Assembly (NCBI GenBank): GCA_009829735.1
Contig: CM020619.1
Span: 26,190,063 to 26,254,062, forward strand
DNA: 64,000 bases
Direction: 5' to 3'
Source: Pyropia yezoensis
Lineage: Eukaryota; Rhodophyta; Bangiophyceae; Bangiales; Bangiaceae
Made by a program: the position numbers and the translations under genes. Positions 1-64,000 of the stretch are shown here, piece by piece (position 1 is the first letter of the stretch; each line of letters begins with the position of its first letter). The notes under the pieces are model-generated. The model saw only the letters and a program-made list of their open reading frames with translations, searched no databases and was not told where the DNA came from.

Positions 1-2115
1 ATCGTGCTAATTCACAGTTAGTGGATCGATCGAGTGTGCCACGTGTGCCCTAGTACAGCCGCAATATGAGCTCATATTGGGATATTTTTTCGTGTTTGTG
101 TCCTCTTGCGGCATGATGCGACGCCCCGCGTGCCCGTGCGTGCGTCATCTGACGGAGACACGCTCGGCATAGGCAGCCTGATGGCGTTGGCGCACTCTCG
201 GGCCGCTCACGTGGCAACGAGATCACGGTGAGATGAGGAAACGCTGCTTAGCTGCTTGGCTGCATGGTGGCATAGGGCGTCGCGCGTCAAAGGAAAGGTG
301 CGGTGGCGGGTGTGCTGACCGACTGACCCACTACTGGGCACCGAGCTGGAAAAAGGCGGGAATCAATGTGATTGGGCTACAGTCACACGGCAGCACCACG
401 TCGATTCACTGCGCACTGCCCATTGCAGCACCCCCATGCAGAACGGCTCGTACACTGCTACTTGGGCCTCGAAGCACTGGTATGGGGGACCCGAGCGTCC
501 TTTCCACAGTGGGGTCAGCAGTCCTGTAACAGGGGCGGTGGCCTTGGTGGGCTGGCAATGAGGACTTGCTTGTCGTTCTCTTTTCTCAGATGGTGCCTGT
601 AGCACACCAGGGTGAGGGGTTTTTGTGCACGCCAACTGCCTGGCGTGCGCTGGTTTGCGGCAGACGGAGCGGCTTGGTAAGCAATTCGTACACGTCTTCG
701 TGTGTGAGCAAAGCACTGTCCACCGCGAGGAGGGGGGGCTTCGGGGACTTGGGGGGGTTCGTAAGAGGGGGGTTACCTGTACACAATTCGCTCCAGCCAG
801 AGCCTTCGTGGGCGGGCCGTGCCCCCTTCTCCTGGCGCGGAGTAGTCACGCTCGTGTCGGGTGGTGGAAGGGCGAATGGTGGCAGCCGGTGGAAAGGGAC
901 ACGGGCGACCTCGACACGGTAGGCCCCCCCCGCGCCGGTCGGGGTCGGCCTCTCCGCCCCCTTCGGCGGCTTGCTGGCCGACTGGGATGCGACCCCGCCG
1001 GGCGCATCGGGTGTCGTCTATGACGCGTGGCCGTCCACCGGCGCGCAGCTGCGCCCCACGCATCCACGAGGCACTTCGGCGTTTCGCACCCAAGCACCGT
1101 CGCCCCGACGCGGCCGCACCTTCTGACGGCGTCGTCTGTGTGCCTCGTTCTGAGCCATCCCGGTTGGGCACTCCGCGGAGCGTAGGCTGCCAAGGCCTCT
1201 TGCTCGGACGCCGGACGCGGCACCGCCTTCTATGCGCCTCTCCGGCGACCTCGGCACCGGTCCAGCCCGCGCGTGCGCCCGGCGGCCGTCCCACGCCGCA
1301 GTCTAACAACGCCGTGCCACCTCTGGGGTCGACTTCTGGCTTGGCCGCATGTTTCGGGCCTGTGTTGTGCAGTCGCCTGGGAGCTACCGCTCTTCGGCCG
1401 CCATGGAGGCCGCGAGAGCGCGACGGCCTTGACACTGCCTCTCTCAGTCTCGGGGGAGGAGGGTCTCATTTGTTGTCAGACTACGCCCGTGGGGCGTGTG
1501 CAAGTCGGCGGCGTGGCGGCGTTGCCTCTTTCGCCGGTCTTTTCGCCTTCCGCCGCGAGTGGAATATGTTTTTTGGGTGCATCGGGCGAGGAGTGCGCCG
1601 TTCGCAGCCTAATCGCAGTGTAATGGGTGGGGAACGCGGTGCATGTCGCCTTATTATTGGCGGCGATGGATGCGCCCTTTGCTGGTGCAGCTGGTAGCAA
1701 GCCCCCGCGGAGGGGTCAGGGAGGCGCCAATCGGGGGCACGGCCAAGGGGGAGGAAAATGTGGGAGGGGGGGGGCGGCGCCGCGGGGCCCGTCTGAGGAT
1801 CCATCAGGACCGTACTTGAAGAAGGTACAGAGGTTCTGCGGTCTACTGTGACTGTGCTCTCGTTGTCCCCGCGCTGCAAGCGCGACCGACGCACCTGTAT
1901 TGCCCGCCGCCACAGCGGCCGGCGCACGACAACGACCAGGGGCCGCCTCAGCCGTAGGGGGGCTTCAACTGCGGGGGGCCACCACAGCAGCCGCCGCCCC
2001 TCCGCGCCGGGCAGCCATCACGGCCGCCACCCGACCACCCTGACGAATTGAAGGATCTGCCCCCGCTGGACAGACGTGGGCGGAGAGCCCCTGTACGTCA
2101 CCTTAAGCCACTGCA
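1..2115. other. Left flank with no recognised gene
   Basis: No reading frame here shows a recognisable domain or a protein-like composition sustained in one frame. The sequence changes from mixed composition (1-700) to strongly GC-rich (850-2100). It probably includes the upstream region of the Myb-like gene that starts at 2116. I see no tRNA, rRNA or clear terminal repeat. Confidence 0.5.
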
Positions 2116-4368
2116 ATGGCCGGCCGCTTCCCAAGCGCCCGCAGTGGGCGCTCAGCAGGTGGACGCGGGCCAGCACGCGTACGCGCAGGGCGGCCTAGTG
2201 TTCCTGGAGCACCTGCCGGTGCGCCAGGCGCGGCGAGCAGAGGCGCCATCGGCGAGTCTGTGACAGGCGCCCCGGGGAGCGGACCGCACATCTCTGGCGT
2301 CCGACGAGCACCGGCACCGGCGGAGCGTGCCGCTGCAGCAGCAGCCGGTAGAGCAGCGGCAGCAGCAGGCCACTCGGCACGCGGAGGTCGCGCCGCGACT
2401 GTCAGCCATGGTCGAGGCGGGCGTGGGGGCGCCGCCGCTGGCGCCCGAGGGCGCCGAGGTGGAGGAGCCCGTGCCGAAGCCGCCCGAGGGCGAGGAGGCT
2501 TCGCGTCCGACGGGAGCGTCCGCGGCCCCAACTGGACCGACAACGAACGTGTAGTCGTGTGCAAGGCTGTGCTGGTTGTTGGGCAGAACCCCATCATTGG
2601 GACGGACCAAAACACCGACATTTTTTGGTACAATGTGTGGCAGATCGTGAGACCGACCCTGAGGCGCGACGCTGCGCGAGGGGGCCCAAGTGCTGGACGA
2701 CCGGAGCGTCCCGACAAGGCCATCAAGAGAGAGTTCAAGGAGCACATAAGCAAGAACTGCCAGGTGTTTGGAGAGTGCTGGCTGCGGATGAGGAGAACGC
2801 ACTTGACAGGCAACCCGTCGGGCGACGACATGATTGAAGCGGCAAAAGCGGAGTTTGAGGGGACGGACTTGTACAAAGCGATACAAGGCCAGCGTGAGGT
2901 GGTTGAGGGGTTAAGCTACCTGGAGCAAGCGGATACGTGGGTGAATAGTTGGAAGGAGCTGCGCGTGGTGGACAAGTATAGCGGGGCGGCCGGCCTGCTC
3001 GCATCTGGGCTGGCGCCTAGCAACCCCTCTGTCCCGAACAACTGCAACGAGGACAACAGCTTCGTCATCCCCGACGACGAGGAGGTCCCAGCCATGAACG
3101 CGGTGAAGACAGCGGGGGGCTTCCAGAGCCGGCCACCAGGGTCCAAGGCAGCCAAGGAAGTGAGGACGACGGAGGCGGCGCTGTTGCGGCAGGCGCTGGC
3201 GACCACCGCCGTGCTGGAGAAGACCCTCGGAGTCAGCAAGGAAAAGATGGACCAAGCATTTTGGACGAGCGCGGATATGCGGCACCCGCCGGAAGCTGCG
3301 ACGTGGCGCCGCCTGGAAGCCCAGGATCGCCTCAAGGCGTACTTGGAGCGGCAAGCTGCGCAGGGTGGCGCGGCGGCGGCCGCCTCACCTGTACCCGCTT
3401 CGCCTGCGATTGACCTGCCAGACCTGCCTGTGACGCCGACGAGGCCGCCTGCCAATGACATGCAAGCTCTGCCTGTGTCAGGGGCGAGGCCCACACCAGA
3501 GGACGTGGACAGTACTGACCATGTTGCGGATCTCCCGCACCCACCAGTAGACGGAGCTGTGTTTGTGGACGGGTCCCCGTCCCCGCCAGGGTCGCTGTCT
3601 CAGCATTGTCGTGCAGCGCCTGCGGCGCGACCCTACGCGGCGCCTGAGATTCAGACTGTGCACTGCGTGGAGACCGACGAGGAGAGTAACGGAATAGAGC
3701 CTGCGGAAACGGCGGGCGCAGTTCTTGTTGAACCACCGGCGGGCGTGACTAACGACCGTGTTGCGCCTCTACTTTCGGCCTCTTTACCGGACGCGGACGA
3801 GCCCGCTGACGGTCCAGCCGTGTCAATTGACAAGGGCGCCACCGCTGATATTCCGGCAGTGTTCGTGGAAGAGGGCGGGGGTGGTGATGAGCCGGCCGCG
3901 TCGATTGACGAAGACACGGGAGCTGAACTCGCGGCCGCTGAGGTGTTGTATCAGGAGGCGGCCGCTCAAGCGCTGGGCAAGCTGAGTCGGGCCGCAGACG
4001 CTGTGCCTGTAGGTGCTGCCAGCGAGGAAGATCTTCCGGTTGCCGTTGCGCGGGTGGGCAGCGCTGGGGCTGCTTACGTGAGTTGGGAGGTTGGTGATGA
4101 CGAAGGCAGCGGCGATGCCGTTGTCAACGGAAATGCATCGCGGCCGCGTGGCCGCAAGCGGCCGCTGAGACAGGTGACGCGGCAGGAGGCGCCTCGAGGT
4201 CGTAAGAGATCAAGAGGCAGGAAGGCGCAGTCCACGAAGCAGAGCGCCTTTGAAGAGGGGCTGAGGCGGGCCGCCATAGTGGCCGGTATGGACCCTACCA
4301 AGCTCGACCTGAGCTCTGACGAGGAGACTGAGGACGACGGCCGCTCTGCCGGCTCCATGACTGTGTGA
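2116..4368 (+). CDS. Myb/SANT-like DNA-binding protein, PIF/Harbinger-associated type
   Basis: The 750-residue frame starts at ATG 2116. After an Arg/Gly/Ala-rich N-terminus (about 1-135) comes a compact helical region (about 138-290) opening with NWTDNE. It has conserved Trp residues (FWYNVW, ECWLRM), an SGDD segment and a later WVNSWKELRVVDKY block. This order matches the trihelix/Myb-SANT-like and NAM-associated domains found in plant and algal proteins and in the second protein of PIF/Harbinger transposons, which binds DNA and partners the transposase. The rest is low complexity, ending with basic clusters (RGRKR, two copies) that look like nuclear localisation signals and an acidic SSDEETEDD tail. 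A PIF/Harbinger transposase lies at 39996-41480, and removing element A would bring the two to about 13 kb apart. It could be a transposon protein or a host transcription regulator. Confidence 0.6.
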   Translation: MAGRFPSARSGRSAGGRGPARVRAGRPSVPGAPAGAPGAASRGAIGESVTGAPGSGPHISGVRRAPAPAERAAAAAAGRAAAAAGHSARGGRAATVSHGRGGRGGAAAGARGRRGGGARAEAARGRGGFASDGSVRGPNWTDNERVVVCKAVLVVGQNPIIGTDQNTDIFWYNVWQIVRPTLRRDAARGGPSAGRPERPDKAIKREFKEHISKNCQVFGECWLRMRRTHLTGNPSGDDMIEAAKAEFEGTDLYKAIQGQREVVEGLSYLEQADTWVNSWKELRVVDKYSGAAGLLASGLAPSNPSVPNNCNEDNSFVIPDDEEVPAMNAVKTAGGFQSRPPGSKAAKEVRTTEAALLRQALATTAVLEKTLGVSKEKMDQAFWTSADMRHPPEAATWRRLEAQDRLKAYLERQAAQGGAAAAASPVPASPAIDLPDLPVTPTRPPANDMQALPVSGARPTPEDVDSTDHVADLPHPPVDGAVFVDGSPSPPGSLSQHCRAAPAARPYAAPEIQTVHCVETDEESNGIEPAETAGAVLVEPPAGVTNDRVAPLLSASLPDADEPADGPAVSIDKGATADIPAVFVEEGGGGDEPAASIDEDTGAELAAAEVLYQEAAAQALGKLSRAADAVPVGAASEEDLPVAVARVGSAGAAYVSWEVGDDEGSGDAVVNGNASRPRGRKRPLRQVTRQEAPRGRKRSRGRKAQSTKQSAFEEGLRRAAIVAGMDPTKLDLSSDEETEDDGRSAGSMTV

Positions 4369-4530
4369 GGTTGTTCAATTCTCTTTGGGTTTATCCGTCG
4401 TGCATGCATGCGTGTGTGCCTTGCGTGGGCATGTTCTTGTGGCGGAGGCTTTTGTAGGCGCCTCTAATGCTAGCCTATATTCTTTGCATACTTGTTCTCG
4501 GATGTACAGCAGCCCTAAAGCAGAGATGGC

Positions 4531-4535
4531 AAAGC
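4531..4535. repeat. Target-site duplication of element A (AAAGC), left copy
   Basis: AAAGC lies immediately left of the 3' LTR of element A and is repeated at 27418-27422 directly after the other LTR. A 5-bp duplication is typical of Ty3/gypsy integration, and it fixes both outer borders. Confidence 0.93.
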
Positions 4536-5504
4536 TGTGAGGACCCACCCAAAACCGGGGAGCCCTCAAAGTACTCGTGGGGGTGTCAGCGGCCCTGCGA
4601 GCCAATGGGGCGGCGCGGCACGGGGAAGAGGACGGTGGTCTCGACGGGGATGGGTCTGGGGAAGAAGATGGGCGCGACGTCAGTGGGGATCGAGGGTACA
4701 AAAGGTAAACAGTGTCTTTGGTCTGTGTCTGTGGTTGCACCTCTCGTCTCCCCCGGTGGCGCCGACACCCACACACTATATACTCGCGTCGGGGCACCCG
4801 AGGTGCCCCAAAGCATGCGTTTACCCCATCGCACCGCCGGTAGGCACAGAACGGTCGAAAAACAAAGCATGTCTGTCAGAACAAAGCATGGGCGGGCGTG
4901 CGCACTAAAGGAGTGTAGCCCCAGTTTGCCCGAAACGAAGGGTTCCCGTGGATGGCGCCCAGCGCGCCTCACCAGCCGGCTCCACACGCCGGTCGGCCAG
5001 AAGGTCTGACCGGCTGTAAGGGCCAGCAAGGCCAAATTCAATCAATCCCTTGACCGGCCAGCCAGTCACCAACCAGCTGGCCGAACTCAATCAATCCAAA
5101 AGCCGGCGAGCCAGTCATATCGCACTCAGCCGCCAGCGAGGATGTGTGGTGTCCTCAGTGTCGGTGAATCATGTGACTGGTCCTTGATGCCAGCTTTCAA
5201 ACAGCGCAGATAATAAAATTCAGGCAGCACAGACGGGGATGTCCGCCCGTGGTTGGTCGACGATGTCACTCGCTCCTCGTTTTCGAGTTTCGACGTCCAT
5301 GACAGGGTTCCGACATTACGTTGACGGCGGCTTTCGTGCGGTCGGCCGACGTCCACAAAATGTCAGGGATACAGCGTGGTGTCGCCCAGGGTAGTGGGGA
5401 ATTGATGTGTCTTGGGGGGAGTTATCGGGGCCGGACATGTAAGGAGAGGTCCCAGTCCATATCCCCTGGGTCCCGGGTGGCGATTTAAGGGGCAAATCCT
5501 TACA
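4536..5504 (-). repeat. 3' LTR of element A (969 bp)
   Basis: It is nearly identical in length and sequence to 26449-27417, with TGTGAGG and CTTACA ends on the plus strand. It contains a TATA-like core (4776-4783), three copies of CATGCTTTG on the minus strand (4882-4890, 4863-4871, 4809-4817), and an 8-bp-arm dyad between the TATA box and the nearest copy. Confidence 0.95.
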
Positions 5505-5518
5505 CCTCCCCCCCCTTA
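5505..5518 (-). other. Polypurine tract of element A
   Basis: Read on the minus strand, this is a run of A and G (TAAGGGGGGGGAGG) abutting the 3' LTR, where plus-strand DNA synthesis is primed in LTR elements. It overlaps the last codons of the integrase frame. Confidence 0.85.
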
Positions 5519-7020
5519 GGACGCGCGTCGAAGAAACGCGTCTAAAGCTTCAGGGGCGTTCACAAGGTCTTGCTTTGTCAGCCAAGAGTTCTCGCTGATG
5601 TCGCAGTCTTTCCATTTGACGAGGTACTGCAGTCGTCCACGGCGCTTTCGTGGCCGTACAATGGGGTCCACTTCATACTCGACCGAGCCATCTGGAAATG
5701 CAACCGGGGGTGGAACGGGAGGAAGTCGACCATACGGATCAGCGCGGTACGGCTTCAGGAGGCTGGCATGGAAGGCGTTTTGAACTTTGCGATCGAGGAC
5801 AGCTTGAGGAATATCGAGACGGAACATGACGTCATTGATGCTCTCCGTGACTTTGTAGGGTCCGGAGTATTTGGGCATCAGCTTACGAGCGCCTTGAAAA
5901 GCGTCGGGCAAGAGGTTCTTGGTGCTGAGGAGTACGTGGTCGCCCACAGTGATTGTGCATGGTCGGCGATGACGGTTTGCGTACGCCGAGCGCGTCTCAT
6001 TGGCGCTGTTGATGGCGGCGATAGCCGTCATTTGAGCATCGTGGAGGCTGGATAGCCAATCCGACACAGCAGGAAGATTTGAGTCCCTGCTGTCGAGGAT
6101 GTCCATAGGCACGGTCCTAGGTTCAAACCCGTAGTTCAAGAAAAATGGAGAGTACGTGGTTACGGCATTAAGTGACCGGTTGTACGCAACTTCCGCGGCA
6201 ACGAGGAAAAGATCCCAGTCGCCTTGATGATGGTTGACGAATTTTCTGAGGATTTCTTAAATTTCTTGCTCATAATCTCAGTTTGGCCGTCCGTCTGCGG
6301 GTGGTAGGCCGATGAGGCTTTGATCTTGACCTTGAGAATCTTTGTCAGTGACCGCCAGAAGTAGGAGAAAAAGATGGGGTCGCGGTCACAGACGACTTCT
6401 TGAGGTAGGCCGTGGTTGCGATAGACGTGATCGTGGTAAAGCTGAGCTGTGACCGGCGCTGTACATTCCGGCTTCATTGGTCCCAGGCGAATCATCTTGG
6501 TGAGTCGGTCAACAACGACATAAATGCCGTTGTGGCCTCGTGGTGTCAGTGGCAGTGGGGTGATAAAGTCCATGGAGACACTTGCCCATCTTTGGCTTGG
6601 GGGTTCGAGTGGTTTGAGATGACCCAGAGGTGAATGAGTGCAAGCCTTGTTCCGCTGGCACGAATCACATGATTGTACGTATCTTTGGATGTCCTGCCGC
6701 ATAGACTTCCAGTAGTAGTTGGAAGCAACGGCCTTGGTGGTTTTCTTCACTCCCATGTGACCTTGGCACGGGACGTCGTGGTAGTCGTGGAGGTGTCTTT
6801 GGTGTAGAGTACCAGCGGGGATGCACGTACGGTCAACTCGTTTCAACAACCTCATATGAAGCCGGTAGGGAGATACCGGGTCCTTGGCTAGGTCGGCAAA
6901 CTCGGGGTCCGCTTTGTACTCTTGTTCTAGGGTGGCAAGGTCGTGATCACTTTGGTTGATGGTCATGAGGTTGTTGATTTCAGTTTTCTTGAGGGTTTCG
7001 TCAATAGTCTTGGTCAGCAC
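5516..7020 (-). pseudogene. Element A integrase with C-terminal chromodomain (broken)
   Basis: This is the 3' part of pol. It shows an HHCC zinc finger (HDYH, then CDSC about 30 residues later) and the D,D,E core: SMDFI, VVCDRDP, and the Glu of QTDGQTEI. A C-terminal chromodomain (VEYEVDPIVRPRKRRG to the end) ends with the motif around YLVKWKD. Chromodomain integrases direct insertion to particular chromatin and define chromoviruses. A frameshift lies near 6255-6270: the frame 7020-6160 carries the core and the frame 6139-5516 carries the C-terminal region. The upstream sequence continues in frame with RNase H apart from a stop at 7249. Confidence 0.9.
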
Positions 7021-8094
7021 TCGACTATGGAGATCTTGGTTGGGTTCGTGCTTGTCAGGGGCATCTTGGGATTGCCTGGAAAGGGCATCAGCTACGGCGT
7101 TGGAGATGCCTTTGATCGGGACAATCTTGAACTGGAATTGATCCAGATGCTCAAGCCACTTGACTTGGCGGTCGTTCTGCCTTTCTTGGGTTCGCAGGTA
7201 TCTCAGGGACTCGTGGTCGGTATGGACCTTAAAGGGTCTTCCGTGAAGTTAGCAGCGCCAGTGCCGGACGGCTTGGACCACTGCGAGCAGCTCACGTTCG
7301 CGGATGCTGTAGCGTTGTTCGTGGATATTCAAGGTCAGGGAGAAGAATGCCACTGGACGCGGTCCCTTTCCGTCGTCTTGTTCGAGGACTGCGCTAATAG
7401 CATACCCGCTGGCATCAGTAGACACGTAGATGGGATATCGCTTGTCAAACGGCCTTAGTACCGGTGCACTTGTCGTCAGAGTCCGCAGCTGCTCGAAGGC
7501 TTTCTGGGCGTCCTGCGTCCACTCAAAGTCGACCTTCCCCGTCAACCTTGTAAGAGGGGTAGCAACTGCGGCCATTCCCTTGATAAATCGGCGATAGAAG
7601 TTGACCATACCTGGGAAAGACTGCACGTCCTTCTTGCTCTTGGGGGTTGCTCACGTCCGAATGGCTTGGACCTTCTGGTCCTCCATGGAAAAGCCTGCCT
7701 CAGATATGACGTGGCCGAGGTAGTCGACAGTGGTTCGAGCGAATTGACACTTACTCGCCTTGGCGTAAAGCTTGTGTTCTCGTAGCTTGGCCAGGGTTTT
7801 TCTCAGGTGCTTGACATGATCCTCGTAGGTTTCGCTGTAGACCAAAATGTCGTCTAAGTAGACGCAGATGAAGTCGTACAGGTAGGGTCTGAACACATCG
7901 TTCATCAAGTTCATGAAGACTGCGGGGGCGTTCGTCAGTCCGAAGGGTAGCACAGTAAGCTCGTAGAATCCATACTTGGTCCGGAACGCCGTCAATGGGA
8001 TGGTGTAAGGCTCCAGCCGGATCTGGTGGTAGCCAGAGCGGAGGTCAATCTTCGTGAAGTACTTGGCCTTTCGTGGTTGATCAAAGGTGTCATC
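7021..8094 (-). pseudogene. Element A reverse transcriptase (C-terminal part) and RNase H (broken)
   Basis: This minus-strand stretch continues the reverse transcriptase cut by element B. It carries LPFGLTNAP and the catalytic YLDD box, then the thumb/connection region with a DYLGHVIS segment. RNase H follows with STDASGYAI and RERELLAVV. Two in-frame stops interrupt it: TGA at 7651-7653, where a Trp codon would be expected, and TAA at 7249-7251. Both fit single-base changes. The frame matches the fragment at 23303-23615 exactly once element B and one target duplicate are removed. Confidence 0.9.
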
Positions 8095-8099
8095 GATAC
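8095..8099. repeat. Target-site duplication of element B (GATAC), left copy
   Basis: GATAC precedes the left LTR of element B and recurs at 23298-23302 directly after its right LTR. The duplicated bases are part of element A's reverse transcriptase coding sequence. Confidence 0.95.
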
Positions 8100-8799
8100 T
8101 GTAGCGTTATGGCCCTTCTGGCCCAGAGTCCGCACACACAAGAAACCGCAACGGGGTCAGGAAGGAACGGGTAAAGGTCCCAGCGTGATCCACTCGCCCG
8201 CCCCTTCAGAGGCAAGGGTAAAAGGACAAAAGCCCGAGGGAGCAAGTACCCAAAGAACCGTTGATTTTACAAGTTGGCCCCGGGGAGACCCCGGAGCACC
8301 CCTCAAGAACCTCCCCCTTGGCCCCTCCGGGGGCCTGGAGCGGGGCCCCTAGAGGGCGCCTCTGGCGGGTCGAGCGCCAGCAAGGCGTCTGACCTCCACC
8401 AGGTCCTCCAGCGCATCCCCTACACCGGGGTTACACTGGGGCGCCGAGGGTCACCAATCAACCCCCGGTCGCCAAACACAAGCGAAAAGCAAGCGAAAAT
8501 CCCCCCACACACAGATGCCAATCCCCGAAAAAAACTCAGTGGGAAAAAGGGGAAAGACACGAAAACACGCAGTGAAAACAAATACGAAACAAATGGCCAC
8601 AATGGCCAGTAAGGCCACCTCCACCGGCCAAATCCGCCTCCCTGGGTGGGACCAATCAGGATCCCGGGTGTGTCGCCACAGTCCCGAGTCACTGACAGAG
8701 GGGGCCCCGGCAAGAGATGGGCTCCACGTACCATAGCCCGCCGGGTCCCAAGTCACCTCCCCAAGGGCTCGCCTGTCCCCAAAGGCTCAGAACGCCACA
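8100..8799 (-). repeat. 3' LTR of element B (700 bp)
   Basis: Same length as 22598-23297 and about 98.5% identical by eye. Ends are TGTAGCG and CGCCACA. The minus-strand purine stretch just inside it (reverse complement of 8801-8812) is the likely polypurine tract. Confidence 0.95.
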
Positions 8800-9216
8800 T
8801 GGCCCCCTCACAAAGGCCGAGCGTCCCGCCGGCCAACAAGGTACAGGATTCGAGCGGGCCGAGGGGAGGAACAGATGGGTCCGGGGGGGGGGGGTGAGAA
8901 CCGCACACAACGACTCACTGGGCCAGTGTCTCCGACAGTGGTCGCCTTCTATAAGGGGGGGAGGCGTGGTCCACGGGTGTCGGAGAGGGCCCGACGAGAG
9001 GGGTCACAACGGGGGCCACACGCGCCAGGGAGAGAGAGAGGGGAAGGGGGGAGGGCGTAGCAGAGAGAGAGAGAGAGACAGGGGGGAAGGGGCGAGGGGA
9101 GGGCGCGGCATGCCACCCCCACGGCACGCCTGACCCCATCCCCCTCTGCCGCAGAGCGTCAGGGGAGGGGTCGAGTGCTGTGGTACGGGGGGGGGGGGGG
9201 GGGAGTTGCCGCGGCC
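8800..9216. other. Element B segment between 3' LTR and antisense gene, with GA microsatellite
   Basis: This 417-bp segment is noncoding as far as I can tell. It includes long purine runs, notably GA repeats at 9029-9080, and a G homopolymer at about 9186-9203. It lies where a promoter for the plus-strand antisense frame would sit. Confidence 0.6.
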
Positions 9217-11142
9217 ATGCCGCCGGGTCGGCCTCCTGTCGGGGAGGAAGACCCGGACATAAGCGGGCCCCCTCGGGTCCCTGCGACCGTCTCTACCCTG
9301 GCCACCCGACTCACTCATACCCAGCGCGGGCCCTCGGTCCCACGCGCGCCATCGCGTCGGCCGCCACCACCACCACACTCATCGGTCCCTCACCTGGCCA
9401 GCTACCTTGCGGATCCCCTGGCCCCTCCACCTCCTCTCTCACCTTCGGCCCCCTTGTTTTCCAAGGGCCCTTACGTTCCCGACGCAGCGGCGTCGCGGAC
9501 CACGATGGACGTCGACGGCGGAGCGGTTCCTGATGGGCCCCTTGGTCACGATGGGCCCAACGACCACGGCGGACAAGAGGAGCCGGGGGCGGGCAAGCTG
9601 TACACCGACATCATCGGCGGGTTTCCGGAGCAGTTTGGGCCCGAGGGCCGTGTTGCGTGGGACCGCGAGAGGGCCAGGGGTTGAATTACTTCCTCAAGGG
9701 CCCACACGACCCTGCGGTTCATCGACGGGCCCTGTACTGGCTACTCCTTCTTCCGCCAGATGGTCACCATGCCCGAGGCCCGTGTTCCAATGCGGGCCGA
9801 CCGGTCCGAGTCGCTCACCGTGGTCCGTCATGTGGACGAGGTGGGCTACGTGGTTCGGTTCAAGGAGGAGCGGGACAAGGCGATTGCCGGGTCCGCGCCG
9901 TTGCCGGCGGCCCCTTCGGGCCAGTACGTCATCAAGACCTCTCCATTTCTCGGTTACGACGGGTTCCAGCCGGCCCGTCAGTACCTGGTGACCAACCGGC
10001 ACCACCGGGACAAGCATCGGAACTTCGTGGACTGGCATCAACAAGAGTTCCCAAGCTGTCCCGCCATGGACCGTGGGGCCCATTATGTCCGGGTCCCTCA
10101 GTGGTGGGTTGGTGTCGAGGTCCCTTTTGGAGCCATCACGGAGCTGCCACCGGTCCTGTGTTATTTCGGGGACCTACTGCGAGCCAACGATACCTTCACC
10201 TGGGCCGTGTTTCGGTCCGAGTGGGCCGTGCACGCGGGGGTCCTTCTGCTCCGTACGGCCCGGCTATCCTGCCAATTGTGGCTCTTCTCCCGGACCCTTC
10301 GAACCTGGATCCGTCGTGTAGGGACCAAGGTGATCTGTCGCACCCAGTCGGGGTTGGACTCCGTGGCCGAGCGGGACCTTGAGCTTCTCCTGGACCTACA
10401 TGACAAGGTGGCTCCGGTCCCCGGTTTAGTGGCCCGTCTCCACAAGGTGAACCCGAAGGACCGTATGCGAACTTCTTGGGTCCTAGTGCGGTTCGAACCA
10501 ACGGACGGGACCTGGGGGGTCCGGGTCGATGAGGACCTGGCCCCATTGGACCTACCTTATTCTTCTGACGTGTTGGAGAGTCGGGAGCTCGCAGTGGACC
10601 TAGGGACCGAGGGTGCCGCTTCTCAAGGCGCTGCTCTTCCCGGTCCGGTCGTCGCCCGCGCTGCTGGGTCAGTCGGTTCCACGGGTCATCGCCAAGGGCC
10701 CTCCTCGGGTCCGGCCATCCTTGTCGCCAACCTCATGGGCCACCGAGACGTCCCTGACTCCGAGTTGGCCCAATTGGAGGGTGGTATCCCACCGCAAGTC
10801 GTCGGGGCCCTTCGCGGTGTGGTCGGGGGCCCTATGGACAACCTTGAGGGGGCCCAGGTCGGATCCCTCCTCGCGGCTAGTCTCCATACGATGGTGAACC
10901 TTGGGACCCGTGTAGCCGGGTGGGCGCAGGACCAAGTGGGCTCGGAGGTCCCAGACTACAAGCGGCTCCTGGACCTCGTGGACCGGCATGGGATCCGCCA
11001 GGACCTTAGGAAGGAGTTGGTCTTTGCGACCCGGGAGGCTCAGCGGGAGTGGGGGACCACGTCGGGGTCGCGGGTACGTGGTCGGTCCGATGTGGACGAC
11101 GAAGAGGAGGACCCCCGGGCCGAGAGCCGGGCCCGATACTGA
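9217..11142 (+). CDS. Element B antisense ORF (conserved with element C), function unknown
   Basis: This frame runs opposite to gag-pol, from beside the 3' LTR toward the pol 3' end. ATG 9217 to TGA 11140-11142 is about 641 codons with one in-frame TGA at 9682-9684. It has a Pro-rich N-terminus, a central region with Trp pairs (PQWWVGVEVPFG near 10090) and a DLPY segment near 10550, and an acidic/Arg C-terminus. Element C carries a counterpart at 17567-15623 with aligned landmarks: YLVT then WWxxVEVP(F/Y)G, and a later D(L/Y)PY. Size and placement agree too. I recognise no known domain. Plant retroelements such as Grande and RIRE2 are known to carry antisense or extra genes, but whether this is related cannot be told here. 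The in-frame TGA may be decay or an error. Confidence 0.7.
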
Positions 11143-11404
11143 GTCAACTTGGGGTCGTTGATAGATGGAGAGTTGGCTCGTTTGATTTGTAGAGCCCATG
11201 TTGTCCATTATAAACCTGTGTTTGCTTGCCATCCGTGAGAGCAGTTCGAGTCCAGCGAATTGAGTGTCTAAATCAACTGACACTTGTGGCCCTTCCAACA
11301 CTACACGAGTCCAAGGGATAAGTCCCAGCTCAGTCAGGCATGGGACCCATGGTCAATGGCAATGTGGGCCCATACTTTCCACCATTGTCTCACGGTCCAT
11401 GGGC
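11143..11404. other. Short gap between convergent antisense ORF and pol of element B
   Basis: About 260 bp separate the plus-strand antisense stop from the minus-strand pol stop. I see no gene here. The two frames converge and would share a 3' region. Confidence 0.6.
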
Positions 11405-13358
11405 CTAGTGAAGGCCAGGAGGTGGGTCACATGGGACAGGGCCAGAGCATCGAGGGCCAGGGTACTCCAGCGGTCCACCACGAGGGCACATGTCCGCCCC
11501 CGGCTCCAGAAACCAGGGCCAAACAGAGTAGATGGCCTTCAATGGTTCCAGTAGAGCTAGGGCCCGTTCCTCCAGCATAGGGGGCTCGGTCCCGACTCGG
11601 AAACAATACTGGGTCACTTTGCGCCGGTCGAACTTATACCAGGGTTCCCAAGTGTCCTCGCTGGGGGCGTACCCCCACCAACGTACCTTGAGCCAGAGGT
11701 CCCCATCAGTGTCACGGTCCCAAGCGACAAAGCGTTCCCAGACAAAATGCTTCCCAGTGTCCTCATGGTCCAGTGGTACGACCGGTTCCTGCGGGCCATG
11801 AAGCATTGTTGAAGAGTCCATCTCTCCCGCTGGGGTCGGAGCTCGGGCCACATGGTCACTGCTGACTCTGTCAGGAAACCCCTTGGCCATCACCGTGAAG
11901 GTGTGGCCATCGCGTCTTAGGATCCGGTAGGGCCCTTCAACAATCTGGTCCAACTTCTTGCGCTCCTTGTCGTGAGTGTCCACATAGATCCAATCGCCGG
12001 CCTTGAGAGTCTCGTTAACCGTATTGACCCGACGATCATAACTCTTCTTGTATCTCTTCTGGGCCAGCTCGAGGTTGTTACGGACCTTAAAGGCCAGGTC
12101 ACGATGGTGGGCCCGTCGAGCCTCACGCATCTGCTTAGCGGACCCGGTGAACTTCTTGGGATACGGAGAACTCGGCAACTGGTCCAAAGCATATGACCGG
12201 ACCCTCACTGGGACCACGAACTCCAACGGGGCCACGCCTGTGCTCTGCTGGGGCCTTGAGTTGTAGGCCACCGTGAACACGGATACAAGCTCGTCCCATC
12301 GGTCCTGGTGGTCCTCGATGTAGGTCCTCAACAGGGCCACTATGGTCCTGTTGTAACGCTCAACCTGGCCCTGGGTCTGTGGGTGGTATGTGGTCGAGGT
12401 AAGATGCTTGATACCAATCATACTACACACGGCCCGGAAGTGAGTTGAGGTAAGCTGGGGCCCATTGTCGGTGAGCAAAGTATCGGGGGGTCCATAGGAA
12501 GCTACCCAAGTGTCCAAAAAGGCCGACGCTACGGTCTCAGCGTCTTCACGGTCCACAGGGACAACACGGGTTAGTTTTGTGAAACGGTCCACCATGACCA
12601 CCAAATACTTGTTGCCATTAATGGTCTCCGGTAAGGGGCCCAGCAGGTCAAGACACACATCGGTAAACGGTTCAGTGGCCGGGAAGAGCCGGAGTGGGTT
12701 GGTCCGCCGGCGCCCTTGGACCTTGCCTTTCGCACAGGCCGAACATCGGGACACAAAGGCGTACACGTCCGTGATCATAGAGTCCCAGTAGAAGGACCGA
12801 CGGAGCGACGTGTACATCTTATTGACTCCCGGGTGTCCCGCGTGGCCCGGCTCGTGTTCGAGCACAAGGATCTCCATCTGTAGGCTCTTCGGGACCAGTA
12901 TCTGCACCGCACGGTCCAAGGGGGCCAGGCGAACAAGTAGGCCATCGGGAGTCTCCCCAAGCCGAGAGTTAGCATTCTGGTTCATGTGGTCCCTTATCTC
13001 CTTGCATCGGGGGTCCTTGGCTTGGGCCTCAAGAATCCTCTGAACCGTCATGGGCGGGTACCGCTTGTCGCTTTTGAAACTCGGTTGGACCCAGCCCCTT
13101 GCGAAGTTGGCTAGGGTCAGTAGGGCCGGGATCTCTTCTGGTATGGGTCCGCGGTCCGCGCCCGACGTAGCCAGTCGCGACATAACGTCCGCCGCGTGGT
13201 GGTGTTGACCGGGCCTTGACTCCACGGTATAGTTGAACTCTGCGAGCCTTAAGCGCCAGCGGGCCAGGCGTCCATGAGCCCCATCCATATGTAGCATCCA
13301 TTTGAGGGCCGTGTGGTCCGTGCGGACAATAAAACGGGTCCCTTGAAGATCGGGCCTT
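11405..13358 (-). pseudogene. Element B RNase H (C-terminal part), integrase and chromodomain
   Basis: The open minus-strand frame begins at the point where element C interrupts RNase H (FIVRTDHTALKWML) and is otherwise uninterrupted. The integrase has an HHCC finger (HEPGHAGH, CSAC) and a D,D,E core (VCLDLLGPLP, LLTDNGPQ, and the Glu of QTQGQVERYN). A chromodomain follows (WERFVAWD, VRWWGYAPSEDTWEP), then about 60 Pro-rich residues to the stop. The apparent upstream extension into 13359-13825 is only the element C LTR read through. The frame agrees with the RNase H piece at 18383-18607 after removing element C and one TSD copy. Confidence 0.92.
13354..13358. repeat. Target-site duplication of element C (GCCTT), left copy
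   Basis: GCCTT precedes the left LTR of element C and recurs at 18378-18382 after the right LTR. It lies within the RNase H coding sequence of element B. Confidence 0.95.
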
Positions 13359-13826
13359 TGTGGCAGTATTGACCCCCAGGTAGGGGGCAACACGTGCCAT
13401 GCAAGGGGCGGCAGGCCACTAGCCTGATCCGTTCCTCCCCCTGCATTTGGGTCCATATTCCCTAAGTTTGGGATAGTTAGCTTAGTAGTAAATCCAACTT
13501 GGATTTGAGGGTTTTCTGCATTTATCGTCTTGAATTTTCGTGTGGCCCGGTGGGCAGGTGCTGGGGTGGGAGATTCTGAGTGGCGAGATTCTGAGTGGAC
13601 CCTGGGGGGATAAGGGGAGGGACAGCGGGGCTTGGCCCTGCGTCCCCGTCCCGACCAAGAAACTGTTGGACCACACACCATCTTCTTGTTTGTCCGTGGG
13701 GGGATTGCCCCACAACAGGGATAGAGTGTGTGCGACTTGCACTTCTTCCGGTTCCCCCGACACGGGAGGCAGCCCTCGCACACCGCCCCAACTTGGGTAC
13801 TGTGTGTGCGAGTGGTTTTTGCCACA
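13359..13826 (+). repeat. 5' LTR of element C (468 bp)
   Basis: It begins TGTGGCAG and ends TTGCCACA. I found no difference from 17910-18377. A diverged 468-bp relative lies at 53989-54456. Confidence 0.95.
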
Positions 13827-13828
13827 TT

Positions 13829-13846
13829 TGGTGGAGCAGCAGGGGA
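13829..13846 (+). other. Primer-binding site of element C
   Basis: TGGTGGAGCAGCAGGGGA starts 2 bp after the 5' LTR. The TGG start pairs with the CCA end of a tRNA. The same 18-mer is the primer site of element B (22576-22593, minus strand), and a near copy serves element D. The tRNA would have acceptor 5' strand GGAGCAG and discriminator A; I cannot name it from sequence alone. Confidence 0.85.
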
Positions 13847-14396
13847 CAGAGGTAAACTTTACCTCCGGGTGCACCCGGGTGTAGGGGGCCCTCTGTCTCA
13901 GAGGAACGGTGGTCTTGGACTGTGTCGTGTGGATCGTTAGCCAACACGGCTGGATCGGACCTCCCGACGTTCGGGAAACTCTCCGGTGACGACTTTACTC
14001 CGGCGCCTTTGAATACTGGCCAGACACAGGGTGTACCTGGGGTCGCGGAGGTGCTAGAGGCACTCCAGCCAGCAGGGCCGTGGGTATCGGTGCGGGCGGT
14101 ATGCCACCCCGACCCAGTCGGGTGTTCACCCTGAGGGTCTTCCTCGGACCGGTGGTTCGCACTTCGGCCACCGGGTGGTACACTCAAAGGGAACGTCCCA
14201 AGGTGAGAGGACTGTCCCCGCGAGATCCACTCGGGTTGGATTCAACTTCGGCATAGAGCCGTCGCCAACTAGGCGGGTGGAGGACGGCGGACCTTCACTC
14301 GTCGGTGATGGGCTCGAGCCTGTGACAGGGGTCGTAGCAAGTTGCTACCCCCGCCACCCTCAAAGAAAGTATCTTTGATCGGGAGCCAAGTTCGGC
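13847..14396 (+). pseudogene. Leader and presumed gag remnant of element C
   Basis: Where gag should begin there is no long frame. Short plus-strand frames (for example 13922-14134) have Gly/Pro/Val-rich sequence resembling the low-complexity N-termini of the B and D Gag proteins, but no capsid core or zinc knuckle. I read this as a truncated gag plus leader. Confidence 0.4.
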
Positions 14397-15511
14397 TATA
14401 TCGACCAACATGAGGGACCGGCAGTAGCGGTCACCCTCAACGCGGGCGCGAGTAGCGACCCGAAGTCCGGAAAGGAGAAGCACCAAGCCAAGTCGGCCGC
14501 CTCTCCTCGTCCCCATGTGAACATGGAGGGTGTTCCACCCAGGTTGAGGGTTCAAGTTGAACGCCTCTTGGACCAATATCACAAGTTGTGGGATGGTCAA
14601 TTGGGACTCATGAGAGCCACCCAACACCGGATCGAGTTGAAACCCGGTGTACCCCCTATACGCCAACAACCGTATAGGGGAGGGCCCCGTTCAAGGGCCC
14701 TCGTCAAGGAGCGCTTCAACAAAACTATTGTTAGGCAGCTGCGCCACTATGTGAGTGAGCATGTGAAAACGTGGGACCAATACATTTCTATTCTTACCAC
14801 TGCCTACAATTCGCAGGTTCACTCATCTACCGGGGAAGTACCCCTCGCTTTTGTGACCCCCCGTCGCGTGCGGTCTATTGTTGTGCGGCGGTCGCTCCCA
14901 ACTAGGGAGGATGATGGCAGCACGCCTACTCCTACTGAGAGTAAGGCGGAGTTCGCTGCTAGGCTTGAACTCCTCATCCCTAAAGTCAGGGCTGAGATGG
15001 ACAAAGCACAAAAGCGCTACAAGCGTACCTTTGACAAAAAGGGGCGCAATGCTAAGCATGTCCCCGAACAGGGTGACTGGGTGCTGTTCACTCACACACC
15101 CCAACTGGGGGTAAGTTGGTATTCCAGACGAAGGGACCGTACCAGGTCCTTCGTACTGATGGGCGGCGCTTCACCATCGAAAGTGACGATGGGGTCCGCA
15201 CAGTGAACGGACAGGACGTGGTCAAAGTTGCACCACCGTCTGCAGGCGACCCAGCTTGGGCGCGTGCTTTGGAAGCGTGGCGCCTCCCCTCACTGCCTGC
15301 GGCCAAACAGGGCCCGCAGGAGTACGTGTTCGATAAGTTCATCGACCACGGATGGGATGAGGATACTAACCGCCTCATGTTGAGGGTGCGTTGGTTTGGC
15401 TACAAAGCCAAGGATGATACGTGGGAGTATGTGGAGGACCTTCCCGCTGAGAAGGTCCGGGCGTACTGTGCCCGGAATGAGATAGACCCTAACAGCCCTC
15501 CCTCAACGTGA
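14397..15511 (+). pseudogene. Element C pol remnant: reverse transcriptase start fused to integrase end and chromodomain
   Basis: The plus-strand frame to 15206 begins with a segment matching the entry to reverse transcriptase in element B (YHKLWDGQLGLM, HRIELKPGVPPIR). It passes without a break into the integrase C-terminal region (YISILTTAYNSQ, QKRYKRTFDKK). A one-base frameshift near 15095-15110 leads to the frame 15116-15511, with KGPYQVL and a chromodomain (VFDKFIDH, VRWFGYKAKDDTWEY). The polymerase, RNase H and integrase catalytic residues are all missing through an internal deletion, so no functional enzyme can be made. Confidence 0.88.
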
Positions 15512-15622
15512 GGGAAGGCCGAGCAACAGTGCCAAGAGAGTGCTTCAAGTCGAAGTGGTACGCAGAGTGGCTTTTAACTACGGCCCTAACCCTCACACTC
15601 TCACAACAAAGGCAGCGGCCAA

Positions 15623-17567
15623 CTAGGCACGCATGCTAGACTCTCCCACTCCACGGCCCTCGCCCTCACGTGGAGGCGAGCGGCGAGACCCACGCCGATA
15701 ACGGTCTCCACTCGTTGGAAGGGGCGGCGGCTCCAAGTCGGAACCGTCGCGCCCCTCACGGTCGCGCAAGTGGCGCCGACCGTGGCTACTCTTCTGCCTG
15801 GTCTTGCGCGCAAGTTTGCGACGCAGACGCTGGACAGACTCCGTCTCCGATGGGGTAGAGGACTCCGAGACGGAGTAAGACAACTCGTCTTCCGACACGG
15901 AGGGAGAGCGCCGCGAGTGACGGCGACGACGGCGAGGAGGCGAGTATGCCCGGCTCGCGCGACGTTTGCCACGCCCAAGTGGGGCTGGCTGGGGCATAAT
16001 AGCCCCAATGCGAGCCAACTCGGCTGTCGTAAACTCCGCCACCGACTCGCAACTCGCGGTCGCCACTGCAGTACGAACGCGCTCCTCAAGTTGAGGAGTC
16101 TCGGAACTTTGGAGGGTTGCGGTCGACGCGGCCAACCAGGAAATGGTGCGCACCAACGTGGTGATCATCATCTCTGAGGTTAGAGGCGTGGGCGGTAACA
16201 CCAACTTGGGGTATACCGTCAGGAGGGTGGCCCCCAGGTTGGGGGACACCGGGGTGGACGACTCAACGGCCACGCTAATCGGGATGTCCCCGTGCGGCTG
16301 GAAGGGGACAGGAGGAAGCGGAGGGGCACGCCGAGGTGGCGGGACCCGGGTGTAACTGCGACCCCGACTTGGGGCCCCCGCAGTGGGTTGAGTCATATGG
16401 TCATCATATGAGGGCACGGCCATAACTATGGGCTTGTCCGGGGGTGGCGCAGTGTGGCGATCCACTCCCGGGGCATACGGGTAGTCCCCGATGCCCAACC
16501 CCTCTCGTAGGACCACACGGCCGTCGTGAAGTTCACGAGCGACCCACACGAATTGGCGAAGTGCGCCATCGTCCTTGGGCCCACGAGTGGGGCGGCGCAA
16601 CTTGTGCTCAATGCTCTCCCACTCGATAAACTTGTGGAGGCGGAGCATCTCCTCAAGTAGAGTGAGTTGTCCTGACGAGCACCCCTCAGCAACTAGCTGA
16701 GGGGTGAGCTGTTCCAAACCCTGGATGAGCCGGAGGGGGAGATGCCAGAGCATCCCCCGCCGCTGAACACATGACACCCAGGTCGACATGACCTCGAGGA
16801 GCCACTGGGTAGCCAACATGGCCCACACCAGATGATCAGGGCCAGCCGTCAACATGACGGAGCCGAAGTGGTCAAGCAACCGTGGCAACAATGCCGGGAA
16901 CCCGTAGGGGACCTCAACTTGAGGCCACCACTCGGGCTTCTTCGGGTAGTATTGCTCCTTACTGGCAGCAGACTGCTGAGGAACCTCAAGTTGAGCCGAG
17001 GTCACCAAGTAGGGACCTCGCCGGAAGTCCTTCTCCATCCGCACATCAAAGTGATGAGTGTGCGGATCGGCCTCGTGAAGGTACGGGGGGGCGAGTTGCC
17101 ACCGCGTCCCAAGTGAAGGTCGGCAAGTCGCCGGGACCCGGGATAGTTCCCCCGCGGTCCACCATGGCCTTGGCCCGCTGCACGTCCTCGACCTCCTCGT
17201 CGTCCAGGAAGGCAAACTGGTCCGTCCTGAAGCCGGCAGGGAACCCGACCCTACGGGGATACTTCTCCCGTAGGCGGTCCCATACCCGACCCATCGCTGC
17301 GCCAAGTCGGCCACAGCGAAGAACAGTCAACCCCTCCTCATACAGAGGCCAAGCGGGGTAAAACCACCGCCCCAAGGCCTCACGCGGGACAACTTGTCCC
17401 GCCTCCGGGGGAGATCCTGCCGTCAACCCAAAGCCGGGTGACGCGGGAGTCCCATCCCCCGGAGCGATCGCGGAGCCCCCGCCGGAAGTCCCGGCAGGCG
17501 CTGCACCGTAGGAAGTGTCCTCCATACGCTCATCGAGAGAGTCCGTCTCCACTCCCGGAGTCGCCAT
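15623..17567 (-). CDS. Element C antisense ORF, homologue of the element B antisense ORF
   Basis: This frame opposes the pol remnant and runs from near the 3' LTR inward. It starts at ATG 17567 and stops at 15623-15625, giving about 647 residues with one frameshift at a run of seven C (minus strand; plus-strand G run near 17080). Landmarks aligning with element B are RAKAMV followed by Gly/Pro-rich sequence, YLVT near 17010, EWWPQVEVPYG near 16925, and IGDYPY near 16480. The C-terminus is Arg/Ser-rich (RRRRRHSRR and SxSE repeats), resembling nuclear or RNA-associated proteins by composition only. No domain is recognised. It survived in an element that lost almost all of gag-pol, which suggests selection or use in transposition. 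Confidence 0.7.
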
Positions 17568-17890
17568 GGCTCTCCCCAAGTTGGGGAGAGACGTCCTGGC
17601 TATCGCGGCACGAGACCCGCCTCGAGTTGAGGGGGACTCGGATCGTGGGTAAACGGGTGGCCTCCCCAGCGTGGGGTGGCCCCGTGTAAGGTGAAGGAGA
17701 AGTGGTGGTGGTGGTGAGGTGTGAACTGAGGAGAGCAAGCTGCCAAGTGGGCAAGCTTGAGGAGAGGGGCGGCCAACGTGACCGCCTCCACATCCGCGTT
17801 ACGTACTCAAGGGGGGACAGCAAGTCGCGTCCCCCCCCAACGCCGAGACGTGCGTTTACGCACCCCCTCACAGGGCCGACCGGGTCGGTC

Positions 17891-17909
17891 GGAACTGAGG
17901 AGAGGGGAG
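17891..17909 (+). other. Polypurine tract of element C
   Basis: An almost pure purine stretch (GGAACTGAGGAGAGGGGAG) abuts the 3' LTR. This confirms plus-strand orientation of the element. Confidence 0.85.
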
Positions 17910-18377
17910 TGTGGCAGTATTGACCCCCAGGTAGGGGGCAACACGTGCCATGCAAGGGGCGGCAGGCCACTAGCCTGATCCGTTCCTCCCCCTGCATTTG
18001 GGTCCATATTCCCTAAGTTTGGGATAGTTAGCTTAGTAGTAAATCCAACTTGGATTTGAGGGTTTTCTGCATTTATCGTCTTGAATTTTCGTGTGGCCCG
18101 GTGGGCAGGTGCTGGGGTGGGAGATTCTGAGTGGCGAGATTCTGAGTGGACCCTGGGGGGATAAGGGGAGGGACAGCGGGGCTTGGCCCTGCGTCCCCGT
18201 CCCGACCAAGAAACTGTTGGACCACACACCATCTTCTTGTTTGTCCGTGGGGGGATTGCCCCACAACAGGGATAGAGTGTGTGCGACTTGCACTTCTTCC
18301 GGTTCCCCCGACACGGGAGGCAGCCCTCGCACACCGCCCCAACTTGGGTACTGTGTGTGCGAGTGGTTTTTGCCACA
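17910..18377 (+). repeat. 3' LTR of element C (468 bp)
   Basis: It matches 13359-13826 at every position I compared. It is followed by the GCCTT target duplicate and then by element B RNase H sequence. Confidence 0.95.
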
Positions 18378-18382
18378 GCCTT

Positions 18383-20536
18383 CGCAAAAACAGGGCCCAC
18401 ACGACGGCCAGACATTCCCGCTCCGTCGTGCTGTAGTTCCTCTCTGCCGCCGTCAGGACCCGACTCCAGTATCCAACAGGCCGGTAGGACCCGTCCTCTT
18501 GCTCCTGGAGCAAGACGCACCCAATTTGGGCTGCGCTGGCGTCGGTATCAACAATGTACAGACCCGTGCGTCTCGGTAGGGCCAGAATGCGAGTGTGGGT
18601 CAGGCGGTACAAACGCGTCCATTTGTTCCGGGGTAAATGGTGGCAAGGGGTCAGGGACCTTAGAACTCGTCAGGGCCAAAAGGGGACGAGCGACCTTGGC
18701 GTAGTCCCTTACGAACCGACGGTACACGTTGCACATACCAAGGAAACTTCGCAGGTCCTTCTTGGTCCTTGGGGCCTTGGCTTGACGGAGCCCGACCAGG
18801 TTCTTCTCATTGACCCGGAGCTGGCCCTTGCCGACGATGTGGCCCAAGTACTCAACTTCATCCTGGAACAGGTGACACTTCGTGGCCTTGAGGGACACAC
18901 CAGCCTTAGATAGCAACTCAAAAACCTCCTCAAGATGGGCCAGATGCTCCTCATGGGACCTAGAGAAAACAATCACGCTATCCAAGTAAACCAAGCACGT
19001 CTTCCACTTGACTCCAGAAAGGATTATGCCAATGGCCCGTTGGAACGTAGCGGGCACGTTAGTGAGGCCAAAGGGGAGCCGGACGTACTTATAGGTCCCT
19101 TTGTGACAGGTGAATGTCGTCTTGTCCTGGTCCTCGAGGGCCTCAGGGATCTGCCAATAACCAGCGTTGGCATCCATCATAGAGAAAACGGTCGCCTCCC
19201 CCAGGAAGTCAATACAATCGTCCATCCGGGGGAGGGGGTAAGTGTCCTTGACCGTGAGGTCGTTGAGCCGACGGTAATCAACACAGAATCGGGGGGTCCC
19301 ATCAGACTTCGGGACCAAAACGACAGGAAAGGACCATTCGGCTTGCGACGGCTCGATGACTTGGAGCTTCAGCTGCTTCTCGACTTGCTCCCTAATGAGG
19401 TCCCGATGGTGGAGCCCAGTACGATACGGTTGGGACCTTATGGGCCGTGCCCCCTCCTTCAACGTGATGCGATGAGGGGTGATGTCCAACCGGCCCAGCT
19501 GGCCATCCCAGAGTCCCTTGTATCGGCCCAGCAGTTCTCGTACCGCGCCGTGTAGGGCCGGAGGGATCAGTTCATAGGCCACCCGCGGCATAGGCTGCGG
19601 ACCAACGTTGTCCATCTTGGGCCTCTCAATCGGGGGAACAGGGTCACCGGTGTGGACCATCTTGGCCCGCGGTTCCTCCAGCTCCTCCACTTGCGACGTG
19701 GCTCCCTCAGCGGGCACCAACGTGGCCAACGGGTCGGCCCCCTCACAAGGCTCTGGCAACTCCTCGAACGGGATCTCTTGAACCGGACCATCATATGGGA
19801 TCGCGAAGCCCACTGCAAAGTTCTTGGGCAGGTTCACGGGCCTCTTGGACAGATTCGTCAGGTACAGTCGGAAATCCCTTCGGGTCTTAACATGGGCCAA
19901 AGCATTGTGGAGTCGTAGGCCCTTCTTGGCCATCTTGTGGGGCCGTTCGTACAACAGGCATCGGCCCTCGGTCCCGCAGCGTACGTAGACGGCCTGCATG
20001 GACCTTGGGGCCAGCGTTACGCCCTTTGACAGGCACAGGGCGCTCGGATCATGTCGGACCGGGTTCCCCTTGAGGGACAAGGCCTTCTGTTTCTTGCCGT
20101 CCCATGCCCGCTTGGCATACGTAAGGATCCCACTGGACCAAAGTACCGACTCGGTCCCAGGGTAGATGGCCTTCACGTGCTCCTTCTGGAAGTCCATCCC
20201 CAGGATCACAGGGACAGAAAGGGCCTTCTTCAAGACCATAAACTCAAACGGCATGGCCCTTCCTTCCACAATAACGGATAACTCAACGAGTCCACGGGCC
20301 TTCAACAACTGGCCCGAGGCATCACAAACACGGGTCTTCATAGGGGCCCGCGCTGCCTTGTTTCTCCAGTCCTCAGGAAGCACGTCCTCCCTTACTACAC
20401 TGGGCCCGGCTCCAGTGTCCAAGACCGCCATCGTCGTTCTCGGGTCCTCGGTATCCAGCCGGACCAAAGCATCTAAGGCAAAGTTCCTTTTGCGTAAAAC
20501 GAGCAGTGTCCCCTTGAACCCGTAGGGCCGTTTCAT
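18383..20536 (-). pseudogene. Element B protease, reverse transcriptase and RNase H N-terminal part
   Basis: The minus-strand frame from ATG 20536 starts inside a longer open frame, as expected if pol is made by frameshifting from gag. Protease shows VLDTGAGPSVV (catalytic DTG). Reverse transcriptase shows CVDYRRLN, MMDANAGYWQI, LPFGLTN and VYLDSVIVFS. The last box is YLDS where nearly all Ty3/gypsy enzymes have YLDD, so a catalytic Asp is replaced by Ser (codon AGC). A one-base frameshift near 18605 moves into the RNase H frame (VDTDASAAQIG, TERECLAVVWA), which then meets element C. Both lesions would block function. Confidence 0.92.
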
Positions 20537-20736
20537 CCCCGCCCGACGCTGACGCCATGCCTTGGACCGACGAGTCAGGTGGGGTAAGCACGACTTGGGT
20601 CCCTTAGAATCATTTGTAGACGCAGTAGGTACAGGTACAGTAGGGCCCCGAAAGATCTTCGAGAAGCCCAGTGCAGAGGCAATCGAGCATGAACTATCGG
20701 GCCGACGGGGAGTGGACCTTTTGGGCCCGCCCCCCC

Positions 20737-22452
20737 TTACTCTTTTCCCAGGGGCTTGGGGTCCACAGGGCCATCGTTCTCGGGATCATCACGGTCCGCC
20801 TCGTCGTCCGAGAGGTTGATCCCCTCGCACAGCGCCTGGACCATAGCGATCCGAGTCTTACGATGAAACTCGTGATCCGCCTTAGGATGGACCTCGGTAG
20901 ACTGACTCCGGCCCCGTGTGGCTCCAAGGAAATTATCACGGGCCTTCTGGACCATCTTGCGTTGAGCCTCCGTCAGGGTGGGACATTGGTGGGCCATGTG
21001 GCCCGTCTCCCAACAGAGGTAGCACCGAAAGGGAACGCGACTGTCCAGAGTTCGGCCCCTGACATACGGAACCGTGGGGGCCTTGAACCCATACGTCCTG
21101 CCAGGGTCAATCTTGTCCGTTACCTTTCCCACGAGCCGATGCAGAACCGTCGTAGGGCCCGTCGAGTCCACCGTCAGCAGCGGTTCAGAATCAGTGGGCT
21201 TCCGGGGCTTGAAATCAACGGGCCGACGTGTGGCCCCGGATGTAGAGCCCCGCGAAGAAGACGCTTGGCCCTGGGCCATCTTGATCACGTCGGTGGCCGC
21301 CTTGTGCTTCCCAGAAGCAAAGGTAACGAGCTGCTGATAGGTCCGTTTCGGACCGTTAAAGACGTACGCATCGGTCCGTAGGAACTCAGAGAGCCCTTGG
21401 ATCAGTTGCTGTTTCATGGTCCCTTCCGAGTGGATGTTTCCAACCGACTCGGTGAGCCCACGGAGCCGCAGAGCAAAGGCCTCAATAGTCTCATCCGGTT
21501 CCTTTGTGGCCCTGCTAATCTTGTCCTGGGCCACCGCGAGCGCATGGGGTTCAGCATAGGTCTCCAGGAACCAATTGACGGCCTCCGGGTAACTAGTGAT
21601 CGAGGCGCCCCCCGACGCGCTGGTGGAATCAGGTAGGGCCCGTGAGTACCGCAACTCCGCGTCGCCCGAGAGTAACTGAGGGATCACATAAAGGGCCATA
21701 CCCTCAGAGACCCCATTGTCGTTACAGGCCTTTACCAGCTTACGGAGCCAGGTAAACACTTTGAGCCCATCCTTACCGGAGAAGTTCGGATAACCGGAAA
21801 AAGAGTGTCTCATGTTACGGGCCACACGGCCCATCTTCTTCGCTTCACGGGTCCCATACGTGTTCTTCTTGTTCAGGAGTCGATAGGTACGATAGTCTAG
21901 GACCTTGGAAAAGCGATCATCGGAACAGCTAAGGATCTCGGGGCCAGGTCGCACGCCATCCTGCGCGCCAGTGGACTCCGCACTAGAGGAAGAGGACCCA
22001 GAGGTCCCGGAAGAGGATGAGGAGCCCGATGAACGGCGACGTCGGGACCGACGGCGACGGGAACTAGTACGGTTGGACCGTCGGGAACCAGGGGATCGTT
22101 CGGGACCAACGGACTCACCCTGACCAGTGGGGCTCTGGCTCAGGGCCTGCGATACTGTGGCCAAAATCTCGTCACGGAAAGTCTCAAGGACCGAATGAAG
22201 CTCTGTCGGCCCGGAATCATCTGCGGGACCGGGGACACGGGTTCCACCTCGAATCCCGGTCCCTTCGTCTCGACGCGAATAAGAAGGAATCACAGCCGGC
22301 GGCGTCTGACGCCGGCGCGGAATACCAGAGGGCCCGCCTCCGCCGTGAATCTCAGGACCACTAGGGGCCCCACGACCACGACCAGCGGGTGTCACCATCG
22401 ATGCGTCCGAGGGCGCAGCGCGGCCCCGCCCACCAGGGGGAAGGTCCGCCAT
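20737..22452 (-). CDS. Element B Gag polyprotein
   Basis: A 571-residue Gag with ATG at 22452, about 125 bp after the primer-binding site, and no internal stop. The N-terminal third is low complexity, with a Gly/Pro region and an Arg/Ser tract around residues 150-190. The capsid core (about 215-430) includes FSGYPNFSGKD, NGVSEGMALYV and YPEAVNWFLETYA. A canonical CCHC zinc knuckle (CYLC, then GHMAHQC) lies near residues 477-490 and would bind genomic RNA. The core aligns well with the Gag of element D (54561-55841). An acidic C-terminus (LSDDEADRDDPEND) precedes the stop, and pol lies in another frame about 200 bp on. Confidence 0.93.
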   Translation of the reverse strand: MADLPPGGRGRAAPSDASMVTPAGRGRGAPSGPEIHGGGGPSGIPRRRQTPPAVIPSYSRRDEGTGIRGGTRVPGPADDSGPTELHSVLETFRDEILATVSQALSQSPTGQGESVGPERSPGSRRSNRTSSRRRRSRRRRSSGSSSSSGTSGSSSSSAESTGAQDGVRPGPEILSCSDDRFSKVLDYRTYRLLNKKNTYGTREAKKMGRVARNMRHSFSGYPNFSGKDGLKVFTWLRKLVKACNDNGVSEGMALYVIPQLLSGDAELRYSRALPDSTSASGGASITSYPEAVNWFLETYAEPHALAVAQDKISRATKEPDETIEAFALRLRGLTESVGNIHSEGTMKQQLIQGLSEFLRTDAYVFNGPKRTYQQLVTFASGKHKAATDVIKMAQGQASSSRGSTSGATRRPVDFKPRKPTDSEPLLTVDSTGPTTVLHRLVGKVTDKIDPGRTYGFKAPTVPYVRGRTLDSRVPFRCYLCWETGHMAHQCPTLTEAQRKMVQKARDNFLGATRGRSQSTEVHPKADHEFHRKTRIAMVQALCEGINLSDDEADRDDPENDGPVDPKPLGKE

Positions 22453-22575
22453 GTTGGCCCTACGGCAATCGACCTGAACCAAAGGGCACCTCGAATAGGG
22501 TCAAAGGACCAAAAGAACCACAGCGCCACCAAGGATAGGAGAGGGCCTTCCCGATACGGGAGAAGAATATGGCCC

Positions 22576-22593
22576 TCCCCTGCTGCTCCACCA
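22576..22593 (-). other. Primer-binding site of element B
   Basis: On the minus strand, TGGTGGAGCAGCAGGGGA starts 4 bp after the 5' LTR. It is identical over 18 bases to the element C site. Confidence 0.85.
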
Positions 22594-22597
22594 AAGA

Positions 22598-23297
22598 TGT
22601 AGCGTTATGGCCCTTCTGGCCCAGAGTCCGCACACACAAGAAACCACAACGGGGTCGGGAAGGAACGGGTAAAGGTCCCAGCGTGATCCACTCGCCCGCC
22701 CCTTCAGAGGCAAGGGTAAAAGGACAAAAGCCCGAGGGAGCAAGAACCCAAAGAACCGTTGATTTTACAAGTTGGCCCCGGGGAGACCCCGGAGCACCCC
22801 TCAAGAACCTCCCCCTTGGCCCCTCCAGGGGCCTGGAGCGGGGCCCCTAGAGGGCGCCTCTGGCGGGTCGAGCGCCAGCAAGGCGTCTGACCTCCACCAG
22901 GTCCTCCAGCGCATCCCCTACACCGGGGTTACACTGGGGCGCCGAGGGTCACCAATCAACCCCCGGTCGCCAAACACAAGCGAAAAGCAAGCGAAAATCC
23001 CCCCACACACAGATGCCAATCCCCGAAAAAAACTCAGTGGGAAAAAGGGGAAAGACACGAAAACACGCAGTGAAAACAAATACGAAACAAATGGCCACAA
23101 TGGCCAGTAAGGCCACCTCCACCGGCCAAATCCGCCTCCCTGGGTGGGACCAATCAGGATCCCGGGTGTGTCGCCACAGTCCCGAGTCACTGACAGAGGG
23201 GGCCCCGGCAAGAGAAAGGCTCCACGTAGGGTAGCCCGCCGGGTCCCAAGTCACCTCCCCAAGGGCCCGCCTGTCCCCAAAGGCTCAGAACGCCACA
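22598..23297 (-). repeat. 5' LTR of element B (700 bp)
   Basis: Partner of 8100-8799 with equal length and about 10 differences by eye, several clustered near its outer end (around 23215-23240). It is followed by the GATAC duplicate at 23298-23302. Confidence 0.95.
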
Positions 23298-23302
23298 GAT
23301 AC

Positions 23303-24207
23303 GTGGTAGAGGATATGCATTCTTGATGGTGGCCTTGTTCAATGCTCGGTAGTCGATGCACATCCGCCAGCCGCCGTCCTTCTTCGCCGCAAATAGAACG
23401 GAGGAACCCCACGGTGAGGCACTTGGCTGGATGAATCCCTTCCGAATCAGGGTCGCAAGTTGCGTCTTGAGTTCATCGAGTTCCCACTCGGAGAGGCGGT
23501 AAATACCGCTGCGACGTGGTTCAGCGTCGTCGGTCAGCTTAATGCTAAACTTGAGACTACGCTCGGGAGGGAGTCCGTCCGGGAGCTCAGCCGGGAAGAC
23601 GTCAGCGTACTCCCTTGAGAATCTCTTGGACTTCATTTTTGTCTTCAGCTTCTCCCATAATGATGGAGTTGATGTCAAAGCTGCTTGAGGGGTCTTCAGA
23701 CTGCAGGTAGATGGCGAAGACAGGGGTCCTTTGGATGAGGTCACGTGCGAGTCGTTGCCGGCTAATGAGGCCCTCCGGTTTCTTGAGGGAGGCGGTGATA
23801 GAAATATTCTTTGGGTTGAACTTAAAGGATATCTTGTTCTTCTTGTTGTTGATCTTGGCGCCCTTGTCATCGCGCCATTTCTTACCGAGGATAACGTCGT
23901 ACGCACTGCGGTCGCATACGACGAACCGCAGTCGTTCTTGGTAGAGGCCGATGTGAATCTCTAAGGGTTCAATGGTTTCAGCGAGTACATGAGAACGTCC
24001 ATCGGGCATGTTTGCCGCGAAGTCCGTTTCAGTGGCCTTGACATTCAGGGTTTTCATGAGGCGCCTGGAGACGACGTTGATGGGAGACCCGTCGTCGAAC
24101 AGCACCTGAACATGGCCATTGAGAGAAGCAGTAGAAAGCAGTAGCCCGAGACGCGGGCCTTCAAAGGGTGACGATTTGTTTTCCGGAACCAAAAGAGCAT
24201 CTTTCAC
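23303..24207 (-). pseudogene. Element A protease and N-terminal part of reverse transcriptase (broken)
   Basis: The frame 24207-23602 holds the protease region with LFDDGSPINVVSRR, where the usual DSG/DTG triplet reads DDG, and a later [10 protein letters not shown] flap-like segment. Near 23617 an extra G shifts the frame. From there the reverse transcriptase continues to the element B border with [28 protein letters not shown] and [10 protein letters not shown], ending at YPLPRI. The continuation is at 8094 and below. The enzyme is interrupted, shifted and not expressible. Confidence 0.88.
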
Positions 24208-24230
24208 CGTTGTTGACGACGGTAGCTGCT

Positions 24231-25109
24231 TCAGTTCCGCTGGCCTTTTAGGCAGTCCTTTGCCAGGTGCCCCTTTTCGCGAGAGCGGAGGCCGAGTCCC
24301 TCGCGCATACAGCGCTGGCGCTCCTCTGGCGTGAGCTTCTCGACCTTGATGCTGGAAGTGTCCATGGGGACGACACCCGTCGCAGATGGCTTCCCAGAGG
24401 TGCTGCTGAGGTTGTTCGTGAAGCGCGAGGCTCCAGCCTTGGCAGCTTCTACGCGCAGGGCGTCTGTCATTAGAGGCTCGAGTTCAGTGTAGTTCTTGAG
24501 GCACAGTGCCTGCCAGATGTCCCGCTTCAGACCTCGCGTGTAGCGGTCAATCTTTTCGGCTTCAGTGAGGTCTGGGATGTCCACGACGACGCTCAGAAGA
24601 GTCTTGTTAAACGTCCCGACGTCCTTAATCTGTCGCCATGCGTGCAGCTTGTCCCGTGCCGCCTGCGTCTTGTTCAGGGGACTGAAGCGCCGGATGAGTG
24701 CAGCACGGAAAGCGTCCCAGCTCGAAACGTCTGTAGTCTGACTATTGGTATGCCACCAGTTGAACGCTTCTCCATCGAGGTAGGTGCAAGCGACACGACA
24801 CGCTTCGGCGGGTTCACTCAGGCGGACGTAGGAGTCCATGTGGGAGCACCAAGCTTCAATGGTCCCGGGTTTGCCAGAGAACAGCCCGGGCTTGTTCGGC
24901 CGTGCGGGTTTTGCGTTCTCGCGGGCTGCTTTCGCCTTGGTCTCGGCGAGCTGCTGCTTCGAGTCTTCCAATTCCACCTTGTGTGCCTCGAGCTCGTCAC
25001 GCATCTGCGTCACAAATGTCGTAAGCTGATTCCATGCTTCGACACTGGGGGTGCCGGATGTCGACCCAGAAGTGACCGGGGTCCCGCCAGCAATGCTCGA
25101 GGGGTCCAT
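24231..25109 (-). pseudogene. Element A Gag (intact frame, damaged zinc knuckle)
   Basis: A 292-residue open frame starts with ATG at 25109. A coiled-coil-like stretch (about 33-65, rich in E, K, L and Q) is followed by the retrotransposon Gag core (about 75-215; KPGLFSGKPGTIEAW, LDGEAFNWWH, ALIRRFSPLN). At the C-terminus the knuckle reads GLGLRSREKGHLAKDC, so the first two Cys of CCHC are Gly and Ser while His and the last Cys remain. RNA binding is probably lost. Gag differs in architecture from the B/D type, so A belongs to another lineage. It is followed by protease in another frame. Confidence 0.85.
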
Positions 25110-25452
25110 CGTTTCCAGGATTTAACTCCAAGAGTTACAATTTCACAGGACAGAGCGATCTGGACTTACAAGAAATGCCCAGTCGAAGTCCGGAAAGAGT
25201 TGTGCGAGTAAATCAGTCAAGCGACGTAGTGGCGCGCGACAATTGGTCAAGTGCCGCGGGATCGCGGCGACGAGATCAAGAGCGTGTAACACTATTTCGT
25301 TAAATCCAATCACAAGCAAATCGTACGAGGGCGCGCAATCGAATTTTCGGTCGGCGTCCGCGCTTGGGCCCGAGTCGGTCTCGTCGGATTCTCACGCGGG
25401 GGGGGGATCAGAGGGGGAAAATCGGGCTCTCACGGTAGATCAATGGGGGTTG

Positions 25453-26213
25453 TCAATCGGTGCCCCGCGCCTGCTGGCGGTGGTGCGCCTTGCCACGCAA
25501 GAGGCTTTCGAATTGAACCACCGAATCAAATTCACGCGCACAGGTATCGCAGCGTGGGAGAGTGGAAGGGCGATTGACAGTGTCGCGATGCCGACGTGAG
25601 TTGCGTTGGTCGCGCAACACCGATAGGCTGTTGCACGTCACACCACAGGGCTTACACTGGTGTGTGCCCAGTGGGATGCGGCGGGCCATGGCGATTCGGC
25701 GCTGTTCGCGCTGTTTCACCGCCCGCGCGGTGGTCGGCTTAATGGGCCCAATCAGCGGTGGGGGCGGCGCAATGAAACGGCGCGCCGGTTCCTGCGGGGG
25801 TAGCAGCAGGCGCCGGTTCGTCCGGGCCGCTGTGCCCGCCGAGGCAGGGCCCTTGCCCTTGCCCGAGAGGGGGGGCTTGGGGGCGGTCCGCCCCAGCAGG
25901 GATAGGTGCGGGGTGCCGCCTGGGTGGAGGTGGAGAAGGCGCCCGCCGGGGGGCTGCGTGCACCCTGGTGGTGGTGCCCTCCCACGGGGCCGCGTGCCGA
26001 CGGACTGCCGCGTGCCGACGAGCCGCGCGCTGTACCAGCGCCGCGGATCGTCGGGGGTGCGCGGGTCGTCCGGGGTGCGCGGGTCGTCAGGGGTGCACGG
26101 GTCTCAGGGTTGCCACGTGACGTCGCCACAGTGTTGCGGGCCGTCGTGCCGGAGGATGCCGACGCGGCCGCCACAGCCGAGGAAGAATGTTCGGAACCTG
26201 ATTTGGTACTCAC
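25453..26213 (-). pseudogene. Element A extra ORF upstream of gag encoding two degenerate C2H2 zinc fingers
   Basis: Between the primer-binding site and gag, in the same sense as gag, lies a frame not normally found in chromoviruses. Its first part (from 26213) is Ser/Thr/Arg-rich low complexity. After a probable frameshift near a run of G around 25870 it continues to 25453 with two fingers of the pattern C-x2-C-x12-[H]-x5-H: CKPC...RRH and CDTC...KAH. In each finger the first His is replaced (Gln and Leu), each by one base change. The spacing resembles U1-type or plant C2H2 fingers. I infer a once functional DNA- or RNA-binding accessory protein. Capture from a host gene is possible. Confidence 0.6.
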
Positions 26214-26428
26214 TGGGATTCAACAATCGGTTGACTAAAAAGAAAAATCCGTGACATCAAGCGCGATGGCAGTGTCAGGGAAATATTCTTTCGGTGTGAT
26301 TCGTGAAACCCACTGCGTTCGTATTACAATGCCCGTGCCAAGCCGAACGTAGGGGGCAACACGACGTCACAATCGCAGGGAGGTCCAAATCACGCACGGA
26401 ATCGCAGTCACCGCCATGTAGAAAGTCG

Positions 26429-26446
26429 AACAATCGGAAGCTACCA
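26429..26446 (-). other. Primer-binding site of element A
   Basis: On the minus strand TGGTAGCTTCCGATTGTT starts 2 bp after the 5' LTR. Complementarity to a tRNA may extend further, since the next bases (TCGAC) resemble a T-loop complement. The implied tRNA starts AGCTTCC with discriminator A. It differs from the primer site of B, C and D. Confidence 0.8.
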
Positions 26447-26448
26447 CA

Positions 26449-27417
26449 TGTGAGGACCCACCCGAGATCGGGGAGCCCTCAACGTACTCGTGGGGGTGTC
26501 AGCGGGCCCTGCGAGCCAATGGGACGGCGGGGCACGGGGAAAAGGACGGTGGTCTCGACGGGGATGGGTCTGGGGAAGAAGATGGGCGCGACGTCGGTGG
26601 GGATCGAGGGTACAAAACGTAAACAGTGTCTTTGGTCTGTGTCTGTGGTTGCCCCTCTCGTCTCCCCCGGTGGCGCCGACACCCACACACTATATACTCG
26701 CGTCGGGGCACCCGAGGTGCCCCAAAGCATGCGTTTCCCCATCGCACCGCCGGTAGGCACAAAACGGTCGAAAGACAAAGCATGTCTCTCAGAACAAAGC
26801 ATGGGCGGGCGTGCGCACTAAAGGAGTGTAACCCCAGTTTGCCCGAAACGAAGGGGTCCCGTGGATGGCGCCCAGCGCGCCCCACCAGCCGGCTCCACAC
26901 GCCGGTCGGCCAGAAGGTCCGACCGGCTGTAAGGGCCAGCAAGGCCAAATTCAATCAATCCCTTGACCGGCCAGCCATTCACCAACCAGCTGGCCGAACT
27001 CAATCAATCCAAAAGCCGGCGAGCCAGTCATATCGCACTCAGCCGCCAGCGAGGATGTGTGGTGTCCTCAGTGTCGGTGAATCATGTGACTGGTCCTTGA
27101 TGCCAGCTTTCAAACAGCGCAGATAATAAAATTCAGGCAGCACAGACGGGGATGTCCGCCCGTGGTTGGTCGACGATGTCACTCGCTCCTCGTTTTCGAG
27201 TTTCGACGTCCATGACAGGGTTCCGACATTACGTTGACGGCGGCTTTCGTGCGGTCGGCCGACGTCCACAAAATGTCAGGGATACAGCGTGGTGTCGCCC
27301 AGGGTAGTGGGGAATTGATGTGTCTTGGGGAGAGTTATCGGGGCCGGACATGTAAGGAGAGGTCCCAGTCCATATCCTCTGGGTTCCGGGTGGCGATTTA
27401 AGGGGCAAATACTTACA
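26449..27417 (-). repeat. 5' LTR of element A (969 bp)
   Basis: Partner of 4536-5504 with TGTGAGG and CTTACA ends. It is followed by the AAAGC target duplicate. Confidence 0.95.
26690..26803 (-). promoter_or_regulatory. LTR promoter of element A: TATA core with three CATGCTTTG boxes
   Basis: Read on the minus strand, three CATGCTTTG copies (26803-26795, 26784-26776, 26731-26723) precede a GTATATAG core (26697-26690). A perfect dyad, GGGGCACC and GGTGCCCC around CGA, lies between the last copy and the TATA. The same arrangement occurs in the 3' LTR and in the diverged solo LTR at 42004-42850, which argues for function as the U3 promoter. Confidence 0.7.
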
Positions 27418-27499
27418 AAAGCACACACCAACAAAAGGCGGCGTTCATGAACGGTATCCGAGGGACCCATCGAAAAGGAAAGGCGCGCCAAAGTAATGG

Positions 27500-30330
27500 G
27501 GGCCAAAGACGAGTGCAGTCAGCGAGCAGCGGCGGGTACGACCTTTCCCCTTGTAACCTCGTTGACGGTGCGGCGGCCGCAACAGCGGCCGCTACGAGCA
27601 GCGGCCAGTGCATTTACAGCCCAAATAACCTTCACTGTAGCAGAGGCCAAACCAGCGGCCTCAACGAGCAGCGGCCAAAGCTCCCCTTGATAGGATCGGT
27701 GGCAGAAGCTGCGGCCGCCGCCTGCGGCGGCCGTCACAAGAAACAACTGCAGCCCACCCATCCCTCCACAACCTTTACAGATGCGGCGGCCGCATCTACG
27801 GCCACCATCAGCAGTGACAATGAAAGCGGCCGCACGTGCGGCCGCCAACAGCACCCTCCCCCGCAAGCACCAGCCCCAACTCCCAGATCCCCACCCCCTG
27901 TACCTTGACAGGATCGGCGGCCGCAGCTGTTAGCCGGCTCGGCGGCCGCAGCTGCGGCGGCCTCCACCAGTAGCCTCCACCAGCAGCGGCCACAGCCGCC
28001 CCCCCATCCCCCCCAGCGACCTTTAACAACTAGGCAGCTGCATCTGCGGCCGCCACCAGCATAAACGCCTGCCGGAACCGCGGGTGTGGCTGCTACAAGC
28101 AGAGGCCTCCATGAGCAGTGGCCGCAGCACACCACACCCCCTCCCATCACCGCGACGAAGTCCGCGGCAAAAGCAACGGCAGCAGCACAGACTGCGCACA
28201 ACTGACTTGGTCTGCAGCCACCGTTAGAGTCAGCGGGCGCAAGTCCGCATCGGCAACCCTACCACGTTAATGGCAAGGCTGGTCGCACCAGTGCTGCCAC
28301 CAGGTGCCGCTCCTGCACCCTGCCTCCGGCCCATCGTGACCGCGACCCCAAGAAACGCAGCCACTACGAGCAGAACGCCCTTCCGAAACGCAGGAGGGAC
28401 AGCCCCTAACAGCAGCCAAGGCTCCCCCTCCCCGCCCCCAACTCCTTCAAAGAAGTAGAGGCCGTCTCACTTTCCCCCCTAATCATGTTGGCAGTAGCGG
28501 CGGCGGCAGTCGCGCGCGCCACCGGCAGCGGCCAGAGCAGCCGCTGCCACGAAGAACCATACAACATCACAACACCCCCCGGCTAGCTATGCGACGTAGG
28601 TGGCGGCGGCACCGTCACCTGCACCTCCTTAGCCCTAGTGCCATTCACAGAAGCTGGAGGCGCGACTCCGTGCCACCCCCCTGAACACCTTGACAGGAAC
28701 GGCCGCCGCAGCAGCGGCCGCAAGAAGCAGCCGCTAACATAACCCGTAACCTCAGCCCCAGATTGTCGGCGGCCTGAGGAGTGGCGGCCACTAGCGCCAG
28801 CGTCAGCCTTACCGCCACAGGATCGGCGGCGGCGATCAGCAACCACGGCTTCACCACCGCGCCCTGAACGTCTTGAGAGAATCAGCGGCCGCCGCACCTT
28901 CCCCGCCAAATGTCAAGACAGCTGCGGTGACCACTTCTGGCGACACATGCAGCGGCCGGCACAAGCAGCGGCTTTAGCTCTACCCCCCCCCTCCATGACC
29001 TTTTCGAAATCGGAGGCCTTAGCTGCTGCAGCCACCAGGAGCGGCCACTGAATGCACCCCCCCCTGAGCACCTGCAACTCCGGAGGCCGCAGCAGCGGCC
29101 GCCAGCGGCCGCGAGGCAGCTCCATATCCCCCCCCCCCAGCACCCTATCAGCACCGGTGGCCGCAGCTGCCGCAGCCACACGCGGAGGCCGATGAACACA
29201 ATCTGAACCATCACCGGCAGCTGCGGCCGTCTTTGCAAAGAGGACGTCACCAACAGAGCGGGGACTCCGGGCCCCCCTCGCAACAATGACATCAGCACCG
29301 GTTGCCGCAGCTGCTTCAGCCACAGGCGGAGGTCGATGAGATCCAAAGCCATGCCATCAGCAGCCGCGGCTGCAGCGACGGCAGCCACACGAAATGGCAT
29401 CGGAACGCCTGCTCCTCCAGAATTGAGAGGTGCGGCGGCTGCGGCAGCGGCCGCTACCAGCAGCGACGCAGTCCCATGTCGTCCGACCACCACGTCTGCA
29501 ACGGCGGCCGCAGCTGCGGCAGCCACAACATGCGGCCGCTCCTCGCGCCCCGCTTCAAAACCCGCAGCAGCGGCGGGTTAAGTTTGGGCCACGAGGTGCA
29601 GCGACCGATGTAAAAGTGCCCGCGCAGCACCCCCAGCTCCCTAACTCCACCCCATGCGTCCCTCTGCCCAACTACCGCAGCAGGGGCAGCTGCAGCTGCA
29701 GCAGCAAGCCGCAGCAGCCCCAGCACGCCCAGCTCCAAGCTACTGCAGCATAGGCGGCGGCCTCAGCTCCGGCCGCGTGCCGCACCGGCCCCCGCACGCC
29801 GGCTACACCGGCAGCGCCACCTGCTATATAACGTAGCGCCTACCCCATTGCCCTCCCTGAGAGCCCTGACGGAGAGGTGGTGACCATTGGTGCGAGCGCT
29901 GGCCGCTGCACCGAAAAAGGCCCCAGGCGCGCCCCACTCACCAACTGCCGCAGCAGTGGCGGCTGCATCTGCAGCAACAAGCAGAAGCGGCCCGAGCACG
30001 CTCTTCCCCGAGCATAGACAGCAGCGTTCGCCGCAGCTGCAGCGGCAAGCGGCAGTGGCCACCGCACGCCTGCCACAGCCGCGGCCGACACGTGAAATGG
30101 CCACCCATCCCCGACAGCCCCCTCTGAGAGCCCTGACAGATGTGTCGGCCAGTGGTGCAAACGCCGGCCGCCGCTACGAAAAAGGGGGGAGGCTAGAAGC
30201 GACAGCCCTACCTACTCTGCAGCCTTACAGCTACCAAGGTAGAGCGCGTGATCCTGCGAAAGTATCCGCTGCGCCGGGCGCAGCGGCGGCCGCCGTCGTC
30301 GGGAGCGCGGTACTCGCAGATCCGAAGCCA
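27500..30330. repeat. Degenerate GC-rich repeat array with many NotI-like sites
   Basis: The region is built from imperfect repeats of a GCGGCCGC-centred core, often in the context GACAGGATCGGCGGCCGCAG, separated by variable C-rich spacers. GCGGCCGC or one-base variants recur dozens of times. Translations on either strand give only Ala/Gly/Cys/Trp-rich repeats (minus-strand motif CGRRSCQG). I see no domain and treat the frames as by-products of the repeat. It begins soon after element A ends. Confidence 0.65.
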
Positions 30331-32400
30331 CAAGAGGGTAAGGTGGAGCGCTGCGGCAGCTGCAGGCGGAAGCCACTACTGCGTTCGCAGCCGCCGTCAT
30401 TGTGATCAAGGATCCGGAGATGCGCCGGCCGCTGCTGCGGCAGCTAACGACTTCATGACTAGGCCTTGTCCTCAGCGGCAGCGGCGGCAGCGGAGGCCGT
30501 GGCGGCAGCAATGGCAGACGCGGTGGTGGGCCGGTCAGGCGGCCGCTTGTCCCCCGTCCCTCCCGCCGGGCCCTCTCACTCGGCCGGCACGCCGCTGAGC
30601 CGCTCCACCCAGTCGCACGGGAAGCAGGTAGGCGACTCAGAGGCGACCGACCGCAGCGACGGCGCCCCCCGGTGGGCCGGCGAGGCGGCGGGCCTCGGCG
30701 GCTTCCCGCCGCCGCTGCCGCGCGCGGGGGCACCCCACAGCTCACCGGCGAAGCCCAGTGGGTCACCGTCGGCGGTGCGGGCGGTGGGAGTGGGCACTGG
30801 TGGCAGCGACGCGGTAGCCCCAGCAGCGGCGGCAGCGGCTGACAACGAGGACGCCTCAGACGCGGCGGCCCGCCGGTCGCCGCCGCCCCCCCCGTCGGCC
30901 AAGGTGCTGTTCTCAGAGTCGCCTCCCCGTCGTAGCTGTCGTCCTCGTCACCAGCGGCCGCCGCCGTCGCGGAGGGCCGGGCGTCGCGTTGCGGGGAGGG
31001 CGCAGACGCGCCATCACCCACCCCGCATCCGCGCACGCCTGGTTGCCCTACGGCCGCCCCCTTGGCCGCCGCCGCCACCGCGGACGCGACACGGCCGCCA
31101 ACGGGCGGCAGCCATGCGACGGTGGCGACTTCTTCGGCTCCTGCCGCCTCCAGCGCCAGCGCCCGCCGCCACGCCATCCCCACTGTGGGCGTCTCGGCCG
31201 CCCCCACCACCGCCGCCTCTGCCGTGGCGGGCTGCACCGGACGGGGCCGACTGGGGCCGCCGCGGGGTGGCCGCCCATCCCGCCCGGGATGGCGGCGCCA
31301 CAACTGTCGCAGCCGCCGCCGCCGCCGCCCGCGGGCGAGAAGAGTGGCTGCATGCCGTCGCGGCGCCCCGCCCTTGCTCCCCCTGAAGGCGGATCTATGG
31401 CCGCCGCGCCGCCGCCTTTGCTTGGGGGGGGGCGGGGCGCCCGGGGTGGAGGGGGGGGGGGGAATGTTGTCGTCGTCGTTGGCTCCAACGGCGTTGCCAT
31501 CGACCCCGACGCGGGCTGGCTTGAAGTGTGGGGAGGGGCTGGGTGACGGTCGACGCGGGAGGGATGAGGGGGGCTCGGAGTGGGAGGAGCGTGGCGGACG
31601 AAGTTATGTGGGAAGGGGGTGCCGGCCCCAAAGCGGGGGGGAGGGAACGGCGGCCGCAGCCGCAGCCTTGCCACGGCCGCCGGCCAAGCGGCCACGGGGG
31701 GGTGAGGCGCGGGGCGGGACGGTCGCCGCGGCGATCGCCCCGACGCCCGCGGCGGGAGGGGGAGTAGGGGCGGGGCCGCCCGCCGCCCGTGTTGGTAGAT
31801 GCTTGACAGCAACGGCCACGGCGTCAGCGGCGACGGCGGCGGCGGCGGAGACCGGGGCGCCCAAGCGGCAGCGGTGGGGGGAGCACACAACCGCGGCCCG
31901 GGCGGTGGCGGCCGAGGCGCGCGTGACCAGCGTCGCCGCACCAATCGACGCGGTCGACGGCAGCACCGCCGCTGGCAACGTCGCCGGCAACGGCGGCGAC
32001 GGTAGCGGCGGCGGCGGCGACGGCGGTGGCGGCGACGTCGGCGGCGGCGACGGCGGCGGCGGCCGCGGGTGCGGCGGCTTCGGCATCACCAATGATGACA
32101 GCAGGTGCACGAGGGGCAATGGCGAAAGTGGGGTGGTGGCGGGCGCGGCGGTGGCACCCTCCCTTCCCCCTAATACGAGCCCGCCCCCCTCCCGCGTCGA
32201 CGCGGCACGGCGGTTGGCGACCGCTGCCGGCTTCAGCCTCGTCCTTGCCGCCCACATCGGACGGCTGCCCGATGATTCGCAGTGGTGAACGCCCAACTGG
32301 CCCGCCAGGCTCGCCACGCGCTCTCCCGACGGCCTTACGTCGCCCTCCTGGTCGCCGCCGCCGCGCCCAGCTCTGTCGACGCCCACGCAACCGACATCGC
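30331..32400. other. GC-rich region upstream of the XPC-like fragment, no assigned gene
   Basis: Composition is extremely GC-rich with open frames on both strands, so frame length is not evidence of coding. Part of this stretch may hold upstream exons of the XPC/RAD4-like gene: the plus-strand frame ending at 32288 gives plausible helical sequence. I cannot define exons or choose a strand with confidence. Confidence 0.4.
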
Positions 32401-32830
32401 AGACGCGGTCGGGTGGACGGCGGCCGCGGCGGCGGCGCCGCTGCCCCGCTCCGAGGAGGCCGCGCCTCGGCGCCCGGTCTACATCATGGGCGGGCACGTA
32501 AAACCGTGCCGCGCCATCCGGCCTGGGACGTCGCCTCTTGGCGCTCTTCCATCAGGCGTGCCCGTCTATGCGCGCGCGGGCGTGTCCGCTCTTCACACCC
32601 CGGACGTTTGGGCGCGCCACCTCTACGCCGTGCGCTATGGGGAGGTGGCTTACGAGCCGGTGGCGTCCCTGTCGGTGGTGGCGTGGGCGGGTCGCAGCGG
32701 TGCCCCACCCGCCCAGCTGTACGGCAACCAGCAAACGGCGCCGCTGGTGATGCCTGACGCCCGCGACGGTGGCGCGGTGCCGCGCGGCCCCCGCCGGCTT
32801 TTCCGCTTCTGGCTACAAGCGGGCGGTTGT
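32282..32830 (+). pseudogene. XPC: XPC/RAD4-like DNA damage recognition protein, BHD1-BHD2 fragment
   Basis: In this plus-strand frame, residues encoded by about 32489-32792 follow the signature of the beta-hairpin domains of XPC/Rad4. VKPCRAIRPG leads into GVPVYARAGVSALHTPDVW, then RYGEVAYEPV and, after a short linker, QLYGNQQTAPLVMPDA with GAVPRG. In XPC these elements (VY.R..V..L.....W, E.P, LYG.WQ, VP) bind DNA opposite lesions in nucleotide excision repair. The preceding RRPYVALLV stretch may be the end of the transglutaminase-like domain. No BHD3 follows in any frame: after 32800 the sequence becomes Ala/Arg low complexity. Either introns hide the rest or the gene is broken. Start and end are approximate. 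Confidence 0.55.
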
Positions 32831-34775
32831 CGCCGCCGCCGCCGCCGCGACGGTTGCCGACGGCGCCGCCCCCGAAGCGGCCCGCCGCGAGGACGCTGCC
32901 GCCCACCGCCGCTGCGACGACGTGCGCGGCCGGTGGACGCGGCATGTCCTCGCCCTCCGAGGCCTCGCGCTGGTGCAAGCACTGCATATTTCAGGCGATG
33001 GCGCCGCCGCCGCCGCCGCCGCCGTTGCGTTCGCCGCCGCATGTGCCGACGCGGCACCAGAGACGGGCGAAGCGGGTGCGACGGCGGCCGCCACGGCCGC
33101 TGCCTTGGTTGGTCCGCTGGACGCGGCGGGCACAACGGCGGCATCTGCTACTGTAGCGGCTGATGTGGCGGCAGCGGCGGCAGCGGCGGCGGGCGGCACC
33201 AGCCCTGCGCATGGGCACGGCTGGGGCGCCCCGTGGGGCGACGCGGAGGTGGCCCGCCTGACGCACAAGCAGTAAAACGCCTGCGGGCTGGTGCCGGCCG
33301 TCGCCGCTGCCGCCGCTGCCGCCGGATCCGGTCGCGGACGACTATGCCTGCCGCCCACGCCCGAGGGTCACGCTCCTCTGTGGCTGCGTCGGGGCCCAGC
33401 AGGGACGGTAATGGCGGTGTGGTGGGGGGAACGCAGCCCCGCCCATCAGCGCCATCCCCGCCGTCGACGACGTCGGCGCCACCAGGACCGACGCCAAAGC
33501 GGGCGTCGTCCGCATCCTCCCCTCTTTCGGCGCCCTCAGCCAGCTCATCCAGCAGAAGAGAGGGGAGCTCGGCAGTGGCGGCTCTATAAAAAGCGTCGGT
33601 CTGCCCTGCGAGGCGGCGCTCCCGCAGGCTACCCCATCTGCGGCCCTTCTGGCCACCGCCGCTGCCGCCACCCCTGGCGCCGCCGCCGCCGCTTTGGCGG
33701 CGGCCATAGCCACTGGCGCGTCCTGCCGTGCCACCCACAGCGCGTGGCACCGAGGGCGGCCCCGCCGCTGCCGTCGCCACGTCGGCCACCGTCGTAGGGA
33801 CAGTTACGGCCGACGTGCTCGCCGTCGACGCCCACGTGGGCGCCGCGGTAGGCCGAGCGGCACGGCCAAAGCGGCAGTCGCCACCGCCACCACCGCCGCC
33901 GCCGCAGCTGGAGCGCTCACCGTCTCCCGCGGAGATGATGACGCTAGCCGGGGCGGCGGCGGTCACTATGATGATGGTGGGGGCGCCCGTGGCTGAGGTG
34001 GGGGGGGGGGAAGGGGTTAGCAGATGCTGCGGAGCACCGTCAGGGACAACATGCAAGGCCGCCGCCGCCGCCACCGCCTCCGCCGCCGCTGCAGCCCTTA
34101 CCGTCGCCCGCGAAGATGACGACGGTGGCGTGGGCAGTGGCGGTCACCATGATGATGAAGAGGGTGGCAGAGTGGCCTCCTCAGCCACTCTGCCGCAAGT
34201 GACGGCGTCCGCTGCGGCAAGCGTGGCAGCGCCGACGGTGGTTGCCACATCTCGGCCGCCGCGTGGCCAACTGGGGCGTCGCCACGACGCCTCAGGCGTG
34301 CCGAGCGTCACCACGTTGGTGACTGACGGGGCCACAACCCGCGGGTACCGCCCCTCCCAAGCGAGCAACAGCTTCCCAGACCGCTTGGACGCGGACTCTT
34401 CCGCTTCGCCGTCGTCGAAGCCGTCGCCGTCTGGGCCGTCATCCAGCCCCCCGCCCCCCCCACCCCCACGACCCCTGTCACCGCCGTCATCGGCACCCTC
34501 GTCCGTGACGATGCCATCACGTTCCCCACTGCCCCCCGCGGACAAGTTCACCTCAGCGGTTGGCGGCGGGGCCAGCAAGTCAATCAGGTCTGAGCGGCCA
34601 AACGCGTTGGACGCGCGGTGCGAGAAGGGCGGCCGCCTGCGGTCCTCTTTGTCCCCGCCGTCGCCGGCCGGCCGGGCGCCCCTGCCGGATTCGTCTGGCC
34701 TGGTCGGGCCGGACGGGGGGGGCCCAGTACGTTCCCGGGGAGCGTGAAAAACGCGGCTGGCCGTGGGCGCTTACG

Positions 34776-34961
34776 GGTAAAGACGCGGAGGCCACGCAGC
34801 TCGCTCAGGTCCGAGTAGAACCGCGACTTGGTACGTTCCGACCCGCCTAAGACGTAGAGGGAGTAGTAGCCGTCCGCTTCGGCCACCAACGCGACCGAGT
34901 GGAGCTGTCGTGGAGACGGGCTGGCGCCACCGACGGGCGCCTTAAACCACTTGCACGCCAC
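34776..34961 (-). pseudogene. Kelch-repeat-like fragment
   Basis: A 62-residue minus-strand stretch reads like one kelch blade: KWFKAPVGGASPSPRQLHSV, then GYYSLYVLGG, then FYSDLSELRGLRVF. The R..H and YVxGG positions and the Y.DL following match the repeat. It lacks an ATG and does not extend far in frame. Other minus-strand frames around it (35965-35210 with LPLWDVGDGIVDGL; 34578-34144; 34074-33148) may be further exons of one minus-strand gene, but frame changes and low complexity prevent a model. Kelch propellers usually mediate protein binding. Confidence 0.4.
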
Positions 34962-35719
34962 ACGCCTGTGGCCTCAGTCACCGACGTGGCCGCGCACAGC
35001 ATCACCTCAGGGCCAGGAGAGTCGAGGTCACCCGCGGCCCGCGCCTCGTCGCCGCGCGAGGCATGGGCGCGGCCACCACCATTACCACCCACGCTATCAC
35101 CGCCGCCGCCGCCGCTGCCACCGCCGCCATCGTCGCCTCTGCCACCTAAGCGGCAGCGCCGCCGCCGCCGCCTCGCATCCACCTTCCTCGGTAAAGCGCA
35201 CAAACATGGCTACGGCGCCGGTGGAGGAGTCCCGGTGGATGGCCCCGTCGCCGACGGCCGCGTCGCCGCCGCCACCGACGCCGAACCCACTGCCGCTGCC
35301 CACCCCAAGGCCTTCCCCAGTGGCCGCCACGCCGCCGCCACCCCCCCCAACGCCGGAGCCCCCACCCCAAGCATTCGACGCAGACGTCGACTGCAGGACG
35401 GCGCCCCCCGCGCCCTCCTTTCCGACCCTTCCCCCGCGCCGGCGGCACCAGCGGCGTCACCCCCCGCGGCCGCCGCCGTGGCCTCCGCCAGGGCCGCCGG
35501 CGTCAGGATTGACCACTGGAGCCGCCCCAACGCGACGTGGCGGCCCAGCCGCAGCGCCGGCCACACGTCAGCGGGGTCCACAGTTCTAACGGCAAGGCCG
35601 TCTACAATGCCGTCGCCCACGTCCCACAGTGGAAGGAGGTGGCGCCGTCGCCCCAACAAAGTAAGGGGGGGGAGGGGTTGCCGGCTGGCCGCCGCCCCCG
35701 CCACCACCCCCGCCACCGC

Positions 35720-35761
<42 letters not shown>

Positions 35762-36148
35762 TGCCGCCACGGCCGCCACCGCCCCCGACAGCACCGCCGC
35801 CGCCACCCTCCACGCCGCTGGCGGGGGCACCTCGGCTGCTGTCATGGGCCCGATTATTCTGCAACGCGGCGCGTACGCCATGCGGGGGGGGGGGGGGGGA
35901 AATGGGCGGAGGACGGGGGGGCCGGAGTGGGGAGGGTGGCCGCGAGGGCAGCAAGCGGGTGCCACTGCAAAGGGAGAGCGCCCGTAGCGAGAAGCAATGA
36001 GTGGCAGGCCAATTGGGACGGCGGATTGGCGCCGCCGCTTCTACCAGCCGGCGGGATTTCGTTTCCCCCCCAGCGCGCACACCACGCTGCCTCCTCGTCT
36101 GCAGCAGCACGCGTCCCCCCTCCTCACCCTTCGCTGCAACGCCGACCG

Positions 36149-36301
36149 GCGCAGTGGGTCTAAAACCGAGTACCTACATTTCCGTGCAAGACGGCCCTCA
36201 GGGGGTCGTGAGGGCCTGCTTACAGAAGCCGACCCCCCCACAGAGGCCGTAAAGGCCATCTTGCACGGAAATGTAGGTACTCGGTCTTAGACCCACTGCG
36301 C
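36149..36301. mobile_element. 153-bp foldback (MITE-like) element
   Basis: The ends are an almost perfect inverted repeat of about 45 bp: CGCAGTGGGTCT followed by AAAACCGAGTACCTACATTT on the left and its complement on the right, differing by one inserted base and one substitution. The roughly 60-bp centre is also partly self-complementary. No gene is inside. A longer target duplication is not obvious; a 2-bp CG may flank CAGTGGG ends. I infer a small non-autonomous DNA transposon. Confidence 0.7.
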
Positions 36302-37322
36302 GGCCACCTCCCCAATCGTACGTGTCCCCACGCACATGCCCACCGCGACGCCGCCCTCCTCCCTCGTCCTCAGCCCCCCCCCCCCACTCCCGACCTCCCG
36401 GCTGGCGCCGCCACCGCCGCCCACTTTGGCCTCCTCGGCGGCTTCCACTGCGACCACGGCCGCGGCGGCCCCCGCACGCTCGGCGGCTCGAGGACGCTCA
36501 TTCGGGGCCGGAGCGGCCGCTGCACTGCCACCGCTTTTGCCGCCGCCTCTGCCATCATCATGGTTGTCGCTGGCACCGGGCCCATCGGCTGCGGCCGTGG
36601 ATGCAGCTGCAGCGCCGACGGGCGTGCTTACATACCGGGGGGGGCGCGGCGGTGACGGGCAGGTCCAGAGGCTCCCCCGTGCGGCACCTGGCAAGGAAGT
36701 ATCGCACGCGGGGCCGCCCGCGGGGGGGATAGGTGGCGATGGGTGCGGGTGTTGGGGTATCAAGGCCGCCGTGTCGCGGGGTCTGGCCGCTGCCTCCACC
36801 GAGGCTGGCGTTGGCAGCGGCGGGGGTGGGGGTGGGATGGGGGCAAGTGTTGGCGGTGGCGAAAAGCCGCTCGGCCTCCGGCGCGCCGGCGGCGGCGGAG
36901 GCGGCGGCGGCGGCGGCTGTGGAGGCGGCGGCGGGCGCAAGAAGGAGCCGAAGCCACCGCAGTCCCGGCAGGGCAAGGTCGCTGCTGCTGCCGCGGCTGC
37001 GGCTGCCGCAGCCGCCGGGCCGCCGCCGTCGCCGCCTCCGCTATCGTCGTTGGCGGCGGCGGTCGCCCGCCACTCGCCGGTGGTGCGCCGGACGAGCGTC
37101 AGTGCCGACCGCCGGCGGTTGGCGCGGGGCGCCGTTGTCGGGCGGGGGGCGCCCCGCACGCGCCGTCGCCGGCGGAGGCGCCGCTGGCGCGGCCGCCGCC
37201 GCCTTCATCGTCGTCATCGGTGGCGCCGCCGTCACGGCGTGTTGGCGGCGCAGGGGCCGTTGCGGGAACGTGGCACCCACCCTGGAAGGGGGCCGGGGCA
37301 GCAGCGGTGGCGGCAACGGCGG

Positions 37323-37353
<31 letters not shown>

Positions 37354-37384
37354 GGCGGCGACCGCCCCTGTTGCCGACGGGCTG

Positions 37385-38580
37385 TCAATGGTGGCGGCGG
37401 TGGCGGCGGAGCTGGCCGCCCTCGTCGCTTCGGGGGAGCCCTTGGGCCTGAACACCTCCCTCTGCTTCCTCCTCGACGTGGACGAGGACACCAACCGCGC
37501 CGCGGTGGCCGCCCAGCCGCACGTGGCGGTGCCCGCGCTGCTGTCCCTGCTTGGCTAACCCGCCACACCAGCAGGCCCTGCCGACGACGCATGCGTCACG
37601 CACGCAGTGGCGGCGGCCGCGGCGTCGGCCGGCGGCAGCGGCGCGCCGCCCCCAGCCCCCCTCCCCGCCATCCGTCTCTGAGAGGTGCGCATGCTGGTGA
37701 AGCTCTCCGAGTCCCCCGTGGCCGAGGCGCACCTGGTCGCCTCGTCCGCGATGCTCGCCCTCATTGGCCTCCTGGCGAACCTCCCCGTCGGCAACGGCGG
37801 CACCGCCGCGCCCGCCATCCGGGCCCTCCACAACCTCCTCGTCCGCTCCGAGGCGACCGCCGCCCTCGCGTGCTGCCTCAACTGCGTGCCGCCGCTGCTG
37901 CGGTTGATCGAACACGGCAACCTCGTGGCGAGCCACCGCGCCGCCGCCGCCTGGACGGCCGCCGGCGCGGCCGCCGCGGGCGGCGCGTCACCCGCCGCCG
38001 CCGCCGCGGCGGAGGCGGCCACCGCGGCCGCTGCGACGCTCGCCTCCTCCTACCGCCCCGGCGCGGCGCCGCTGTCAGAAGAGGCGGTGTGGTTGTTGCA
38101 GGTGGCGGCGGGTGAGGCGGCGGCTGCGCTCCCCCCCGCGGCGGTGGAGGTGGTGCTGTCCGCCACTGGCGGCGGCAACGCCCGGCCGACGCTGCTCACC
38201 CTCCCTACCGAGGCGGGCCTGCCCCCCCCGCCCGCTTGAGGGTGCGGGAGGCGCGGGGGCGCCGCCGCCGCCGTCGGCTGCGACGACGGCAGCGGACGCC
38301 GAGACGGCAGATTGCTGGTTGGGGCGGCGGTCAAGCTGCTGCGGAGTCTGGCCGCCGCCTCTAAGCTCCCTCGCGGCGGTCCTCCACGCCGTCGGCGCGC
38401 GGACGGCCGCCGACGCGGCGGCGGGGCGGCCGACCGCTCGTCTCAATGACATCCGCGCGGCGGGGCTGCCGGACGCGGCTGTCGCGGCCTCCGCCCTGGG
38501 GCTGGCTTCACTGGCAGCTGCCGCGGACGGGGCGCCGTGGGGTGCCGCGGGGGGGTCCCCCGCCACCGCACCGGGGGGGG
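37385..38580 (+). CDS. Armadillo-like helical repeat region, partial multi-exon gene
   Basis: The plus-strand frame to 37558 ends with NTSLCFLLDVDEDTNR and HVAVPALLSLLG. The same frame resumes at 37685-38239 with KLSESPVAEAHLVASSAML, AIRALHNLLVRSEATAAL and VPPLLRLIEHGNLVASH. A third block around 38330-38550 in another frame (SLAAVLHAVGA, DIRAAGLPDAAVAASALG) continues the pattern. Alternating hydrophobic helices with Leu-Leu pairs and an Asn in RALHNLL are typical of armadillo/HEAT repeats, which bind proteins. Frame changes imply introns or damage, and exon borders are not certain. A kinase glycine loop lies about 0.8 kb downstream on the same strand and could belong to the same gene. Confidence 0.45.
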
Positions 38581-39347
38581 TGGCGCCGCCGCCTCCGCCG
38601 CCACCGCCATAGCCGCCGCCGCCGCCTCCCCGATGCGCTTCGCGTCGCCCGCCACCATTGACGGCCTGTCGCAGGTGTCGGTTGCGCTGCTGCGGAAGAA
38701 CCCAGCGGTGGGCGCCTCGGCGGCTGCCCCCTCCGCTCTAGGCGCCCCCGCCGGCAGCGCCCCTGTCGTTGGCGGGGAGGACGCCCCCACGGGGGCCGTG
38801 CCGCCCCACGCCGGCGCCGTCCCCGCCGCGGTGGCCCCCGCGGCGGCCGGTGCGCCGGCGGCCGCCGCGGCGGCGGCTGCGTCGACTGCGGCCCATCCCG
38901 CCGCGGCGGCGGCGAGCTACATCCCGTCCATCACGTCCGAGGTGCGGGTGAATGACTTTCAGCCGTCGGGGCGGGTAGTGAGCTTCCAGCGCTCGGCGGT
39001 GGGGGTGGGGGTGTCGCCGGCGGGGGGGGGCAGCGGAGGCCGCCAGGGGAGGGGAGCGGCGCCCTGGCGTTGCCGCGTGGCGGCTACGGGGACCGCCGCG
39101 AGCACACGGGCGCCGGCAGGAGCGGACGGGGGGCGGGGTGGGTGGTGGCGGTGCCGCCGCTGCCGGCGCTGCCGCCGCCGGTGGCCGCGGGGGAGGGGCG
39201 GTGCTCCCCCCCGCGGGACCCGCCCCGCACGCCGGTCGCGGCGGCCGTGGCGGCGACGCCTACGGCGGGGGCGACGCGGTGCTGCCGCAGGCGGCCTCGG
39301 TGGTGGTGGGCACCGACGCGGCGGCGACGGCGGCTGCCCTGGCGGCG

Positions 39348-39449
39348 GCGGTCAGTACGGCCAAAGAGGCGTTTGAGATCGGGCAGGTGCTCGGCCGCGG
39401 CGGCTACGGCACTGTCTACCTCGCCCGAGACGCGCGGACAAGCGGGCAA
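39348..39449 (+). pseudogene. Protein kinase N-terminal fragment (glycine-rich loop)
   Basis: The plus-strand frame reads AFEIGQVLGRGGYGTVYLA followed by RDARTSG, an excellent match to the ATP-binding loop of serine/threonine kinases (GxGxYGxVY). Directly afterwards comes a run of C and the frame turns into Ser/Pro/Arg sequence ending at 39521. No invariant Lys strand, HRD or DFG motif follows in any frame before the transposase. There is no good GT donor at the break. I conclude the kinase is truncated here. Upstream sequence in a different frame (38920-39000, VRVNDFQPSGRVVSFQRS) may be part of it. Confidence 0.55.
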
Positions 39450-39995
39450 TCCCCCCCCCCTCCGGGCAGCAGACGTCGAACTCTATCGCTCACTCCACCG
39501 CCAACGCGCCCTTCCGCGTAGTGGCCGGCCGCGGGGTGCGCGTCGGTCGCAGTGCTGCGAGGCGGGGATTGCCCTCCGCCTCCCACAAGGTCCGTAGCGC
39601 CACCGGCACTGCCGCCCTCTCCGCAACGCTCCGTGGCCACCGCCCCGTCATGGGCGGCCGGCGTGGGGCGTGCAGCGACCGCTGCGGTTAGTAGCCGAGG
39701 ACTCGTTCAAGGTGCTGGAGGGGAGCACGCGAAAAACGAGGATGTTGCGGGTGGTGCACGCTGCAGCGGCTGCTGCAGCTTTCATGATAGGGAGAGATGG
39801 GGCCGGGACCGCGTCCACGGCACGTGACGGCTGCTGCTGCTGCGGCGGCCACTGGATTGAACTTGATGTGCAGGGGGGTGATCGCGGCAACGGCCGACAA
39901 CGTTTGCTCGCGCGCTCCTCGCAGACGACTTGTGTAGAAACAAAGAGTACGCGTCTGCTGCCTCACGCAAGCAGGAAAAAAAAACTTTTGCACGC
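39450..39995. other. Interval between kinase fragment and transposase, no gene seen
   Basis: The sequence is mixed in composition and has short frames without recognisable domains. The 3' end of the PIF/Harbinger element should lie here, but I could not match terminal inverted repeats with the right flank. Confidence 0.5.
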
Positions 39996-41480
39996 CTACA
40001 AGTACGGAGCAAGGAAGGTCTTGCGCTCTTTCCAGATGTGCGCCGCAAGGTCATAGCAAAGAGCTTGGTGGTCCAACGTGCTCGTCGCCGCAGCCCTGGC
40101 CACCAAAGAGCGCGCGAACCACCCCTCAGGCGGCGCACTCGCGGGAATGATTGCGACAGGAGGGTGCCCATGGGACGCAAGAACCCCAACGGGCAGGCGA
40201 TGTTGACCGCCGACTGTCTCTCCGGCAGCAGCCTCCCCAGCTCCAGCGAGACCACCAGCTGGGCCACCAGCCCCAGCGGCAGTGCCAGCAGCGCCAGCAG
40301 CAGCCACACCACCAAGTGGGCCTCCTTCCCCTTTGGCGACACCAACACCGCCAGCATCACCACGCTCTCCGTCAGCGCCGCACCCAGGCACAGCCACACC
40401 ACCAGCTGGGCCGACATTCCCAGCAGCAGCACTGCCTGCCCCCACTGCAGCGCCAGGTGTCCCTAGTGGAACGGCAGCGGGGACACCACCCACAGCTGCA
40501 ATGCGCCTTCGCTTAAGAAACCCGTCCCAACGCTCACGAATTATCATATTGTGCAAAATTGCGATCGCTCTGCCCGTCGCAATAAGTCGGGTCACAGTGG
40601 AGAAACGGGCTGGGTACAAGGCAATGTGGAAGCGGTTCGTCATCACAGCAAAGACACGTTCTACGTCCTTCCGCAGCGCTTCCTGTAGCCGGTTATACGT
40701 CCGCTGTTGTGGTGTGATCGCCGTTCCGTAGGGACGAGCAAAAACAGCGTATTGGGGGTAAATGCCGTCGGCCAGGTAGTACAGCAATCTGCGCGACCGC
40801 CCCTTGACAACGTACTCAAACCGGTCCGGAGGCCACGTCCCGCTCATGATGCTGTGGTACAGAGGCGACTGACGGATCACGATCAGGTCGTTGTTGCTCC
40901 CAGCGCACCCAATGAAGAAATGCCAATTATAAAGGTCCTCGTCACAGACAGTCTCCATGGTCACTGACCGCCTGCCTTTGTAGTCCTGGTACTGGCCGGC
41001 CTGGCCCCGCGGGCACTGCCGCCAGGGCCAATGTGAGCAGTCGATGCTGCCAATGCAGCCAGGCATGCCGCGCTGCGCGTTACGATGAAGTATGTGAGCC
41101 AGCTCCGCGTCGTTTGGGGGTCGCAGATACATGGGCGCATACTCGTGCACGATGAAATCGACGAGCTTGGTGGTGGCGACAGCGACTGTCGAGCGCGACA
41201 GCCTCGTGTACTCGTCCGACCGGTCATAGGTCTCGCCATATGCCAGCACTCGAAAGGCAGCGACGAGCTTCTGGAGTGGATAAGCCTGTGGCTGTCCGGT
41301 AGCGTTGATCCTGCGTGACCAAAAAGGCTCGTCCTTGATGGCTTCGTAGATGCAATTGAAAACACTGCGCGGCACACGGAAGCGCCGCTCAAAGTCCTTG
41401 TCGGAGTAGACCGGCGGTCGACCATCAATGCCAAAGTAGTCTCTCAAGATGGCTCTGTAGCCGACGTCGAAGTCCCGCAT
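39996..41480 (-). CDS. PIF/Harbinger-type transposase (DDE endonuclease)
   Basis: From the first in-frame ATG at 41480 the frame gives 494 residues; it is open without an ATG for 90 more codons upstream, so the true start may be in an earlier exon. The catalytic triad is visible: D147 in GSIDCSHW, D198 in GSNNDLIV and E274 in RKDVERVFAVM. Flanking motifs QYQDYKGRRSVTMETVCD, YYLADGIYP and ARPYGTAITPQQR are typical of the plant/algal PIF family. A Gly/Ala-rich linker and a conserved end (DHQALCYDLAAHIWKER) complete it. It cuts and pastes DNA, normally with a Myb-like partner such as the protein at 2116-4368. The frame is intact. The element ends were not found. Confidence 0.9.
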   Translation of the reverse strand: MRDFDVGYRAILRDYFGIDGRPPVYSDKDFERRFRVPRSVFNCIYEAIKDEPFWSRRINATGQPQAYPLQKLVAAFRVLAYGETYDRSDEYTRLSRSTVAVATTKLVDFIVHEYAPMYLRPPNDAELAHILHRNAQRGMPGCIGSIDCSHWPWRQCPRGQAGQYQDYKGRRSVTMETVCDEDLYNWHFFIGCAGSNNDLIVIRQSPLYHSIMSGTWPPDRFEYVVKGRSRRLLYYLADGIYPQYAVFARPYGTAITPQQRTYNRLQEALRKDVERVFAVMTNRFHIALYPARFSTVTRLIATGRAIAILHNMIIRERWDGFLKRRRIAAVGGVPAAVPLGTPGAAVGAGSAAAGNVGPAGGVAVPGCGADGERGDAGGVGVAKGEGGPLGGVAAAGAAGTAAGAGGPAGGLAGAGEAAAGETVGGQHRLPVGVLASHGHPPVAIIPASAPPEGWFARSLVARAAATSTLDHQALCYDLAAHIWKERKTFLAPYL

Positions 41481-42003
41481 TCGATTGCTCCTCCTGCCAG
41501 GCAGAGAGCCGGGTCGCTTGCGCGGCCCAGCCCGGAGCGCATGGCGACAATGAGCGGCGATCGACGCCGCGGCCGCGCTTCCAAGAGCGATCGTGAGCAG
41601 GTCGTCGTCGGAATCGTCGGCTACGCCAGCGCCGTTATCTTCAGCGTTATCAACAGGAGAAGAGGGAATCACGTCGCCGTCGCCAAGGAGCAGGGGAATC
41701 GGACCTTCGACCTTATTCCGTGTGCGGGTCACCGTTTTTGAGATGGCCGTTCTTGGGGTAAATGTTCCATGTCATAGGGTCGCCTAGTTGGTCCACGAGG
41801 AAGCCTGGTCCTCATGTGTCCAGTGCCCGTTGAGGCATCTCGGGCAGGTGCCCGTCATGCTCCTGATGAAGCGGCCTCTCCCCCCCCTTCCCCTCGTGGA
41901 CCCCTCTCATGGACCAGGCACATCAGGGAGGCAACCCCCCCCAGCCCGCTTCCCTCTGGCGGTTCCACCTTTGGCAGGTGGAATGCAGTGCGGGGGGGCG
42001 TGC

Positions 42004-42850
42004 TGTAAGGATTTCCCCCCTAATCCCATGCCTAATACTTAAGGGATAATATCTGGGACCTCTCCTTACAGATCCTGCCGAATCAACTCCTGGCAACATG
42101 GATCAACTCCTTGTATTGTGGGGCATGACGCGGTGTACCTTCCAGACGCAAGATGAGTCAGCCGCTGTCTCACGGTGTCTGCCGGCCGCACGACAGCAGC
42201 CATCGACAGCCCATCATGGCCTGTCGAAAGGCGCCACCGTCAGCACCCATGACGAGCCACATCTGCCACAGCTGGCGAGTCCGTTAAAATGTCCTCGCTG
42301 CAGCATTGCAGCGATGTGACTGGCTAGCCGGCTGGCCGATTCGGCCGACTCGATCGAATCGTGCTTACACGCCTCTCGGACCTTCGGGCCGACTGGCGTC
42401 TGGAGCCGGCTGGGGCGGCGCCCTAGGCGCCGCACGCCGGACCCCTTCGTTTGGGGCAAACTAGGGCTGCACTCCTTTAGTGCGCACGCCCGCCCATGCT
42501 TTGTTCTGAGAGCCATGCTTTGTTTTTGGGCCGTTTTGTGCCTACCGGTGGAGCGACGGGGAAACGCATGCTTTGGGGCACCTCGGGTGCCCCGACGCGA
42601 GTATATAGTGCGTGAGTGTCGGCGCCACCGGGGGAGACCGGAAGGGCAACCACAGACACAGACCAAAGACGACCTTCACCCTTTGAACCCTCTCGATCAC
42701 CACCGACGTCGCGCCGTCCTCTTCCCCAGACCCACCACCGTCACCACCTCCATCCTCTTCCCCGCACCCTGTCGCCCTATTGGCTGGCACGGGTCGCTGA
42801 CACCATCACGAGTACGTTGAGGGCTGCCCAAGTGTGGGTGGTTCCTCACA
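42004..42850 (+). mobile_element. Solo LTR related to element A (847 bp)
   Basis: This is the A-type LTR in opposite orientation to element A, starting TGTAAGG and ending CCTCACA, with CGTGC on both sides (41999-42003 and 42851-42855). No internal retroelement sequence remains, so it arose by recombination between LTRs. It is well diverged from element A's LTRs and about 120 bp shorter, but keeps three CATGCTTTG boxes (42495, 42514, 42567), the GGGGCACC/GGTGCCCC dyad (42576-42594) and a TATA (42601-42608). Confidence 0.9.
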
Positions 42851-42855
42851 CGTGC

Positions 42856-44560
42856 CCAGGTGGAGTGGGTTCTCCACAGGCGGCGACAGTGCGCAGCCCC
42901 AGGCCGCAAGGGGGAAGGCGTCCCCCGTATGCGTCGCATGGGGGGGGGTCATTCCTCGACAAGGGGCGGAAGTGCACGATATCGCATCAAAGCACGTCGT
43001 GCTTTGAGCACGAAGTGCCTCATTGCAGTTTGGCCTATCGGGCAGACCTTCCCAAGGCACCTCCGAAAATCGGCCAGCACGACGCCCTGCACCATCCCAA
43101 CACCACCTTCCTCCCTCTCCCGCTGCACCAGAAGTGACCCGCCCCGTCCGTCATATCCCTTCTGCCCAGCGGAGCCACCGCGCCTGCCCCCCTGGGCCCG
43201 CAACTGAACGAAAAACGCCTGCGCTGACGCGGGCGCCGGCGCCGAAGACTAACATCACCGCCACTGTTGTCGCCGCCACCCACTCCACTCTATTTCAAAC
43301 AGTGATTTTACCCTGCCCGGTTCCCCTTGCGCCGACGGACCCTCCCCTCGCCCCCCCATCCAGCTATCAAACCGCCCGCCATCGCCGCCCTCGCCCAAAC
43401 AAAACCCCGCCGCCATGCGTCACCAGAATGACCCCAACGCAGAAAGCCATCAACGTCCCCTGCCCTCCCCCTTCAAAAAAGGGAAGCTACCAGCTCTTGG
43501 AACCCTCCCACTCCACCCCCTAGTGATGACACCGCCACCACACCCCCCAGCCAAAACACCGACCCCGCAGTCCCCAGCGACCTGCCCGACCCCCTCACAA
43601 AGCGTCCTCACCGTCCCCCCACCCTCCCCCTGCGCACGGTCCCCGCGGCCGCCTGCCGCCCTCCTCCCCCTTGCCCACAACGGCGGCGGCACGACCGCCC
43701 CCCAAAAGAACGTAGCCACGGCTTCCTGTGGCTTGCCTCACCCCCACCAAAAAGTCCACAAGGCCGTCTGCCCGCCGCCCCCCCCCCCCCCCCCCCCTAA
43801 ACACCGTCCCCGTCTCCTCCCTCCCCAAAACTCGTTACCACAGCCCCCTGTGGCCTGCCCGTCTTTGCGACAGCCCCAATGGCTGCCGCGGCGGCCGCCG
43901 TGGCGGCCGACTCGTCGATGGCCACCGGCGCCCCCGCGTCGACCGCCGCCGCGGTGACCGACGTCGCCACCGCCGCCGCCGCGGTCACTACCCGCCGCCA
44001 CGTCGGATGCAGCGGCCGTCACCACGGACACCGCGGCAGGCGAGGTGGCCGCCACCGTGGGCACCGGGACAAGCGGGGTGGCCACCGTCACACTCTTGAC
44101 CGCCGCGCCGGCCGCAGCCACAGGAGCCGACGCCACCGGCGCCGTCGCAGTGGCCGTCACCCGCGCCGCCCCCCTCCCCACCCCTCCCACTCAACGCAAC
44201 GTCGTCCCCGCCATCGCCGTCCACGTCGCCGTCGCTGTCCTTGCCGCCGCCGCTGCCGTCGACGCCTCCGGTGTCGCCGCCGTCGCCGCCGCGGTTGCTA
44301 CCGCCGTTGCCGCCGCCGTTGCCGCCGCCGTTGCCGCCGTTGCCGCCGTTGCCACCGCCGTCGCGCCGCTGTCGCTGTCGTCGCCGCCGTCGATGCTGCC
44401 GTCGATGCTGCCGTCGATGCTGCCGGCGATGCTGCCGTCGTCGACGCCGGCCGCGGCACCGCCCTCCCCCCCCGCCGTGTCGTGGCCCTCCCCACGTGCT
44501 GTACTCGCTCTCCAGTTGATGAGCGTCCTGGCATGGTTTCCCAAACGGACCCACCACCGC
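42856..44560. other. C-rich low-complexity interval with simple repeats
   Basis: No convincing gene. It contains a homopolymer of about 20 C (43778-43797), GCC/GTT trinucleotide repeats (about 44290-44355) and four 12-bp units (G[T/G]CGATGCTGCC) at 44389-44436. Long frames on both strands are Ala/Pro/His-rich products of these repeats. Confidence 0.55.
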
Positions 44561-47500
44561 TCATTCGGGGGGCATTACACTGGGGCATACCGTCAAAGCA
44601 CCTGATTGGCTCAGGCTTGTGGCCCAAAGGTTCTCGGTGGAATGAGAAAAGAACCCTCCGTGTATCTTTTTTCTGCAACGTACCGTAGTCCTAGGACTAT
44701 CGGGATGGCGGCCACGGACAGGGAGTTGTTGCTCACTTGTTTTAACTCTATTCGCGCACCTCGCCTCGTTTTGGACGGCGGAAAGCCCGTTGACATTGAA
44801 GCACGGCCCGATCCGCGCCTCGTTCGGTGTCCAGCGCCACGTTTCCGCTACGTGGCACAAAGATGGGCGAATATTCCCGATAGTCGACATTGGTCGCTGT
44901 GCCCTTGCGCGTGACAACAAGCGTGGCTGCTTCAAGTAGGAGCTTGGGTCTAATAATTAAAATTTTCGAATGTGGTTGTGTACCCAGCGGTCGACCACAC
45001 CGTCACCCCAGCTCTCTCAAGAGCCGTTAGGGTCCTCAGACTGCCATTTGAGATGCATGCTGCTTCATTGTCATCTCCGCCGATGACGCACGCCTCCGGT
45101 GCGTTCGTCCTTCCACACCCAACATAGTTTTGTCTCCTTCCCACGCACTCCTGCCCACCAGGCGACCTCAACTCGAGGCACCGTATGCCGAGCTCGAACA
45201 GACCCAATGCCATGGCCCCAGTACATATATATGCAGCCCGTTCTGCAGGTTGTGCTCGCTGGGGTGATGGCTGTTCAACAGCCATCACCAAGTTGCGATA
45301 ACCGTGAGGCTGTCACGGGGCCAGCCGGCCAGAGCCACCATCAGGGCCGGGCGAGTGGCCCAGTAAGCAGAACCCTACTAAGAGATAGAAACCCTCGTCG
45401 GAGCTGCTTGAGATGACGGACACGTCGTCGGCCACGGCGCCACGCGCTCGGTGCCCATTGGGCTTGCCGGACATGGTTGCATCACGTGTCGCTTCCAGCT
45501 GTGGCCGGGCAGAAGTCCAGCCTCGCTGCGTCGCTCAAGCAGGAGATGCAAGAACGGGCGTGGCTGCATGTGGGGCCCCATTGGCGCTCGTCTGGCCCAA
45601 AACTGTGCCGGCGCTATGACTCTGCACAATCTGGCCACACTTTCGACACACTGTAGCGTACAGGATGATCCTGGTATATGTGCTCCCTGCCCCTCGTTTC
45701 CTGTCCGCCTACCACCACCCGGGTGCACGCGTCCACGGGCCCCGCTCCCTGTCCTGGCGCTCGTACCGCCCGCCGAGCGTGGCGCCACGAGAGCAGAATG
45801 CGGCTGCCACGGCACGCGGGGCCATGAACGCCCGGCGCATTGACCGCCCGGGCGACGCAGCAGCTGCTTTTTTCCTTGGAAGAGACAGGGACATTGAGAT
45901 AAGGCTTGGCATTGCCAATCCGTGCTAACCAAAGAGAGAGGACGTCTCTCCACAGCGGCACACTCTGTGACGCGTTCTCAGCCCCACTCCCAGACTCGAG
46001 ACAACATTGGTGGAAAGTGCACGGACGATGTCACATCCAGGTTCCGTGTTGCAAGCAATGTGTGATGAGTGGAAGCCACCTTGGCCCTTCGAGAGGTATC
46101 TGTGATATTCTTTGCACTCAATGGATTCCATGGGCAGGCTGGTATGTATCTATGTATGTATCCTCGCGGGAGGCCACCAGAAATCGCCAATCACGTTGCG
46201 CCCGTGGCTGGGAGGTGCAATGTTTCGCGCGAGCCGTCAGAACCCTAGCGTGGCTAGTGCCAGGACCGCCCCCAGCTGACACCCCCACCACCTCAACCCG
46301 CCGATCCCAAGCCCATTGCCGGCTCGACCTTGGAGGGTTGTGGCCTTCTCGGACCGCAACGTACAAGCCCCCCACTTGAAAGTTGGAAGCGTGCGCGACA
46401 GCCGGGTTTCGGCAACCCCGTTGGCCAGCGTAGCCTGCTATCCCGCGCGACACGAGGCTCTGGAAGCCCCCTCCTGATGGTCGGGAGATTTTCCAGACTC
46501 AGCAGCGTCACATCTCCACGGGATCGCGTGTGCGGGCGTGTTTGTGCTCGGGCGCGGCGCGACCCCTCCCCTACCTGCGAAATGCAATGCTTGGCGCGCT
46601 GCCGTTGGGGACACCAGCGCGCGCGTCGGCGCGCGGCGGTTCGCAGCTGCCACCAGCGCCTTGCGGGTCGTATGTCACGTTTTACCGAGTGGAGGCTGAT
46701 GACCGTACGCCCTCGGTGGAGGGGAAGGCACCTGCTCTCTACTTCCACGTGGGCAGACCCCCCAGGCGCGGATGTGGCGGCTGTTGAGGAGGGGCGGAGC
46801 GGCGGGTGGCTGGCGGGGTTGGGGGGGGGAGGGGGGCGGCGGAGGGGCGAGACCTGCGACTCCTCGAGCCATGGCGGCCGGCTGTGCTGGGGTGCGGACG
46901 GCACTTTGGTCGCGCGCGGCGGGCCTGGCGTCAGCTGGCTCATCCAGCCACCCCCCGCCGGCGCTCCGCCCCACGCCACGACACCGCAGGAAGACCGTGT
47001 TGCGCGCCCCCCCCTCTTTCCCCGCCCGCCCTACCCCACCCCACCCCACAACATCCCCCCCTCCCTACGCCATTGGCCAGAGAGGGGGGGGGGGGTGCCT
47101 CGCGGACAGGGAGTCAGTGGGTGGTTGTGGCCAGCGAGGCTGCCGTCGAGGCGCGCTCCCGCGCATCCCCTTGGGGGTGCCCCCCCGCCCTCGAGGCGGG
47201 GCTGGCGGGGGCAACTGAGTCATCTCCCCGGGCTTTGCGCCGCCCAGGCTGTATTTTGCAGCCACCCTATGCAGCTGTGTGCGCTGCAGCACAGCTGCGA
47301 GCGGTGCTGGTGGCCCTGGTCACGGCGGCGGCGACGGCTGCGACGGCGACGCCGGTGCCCGCCAGTGGCTGAGGTAGCCCCCTGCGCGCCACCCCCCCTA
47401 CCGTTCCCCGGTGGAAGGATTCCCATTTCCCCATTCCGTTGCTGCTTACGTCGTTTCTCCGAGGGAGGGTCGCACAGAGGCTCCGCCTAGGGGGGGGAGG

Positions 47501-48234
47501 GGGGTACGCGCGTGCCGGCGGCCCGCACCACCACTGCCTGGGGCACGGTGGAGGGTGCGCATTGTTGTGGCGGATGTCGGACCGCGCGCCCCCCCCACCC
47601 CCACTCCTGTGCTCTCTGACACTGACGGACGCAGGGGCAGACCCGTCGCCTCGGGCAGGCGCGACGGGGCGGACGTAAATCTTGCGAGACCCGTGCAGGC
47701 TGCCCGCCTGCCTCCTGCACCGCGCCACCTGGGGGGGGGGGGGAGTGAGGTGGGGTCGTGGCGGGGAGGGACTCGTGCGGGGCTGGTGAGTTGCGTGCGC
47801 TACGGTCTACCCAGCACGCGCCGCACACTCGCAGCGGGAAGGTTTTTTTGTGCGAGGACGACCCCGCCACACGCCCCGCCATCACATCCGCGCCGACGCT
47901 ATATATTGACACCGACGCCCACCCGACCTGGACGCGCGACGCCCCTCACCTGACGGCGTACGCACGGCAAGGGCGGTCGCGGTGCTAGTGGTGCGCCTCC
48001 CCGCGTCCTGTTCTTTCCAGGCGCCGTCAGCAGCCGACCAAGTTGGGGGTAGCTTCTACTGGTGCTCGCGGGTGGTGACGCGCTTGGCCGCCGCTGTCGC
48101 TGTAGTGGTGTGCAGGTGGGCTGAGAGGGGAGCGCACACAGGCGGGAGGATAGCAAGGTTCGCCGCACCGGCGGTGGCGACTCCCTCGAGCATTGTGTGT
48201 GGCGCGCCCCCCCGTTGTGTTGGCGGCGGTCGTC
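44561..48234. other. Intergenic stretch without a recognised gene
   Basis: Composition is closer to average between 44.6 and 46.3 kb, then G/C-homopolymer-rich. No frame shows a domain. A TATATATT run at 47901-47908, about 330 bp upstream of the amidotransferase ATG, could be its promoter core. A short TATGTATC-type repeat lies at about 46143-46162. Confidence 0.5.
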
Positions 48235-50049
48235 ATGGGCGGACCCCTCAGCCCTGACTCGTCGGGCGGCGTGGCCAGCCTTGCCGACGATGACCTTAGC
48301 GTTGACGCCGCGTCGTCCCGCACGGGGTCGTGCCCGTCTGTGTCCTCTTCTTGGGGCGCCCTGCAGACGGCCCTCCCGCGCATCCTCATTGTGTCGCGGC
48401 GGCACATGCGCAAGGACAAGTTTGTGGACTTTGTTGGTGAGTATCATCTGACGCTCATCCTGCGCTACGGCGCGTGCCCCGTCATCGTGCCCCGCTGCGT
48501 CGGTGCCGACACCACTCCCGAGGAGGTGACCCGCCTCATCGACGCCTACGAGCCTGTTCATGGTGTGCTGCTGTGCGAAGGCGAGGATATTGACCTCAGC
48601 GCCTGGCCGGGCGCCCTCGGCCCCGATGATGGCGGCCTGTCGCCCGAGCAGGCCGCGGCGGTGGCGGCGAGTCACCCTTCAGACGCAGAGGTGGACGTGG
48701 CCAAGGACCTCATTGAGTTTGAGCTGGTCCGTCGCTGTGCGGCGCGGGGCATCCCTTACCTGGGCATCTGCCGGGGCAGCCAGCTGCTCAACGTGTACCG
48801 TGGGGGCTCCCTCTACTTGGACATTGACACGCAGGTGGCTGGGGGTGTCAGTCACATTAACTATGCAAACTACGACGGCCATCGGCACCCGGTCACGGTG
48901 ACCCCCTCCACCCCTCTGGCAGACTGGTTTGACCAGGCCCCCGCGCTGGACGTGAATTCGTATCACCACCAAGGTGTGCGCTCCCTCGCGGCTGGACTGT
49001 CCCCCATGGCTCACTCCCCTGACGGCCTCGTCGAGGCGTTTTACGACACCACGTTCGACCCCGATAACGGGCGCTACACGGTGGGCCTCCAGTTCCACCC
49101 AGAGCGCATGCAGGACGCTTCGGGGGTGTACGACTACCCAGGATGCGTCGGCGCCTACGAATCATTTGGGCGGGCCGTGCGGGCCTATGCGCGGCGGGTT
49201 GGGGGGGGGGGCGCGCCGCCGGAGCCAGTTGAGGCCGCTGCTGAGGTGGTGCCCCCGCCAGTGGTGGTAGTGGAGGACCCGTCGCGGTCCGCAGTCGACC
49301 ACCGCAAGGGGGGTGTCGGCGTCGCCTCTCGGCCGACGGGTGACCCCTCTGTGGTGGCTGCGCCGAAACCGCCGGCAGGCGCAGCTGCTGCTCCTGCCGC
49401 TGACCGCGGTGCTGCTCGCTCGGGTACGTCGTCGGCCATCCGGCGGGCGCGCTCCCCCCCCGCCTCCCCACGGGTGGTTCACGAGGATGCCTCCCCTCCG
49501 AGCGCAAGTCTCCTTGTCGGTCAAAGGCTGAGCCCGCGGGTCAGCCGCGCCCACTGGGATGCTGTCAAGACATTTGACCTGGCTTCTGCCATCTACCGCT
49601 CCCGCCGCGCATCAGAGGTGGCCGCCGTCACCCGCTTCTCCCGCGGCGCGTCGCTGCTGGCAGCCACCGCGTCGCCTGCGATGTCCCTCCACGCCACTGT
49701 CCACGGCGGCTGCGCCGCCCGCGACGCGTTGGGGGACCTGTACTGTTCGGGCAGCTCTACCACGCACGCGGACGTGCCACCCCCGCCGCAGGTCGACCCA
49801 GTTGCTCAACTGGAGACTGCCGTTGTGGCGGCAGCGGCGGCGCTTGCACGGATGACCCCCACCGAACTGGTCGACGCTGCCGATACGCTCCGCGGCCTGG
49901 TCGGCGTTGCCGACCGCCTGCGAGAGAGGGGGCAGGCACTGGAAGGGGGGGGAGGGCGGCCAAGGCTGGCCAAGGGGGGACTTTCAGACGAGGAGGAGGA
50001 ATCGCGGCCCCAGGCGTGTGTCCCAGCTGTCCCAGGCGTCAAGGCGTAA
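48235..50049 (+). CDS. Class I glutamine amidotransferase-like protein (peptidase C26 / gamma-Glu-GABA hydrolase type)
   Basis: The 604-residue protein starts at ATG 48235 (MGGPLSP). The amidotransferase domain spans about residues 48-335. The nucleophile elbow GICRGSQLLNV places Cys179; the other triad members are His288 and Glu290 in LQFHPE. SYHHQGV and HSPDGLVEA are also typical of C26 hydrolases, which cleave gamma-glutamyl bonds (plant GAT1_2.1, bacterial PuuD). There is no synthase partner domain, so hydrolysis of a gamma-glutamyl compound is likely. About 270 C-terminal residues are low complexity with a helical segment (PVAQLETAVVAAAAALARM), unusual for the family. The gene has no introns in the domain and converges with the proteasome gene. 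Confidence 0.9.
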   Translation: MGGPLSPDSSGGVASLADDDLSVDAASSRTGSCPSVSSSWGALQTALPRILIVSRRHMRKDKFVDFVGEYHLTLILRYGACPVIVPRCVGADTTPEEVTRLIDAYEPVHGVLLCEGEDIDLSAWPGALGPDDGGLSPEQAAAVAASHPSDAEVDVAKDLIEFELVRRCAARGIPYLGICRGSQLLNVYRGGSLYLDIDTQVAGGVSHINYANYDGHRHPVTVTPSTPLADWFDQAPALDVNSYHHQGVRSLAAGLSPMAHSPDGLVEAFYDTTFDPDNGRYTVGLQFHPERMQDASGVYDYPGCVGAYESFGRAVRAYARRVGGGGAPPEPVEAAAEVVPPPVVVVEDPSRSAVDHRKGGVGVASRPTGDPSVVAAPKPPAGAAAAPAADRGAARSGTSSAIRRARSPPASPRVVHEDASPPSASLLVGQRLSPRVSRAHWDAVKTFDLASAIYRSRRASEVAAVTRFSRGASLLAATASPAMSLHATVHGGCAARDALGDLYCSGSSTTHADVPPPPQVDPVAQLETAVVAAAAALARMTPTELVDAADTLRGLVGVADRLRERGQALEGGGGRPRLAKGGLSDEEEESRPQACVPAVPGVKA

Positions 50050-50524
50050 GCTGGATTGGCGGTTTGGGGGTCTTTCCACTTCTTATTGCCATTTTGTTGC
50101 TTCGGGGGGGTTTTTTCTTCGCCACCTGCGCCGGCTACGCCACGGGCGCGAGGCGAGCGGGATGGACGGCGTCGTCCACCTCTGCGTTTTCTTCTTCTTA
50201 TTCAAGACCACGTTGTCGATCGTTTGTTCTTTTTTACCTCGTTTTTTTTGGGACCGCCAAGGCGGATAGGGTTCGATTGCGTGGGGGTGGTGATACTTAA
50301 ACGGGTCACCGTGCACTGGGTCTTGGCGTACGGAGGAAACAACAACACTGACCGTGCAAGCGTACAGACCACCACGCCAGAGCCTTTGTACATGCCGCGG
50401 CATCCCCACCGTCTCACCACGCGGTAGTAGGCATCATCAGACAAACGCTTGTAATGTACTTACAAAAAAAAAAAGATAGGAACCACGGCACGACGCGGCG
50501 GGCATCGACCTCTGCCCCGCCCTC
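50050..50524. other. Shared 3' region of two convergent genes
   Basis: The 475 bp between the plus-strand amidotransferase stop and the minus-strand proteasome stop hold no gene. T-rich runs around 50100-50120 and 50220-50250, and an A-run at 50463-50474, are candidate 3' end signals. Confidence 0.6.
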
Positions 50525-51955
50525 TCAAGACTTCTCCCAGAACGAAGGCAGCTTGTCCCCTGCGAAAAATTCCCTGTCCGCCCCGTCCTTGTCAACCGTC
50601 ACCAGCCGAATAACTCCCCCCGAGCTGCCGTCCCGGGCCATGGCCAGTGCCAACGCGTTCTTCACAAACGTCTGACATTCCTCCTTCGTCATCCCCTCCT
50701 TATAGTTGGCGTCGCAGTAGCCATAGATGTACGTGCTGCCGCTGCCACCAATGGCAAAAGGCTGCTGCACGAGAGCGCCACCCAAGGGGATGCAAAACAC
50801 CTGTCAAAGAGTAAAAAAACACCCCATGGCCAGTGCACAAATAATTGGATGCCAGGATGCGCGCTGGTCAAGAGAACAGAGGTTAGATGGGGTCAGGGAA
50901 CAAGGTCCACACCAAGCCTTCGCGGGTCTTCAAAAGACAGACGATACACTGACTCCACCAGCGCGCAGCCGTCGGCCAAACAAGACGCCCACCATGGACC
51001 AGCCTCTGGCACGTACCTGCCCGCCCTTGGCCGAATCCCAGCCCGCGCAGATAATGCCCGCCATCAGCTGAGACTTGTTCGAGTAACATAGCTCGCGGAA
51101 GAGCCGGGCGGCCGTCTTGACCAGGGGCGGCGTGCCCATCTCAATGACATGCATGTCCAGGTAGTACCTGCACAGAAAAAAAACATACGCATGCAACAAG
51201 GAAGCGAGGAACAAAGGTGTGAGACGGAGAAACGGCAAAGAAAGGGACCCTCTCCCCCCACAGGACAGACAACCCCACCCTCCGTCAAAGGAACTGTTCT
51301 TGCACGCAAGGCATGAAATGGACTGAGGCTTGACCGCCGCACACAATCGGGTCCACCGTCGGTCCAGCACGTACCGCACGTAGTCACTGATGGCCTGCGT
51401 ATCCGCCGCAGACCCCGATCGGCAGCAAAAGATGGATTCGGTCATGGGCGTAATCTTGTCCGATACGCGGTTGGCAATATACGTGCCCGTCGTTGTCCGC
51501 GAGTCGGCGCCCAGCACGACGCCCCCGTCAAAGGCCACCGCCATGATGGACGTCTGCGGTAGTGCAGCCCCGACGCGCCACATAGCGTGCGAACACCAGT
51601 CACAGGAAAGAATCACGACACCCGAGACACAAAGAAAGCACCCAAGACCAGGAGGCACCGGTGGCAGACAGCAGCAGAGACATGTGTGTGACGTGAGCAC
51701 AGATACGCAGCTAGTCGCAAGGAGAGTGAGTAGGCACCCGAGGGATCAGATGACAAGGACAACGACTGGCCATCGGCTGGAGGAAGCGGCTTTCACTAGA
51801 ACAGTACATCGAAGACCGCCGTAGCAAGGACCCATATCCAAACGGAGTCGAGCGAGGGGGCAGACAGGGAGGGCAGGGCACGCGGAACTCACCCCCATGG
51901 AATGCTCCGCAGACATCCATTCCGTCGCGCCACTGGCACTCATCGGCTGCTCCAT
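50525..51955 (-). CDS. PSMB6: 20S proteasome subunit beta-1 (caspase-like)
   Basis: Four exons on the minus strand: 51955-51893, 51553-51375, 51167-51017 and 50800-50525, with GT-AG introns of 339, 207 and 216 bp. The joined product is 222 residues. A 21-residue propeptide ends in Met-Gly, and exon 2 opens with the catalytic Thr1 ([11 protein letters not shown]). Asp17 ([10 protein letters not shown]) and Lys33 (ANRVSDK) complete the active site. [48 protein letters not shown] and [11 protein letters not shown] are beta-1 signatures. It forms the caspase-like site in the beta ring of the 20S core and is self-processed between Gly and Thr1. No damage is seen. Possible minus-strand TATA at about 52199-52205. 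Confidence 0.96.
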
Positions 51956-52817
51956 AGCAACAACACGAAGAGTGCTCTTCAGTATGCAAACGTCAACGTC
52001 ACGTCGCAGGGGGCAGACAAAAGGCTGGGCGGGCTGGCGCGGCAGGGACGATGATCGCCTCGGCAGTGACAGTCGCCCACGTCAGCACACTTGGAGCATC
52101 GGCAAGGGGAAGGCTGGCAACTTGACCCTCACGCTGTCCATGGCCTTAAAATACAATTGCGATGAACCCTGCTGCGTTGAATGCACTTTCGCATCATTGT
52201 ATATAAGTGCAGCTATGGAAACTGTGCGAGCATAACAATATTTATATATCGCACTTGAAATTCATAAACGACCTATGTACCATCTGTCAATGGATGCCGC
52301 AGGCATTCGCTTCGTTGGCACACCCTGCCACTGGAGCAGAGAGTGATGTGTGACACCTGCCCCTCTGCCCGCTGCTCTGATCCGGCCTGGCACCCGGTGT
52401 CATGGCGCTACAGTGTTAAGCAGGCACGGCGCCCCCCCTTGCTGCCACCTGGGCGGGCGGGAGGCCCCCCATGCTGCCACCTGAGGTAGCCGCCGCCACG
52501 CCACGCGGCCCGCCCCCCGTCCGACGGGTGCCACGCTGGCTGGCTTGCCGCCCCGCGCGGGCGGGGTGGCGGAGACGCAGTCGCGGCGGGGCGCGTCCCG
52601 TTCCGCTCCCCGCTCCCTCCTTGGGCGGAGATAAGCCCCGCAGTCCGCCGGCGGAGATGCCGCGCCGGTCGGCAACGACGCGCGAGGCTGTTTTGGCAAA
52701 TGGCAACGGCTATTAGCATTCGAGCTGCGCTTAAAGACTGGAGTCGCTCCCGCCCGTCTTCCCCACTCCCCCGCATCCCCCACATTGCCCCTTCTCGTCG
52801 ACCGTCCAGGCCTCGCC
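51956..52817. other. Divergent intergenic region between PSMB6 and the secreted protein gene
   Basis: AT-richer sequence around 52140-52290, with TATATAA (52199-52205) and TTTATATAT (about 52232-52240), probably holds the proteasome gene promoter. The remainder is GC-rich, with a near-repeat of GCTGCCACCTG at about 52440 and 52472. No further gene seen. Confidence 0.5.
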
Positions 52818-53591
52818 ATGAAGCGCTGGGCTGGCGCTGCCGTGCTGGCCGTGTCGGCCATGGCCGCCGCCACGGTCGGGCCGGCCGCCGCCACCGCTGA
52901 GGCGGTCACCATGGCGGCAGCGGTCCCCAATCCCAGCGCCCCCATGCTCCGCATGGACGGCGGCAGCGGCGGAGGCAGCGGCGGCAACGACGGCGGCGAC
53001 GGCGGCGGCGGGCGCTCCTATGCCACGCCCGCACCGACGCCCTGCCCGCACGACTACCCCTTCAACGCGAGCCTGCTTGGCCAGACCTTCTTCCTCAACG
53101 ACAACTGCTACCGCCCCTTTTTCAGCAGCAGCACCTCCCTGTACCGCACGACCGTCGTGCACCGGCCGTCGTGGTCCTTCCGGCTGGCGGGCGGGGCCCC
53201 CCCCGGGGTGGACCCCGAGGTGCCCCTCTGCCGGGAGCGCTACATCCTCCACTTCCGCCGCGGCTGGGCGGCTCCGCTTATTGTCCACGCTCTCCCCACC
53301 AGTGACCGCGGCCTCATCCAGCTGCCGGGCGACCCCAACAGCCTCAACTCGGACGACCTAGACCGGCTGTGCCCGCGGAACCAGCCCCGCATGACCTACC
53401 ACCCATGGGGGGAGAGCCGCGGCAAATTCCTCGCCACCCTGCGGGTCATGACGGACGGCAGCCGCGCCATTGCGGCCGCCGCGTGCGACGGCGCCGACGA
53501 GGACCCGACGTACGCGGAGAACCCGCGGCTGACTGAGGTGGTCCACTTCCTCCACACCATTGGCTACCTGTACAATGGGTGCAAGGCGTAA
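52818..53591 (+). CDS. Putative secreted protein of unknown function
   Basis: The ATG at 52818 begins MKRWAGAAVLAVSAMAAAT, a convincing signal peptide with a basic start and an Ala-rich core ending near residue 30. A Gly/Asp/Ser linker (about 48-70) follows. The rest (about 75-257) is of normal complexity: PCPHDYPFNASLLGQTFFLN, DNCYRPFF, VPLCRERYILHFRRGW, RLCPRNQPRMTYHPWG and LYNGCKA. Five or more Cys and one N-glycosylation sequon (NAS) fit an extracellular disulphide-bonded domain. I do not recognise the family. The frame is intact and ends at TAA 53589-53591. Confidence 0.75.
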   Translation: MKRWAGAAVLAVSAMAAATVGPAAATAEAVTMAAAVPNPSAPMLRMDGGSGGGSGGNDGGDGGGGRSYATPAPTPCPHDYPFNASLLGQTFFLNDNCYRPFFSSSTSLYRTTVVHRPSWSFRLAGGAPPGVDPEVPLCRERYILHFRRGWAAPLIVHALPTSDRGLIQLPGDPNSLNSDDLDRLCPRNQPRMTYHPWGESRGKFLATLRVMTDGSRAIAAAACDGADEDPTYAENPRLTEVVHFLHTIGYLYNGCKA

Positions 53592-53988
53592 GGCGGGGCA
53601 AGGTGTGGTGGTGTCCAAGCGACACAGACGGGAGGCACACTAAGACGGGAGCGGAGGGGTGTGGGAGGTGAGGGAGGGAGGGTACCAACAGCAAAGGAAA
53701 TACAAACAATGCAGTGAGCACTGGATGCCACTTGTGCTGCCCACGACTAGTCCCTGCTCTTTCCAAACACTCGTTGCTCTCCCGGGGCTTTGCCCTCTGC
53801 TCGCCCGTGTTCCCCTCTCCCTAGTGTCCCATGCCACCAGACCAACGCCTTCCCCGCGGGTGACGCCACGGGCGCCACGCCGGGAAGCAGCACCAGCGCC
53901 ACTGCCGCCGCCGCCGCCGCCACCGCCGCCGCATCCGTCGCCACGACCACCGCCACCGCCACCCGCTGCCACTGCCGCAGGTGGCCAC
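53592..53988. other. Intergenic, no gene seen
   Basis: It contains the 3' flank of the secreted protein gene and a CCGCCACC-type trinucleotide-rich stretch (about 53890-53970). Confidence 0.5.
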
Positions 53989-54456
53989 TGTGGCAGAATT
54001 GGCCCCACGCAGGGGAGCAGAGCGCGCCACACTGGGACGGGAGACAACTGGTCTAACCCGTTCCTCCCTTTGCATTTGATCCCGATTTTCCCTAAGTCAG
54101 GGATACATTGCTTGATAGTAAATCCAACATGGATTTGAGGGTTTTCTGCATTTTATCGTCTTGAATTTTCGTGTGGCCCGGTGGGCAGGTGCTGGGGTGG
54201 GAGATTCTGAGTGGCGAGATTTTGAGGGACCCTGGGGGGATAAGGGGAGGGACAGCGGGGCTTGGCCCTGCTTCCCCGTCCCGACCAAGAAACTGTTGGC
54301 CCACACACCATCTTCTTGTTTGTTAGTGGGGGGATTGCCCCACAACAGGGACCGCGTGTGTGCGACTTGCACTTCTTCCGGTTCCCCCGACACGAGAGGC
54401 AGCCCTTGGGCACCACCCCAACTTGGGTGCTGCGCGCGCGAGTGGTTTTTGCCACA
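53989..54456 (+). mobile_element. LTR of the element C family, isolated copy (468 bp)
   Basis: It starts TGTGGCAG and ends TTGCCACA and has exactly the length of the element C LTRs, but with many substitutions. Flanking pentamers (GCCAC and GTCTC) do not match, and neither a primer-binding site nor a purine tract adjoins it. It is therefore the remnant of a larger event, not a clean solo LTR. It abuts truncated element D. Confidence 0.85.
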
Positions 54457-54560
54457 GTCTCGCCAACAGCCCGTACCGGTACTGGGTTAGCGCCTCCCTT
54501 ATACTTGTCGAGTCCTGGACAAACTCGCGACAAAGGCTTGAGAGTCGACACCATGGGGGC

Positions 54561-55841
54561 CTAGAGTGCCTTGGCTTGCCGATACTTGGCCTGGGTGTAG
54601 GTCATCAGCTGCTGGAAGGTATGCTCTTGGTGTTCCTGGTTGTAGTTCTCAGCATCAACTTGAAGATGTTCAGGAAGCCCTTCCGAAGAGATCATCTTAA
54701 GCCTGTCGTCAGGGTGAACGTTGCCACAAGCCTCGCTCATCTCCCGGACACGGCGGGCGAAGGCCTCTGGAGTCTCTTGTCGCTCCATTTTTGCCTGGTT
54801 CAACTTTCCCACCGCCTTGCTCAGGGAGTCCGCGTCGGCGTAGTTGAACAGGAGCCAGTTGACCGCTTCGGGATAGCTACCAACGGTACGCCCGACGATG
54901 TGTCCGGCTGAGTCCGGGAGAACTTGTGCGAACCGCTGTTCCGCTTCTCCGGTTATCAAGTTGACCAGAAGGTAGAGTGCCTTGCCTTTCGACACATCAT
55001 TTTCGTTACATGCCTTGAAAAACCGGCGCAGGAAGGCAAAGACAAGCGCCGGTCTCTTCCCAGAAAACTTGGGATGTCCCTCGAAGCTCGGCTGCATACG
55101 CCGGTTCAGGGATGCCATCTTCTTGGCCATCTTCCGGGTGTAACCTTGGTCTTGGTTCTCCAGCCGGTAGTTGCCCCAATACGTGACCTTGTTCAGGGAG
55201 GCGTCCCCCACTTGGTGAGCAGGATAGTCAAACTCGACCAGCCTGCGCCGAGTGGGACCAGGGGTCGCGTCCCAGTCGTATGTCTCCTCGGAGCTGGAGG
55301 AACCGGTCTCACTGGTGCTAGAGTGACGACGACGACGCCGCCGCCTCAAGCTGCTCCGGTTACGGGTCTTGGAGCTTTCCGCCCCCTACGACGCCAGGGG
55401 AGGAAAAGCTTGACCGGTCCCAGGAGTCGAGGCCTCAGGTAGACCCGTAGAGCCAGTCACAGCGGCGCCTTTGGTTCCGGTAGCACCCACAGGAAGAGGA
55501 GTATACACCCAGCTGCCATGTGTAGGTCCAGGAGTAAACACACCAGGGGGTGTCCCTGGAAGTTCAGTAGTAGAACCGACAGGAGGGAGTCGTCTGCTTC
55601 GAGCGGAATCGAACGCCGTTGACCCCGGGGTGGCTCCCACAGGAGGGACAGCCGGAGGAACCGGAGCAGGAGGTACTTGGCCGCCTGTAGACTCCAGCCC
55701 GCTACCGGGTGTCGCGCCCAGGTCTGATTCGCCCGCGGGGACAACGAAGGGTTGGACACCGTCCCCCGCGGTGACCAGGGATGCGTCAAGGGACGCAGGG
55801 TCTACCCCTTCGGGTACCGTGGTGCCAGAGAGGGTAGCCAT
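54561..55841 (-). pseudogene. Element D Gag with one in-frame stop
   Basis: From ATG 55841 the frame runs 427 codons with a single TAG at 55386-55388. The first part is Pro/Gly/Thr-rich (PPAPVPPAVPPVG). After the stop comes an Arg-rich tract and SSTSETGSSSSEE, then a capsid core clearly homologous to element B: FEGHPKFSGKR, ENDVSKGKALYLL, YPEAVNWLLFNYA and TFQQLMTYTQAKY. It ends before a zinc knuckle would appear, so the C-terminus is lost. Confidence 0.88.
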
Positions 55842-56030
55842 GTTGGTCTCTTGACTTCCACAGTCCAGTTGCCTGCTTGTCCAAAGATCGTCAGACCACA
55901 AGAGAGGGGTTAGAGAGCCAGGAATGGGATTCCCGTGAACGGGTGCTAATAATTCCCAAACCACAGAAGAGGACAGAACAGGAACAACCCAACCGCTGCT
56001 CCCAAATGTCTCTTCTCAAACACTCCAATC

Positions 56031-56048
56031 CCCTCCTGCTCCACCAAA
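56031..56048 (-). other. Primer-binding site of element D (approximate)
   Basis: The minus strand reads TTTGGTGGAGCAGGAGGGGA next to the LTR, differing from the B/C site by one base. It marks the inner end of the 5' LTR at 56051. Confidence 0.7.
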
Positions 56049-56493
56049 CGTGTGGTATAAAACTCGATCCTCTCAGACACGTGTCAGTATCCCTCGGGGG
56101 AAAGGGACAGGTAACACAGAAAGGGGAACTACGAGAGTGGAATGCCTGTTGCCTCACATGCCTGTCGGCAGGGCCGAAAGATGCGCACGGTAGTGCACAA
56201 GAGGAAGAGGAAACCAAACGCGCAGTTGTCTTTTTCCCTGAGGGCGCGGGCCAAGGGCGCCTCCCTGTCCCTCTTAACGTGCATCTGGGGGAGCCTCGGC
56301 ACGTTGGCCAGGTAGCCCCTCCCCTACCCCCGAGTGGCCCCGACCGGAGTCTAACCTCGTCAGGTCGGGGGCCACTATCACTACTAATTCTAATCTCTCT
56401 CACTAATCTCCCACTCAATTTCTCTGAAATGAAGTCCCTCACAAGTATGCAAAAACCCATCAGAAGCCCCTCTCTCACGTGAGGGTAGCGTAG

Positions 56494-57093
56494 TCCACCG
56501 CATCCCAGTGCCGGGCCCAGGCCACGGCCGCCAACCATCCCCACACGGCGGGCGTGTCCTGGCACCTGGTGTCCCTTGGTCGCCATCCCGGGTCGACGCC
56601 TAGTCAGGGCCAGGGATGGTACACGGTCATCACCGCCCGGCTGGCGCGGGCCCCCCAGACCGCAAGCGGCCGTGAACAACCCGTGTACGGACGGGTGGTG
56701 GCCATTCCCACAGCCACCGTGGACGCGGTCGACGCAGCGGCCGTCGAGGCGCTCATCCGCGCACTCGGCCCGATTGCGCTGCCGCCGCCGCAGGGGGCGG
56801 CGCCGCGTAGCGGCCGCGGTGGCGATGCTGCCGCCTTCGCACTGACTGCCCTCGCCGTCACCTGTCGCCGCCTTTGTCAGGGGGGGGAGGTGGGAGAAGG
56901 GGGCGCCAGAGCGAAAGACGAGATGATGGCGTCGTGCTTTGTGGGAGAAGGGGGCGCCAGAGCGACAGACGGGATGATGGCGTCGTGCTTTGACGAAGCA
57001 GACGGCCCCGTAGCCGACTCCGCTGCCGCCTTCGCCTCTACAGCCACCGCTGCCGCCACGCCGCCACGCGGTGCCAGCTGGTGCGGGATTTGA
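56494..57093 (+). pseudogene. Open plus-strand frame with a tandem 17-residue duplication, possibly an exon
   Basis: The frame is open from the stop at 56491 to TGA 57091-57093 but has no ATG before its last third. It could be an internal exon or a gene fragment cut by element D. It reads GVSWHLVSLGRHPGSTPSQG, GWYTVITARLARAP, QPVYGRVVAIP and VDAAAVEALIRALG, then a unit VGEGGARAKDEMMASCF directly repeated as VGEGGARATDGMMASCF (51-bp units, about 56889-56990). No family recognised. Confidence 0.35.
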
Positions 57094-58920
57094 AGCCTCA
57101 GCTGGCGATCGCGGCGGGCACCGCTTCGGCGGCGTCGGCCGCGGACCGTTTCCTGCGCACAATAACCAGGTTTTAACGAATCGATCACGGAATGCCGCAT
57201 GATAGAGTGCACCAAAGCAGAGAATATGACGTATTCTGTCCTCGGGAGCATTTTTGATGTAAGAATGCGGCTATGATGTCACAATCCAGCACTGACGGTT
57301 CAGTTGCACAGAACGTCCCGAATGCGCTCCCGAGAAACGCCCCGACACGCGCGGGCTGTCCGAACGCGGCGGGACGCGCATAGATCCGACACCCGGGCGT
57401 TCCGGGCTCGGGTATTCGTCAGGTTCAGATCCGGCGCGACGTTGCAGGCATAGCGATAGGAGTATCCAGCATGCGTCAGGTTGAGAGTAGATCAATGGAT
57501 AGGATGACTTGTAAGCACCTCTCTTCGTCATGAACTTGACTTAGATGAGGCTAATACGGTTGGACTTCATCTCAGGACGTGTAGTGTTGAGAAAGCGTTT
57601 CCTGAAATTTCAACTACCTTTCCTGGCGATGATAACTTCAAGCAATAGTCTTGGCCAAACACCCCCGCGCCGACGGGGGTCCAGTGAGGGCCGCGCAGCA
57701 CTGCTTATCCCCTATCAAGATACAAGCCCTATTTTGGCCAGATCTCTTGCTTCGTTGAGCAAATTCTTGCCCTGCTCGAGCACGAAAACGAACGGCTCGA
57801 GCATAATTTTGCTTTTCTGATCGACGGGATGGGCTGAGGCCAAAGAATCTCCACCAGGATGACCGACACGACGGCCGCTGTCGGTGTTCTGTCAACCAAT
57901 GACAACAGCGGTGGCGCTGCTGTTTGCTGGACGGAGCGTTCCATTGGTCAGAATCCTCGTTGTAGATGTTGAGCAAGGCGGAGAGATTTTTCCGTGCAGA
58001 CCCTCGAAAGCTGTCGTCGCGCAGGTATTTGCTTAACCAGTGCGAGAGATTGTGCGGTTTTTAAATGCGTTTGTTTAAACATTGCTCCCAAGCGTAGCGA
58101 TGGTCGGTCGCTTCTTTGCGCTTCACGAGAGTGCTCTCCTGCCCCGTGCGCTTCCGGTCATACCTGGGAAGGTGGCGACTACCAATCGCCCGAGCTGTTG
58201 TAGGCAGAAAGCGAGAAGCCGGGGTAAAAGCGGTGTCTATGATGCCTTGAGGGGGGGTCGATGCAGGTTTTATGCAGGTTTTTGCTCGAGAATTTCCCAA
58301 AAAAGCAAGAAAATTTTGACAGGCGATAAGCAGTGCTGCGCCGGCAGTCCCTCTCCTCCCGGTCGGGTCAGCAGACCGGGCATAACCCGGATGAAACCGA
58401 TGTGGAGGGAAAATAGAACGAATTGGGGGGCCACATTTCGATGTGTGAACTGTCAGACACTCTTTCGGCTCGCGCCGTTGTCGTCCACCTTGTCAGAGCG
58501 GGCTGCATCGCTGCTGGCCTCTCTCCCCCATGGTCTGGCCCACGAGGCCGGGGAGAAGCGGTTACGCCGCCAGCGAGACGTCGGGGCCCCCGCCACAAGC
58601 CTCTTCCCGCGGCCTGCTTCACACCCGACCCGCTTCGCCCCCGACCTGTGGGCGGGCCGCCTCGGCCGCCTCGCCTGCCGCTGTCGCCGCTGCTGCCACA
58701 CCTCCACCCCCGCCGCCACCGCTGGGGCGACTCCCCCCACCGCCACCACCGCCGCCACCACCGCCACCATCACCACCGCCGCTGCCATCCCCACACCATC
58801 GCTGGTGGCCCCGGTCCTTCCCTGGTCCGCCTGGCCAGAGCGGTGACTACGGCAGTGTTGCCAGTATCCGCCGGAGGGCCTGTCCTCCAGCCTGGGCGCG
58901 GCGTGCGTCGCGCCGCCGCC
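57094..58920. other. AT-richer intergenic region with an inverted repeat
   Basis: Between 57.1 and 58.4 kb GC content drops. Sequences near 57694-57722 (GCGCAGCACTGCTTATC and following) recur inverted at about 58321-58346. Local hairpins flank both (CCCCGCGCCGACGGGG near 57664 and CCCGGTCGGGT near 58367). This could be a small transposon or two inverted copies of a noncoding element. I recognise no RNA gene. From 58423 the sequence is open in the RFT1 frame without convincing protein features before ATG 58921. Confidence 0.45.
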
Positions 58921-61092
58921 ATGGCCGGCAGCGACGACCGGGACGGGCCCTCGGTGGCCCAGGCAGGTGCCTCCTGCCCCACCGCGGTCGCCTCGCCAGC
59001 CGGTACCACCACTAGCATCACCGGCGCCGCCGCCACCGCCACCGCCACTGCCGCCGCCACTGCTACATCCACCACCATGACCACAATCACTCCCACCACC
59101 GCCGCCGCCTCTGCCGCTGCTGCCGCGGCTGCCGCGCGGTTTGCCGCCCGGGGAATCCACTCCCCCGAGGCCGCCGCCCTCGCCGCCGCCACCACCGCCG
59201 TGCTGGCCACCGCCACCGCCACAGCCGCCTCCCGCGTGCTGTCCGTGGCGGCCAAGGCCGCGGCGGGCCGTTCACTGGGCCCCGCCGGGGTGGCGGTGAC
59301 GGAGCTGAGGCTGGGGCTGCTCATCGCCGGTGCGTCGGGGCCGGCGGGCGCGGCGCTCGGGCCAGTGGCCCTGCGGGCGCCGACCGACGCCGAGGCCGCC
59401 GCCGTCGCCGCCCGGGCGGTGCCCGTCGCGGTGGGGGTGGCGACGGTAGGGGCGGCGGCAGTGGCCGCTTCCGCCGCGTGGGCGGCGGGGGAGGGCTCAG
59501 CGGGCGCCACTGCCACGGCCACCGCTACCGGCGCCGCCCCCCCGTCGTTCGCCGCCCAGGCAGTGGCCACTGCGCTCGCCGCCGCAACGGCGGTGGTTGT
59601 TACAGCGACGGGGGTGCCCGCCCACGTGGCGACCCGCCGCGGGGGATCCGCCGCCCTTGCCCGCTCCCGTGGCACCGCTGTTGCCATTGGCAACAGCCTG
59701 GTGCTGGCCGCGCTCGCCGCCGGCGCGGGCCTCCGCGGCTGGGGCGCGCCGGTCGTCGTGGGCGGGCGGCTGGCGATTGCGGTGATGAAGCTGGCGGGCG
59801 CCCTGGCGCTCGTCGGGCCCGCCGAGTGCCTGGCGCTGGTCGCGGCGGGCAGCCAGGCGGCGGCGGCGGCGGCAGCCGGGGGGGGGAGGGGGGCGGGGGG
59901 GGGTGGCGCCGCCGCCCGCCCGTGGTGGCCGCGCGTAGGCCCGTCGAGCGCCGCGCTGGTCGCGGCCGCCGCCCCCGGCGCGGTGGTGTCGTTTGTGCTC
60001 TCCCACGGCGCAGAGGTGGCGCTGCTCGGGGTGCCCCGCTCCGCGGCGGGCGCCTATGCCGCCGCCGACGGCCTCGTCGGAGCGGTCAAGTGGCTCATCC
60101 TCGAGCCGCTCGCGGTGCAGGTGCTAGTGGTGCTCACCGCCCTCGGGCGGGCGGGCACAGGCCGGCAGGATCGGCGGGGTGGCACGGGCGGCGCGGCGGC
60201 CGCCGCTGGGGCCAACGGCCCCGAGCTGGGCACCACCGCCGCGTGTCTGCCAAACGGCGCCCCCCGCTCATCCTCCCCACGTCGCTCCTCCGCGCCCGCC
60301 GCCGCCGCGGGGGCGACGCTGGCGGTGACGCTTGCCGTCAAGACGGCGGTGCTCGTTGGGGCGACGGCCGTGGCGGTCGCCCCCGCGACGGCGGCGCCGC
60401 TGGTGCGCGCCGTCTATGGCCCCCGGTGGGGGGGCGGCGGGGACCCGGGGGGCCAGCTGGTCCCCGCCCTCGCCACCGCCACCGCGTGGGCGGTGGCGGG
60501 CATTGTCCGGTCGGCGGCGGCGGCGACGGCGCCCGCCGCGGGGGTGGCCGCCCAGTCGGCGTTCCTCGCCGCCGCCGCGGGGCCCTACCTGGCGGTCGTG
60601 GCGGCGGCGGGGCGTGCTGGCGGCACCCGCGCCGTCGCCGCGGCAGCGGCGACGATGGAGGTGGCGCGCGCGGCGGCCGCCGCCAGGGTGGTGGGCCCGC
60701 TGTTGTCGTCGGGGAGGGGGGGCAAGGGCGGCGACAGAGGGGAGGGGGAGGGGTGGGGGTGGCTGCCGGCGCTGCTCTGGTCGTCACTGCCCCCGCCACG
60801 GGTGGCCGCCGCGGTGGCCGCCGCCGCCGCGGTGGGCCACCTGAGCGGCGCCGTCACGGGGGTGACGGCCCCGACGGACAGCGCCTCCCCCTGGGAGGGC
60901 GGCGGGCCGGCGCTCGCCGCGACGGCGGTGGCCCCCGCCGCCGCCCACGCGGTGGTGATGGCCGCCGCGGTGGCCGTGGTGGCCGCGGCGGTGCGCCGGT
61001 ACGACGCCCCCTACTGGGATGACGTCGCCGCGCTGGTGCGGCAGGGCCGTGCGGCCCGCCGGGGCGGGCCCCTGCTGGCGGCCGCCGCCTGA
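58921..61092 (+). CDS. RFT1: RFT1-like multi-span membrane protein (lipid-linked oligosaccharide translocator family)
   Basis: ATG 58921 (MAGSDDRDG) gives 723 residues. The body is a series of about a dozen hydrophobic Ala/Val/Leu-rich segments with polar landmarks that follow RFT1 order: VAVTELRLGLLIAGAS (equivalent of the early VNVRL region), then SFVLSHGAEVALLGVPRSAA, GAYAAADGLVGAVKWLILEP (matching the G-x-Y-x(6)-G-S-x(3)-R-x(2)-x-x-P core) and a C-terminal WAVAGIVRSAA segment. RFT1 acts in the ER membrane in the Man5GlcNAc2-PP-dolichol step of N-glycosylation. Low-complexity Gly/Ala insertions make it longer than the usual 500-560 residues. Strong Ala bias could mimic similarity; another MATE-like transporter is the alternative. 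No introns are needed. Confidence 0.5.
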   Translation: MAGSDDRDGPSVAQAGASCPTAVASPAGTTTSITGAAATATATAAATATSTTMTTITPTTAAASAAAAAAAARFAARGIHSPEAAALAAATTAVLATATATAASRVLSVAAKAAAGRSLGPAGVAVTELRLGLLIAGASGPAGAALGPVALRAPTDAEAAAVAARAVPVAVGVATVGAAAVAASAAWAAGEGSAGATATATATGAAPPSFAAQAVATALAAATAVVVTATGVPAHVATRRGGSAALARSRGTAVAIGNSLVLAALAAGAGLRGWGAPVVVGGRLAIAVMKLAGALALVGPAECLALVAAGSQAAAAAAAGGGRGAGGGGAAARPWWPRVGPSSAALVAAAAPGAVVSFVLSHGAEVALLGVPRSAAGAYAAADGLVGAVKWLILEPLAVQVLVVLTALGRAGTGRQDRRGGTGGAAAAAGANGPELGTTAACLPNGAPRSSSPRRSSAPAAAAGATLAVTLAVKTAVLVGATAVAVAPATAAPLVRAVYGPRWGGGGDPGGQLVPALATATAWAVAGIVRSAAAATAPAAGVAAQSAFLAAAAGPYLAVVAAAGRAGGTRAVAAAAATMEVARAAAAARVVGPLLSSGRGGKGGDRGEGEGWGWLPALLWSSLPPPRVAAAVAAAAAVGHLSGAVTGVTAPTDSASPWEGGGPALAATAVAPAAAHAVVMAAAVAVVAAAVRRYDAPYWDDVAALVRQGRAARRGGPLLAAAA

Positions 61093-62782
61093 GCCGCCGG
61101 CGGGGCCGTGTCGGTGGGGCCGCCAACAGGCACAGCCGCGGCGGCGGCCGCCGCCGCCACAGCGGCGAGCGTCCCCAGGGGCAGCCGCCCATCGCCGACG
61201 CCCGTCATGCTCGGCGCCCGCCGCCGTCGCGGCCGCCGCCGACCACCGCCATCCGGCGGGGAGCTACCGCTTGGCGGGGGAGCGCGTGCGGCCGCTGGTC
61301 GCCCGTTGCGCACGCGCCGCGGCAAAGTGTCCGCTCCGCCCCGCACGGGACAGCATCATGCTCCATGATCAAGGGGGAGACCTAGCACGCCCCCATTTCA
61401 CCAAGCCACAGCTGTGGAGAAGAAGACTGTGGCTGTCTTTCATCAGACTGTACAGTACACTGTACAATTACAATACAGTCGACCGAGTGGAATCCGTTCT
61501 CTCGTTGAAAGCCCGAAGCGCGGTCGTTCCTTCGCTTGCCCCTGGCGGCCAACACGCCCGCAGCAGCAGACGTGCGCGGGGCGGCGTGGGCGGGGGGGGT
61601 GGCGGCAAAGACGACCGCCCCCTCACTACGTTGAAAGGGCTGTCGAGGCGGCGACCACCCGCCCTGCCCCCCCTCTCCTCCCCCTTTGCCCGCCCCACCC
61701 CCGCAAGCACCGCGCAATGACCGACGGTCGGGGCCGTGGCGGGCGGTGCTGGGAGGGGGACGGGGTGGCAAGGGGGGGGACGGGGAGCGCAGGGAGGGGC
61801 AGCGACGCAAGGTGCGGGATGGGAGGGGTGACGTCGGGGGCGGGGCGTGGGGAGGAGGGTCGGAGCTGTGGGGTGTGGTGGCGGGGGGTGGTCGCTTGTG
61901 GGCCGGGGGGGGGGGGGGGGGGCGGACGCGTGGGCGGGCGGGCGGTCGGGGGCGGTGGGGTGTGTGCACACACTCATGTGGGGGGCGCGCAGGGGGGGTG
62001 GGCGGGGCGCCCTGGCACGAGCAGACGGCACGCGACGGGCGGGCGGACCGGAGGAGGCGGGCGGGCGGGCGGGCGGGCCGGCTGTGGCGGCGTGGCGGCA
62101 GACGGAGGCCGGACGCGGAGGGGGTGGCGGCGCAGGTCAGGCGCGGCGGGTGTGCGAGTAACCCGGGGGGGGGGGCGGTGCGGGGGGGGTGGGTGGGGAG
62201 GGGGGGGGGGGGTGGGGGGGGGGAAGACCGTATTCCCCGCGTTCCGCTGGGCACCACCGCCGTGGCCCCCGCGGCAGCAGCGGCAGCCGCCGCCACCCTC
62301 AGGGGCGGGTACAAGAGTCGCACGTTTTGGTTCGGGGGGGTGGCGACGGCTGCACACCCCCGCCGCCTCGGCGTGCCCGACCGCTCTCCCCGTCCCCCGC
62401 CCGCCCGCCCGCCCGCCCGCCTGGCTGCTCCCCCACCCGCCCGCCCGCCTGCCTGTCCGCCGCGGCTGCCGCTCCCGCCGTTGCCTGCCCACGCGGCTGT
62501 GGCTGTGCCAACGTGCCCCCACCCGCTGGACACCGACCCGACCCGTGAGCCGGGGAACGGGAGGGGTTGAGGAGGTGAGGGAAGGGAGGGGCGGTGGGGT
62601 TCACCCCGCCGTCTCGCCTCGGCTGTGACGGAGGGAGGGCGGCGGTTGAACCACTGCTGGGCGGGCCTTGCTCTCCCCTTGCAACACCCCCGTTGCCCAC
62701 GTGTCTTCCCCGCCATTGCCCACTACCGCCAGCTGTTGGCACGGCTCCTCCCCACTCTTCTCCCCCCCTCCCCCGCTGCACC
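61093..62782. other. Intergenic with strand-asymmetric G-rich and C-rich blocks
   Basis: After the RFT1-like stop, 61380-61500 is AT-richer, with a self-complementary CTGTACAGTACACTGTACA stretch near 61449. Then 61740-62230 is extremely G-rich on the plus strand, including a GGGC tetranucleotide run (about 62056-62078) and G homopolymers, and 62380-62470 is C-rich with CCGC runs. Long frames on both strands here are compositional. Confidence 0.55.
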
Positions 62783-64000
62783 ATGCCACTGGGTGGTCGC
62801 CCCCGCCGGCGTCACCCGCGACCGGCGGCGGCCGCGGCGGCCGCCGCCATGGCGGCGCTGCTCGTGGCCGCCACCCGCTGCGCAGCGCCCGCCACGGCGG
62901 CGCCGATGCAGCAACCACCGCCAGCAGCAGCAGCAGCAGCAGCGGTCGTGGGGTCGACGCCGGCGGTGGGGACACCGTCGGCAGTGGCGCCCGCAGAAGC
63001 CGACCCGTCGGTGGTGGCCGCCCTTGTCGCGGCGGTCATGGCTGCCACGGCGGCGGTGCCGCTCCCGCCCCCCCCGCCCCCGACGGGGGAGCCACCACCC
63101 CTGCTGACCCCGCCACCCGCCGTCGGTGCCCCACGTGCCGGGGTGCGGGTGGCGGCGGCGGCGACGGCCGCTGAGCAGGGTGATGCGGGTGGTGGTGCGG
63201 CGGCGGCAGGGGGTGGCGGCGGCGGTGGCGGCGACACTGGTGGCGGCGGCGGCGGCGGCAGCGGCGGCAGCGACGGCGGGGGCGGCGCCGACTTCCCCGC
63301 CGCGGCCGCGGCGGCGGTCGACACAGAGACGCTCATCGCCGCGCCCTATGCCGACGGCCTGCCGGCCGCGCTGCCGCCGCCAACGCGGTCCCCATCAGTG
63401 CCGCCGTCAGCGCCGACGCAGTCGCCGTCGCCGTCGTCGGCCGACGCGGCGGGCCACCCCCCGCCGTCGCCGCCCCCGCTGGCCACCGCCCTCCGCGCAG
63501 CGGCGCCGCCGCCGACGGCGTCGCCCGCCGCTGGCACAGCGTCGGCCGCCCGCTTGGCCGCCCTCGCGGCGGTGGTCGACACCCCCCCCCTGCTGGGGGC
63601 GTCCCCCTCCAGCGTTGCCGCTTCCTCTCCCCTCGGCAGCGGCCGCGGCTGCGGTGGTGCTGCCGCCGCCCCCACCTCCTGCCCGTGCGAGGTGGCCCCA
63701 CCGCCGGCTGGCGCGGCGGGCGTCTGCTACACCCCCGTCGCCGCCACCGCCGCCAGTATCGCCCCGCCCGTGGCGGCGACGGCGGCAGCTGCGGCGGTGG
63801 TTGAGGACCCGGCGGCCGGCGACGCGCCGTCGCCGCCCCCACCTACAGTGGTGTGCGTCGCGGCGCCGTGCCCGCCGGCGTACGTGTGTGCGTGTGGGGG
63901 CGCCGCCGTGTGTGACCGCCGCGTCGACGCGCGGGTGGCGTACGTGCCCGTAGGGGGGGGGGAGGTTGGCGGCGGTGCAGGCAATGACGCTGCCACCGGC
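62783..64000 (+). CDS. Secreted Ala/Pro/Gly-rich protein with a Cys cluster, partial (runs off the window)
   Basis: An uninterrupted plus-strand frame of at least 406 codons starts at ATG 62783 (or ATG 62849) and stays open to the last base. The N-terminus, MPLGGRPRRR followed by an Ala run and MAALLVAATR, looks like a signal sequence. The middle is Ala/Pro/Gly/Ser-rich with a long Gly tract (about residues 145-175). The last 100 residues carry a Cys cluster: SCPCEV, GVCYTP, VVCVAAPCPPAYVCACGG and AVCDRR. This design, a low-complexity stalk plus a Cys-rich module, suggests a cell-wall or surface protein. The family is not recognised, and the C-terminus lies outside the window. Confidence 0.55.
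   Translation, partial: MPLGGRPRRRHPRPAAAAAAAAMAALLVAATRCAAPATAAPMQQPPPAAAAAAAVVGSTPAVGTPSAVAPAEADPSVVAALVAAVMAATAAVPLPPPPPPTGEPPPLLTPPPAVGAPRAGVRVAAAATAAEQGDAGGGAAAAGGGGGGGGDTGGGGGGGSGGSDGGGGADFPAAAAAAVDTETLIAAPYADGLPAALPPPTRSPSVPPSAPTQSPSPSSADAAGHPPPSPPPLATALRAAAPPPTASPAAGTASAARLAALAAVVDTPPLLGASPSSVAASSPLGSGRGCGGAAAAPTSCPCEVAPPPAGAAGVCYTPVAATAASIAPPVAATAAAAAVVEDPAAGDAPSPPPPTVVCVAAPCPPAYVCACGGAAVCDRRVDARVAYVPVGGGEVGGGAGNDAATG

What the first reader, a model, noticed from the sequence alone, without database searches (positions are those of the whole stretch)
9217..17567. A conserved antisense gene in two different LTR retroelements
Elements B and C, in opposite orientation and with unrelated LTRs, each carry a frame of about 640-650 codons on the strand opposite gag-pol, between the end of pol and the 3' LTR (9217-11142 plus in B; 17567-15623 minus in C). 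Shared landmarks in order: an R(A/F)K segment, YLVT (9982; 17011), WWxxVEVP(F/Y)G (10102; 16930) and D(L/Y)PY. Each copy has only one lesion. Equal size, place and order argue for a real gene family. Antisense or extra genes are known in some plant gypsy elements, but I recognise no family for this protein. It could regulate the element, act in targeting, or be a product made from the 3' LTR side.
Basis: partly seen in the sequence, partly recalled or inferred. Interest (0 to 1): 0.92.

Follow-up and report, generated by a model that had tools for sequence, protein, structure and literature searches.

The report
Antisense gene in algal LTR retroelements
Several families of jumping genes in what appears to be the nori seaweed genome carry the same extra protein gene, written backwards behind their replication genes, and selection seems to have kept it for a long time although its job is unknown.

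Summary
The middle (8100-23297, minus) and inner (13359-18377, plus) of three nested LTR elements each carry a long frame opposite to their own gag-pol, between pol and the 3' LTR; PBS, PPT and target duplications fix the orientations. The two proteins are homologous (BLASTP E 1e-10; hhalign 96.6%, 236 columns). Window copies are broken, but 61 of 77 listed inner-type hits and 27 of 43 near-full-length middle-type hits have no stop inside. Between-family dN/dS is 0.26-0.32, against 0.08-0.10 for pol. Of 68 pol hits, 34 have the gene within 1.5 kb downstream, all 34 on the opposite strand; 34 have no listed partner. Pol and antisense identities agree over 8 elements (rho 0.94). Two reciprocal deletion lineages exist: most of pol lost with the gene kept, and the gene lost with pol kept, which suggests a product acting in trans. 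No family was recognised. Best reading: a new protein family in the known niche of antisense additional ORFs. Transcription and function are inferred.

The parts
8100..23297 (-). Middle LTR element: LTRs 8100-8799 and 22598-23297 (98.6% identical), TSD GATAC; inserted in the outer element
   Evidence: self-comparison; boundaries
22576..22593 (-). PBS of the middle element, TGGTGGAGCAGCAGGGGA
   Evidence: 2559 exact sites in the genome, 0 for the backward-read control
20737..22500 (-). gag of the middle element; zinc knuckle E 0.003, below the Pfam cut-off
18548..20785 (-). pol of the middle element, first part (protease, RT)
   Evidence: RVT_1 E 3e-31, RVP E 3e-4
11405..13357 (-). pol of the middle element, second part (RNase H end, integrase, chromodomain-like C-terminus)
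   Evidence: rve E 5e-16, Integrase_H2C2 E 1e-15; Chromo E 0.02, below cut-off
9505..11142 (+). Antisense gene of the middle element from the homologous ATG; stop TGA at 9682-9684 inside; 262 bases between its stop and the pol stop
8800..9504 (+). Leader between the 3' LTR and the antisense ATG (the PPT of the element lies at its LTR edge, about 8800-8812, read on the minus strand); contains TATAAG, absent from the 21 other upstream stretches scanned
13359..18377 (+). Inner LTR element, deletion derivative: LTRs 13359-13826 and 17910-18377 (100% identical), TSD GCCTT
13829..13846 (+). PBS of the inner element, same sequence as the middle one
14367..15206 (+). pol remnant: a piece upstream of the RT joined at about 14708-14712 to the integrase C-terminus; about 2.0 kb present in L014 is missing
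15623..17567 (-). Antisense gene of the inner element, ATG at 17567, one length change in a C run within 17081-17093; 648 aa from ATG in open copies
17568..17909 (-). 342-base leader between the 3' LTR and the antisense ATG; plus-strand PPT GAGGAGAGGGGAG at 17897-17909

Best explanation
An ancient protein-coding accessory gene of a red-algal Ty3/gypsy lineage with a chromodomain-like integrase tail. It lies tail to tail with pol, is read from the 3' LTR side on the opposite strand, and encodes a soluble protein of about 545-650 residues that acts in trans on the element's own life cycle. Most likely it is a regulatory or helper factor, comparable in role to the antisense additional ORFs of plant elements. 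Shown: the gene, its orientation, homology, selection, co-divergence with pol, and reciprocal deletion lineages. Inferred: antisense transcription, translation, solubility, action in trans, and any regulatory or helper role.
For: Homology. Many copies without stops (61 of 77; 27 of 43). dN/dS 0.26-0.32 between three families, near or above 1 (0.87-1.63) in four of the five other frames. Opposite strand in 34 of 34 pairs, out of 68 pol hits; pol converging on the gene at L055 and at 5 of 6 further loci. Co-divergence with pol over 8 elements, rho 0.94, 0 of 5000 permutations reach it. L014 has pol open over 1380 codons and the antisense frame open over 724, 111 bases between their stops. At least 40 copies across the pol-deletion junction; 16 of the 40 hits listed have that junction and the whole antisense region; 19 of 40 hits are end-to-end copies of a form with the gene deleted. 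No 19-residue window above hydropathy 1.41 in the 7 proteins tested.
Against: 34 of 68 pol hits had no listed antisense neighbour, and 58 of 94 pooled antisense hits no listed pol neighbour (all lists capped). 11 of the 34 belong to the ORF-less lineage, the other 23 are unexplained. Within families dN/dS is only 0.46-0.51 (pol 0.34-0.36), and within family B frame -1 scores lower (0.44) than the true frame. Between families synonymous sites are near saturation, so those ratios are rough. No RNA evidence, no domain, no fold. NLS-like sequence only in the inner type and a short KRRK in family B, none in the other five of 7 proteins.
Confidence: 0.6

Rival explanations
1. The protein is a brake made by the element on itself or on relatives (copy-number control or exclusion). 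Lineages that delete it escape the brake.
For: A gene-less lineage keeps pol: 19 end-to-end copies at 92-100%, L062 itself included; 11 of these lie beside listed pol hits, four of them with open frames of 1437-1438 residues (each also shows one TAA in the matched stretch, its place not checked). The protein changes about three times faster than pol (dN/dS between families).
Against: The gene is constrained across families and is also kept in pol-deleted copies, where a brake gives the copy no plain advantage. ORF-bearing sisters are nearly as close to L062 in the shared leader (89-98%) as the ORF-less copies are (92-100%), so no clear burst after the loss is seen.
Confidence: 0.22
2. The antisense RNA, not the protein, matters: it pairs with element RNA and feeds small-RNA silencing or shields the 3' end.
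For: A review reports antisense transcripts and discusses dsRNA as an option for plant elements (PMC7264820).
Against: Protein-level selection, dN/dS 0.26-0.32, and long open frames.
Confidence: 0.06
3. A host gene or another mobile element's gene was caught once and rides along without a role.
For: No known relatives in the family libraries; captured genes are known in LTR elements (PMC7264820).
Against: Co-divergence with pol down to 30-40% pol identity and purifying selection are not expected of a passenger.
Confidence: 0.05
4. An env-like protein for leaving or entering cells.
For: Position between pol and the 3' LTR.
Against: Wrong strand; highest 19-residue hydropathy 0.98-1.41 in 7 proteins, under the usual 1.6 for a membrane span (threshold recalled).
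Confidence: 0.03
5. Chance open frame in GC-rich DNA.
For: High GC lengthens random frames (GC).
Against: Homology across families and frame-specific selection.
Confidence: 0.01

Closest known systems
Antisense additional ORFs between pol and 3' LTR (aORF-3R) of plant gypsy elements: maize Grande gene23, rice RIRE2, Retand, PvRetro13; fungal Boty (PMC7264820, PMC11963269)
   Same: Same place and strand; found in many copies; accessory protein without clear relatives; occurs also in partly deleted elements
   Different: No Transposase_28 (PF04195) hit in 17 alignment members or in the genome at E<=1; apparently a red alga, not a flowering plant; chromodomain-like pol tail whereas Retand is described as non-chromovirus; no sequence comparison with the other named aORF proteins was made
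HTLV-1 HBZ type antisense proteins (as named in the passages of PMC11963269)
   Same: Antisense gene of a retroelement near its 3' LTR
   Different: No direct sequence comparison made; host and size differ; function unproven here
Chromodomain-bearing Ty3/gypsy elements
   Same: Order RT, RNase H, integrase, chromodomain-like tail
   Different: Chromo hits only E 2e-4 to 0.02, below the Pfam cut-off; RT phylogeny not done

Membership tests
aORF-3R (antisense additional ORF between pol and 3' LTR), a positional class | Frame antisense to gag-pol | tested here: met
   for both window elements; 34 of 34 genomic pairs on opposite strands, the other 34 of 68 pol hits unpaired
aORF-3R (antisense additional ORF between pol and 3' LTR), a positional class | Lies between pol end and 3' LTR | tested here: met
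   both window elements; pol end on the inner side in the loci; LTR sequence upstream of the frame in families A, B and C
aORF-3R (antisense additional ORF between pol and 3' LTR), a positional class | Present in most copies and conserved as protein | tested here: inconclusive
   conserved as protein, but only 34 of 68 listed pol hits have a listed partner (capped lists)
aORF-3R (antisense additional ORF between pol and 3' LTR), a positional class | Transcribed in antisense | not testable with these tools
   no RNA data
Retand lineage with TRP28 | Transposase_28 domain PF04195 in the antisense ORF | tested here: not met
   not among the hits of 17 alignment members at E<=10 (HMMER filters drop most matches above 0.1); no hit in G000 at E<=1 (its 14 control genomes rang in one only, below cut-off, so sensitivity is not proven)
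Ty3/gypsy LTR element | PBS, PPT, 5-bp TSD, LTR pair | tested here: met
Ty3/gypsy LTR element | RT-RNase H before integrase | tested here: met
   L014 pol domain order
Chromovirus | Chromodomain at integrase C-terminus | tested here: inconclusive
   weak Chromo hits under cut-off
Chromovirus | RT/integrase phylogenetic placement | not tested
   no reference tree built

The most novel reading that the evidence does not exclude
The antisense gene is a trans-acting second gene system that has been passed down with pol since before these lineages split. It is separable: some derivatives keep this gene and borrow gag-pol, others keep pol and drop it. That makes a natural two-part parasite network in which the protein is either a shared helper or a brake that gene-less lineages escape.
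Probability: 0.35. Interest if true: 0.78.

Novelty: new variant of a known kind. Interest (0 to 1): 0.62.

Why it matters
Antisense accessory genes of LTR elements are described mainly from plants, and their function is unknown (PMC7264820, PMC11963269). This set adds a protein family without recognised relatives, apparently in a red alga, with measured protein-level selection and natural gain and loss contrasts. That makes the question 'what is the antisense gene for' testable by comparing sister lineages with and without it. If unrelated proteins fill the same niche in plants and red algae, the antisense slot itself is favoured.

Tried and rejected
Chance frame: rejected by homology and frame-specific dN/dS. 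Frame -1 also scored low (0.44-0.55), as expected because it shares third positions; within family B it was lower than the true frame (0.44 against 0.51), between families the true frame was lowest (0.26 against 0.45 for A-B).

Module exchange between families: not supported; pol and antisense identities agree (three of the eight rows, r37, r39 and C23, are decayed copies). A free-standing host gene: at 6 further copies the 1.4-kb downstream stretch had pol converging on the gene in 5 (L056, L058-L061; L060 was also a pair); L057 instead held an inner-type pol piece from near the pol start, also on the opposite strand.

Shared frameshift or intron in the inner type: the first rows share the window's frame because the query carried it; (11 copies) shows the same C-run change in 4 copies (L001, L002, L004, L007) and other one-base changes in others, and 61 of 77 listed hits are open.

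A TATA-like box in the middle leader: TATAAG only in the window's own locus (L042) among 22 upstream stretches. No relatives confirmed in viral or prokaryote contig collections. Three searches of the large protein set gave 8 distinct relatives (7; one search returned 6 of those; 1 more); two are 97-98% identical to the queries and may come from the same species. Supplements of papers were not read.

My first pol control used a wrong frame and was redone; one search stopped with an error after its frame table and the pol control was redone with 5 copies of A, 5 of B and 2 of C, stop codons skipped.

Counts by eye from listings: 61 of 77, 27 of 43 (one of the 27 is the window copy, whose stop lies just before the query), 19, 3 and 18 of 40, 16 and 24 of 40, and the overlaps. 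All genome lists are capped, so copy numbers are lower bounds.
Full report
What is there. The window lies at C2:26190063-26254062 of a genome of 107.5 Mb in 11 contigs. Its three contigs named (43.59, 34.33 and 29.39 Mb) match the three scaffolds of Pyropia yezoensis given in PMC7423979 (43.6, 34.3, 29.4 Mbp; passages seen), and GC is high. The organism is therefore inferred, not named by a tool. That paper reports LTR retrotransposons as the main repeat class.

Anatomy. Three LTR elements are nested: outer 4536-27417, middle 8100-23297, inner 13359-18377. The middle element runs on the minus strand (PBS next to the LTR at 22598, PPT next to the LTR at 8799, TSD GATAC); the inner one on the plus strand (PBS after 13826, PPT 17897-17909, TSD GCCTT). 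Both use the same 18-base PBS, found 2559 times in the genome and 0 times when read backwards. The outer element has another sequence at the PBS place, and its pol frame ends at 5516, only about 11 bases from its LTR (4536-5504), so it has no room for such a gene.

The antisense frames. In both elements a long frame lies on the other strand between pol and the 3' LTR.

Copies. With the inner protein as query, 77 hits were scored out of 4464 candidates; 61 of the 77 match residues 78/79-567 at 99% inside open frames of 723-779 codons without stops. With the middle protein, 89 hits from 39 to 100%; of 43 that cover the query nearly end to end, 27 have no stop inside (counted by eye; one is the window copy, whose stop lies just before the query). 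L014 is a relative with pol open over 1380 codons and the antisense frame open over 724 codons, their stops 111 bases apart; the fetched stretch begins inside gag, so its gag was not judged. In families A and B the distance between stops is 359-360 and 377-378 in the copies measured, and 262 in the window's middle element.

Selection. Seven open copies of family A, seven of B and one of C gave mean dN/dS of 0.47 and 0.51 within A and B, and 0.26 (A-B), 0.29 (A-C), 0.32 (B-C) between families. Other frames gave 0.87-1.63, except frame -1 (0.44-0.55), which shares third positions. Synonymous sites are near saturation (pS 0.61-0.67), so values between families are rough. For the pol C-terminus of 12 of these or sister loci, between-family values are 0.08-0.10 and within-family values 0.34-0.36: the antisense protein is constrained but changes about three times faster.

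Linkage to pol. Of 68 pol hits, 34 have an antisense-gene hit within 1.5 kb downstream, all 34 on the opposite strand and none on the same strand; 34 have none. Of the 94 pooled middle-type antisense hits given to that test 36 were paired and 58 not (lists capped; inner-type hits not included). At L055 and at 5 of 6 further loci pol also converges on the gene; L057 holds another stretch of pol, also on the opposite strand. Over eight elements pol and antisense identities correlate (28 pairs, rho 0.94; 0 of 5000 label permutations reach it; 0.87 without the inner type). Across the inner-middle split pol is 30-40% and the antisense protein 18-25% identical. The association looks old and inherited together.

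Two reciprocal deletion lineages. First, the window's inner element has lost about 2.0 kb of pol (junction near 14708) and, against L014, also the stretch from gag to the pol start. At least 40 copies cross the pol junction at 97-100% over 501 bases (the window copy included). In a 3.2-kb DNA search 16 of 40 listed copies have both the junction and the whole antisense region, 24 of 40 begin at the junction and so lack this deletion. Of the 16, five appear as open frames, one is the broken window copy, and ten are not in that capped list. Second, L062 is a pol-bearing element with an LTR 96% like that of family B whose antisense gene breaks off after its first few tens of codons. Its 3' region has 19 end-to-end copies at 92-100% (itself included), 3 partial ones, and 18 others that share only the leader side (bases 1-777 to 1-832, 89-98%); 15 of these 18 overlap a hit. 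Eleven of the 19 lie next to listed pol hits. So loss of either part is compatible with spread, as expected if both products can be supplied in trans.

Protein. 57-72 kDa in 7 proteins; no strong hydrophobic span; a bipartite basic stretch near the C-terminus in the inner type and a short KRRK in B, none in the other five. No Pfam family at E<=1 in five proteins, only three isolated weak hits (E 0.04-0.24) among 17 alignment members; none in PHROGs or NCBIfam for three proteins at E<=0.1; among PDB sequences only a designed protein at E 0.26. Eight distinct relatives came from three searches of 5.8 billion proteins, the most distant 32% identical.

Comparison. [quoted passage not shown] PMC11963269: passages). 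These papers name plant elements and fungal Boty, give nuclear localisation for the Grande protein and a TRP28 domain for Retand. TRP28 was not found here. In the held open-access library, searches for LTR retrotransposon + Pyropia + antisense (0 papers), LTR retrotransposons + red algae + chromovirus (7), Pyropia + LTR + gypsy + genome assembly (8, 5 listed), yezoensis + retrotransposon + genome (30, 12 listed), Porphyra umbilicalis + retrotransposons + gypsy (6), Rhodophyta + LTR retrotransposon + antisense + open reading frame (3), chromovirus + antisense ORF (1, the Retand paper) and antisense ORF + LTR retrotransposon + algae (1) listed no report of this gene judging by title and start of abstract; subscription papers are not held.

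Mechanism. Committed view: a trans-acting accessory protein read from the 3' LTR side, more likely helper or regulator (about 0.6) than brake (about 0.22). Antisense transcription, translation and target are not shown.

Noticed in passing
L062:1700-3300 (C1:40721299-40722899): Pol-bearing sublineage in which the antisense gene is replaced by about 820 bases not matching it; 19 end-to-end copies. Origin of the replacing stretch unknown.
   Followed up: partly
window 8100-8799 and L025, L045 LTRs: LTRs of families A, B and C keep islands of about 82-93% identity although synonymous sites of their genes are near saturation; one island reads CAGGTAAGAG (splice-donor-like) on the antisense strand in A and B, less well in C.
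   Followed up: partly
window 4536-27417: Three-fold nested insertion: outer chromodomain element, middle element in its pol, inner element in the middle pol.
   Followed up: yes
window 53989-54460: Another copy of inner-type LTR sequence (62-93% in two pieces); what it belongs to was not examined.
   Followed up: no
L016:3-752: A second, more divergent inner-type antisense stretch (67%) close to a 94% copy.
   Followed up: no
L003, L005, L016: Copies 99.5-99.9% identical to an open copy apart from one-base indels (1, 5 and 5 of them), which may be assembly errors rather than decay.
   Followed up: partly
34 unpaired pol hits (listed): Half of the listed pol copies have no listed antisense partner; 11 are the ORF-less lineage, the other 23 are unexplained, including copies 93-96% identical to the middle pol.
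   Followed up: partly
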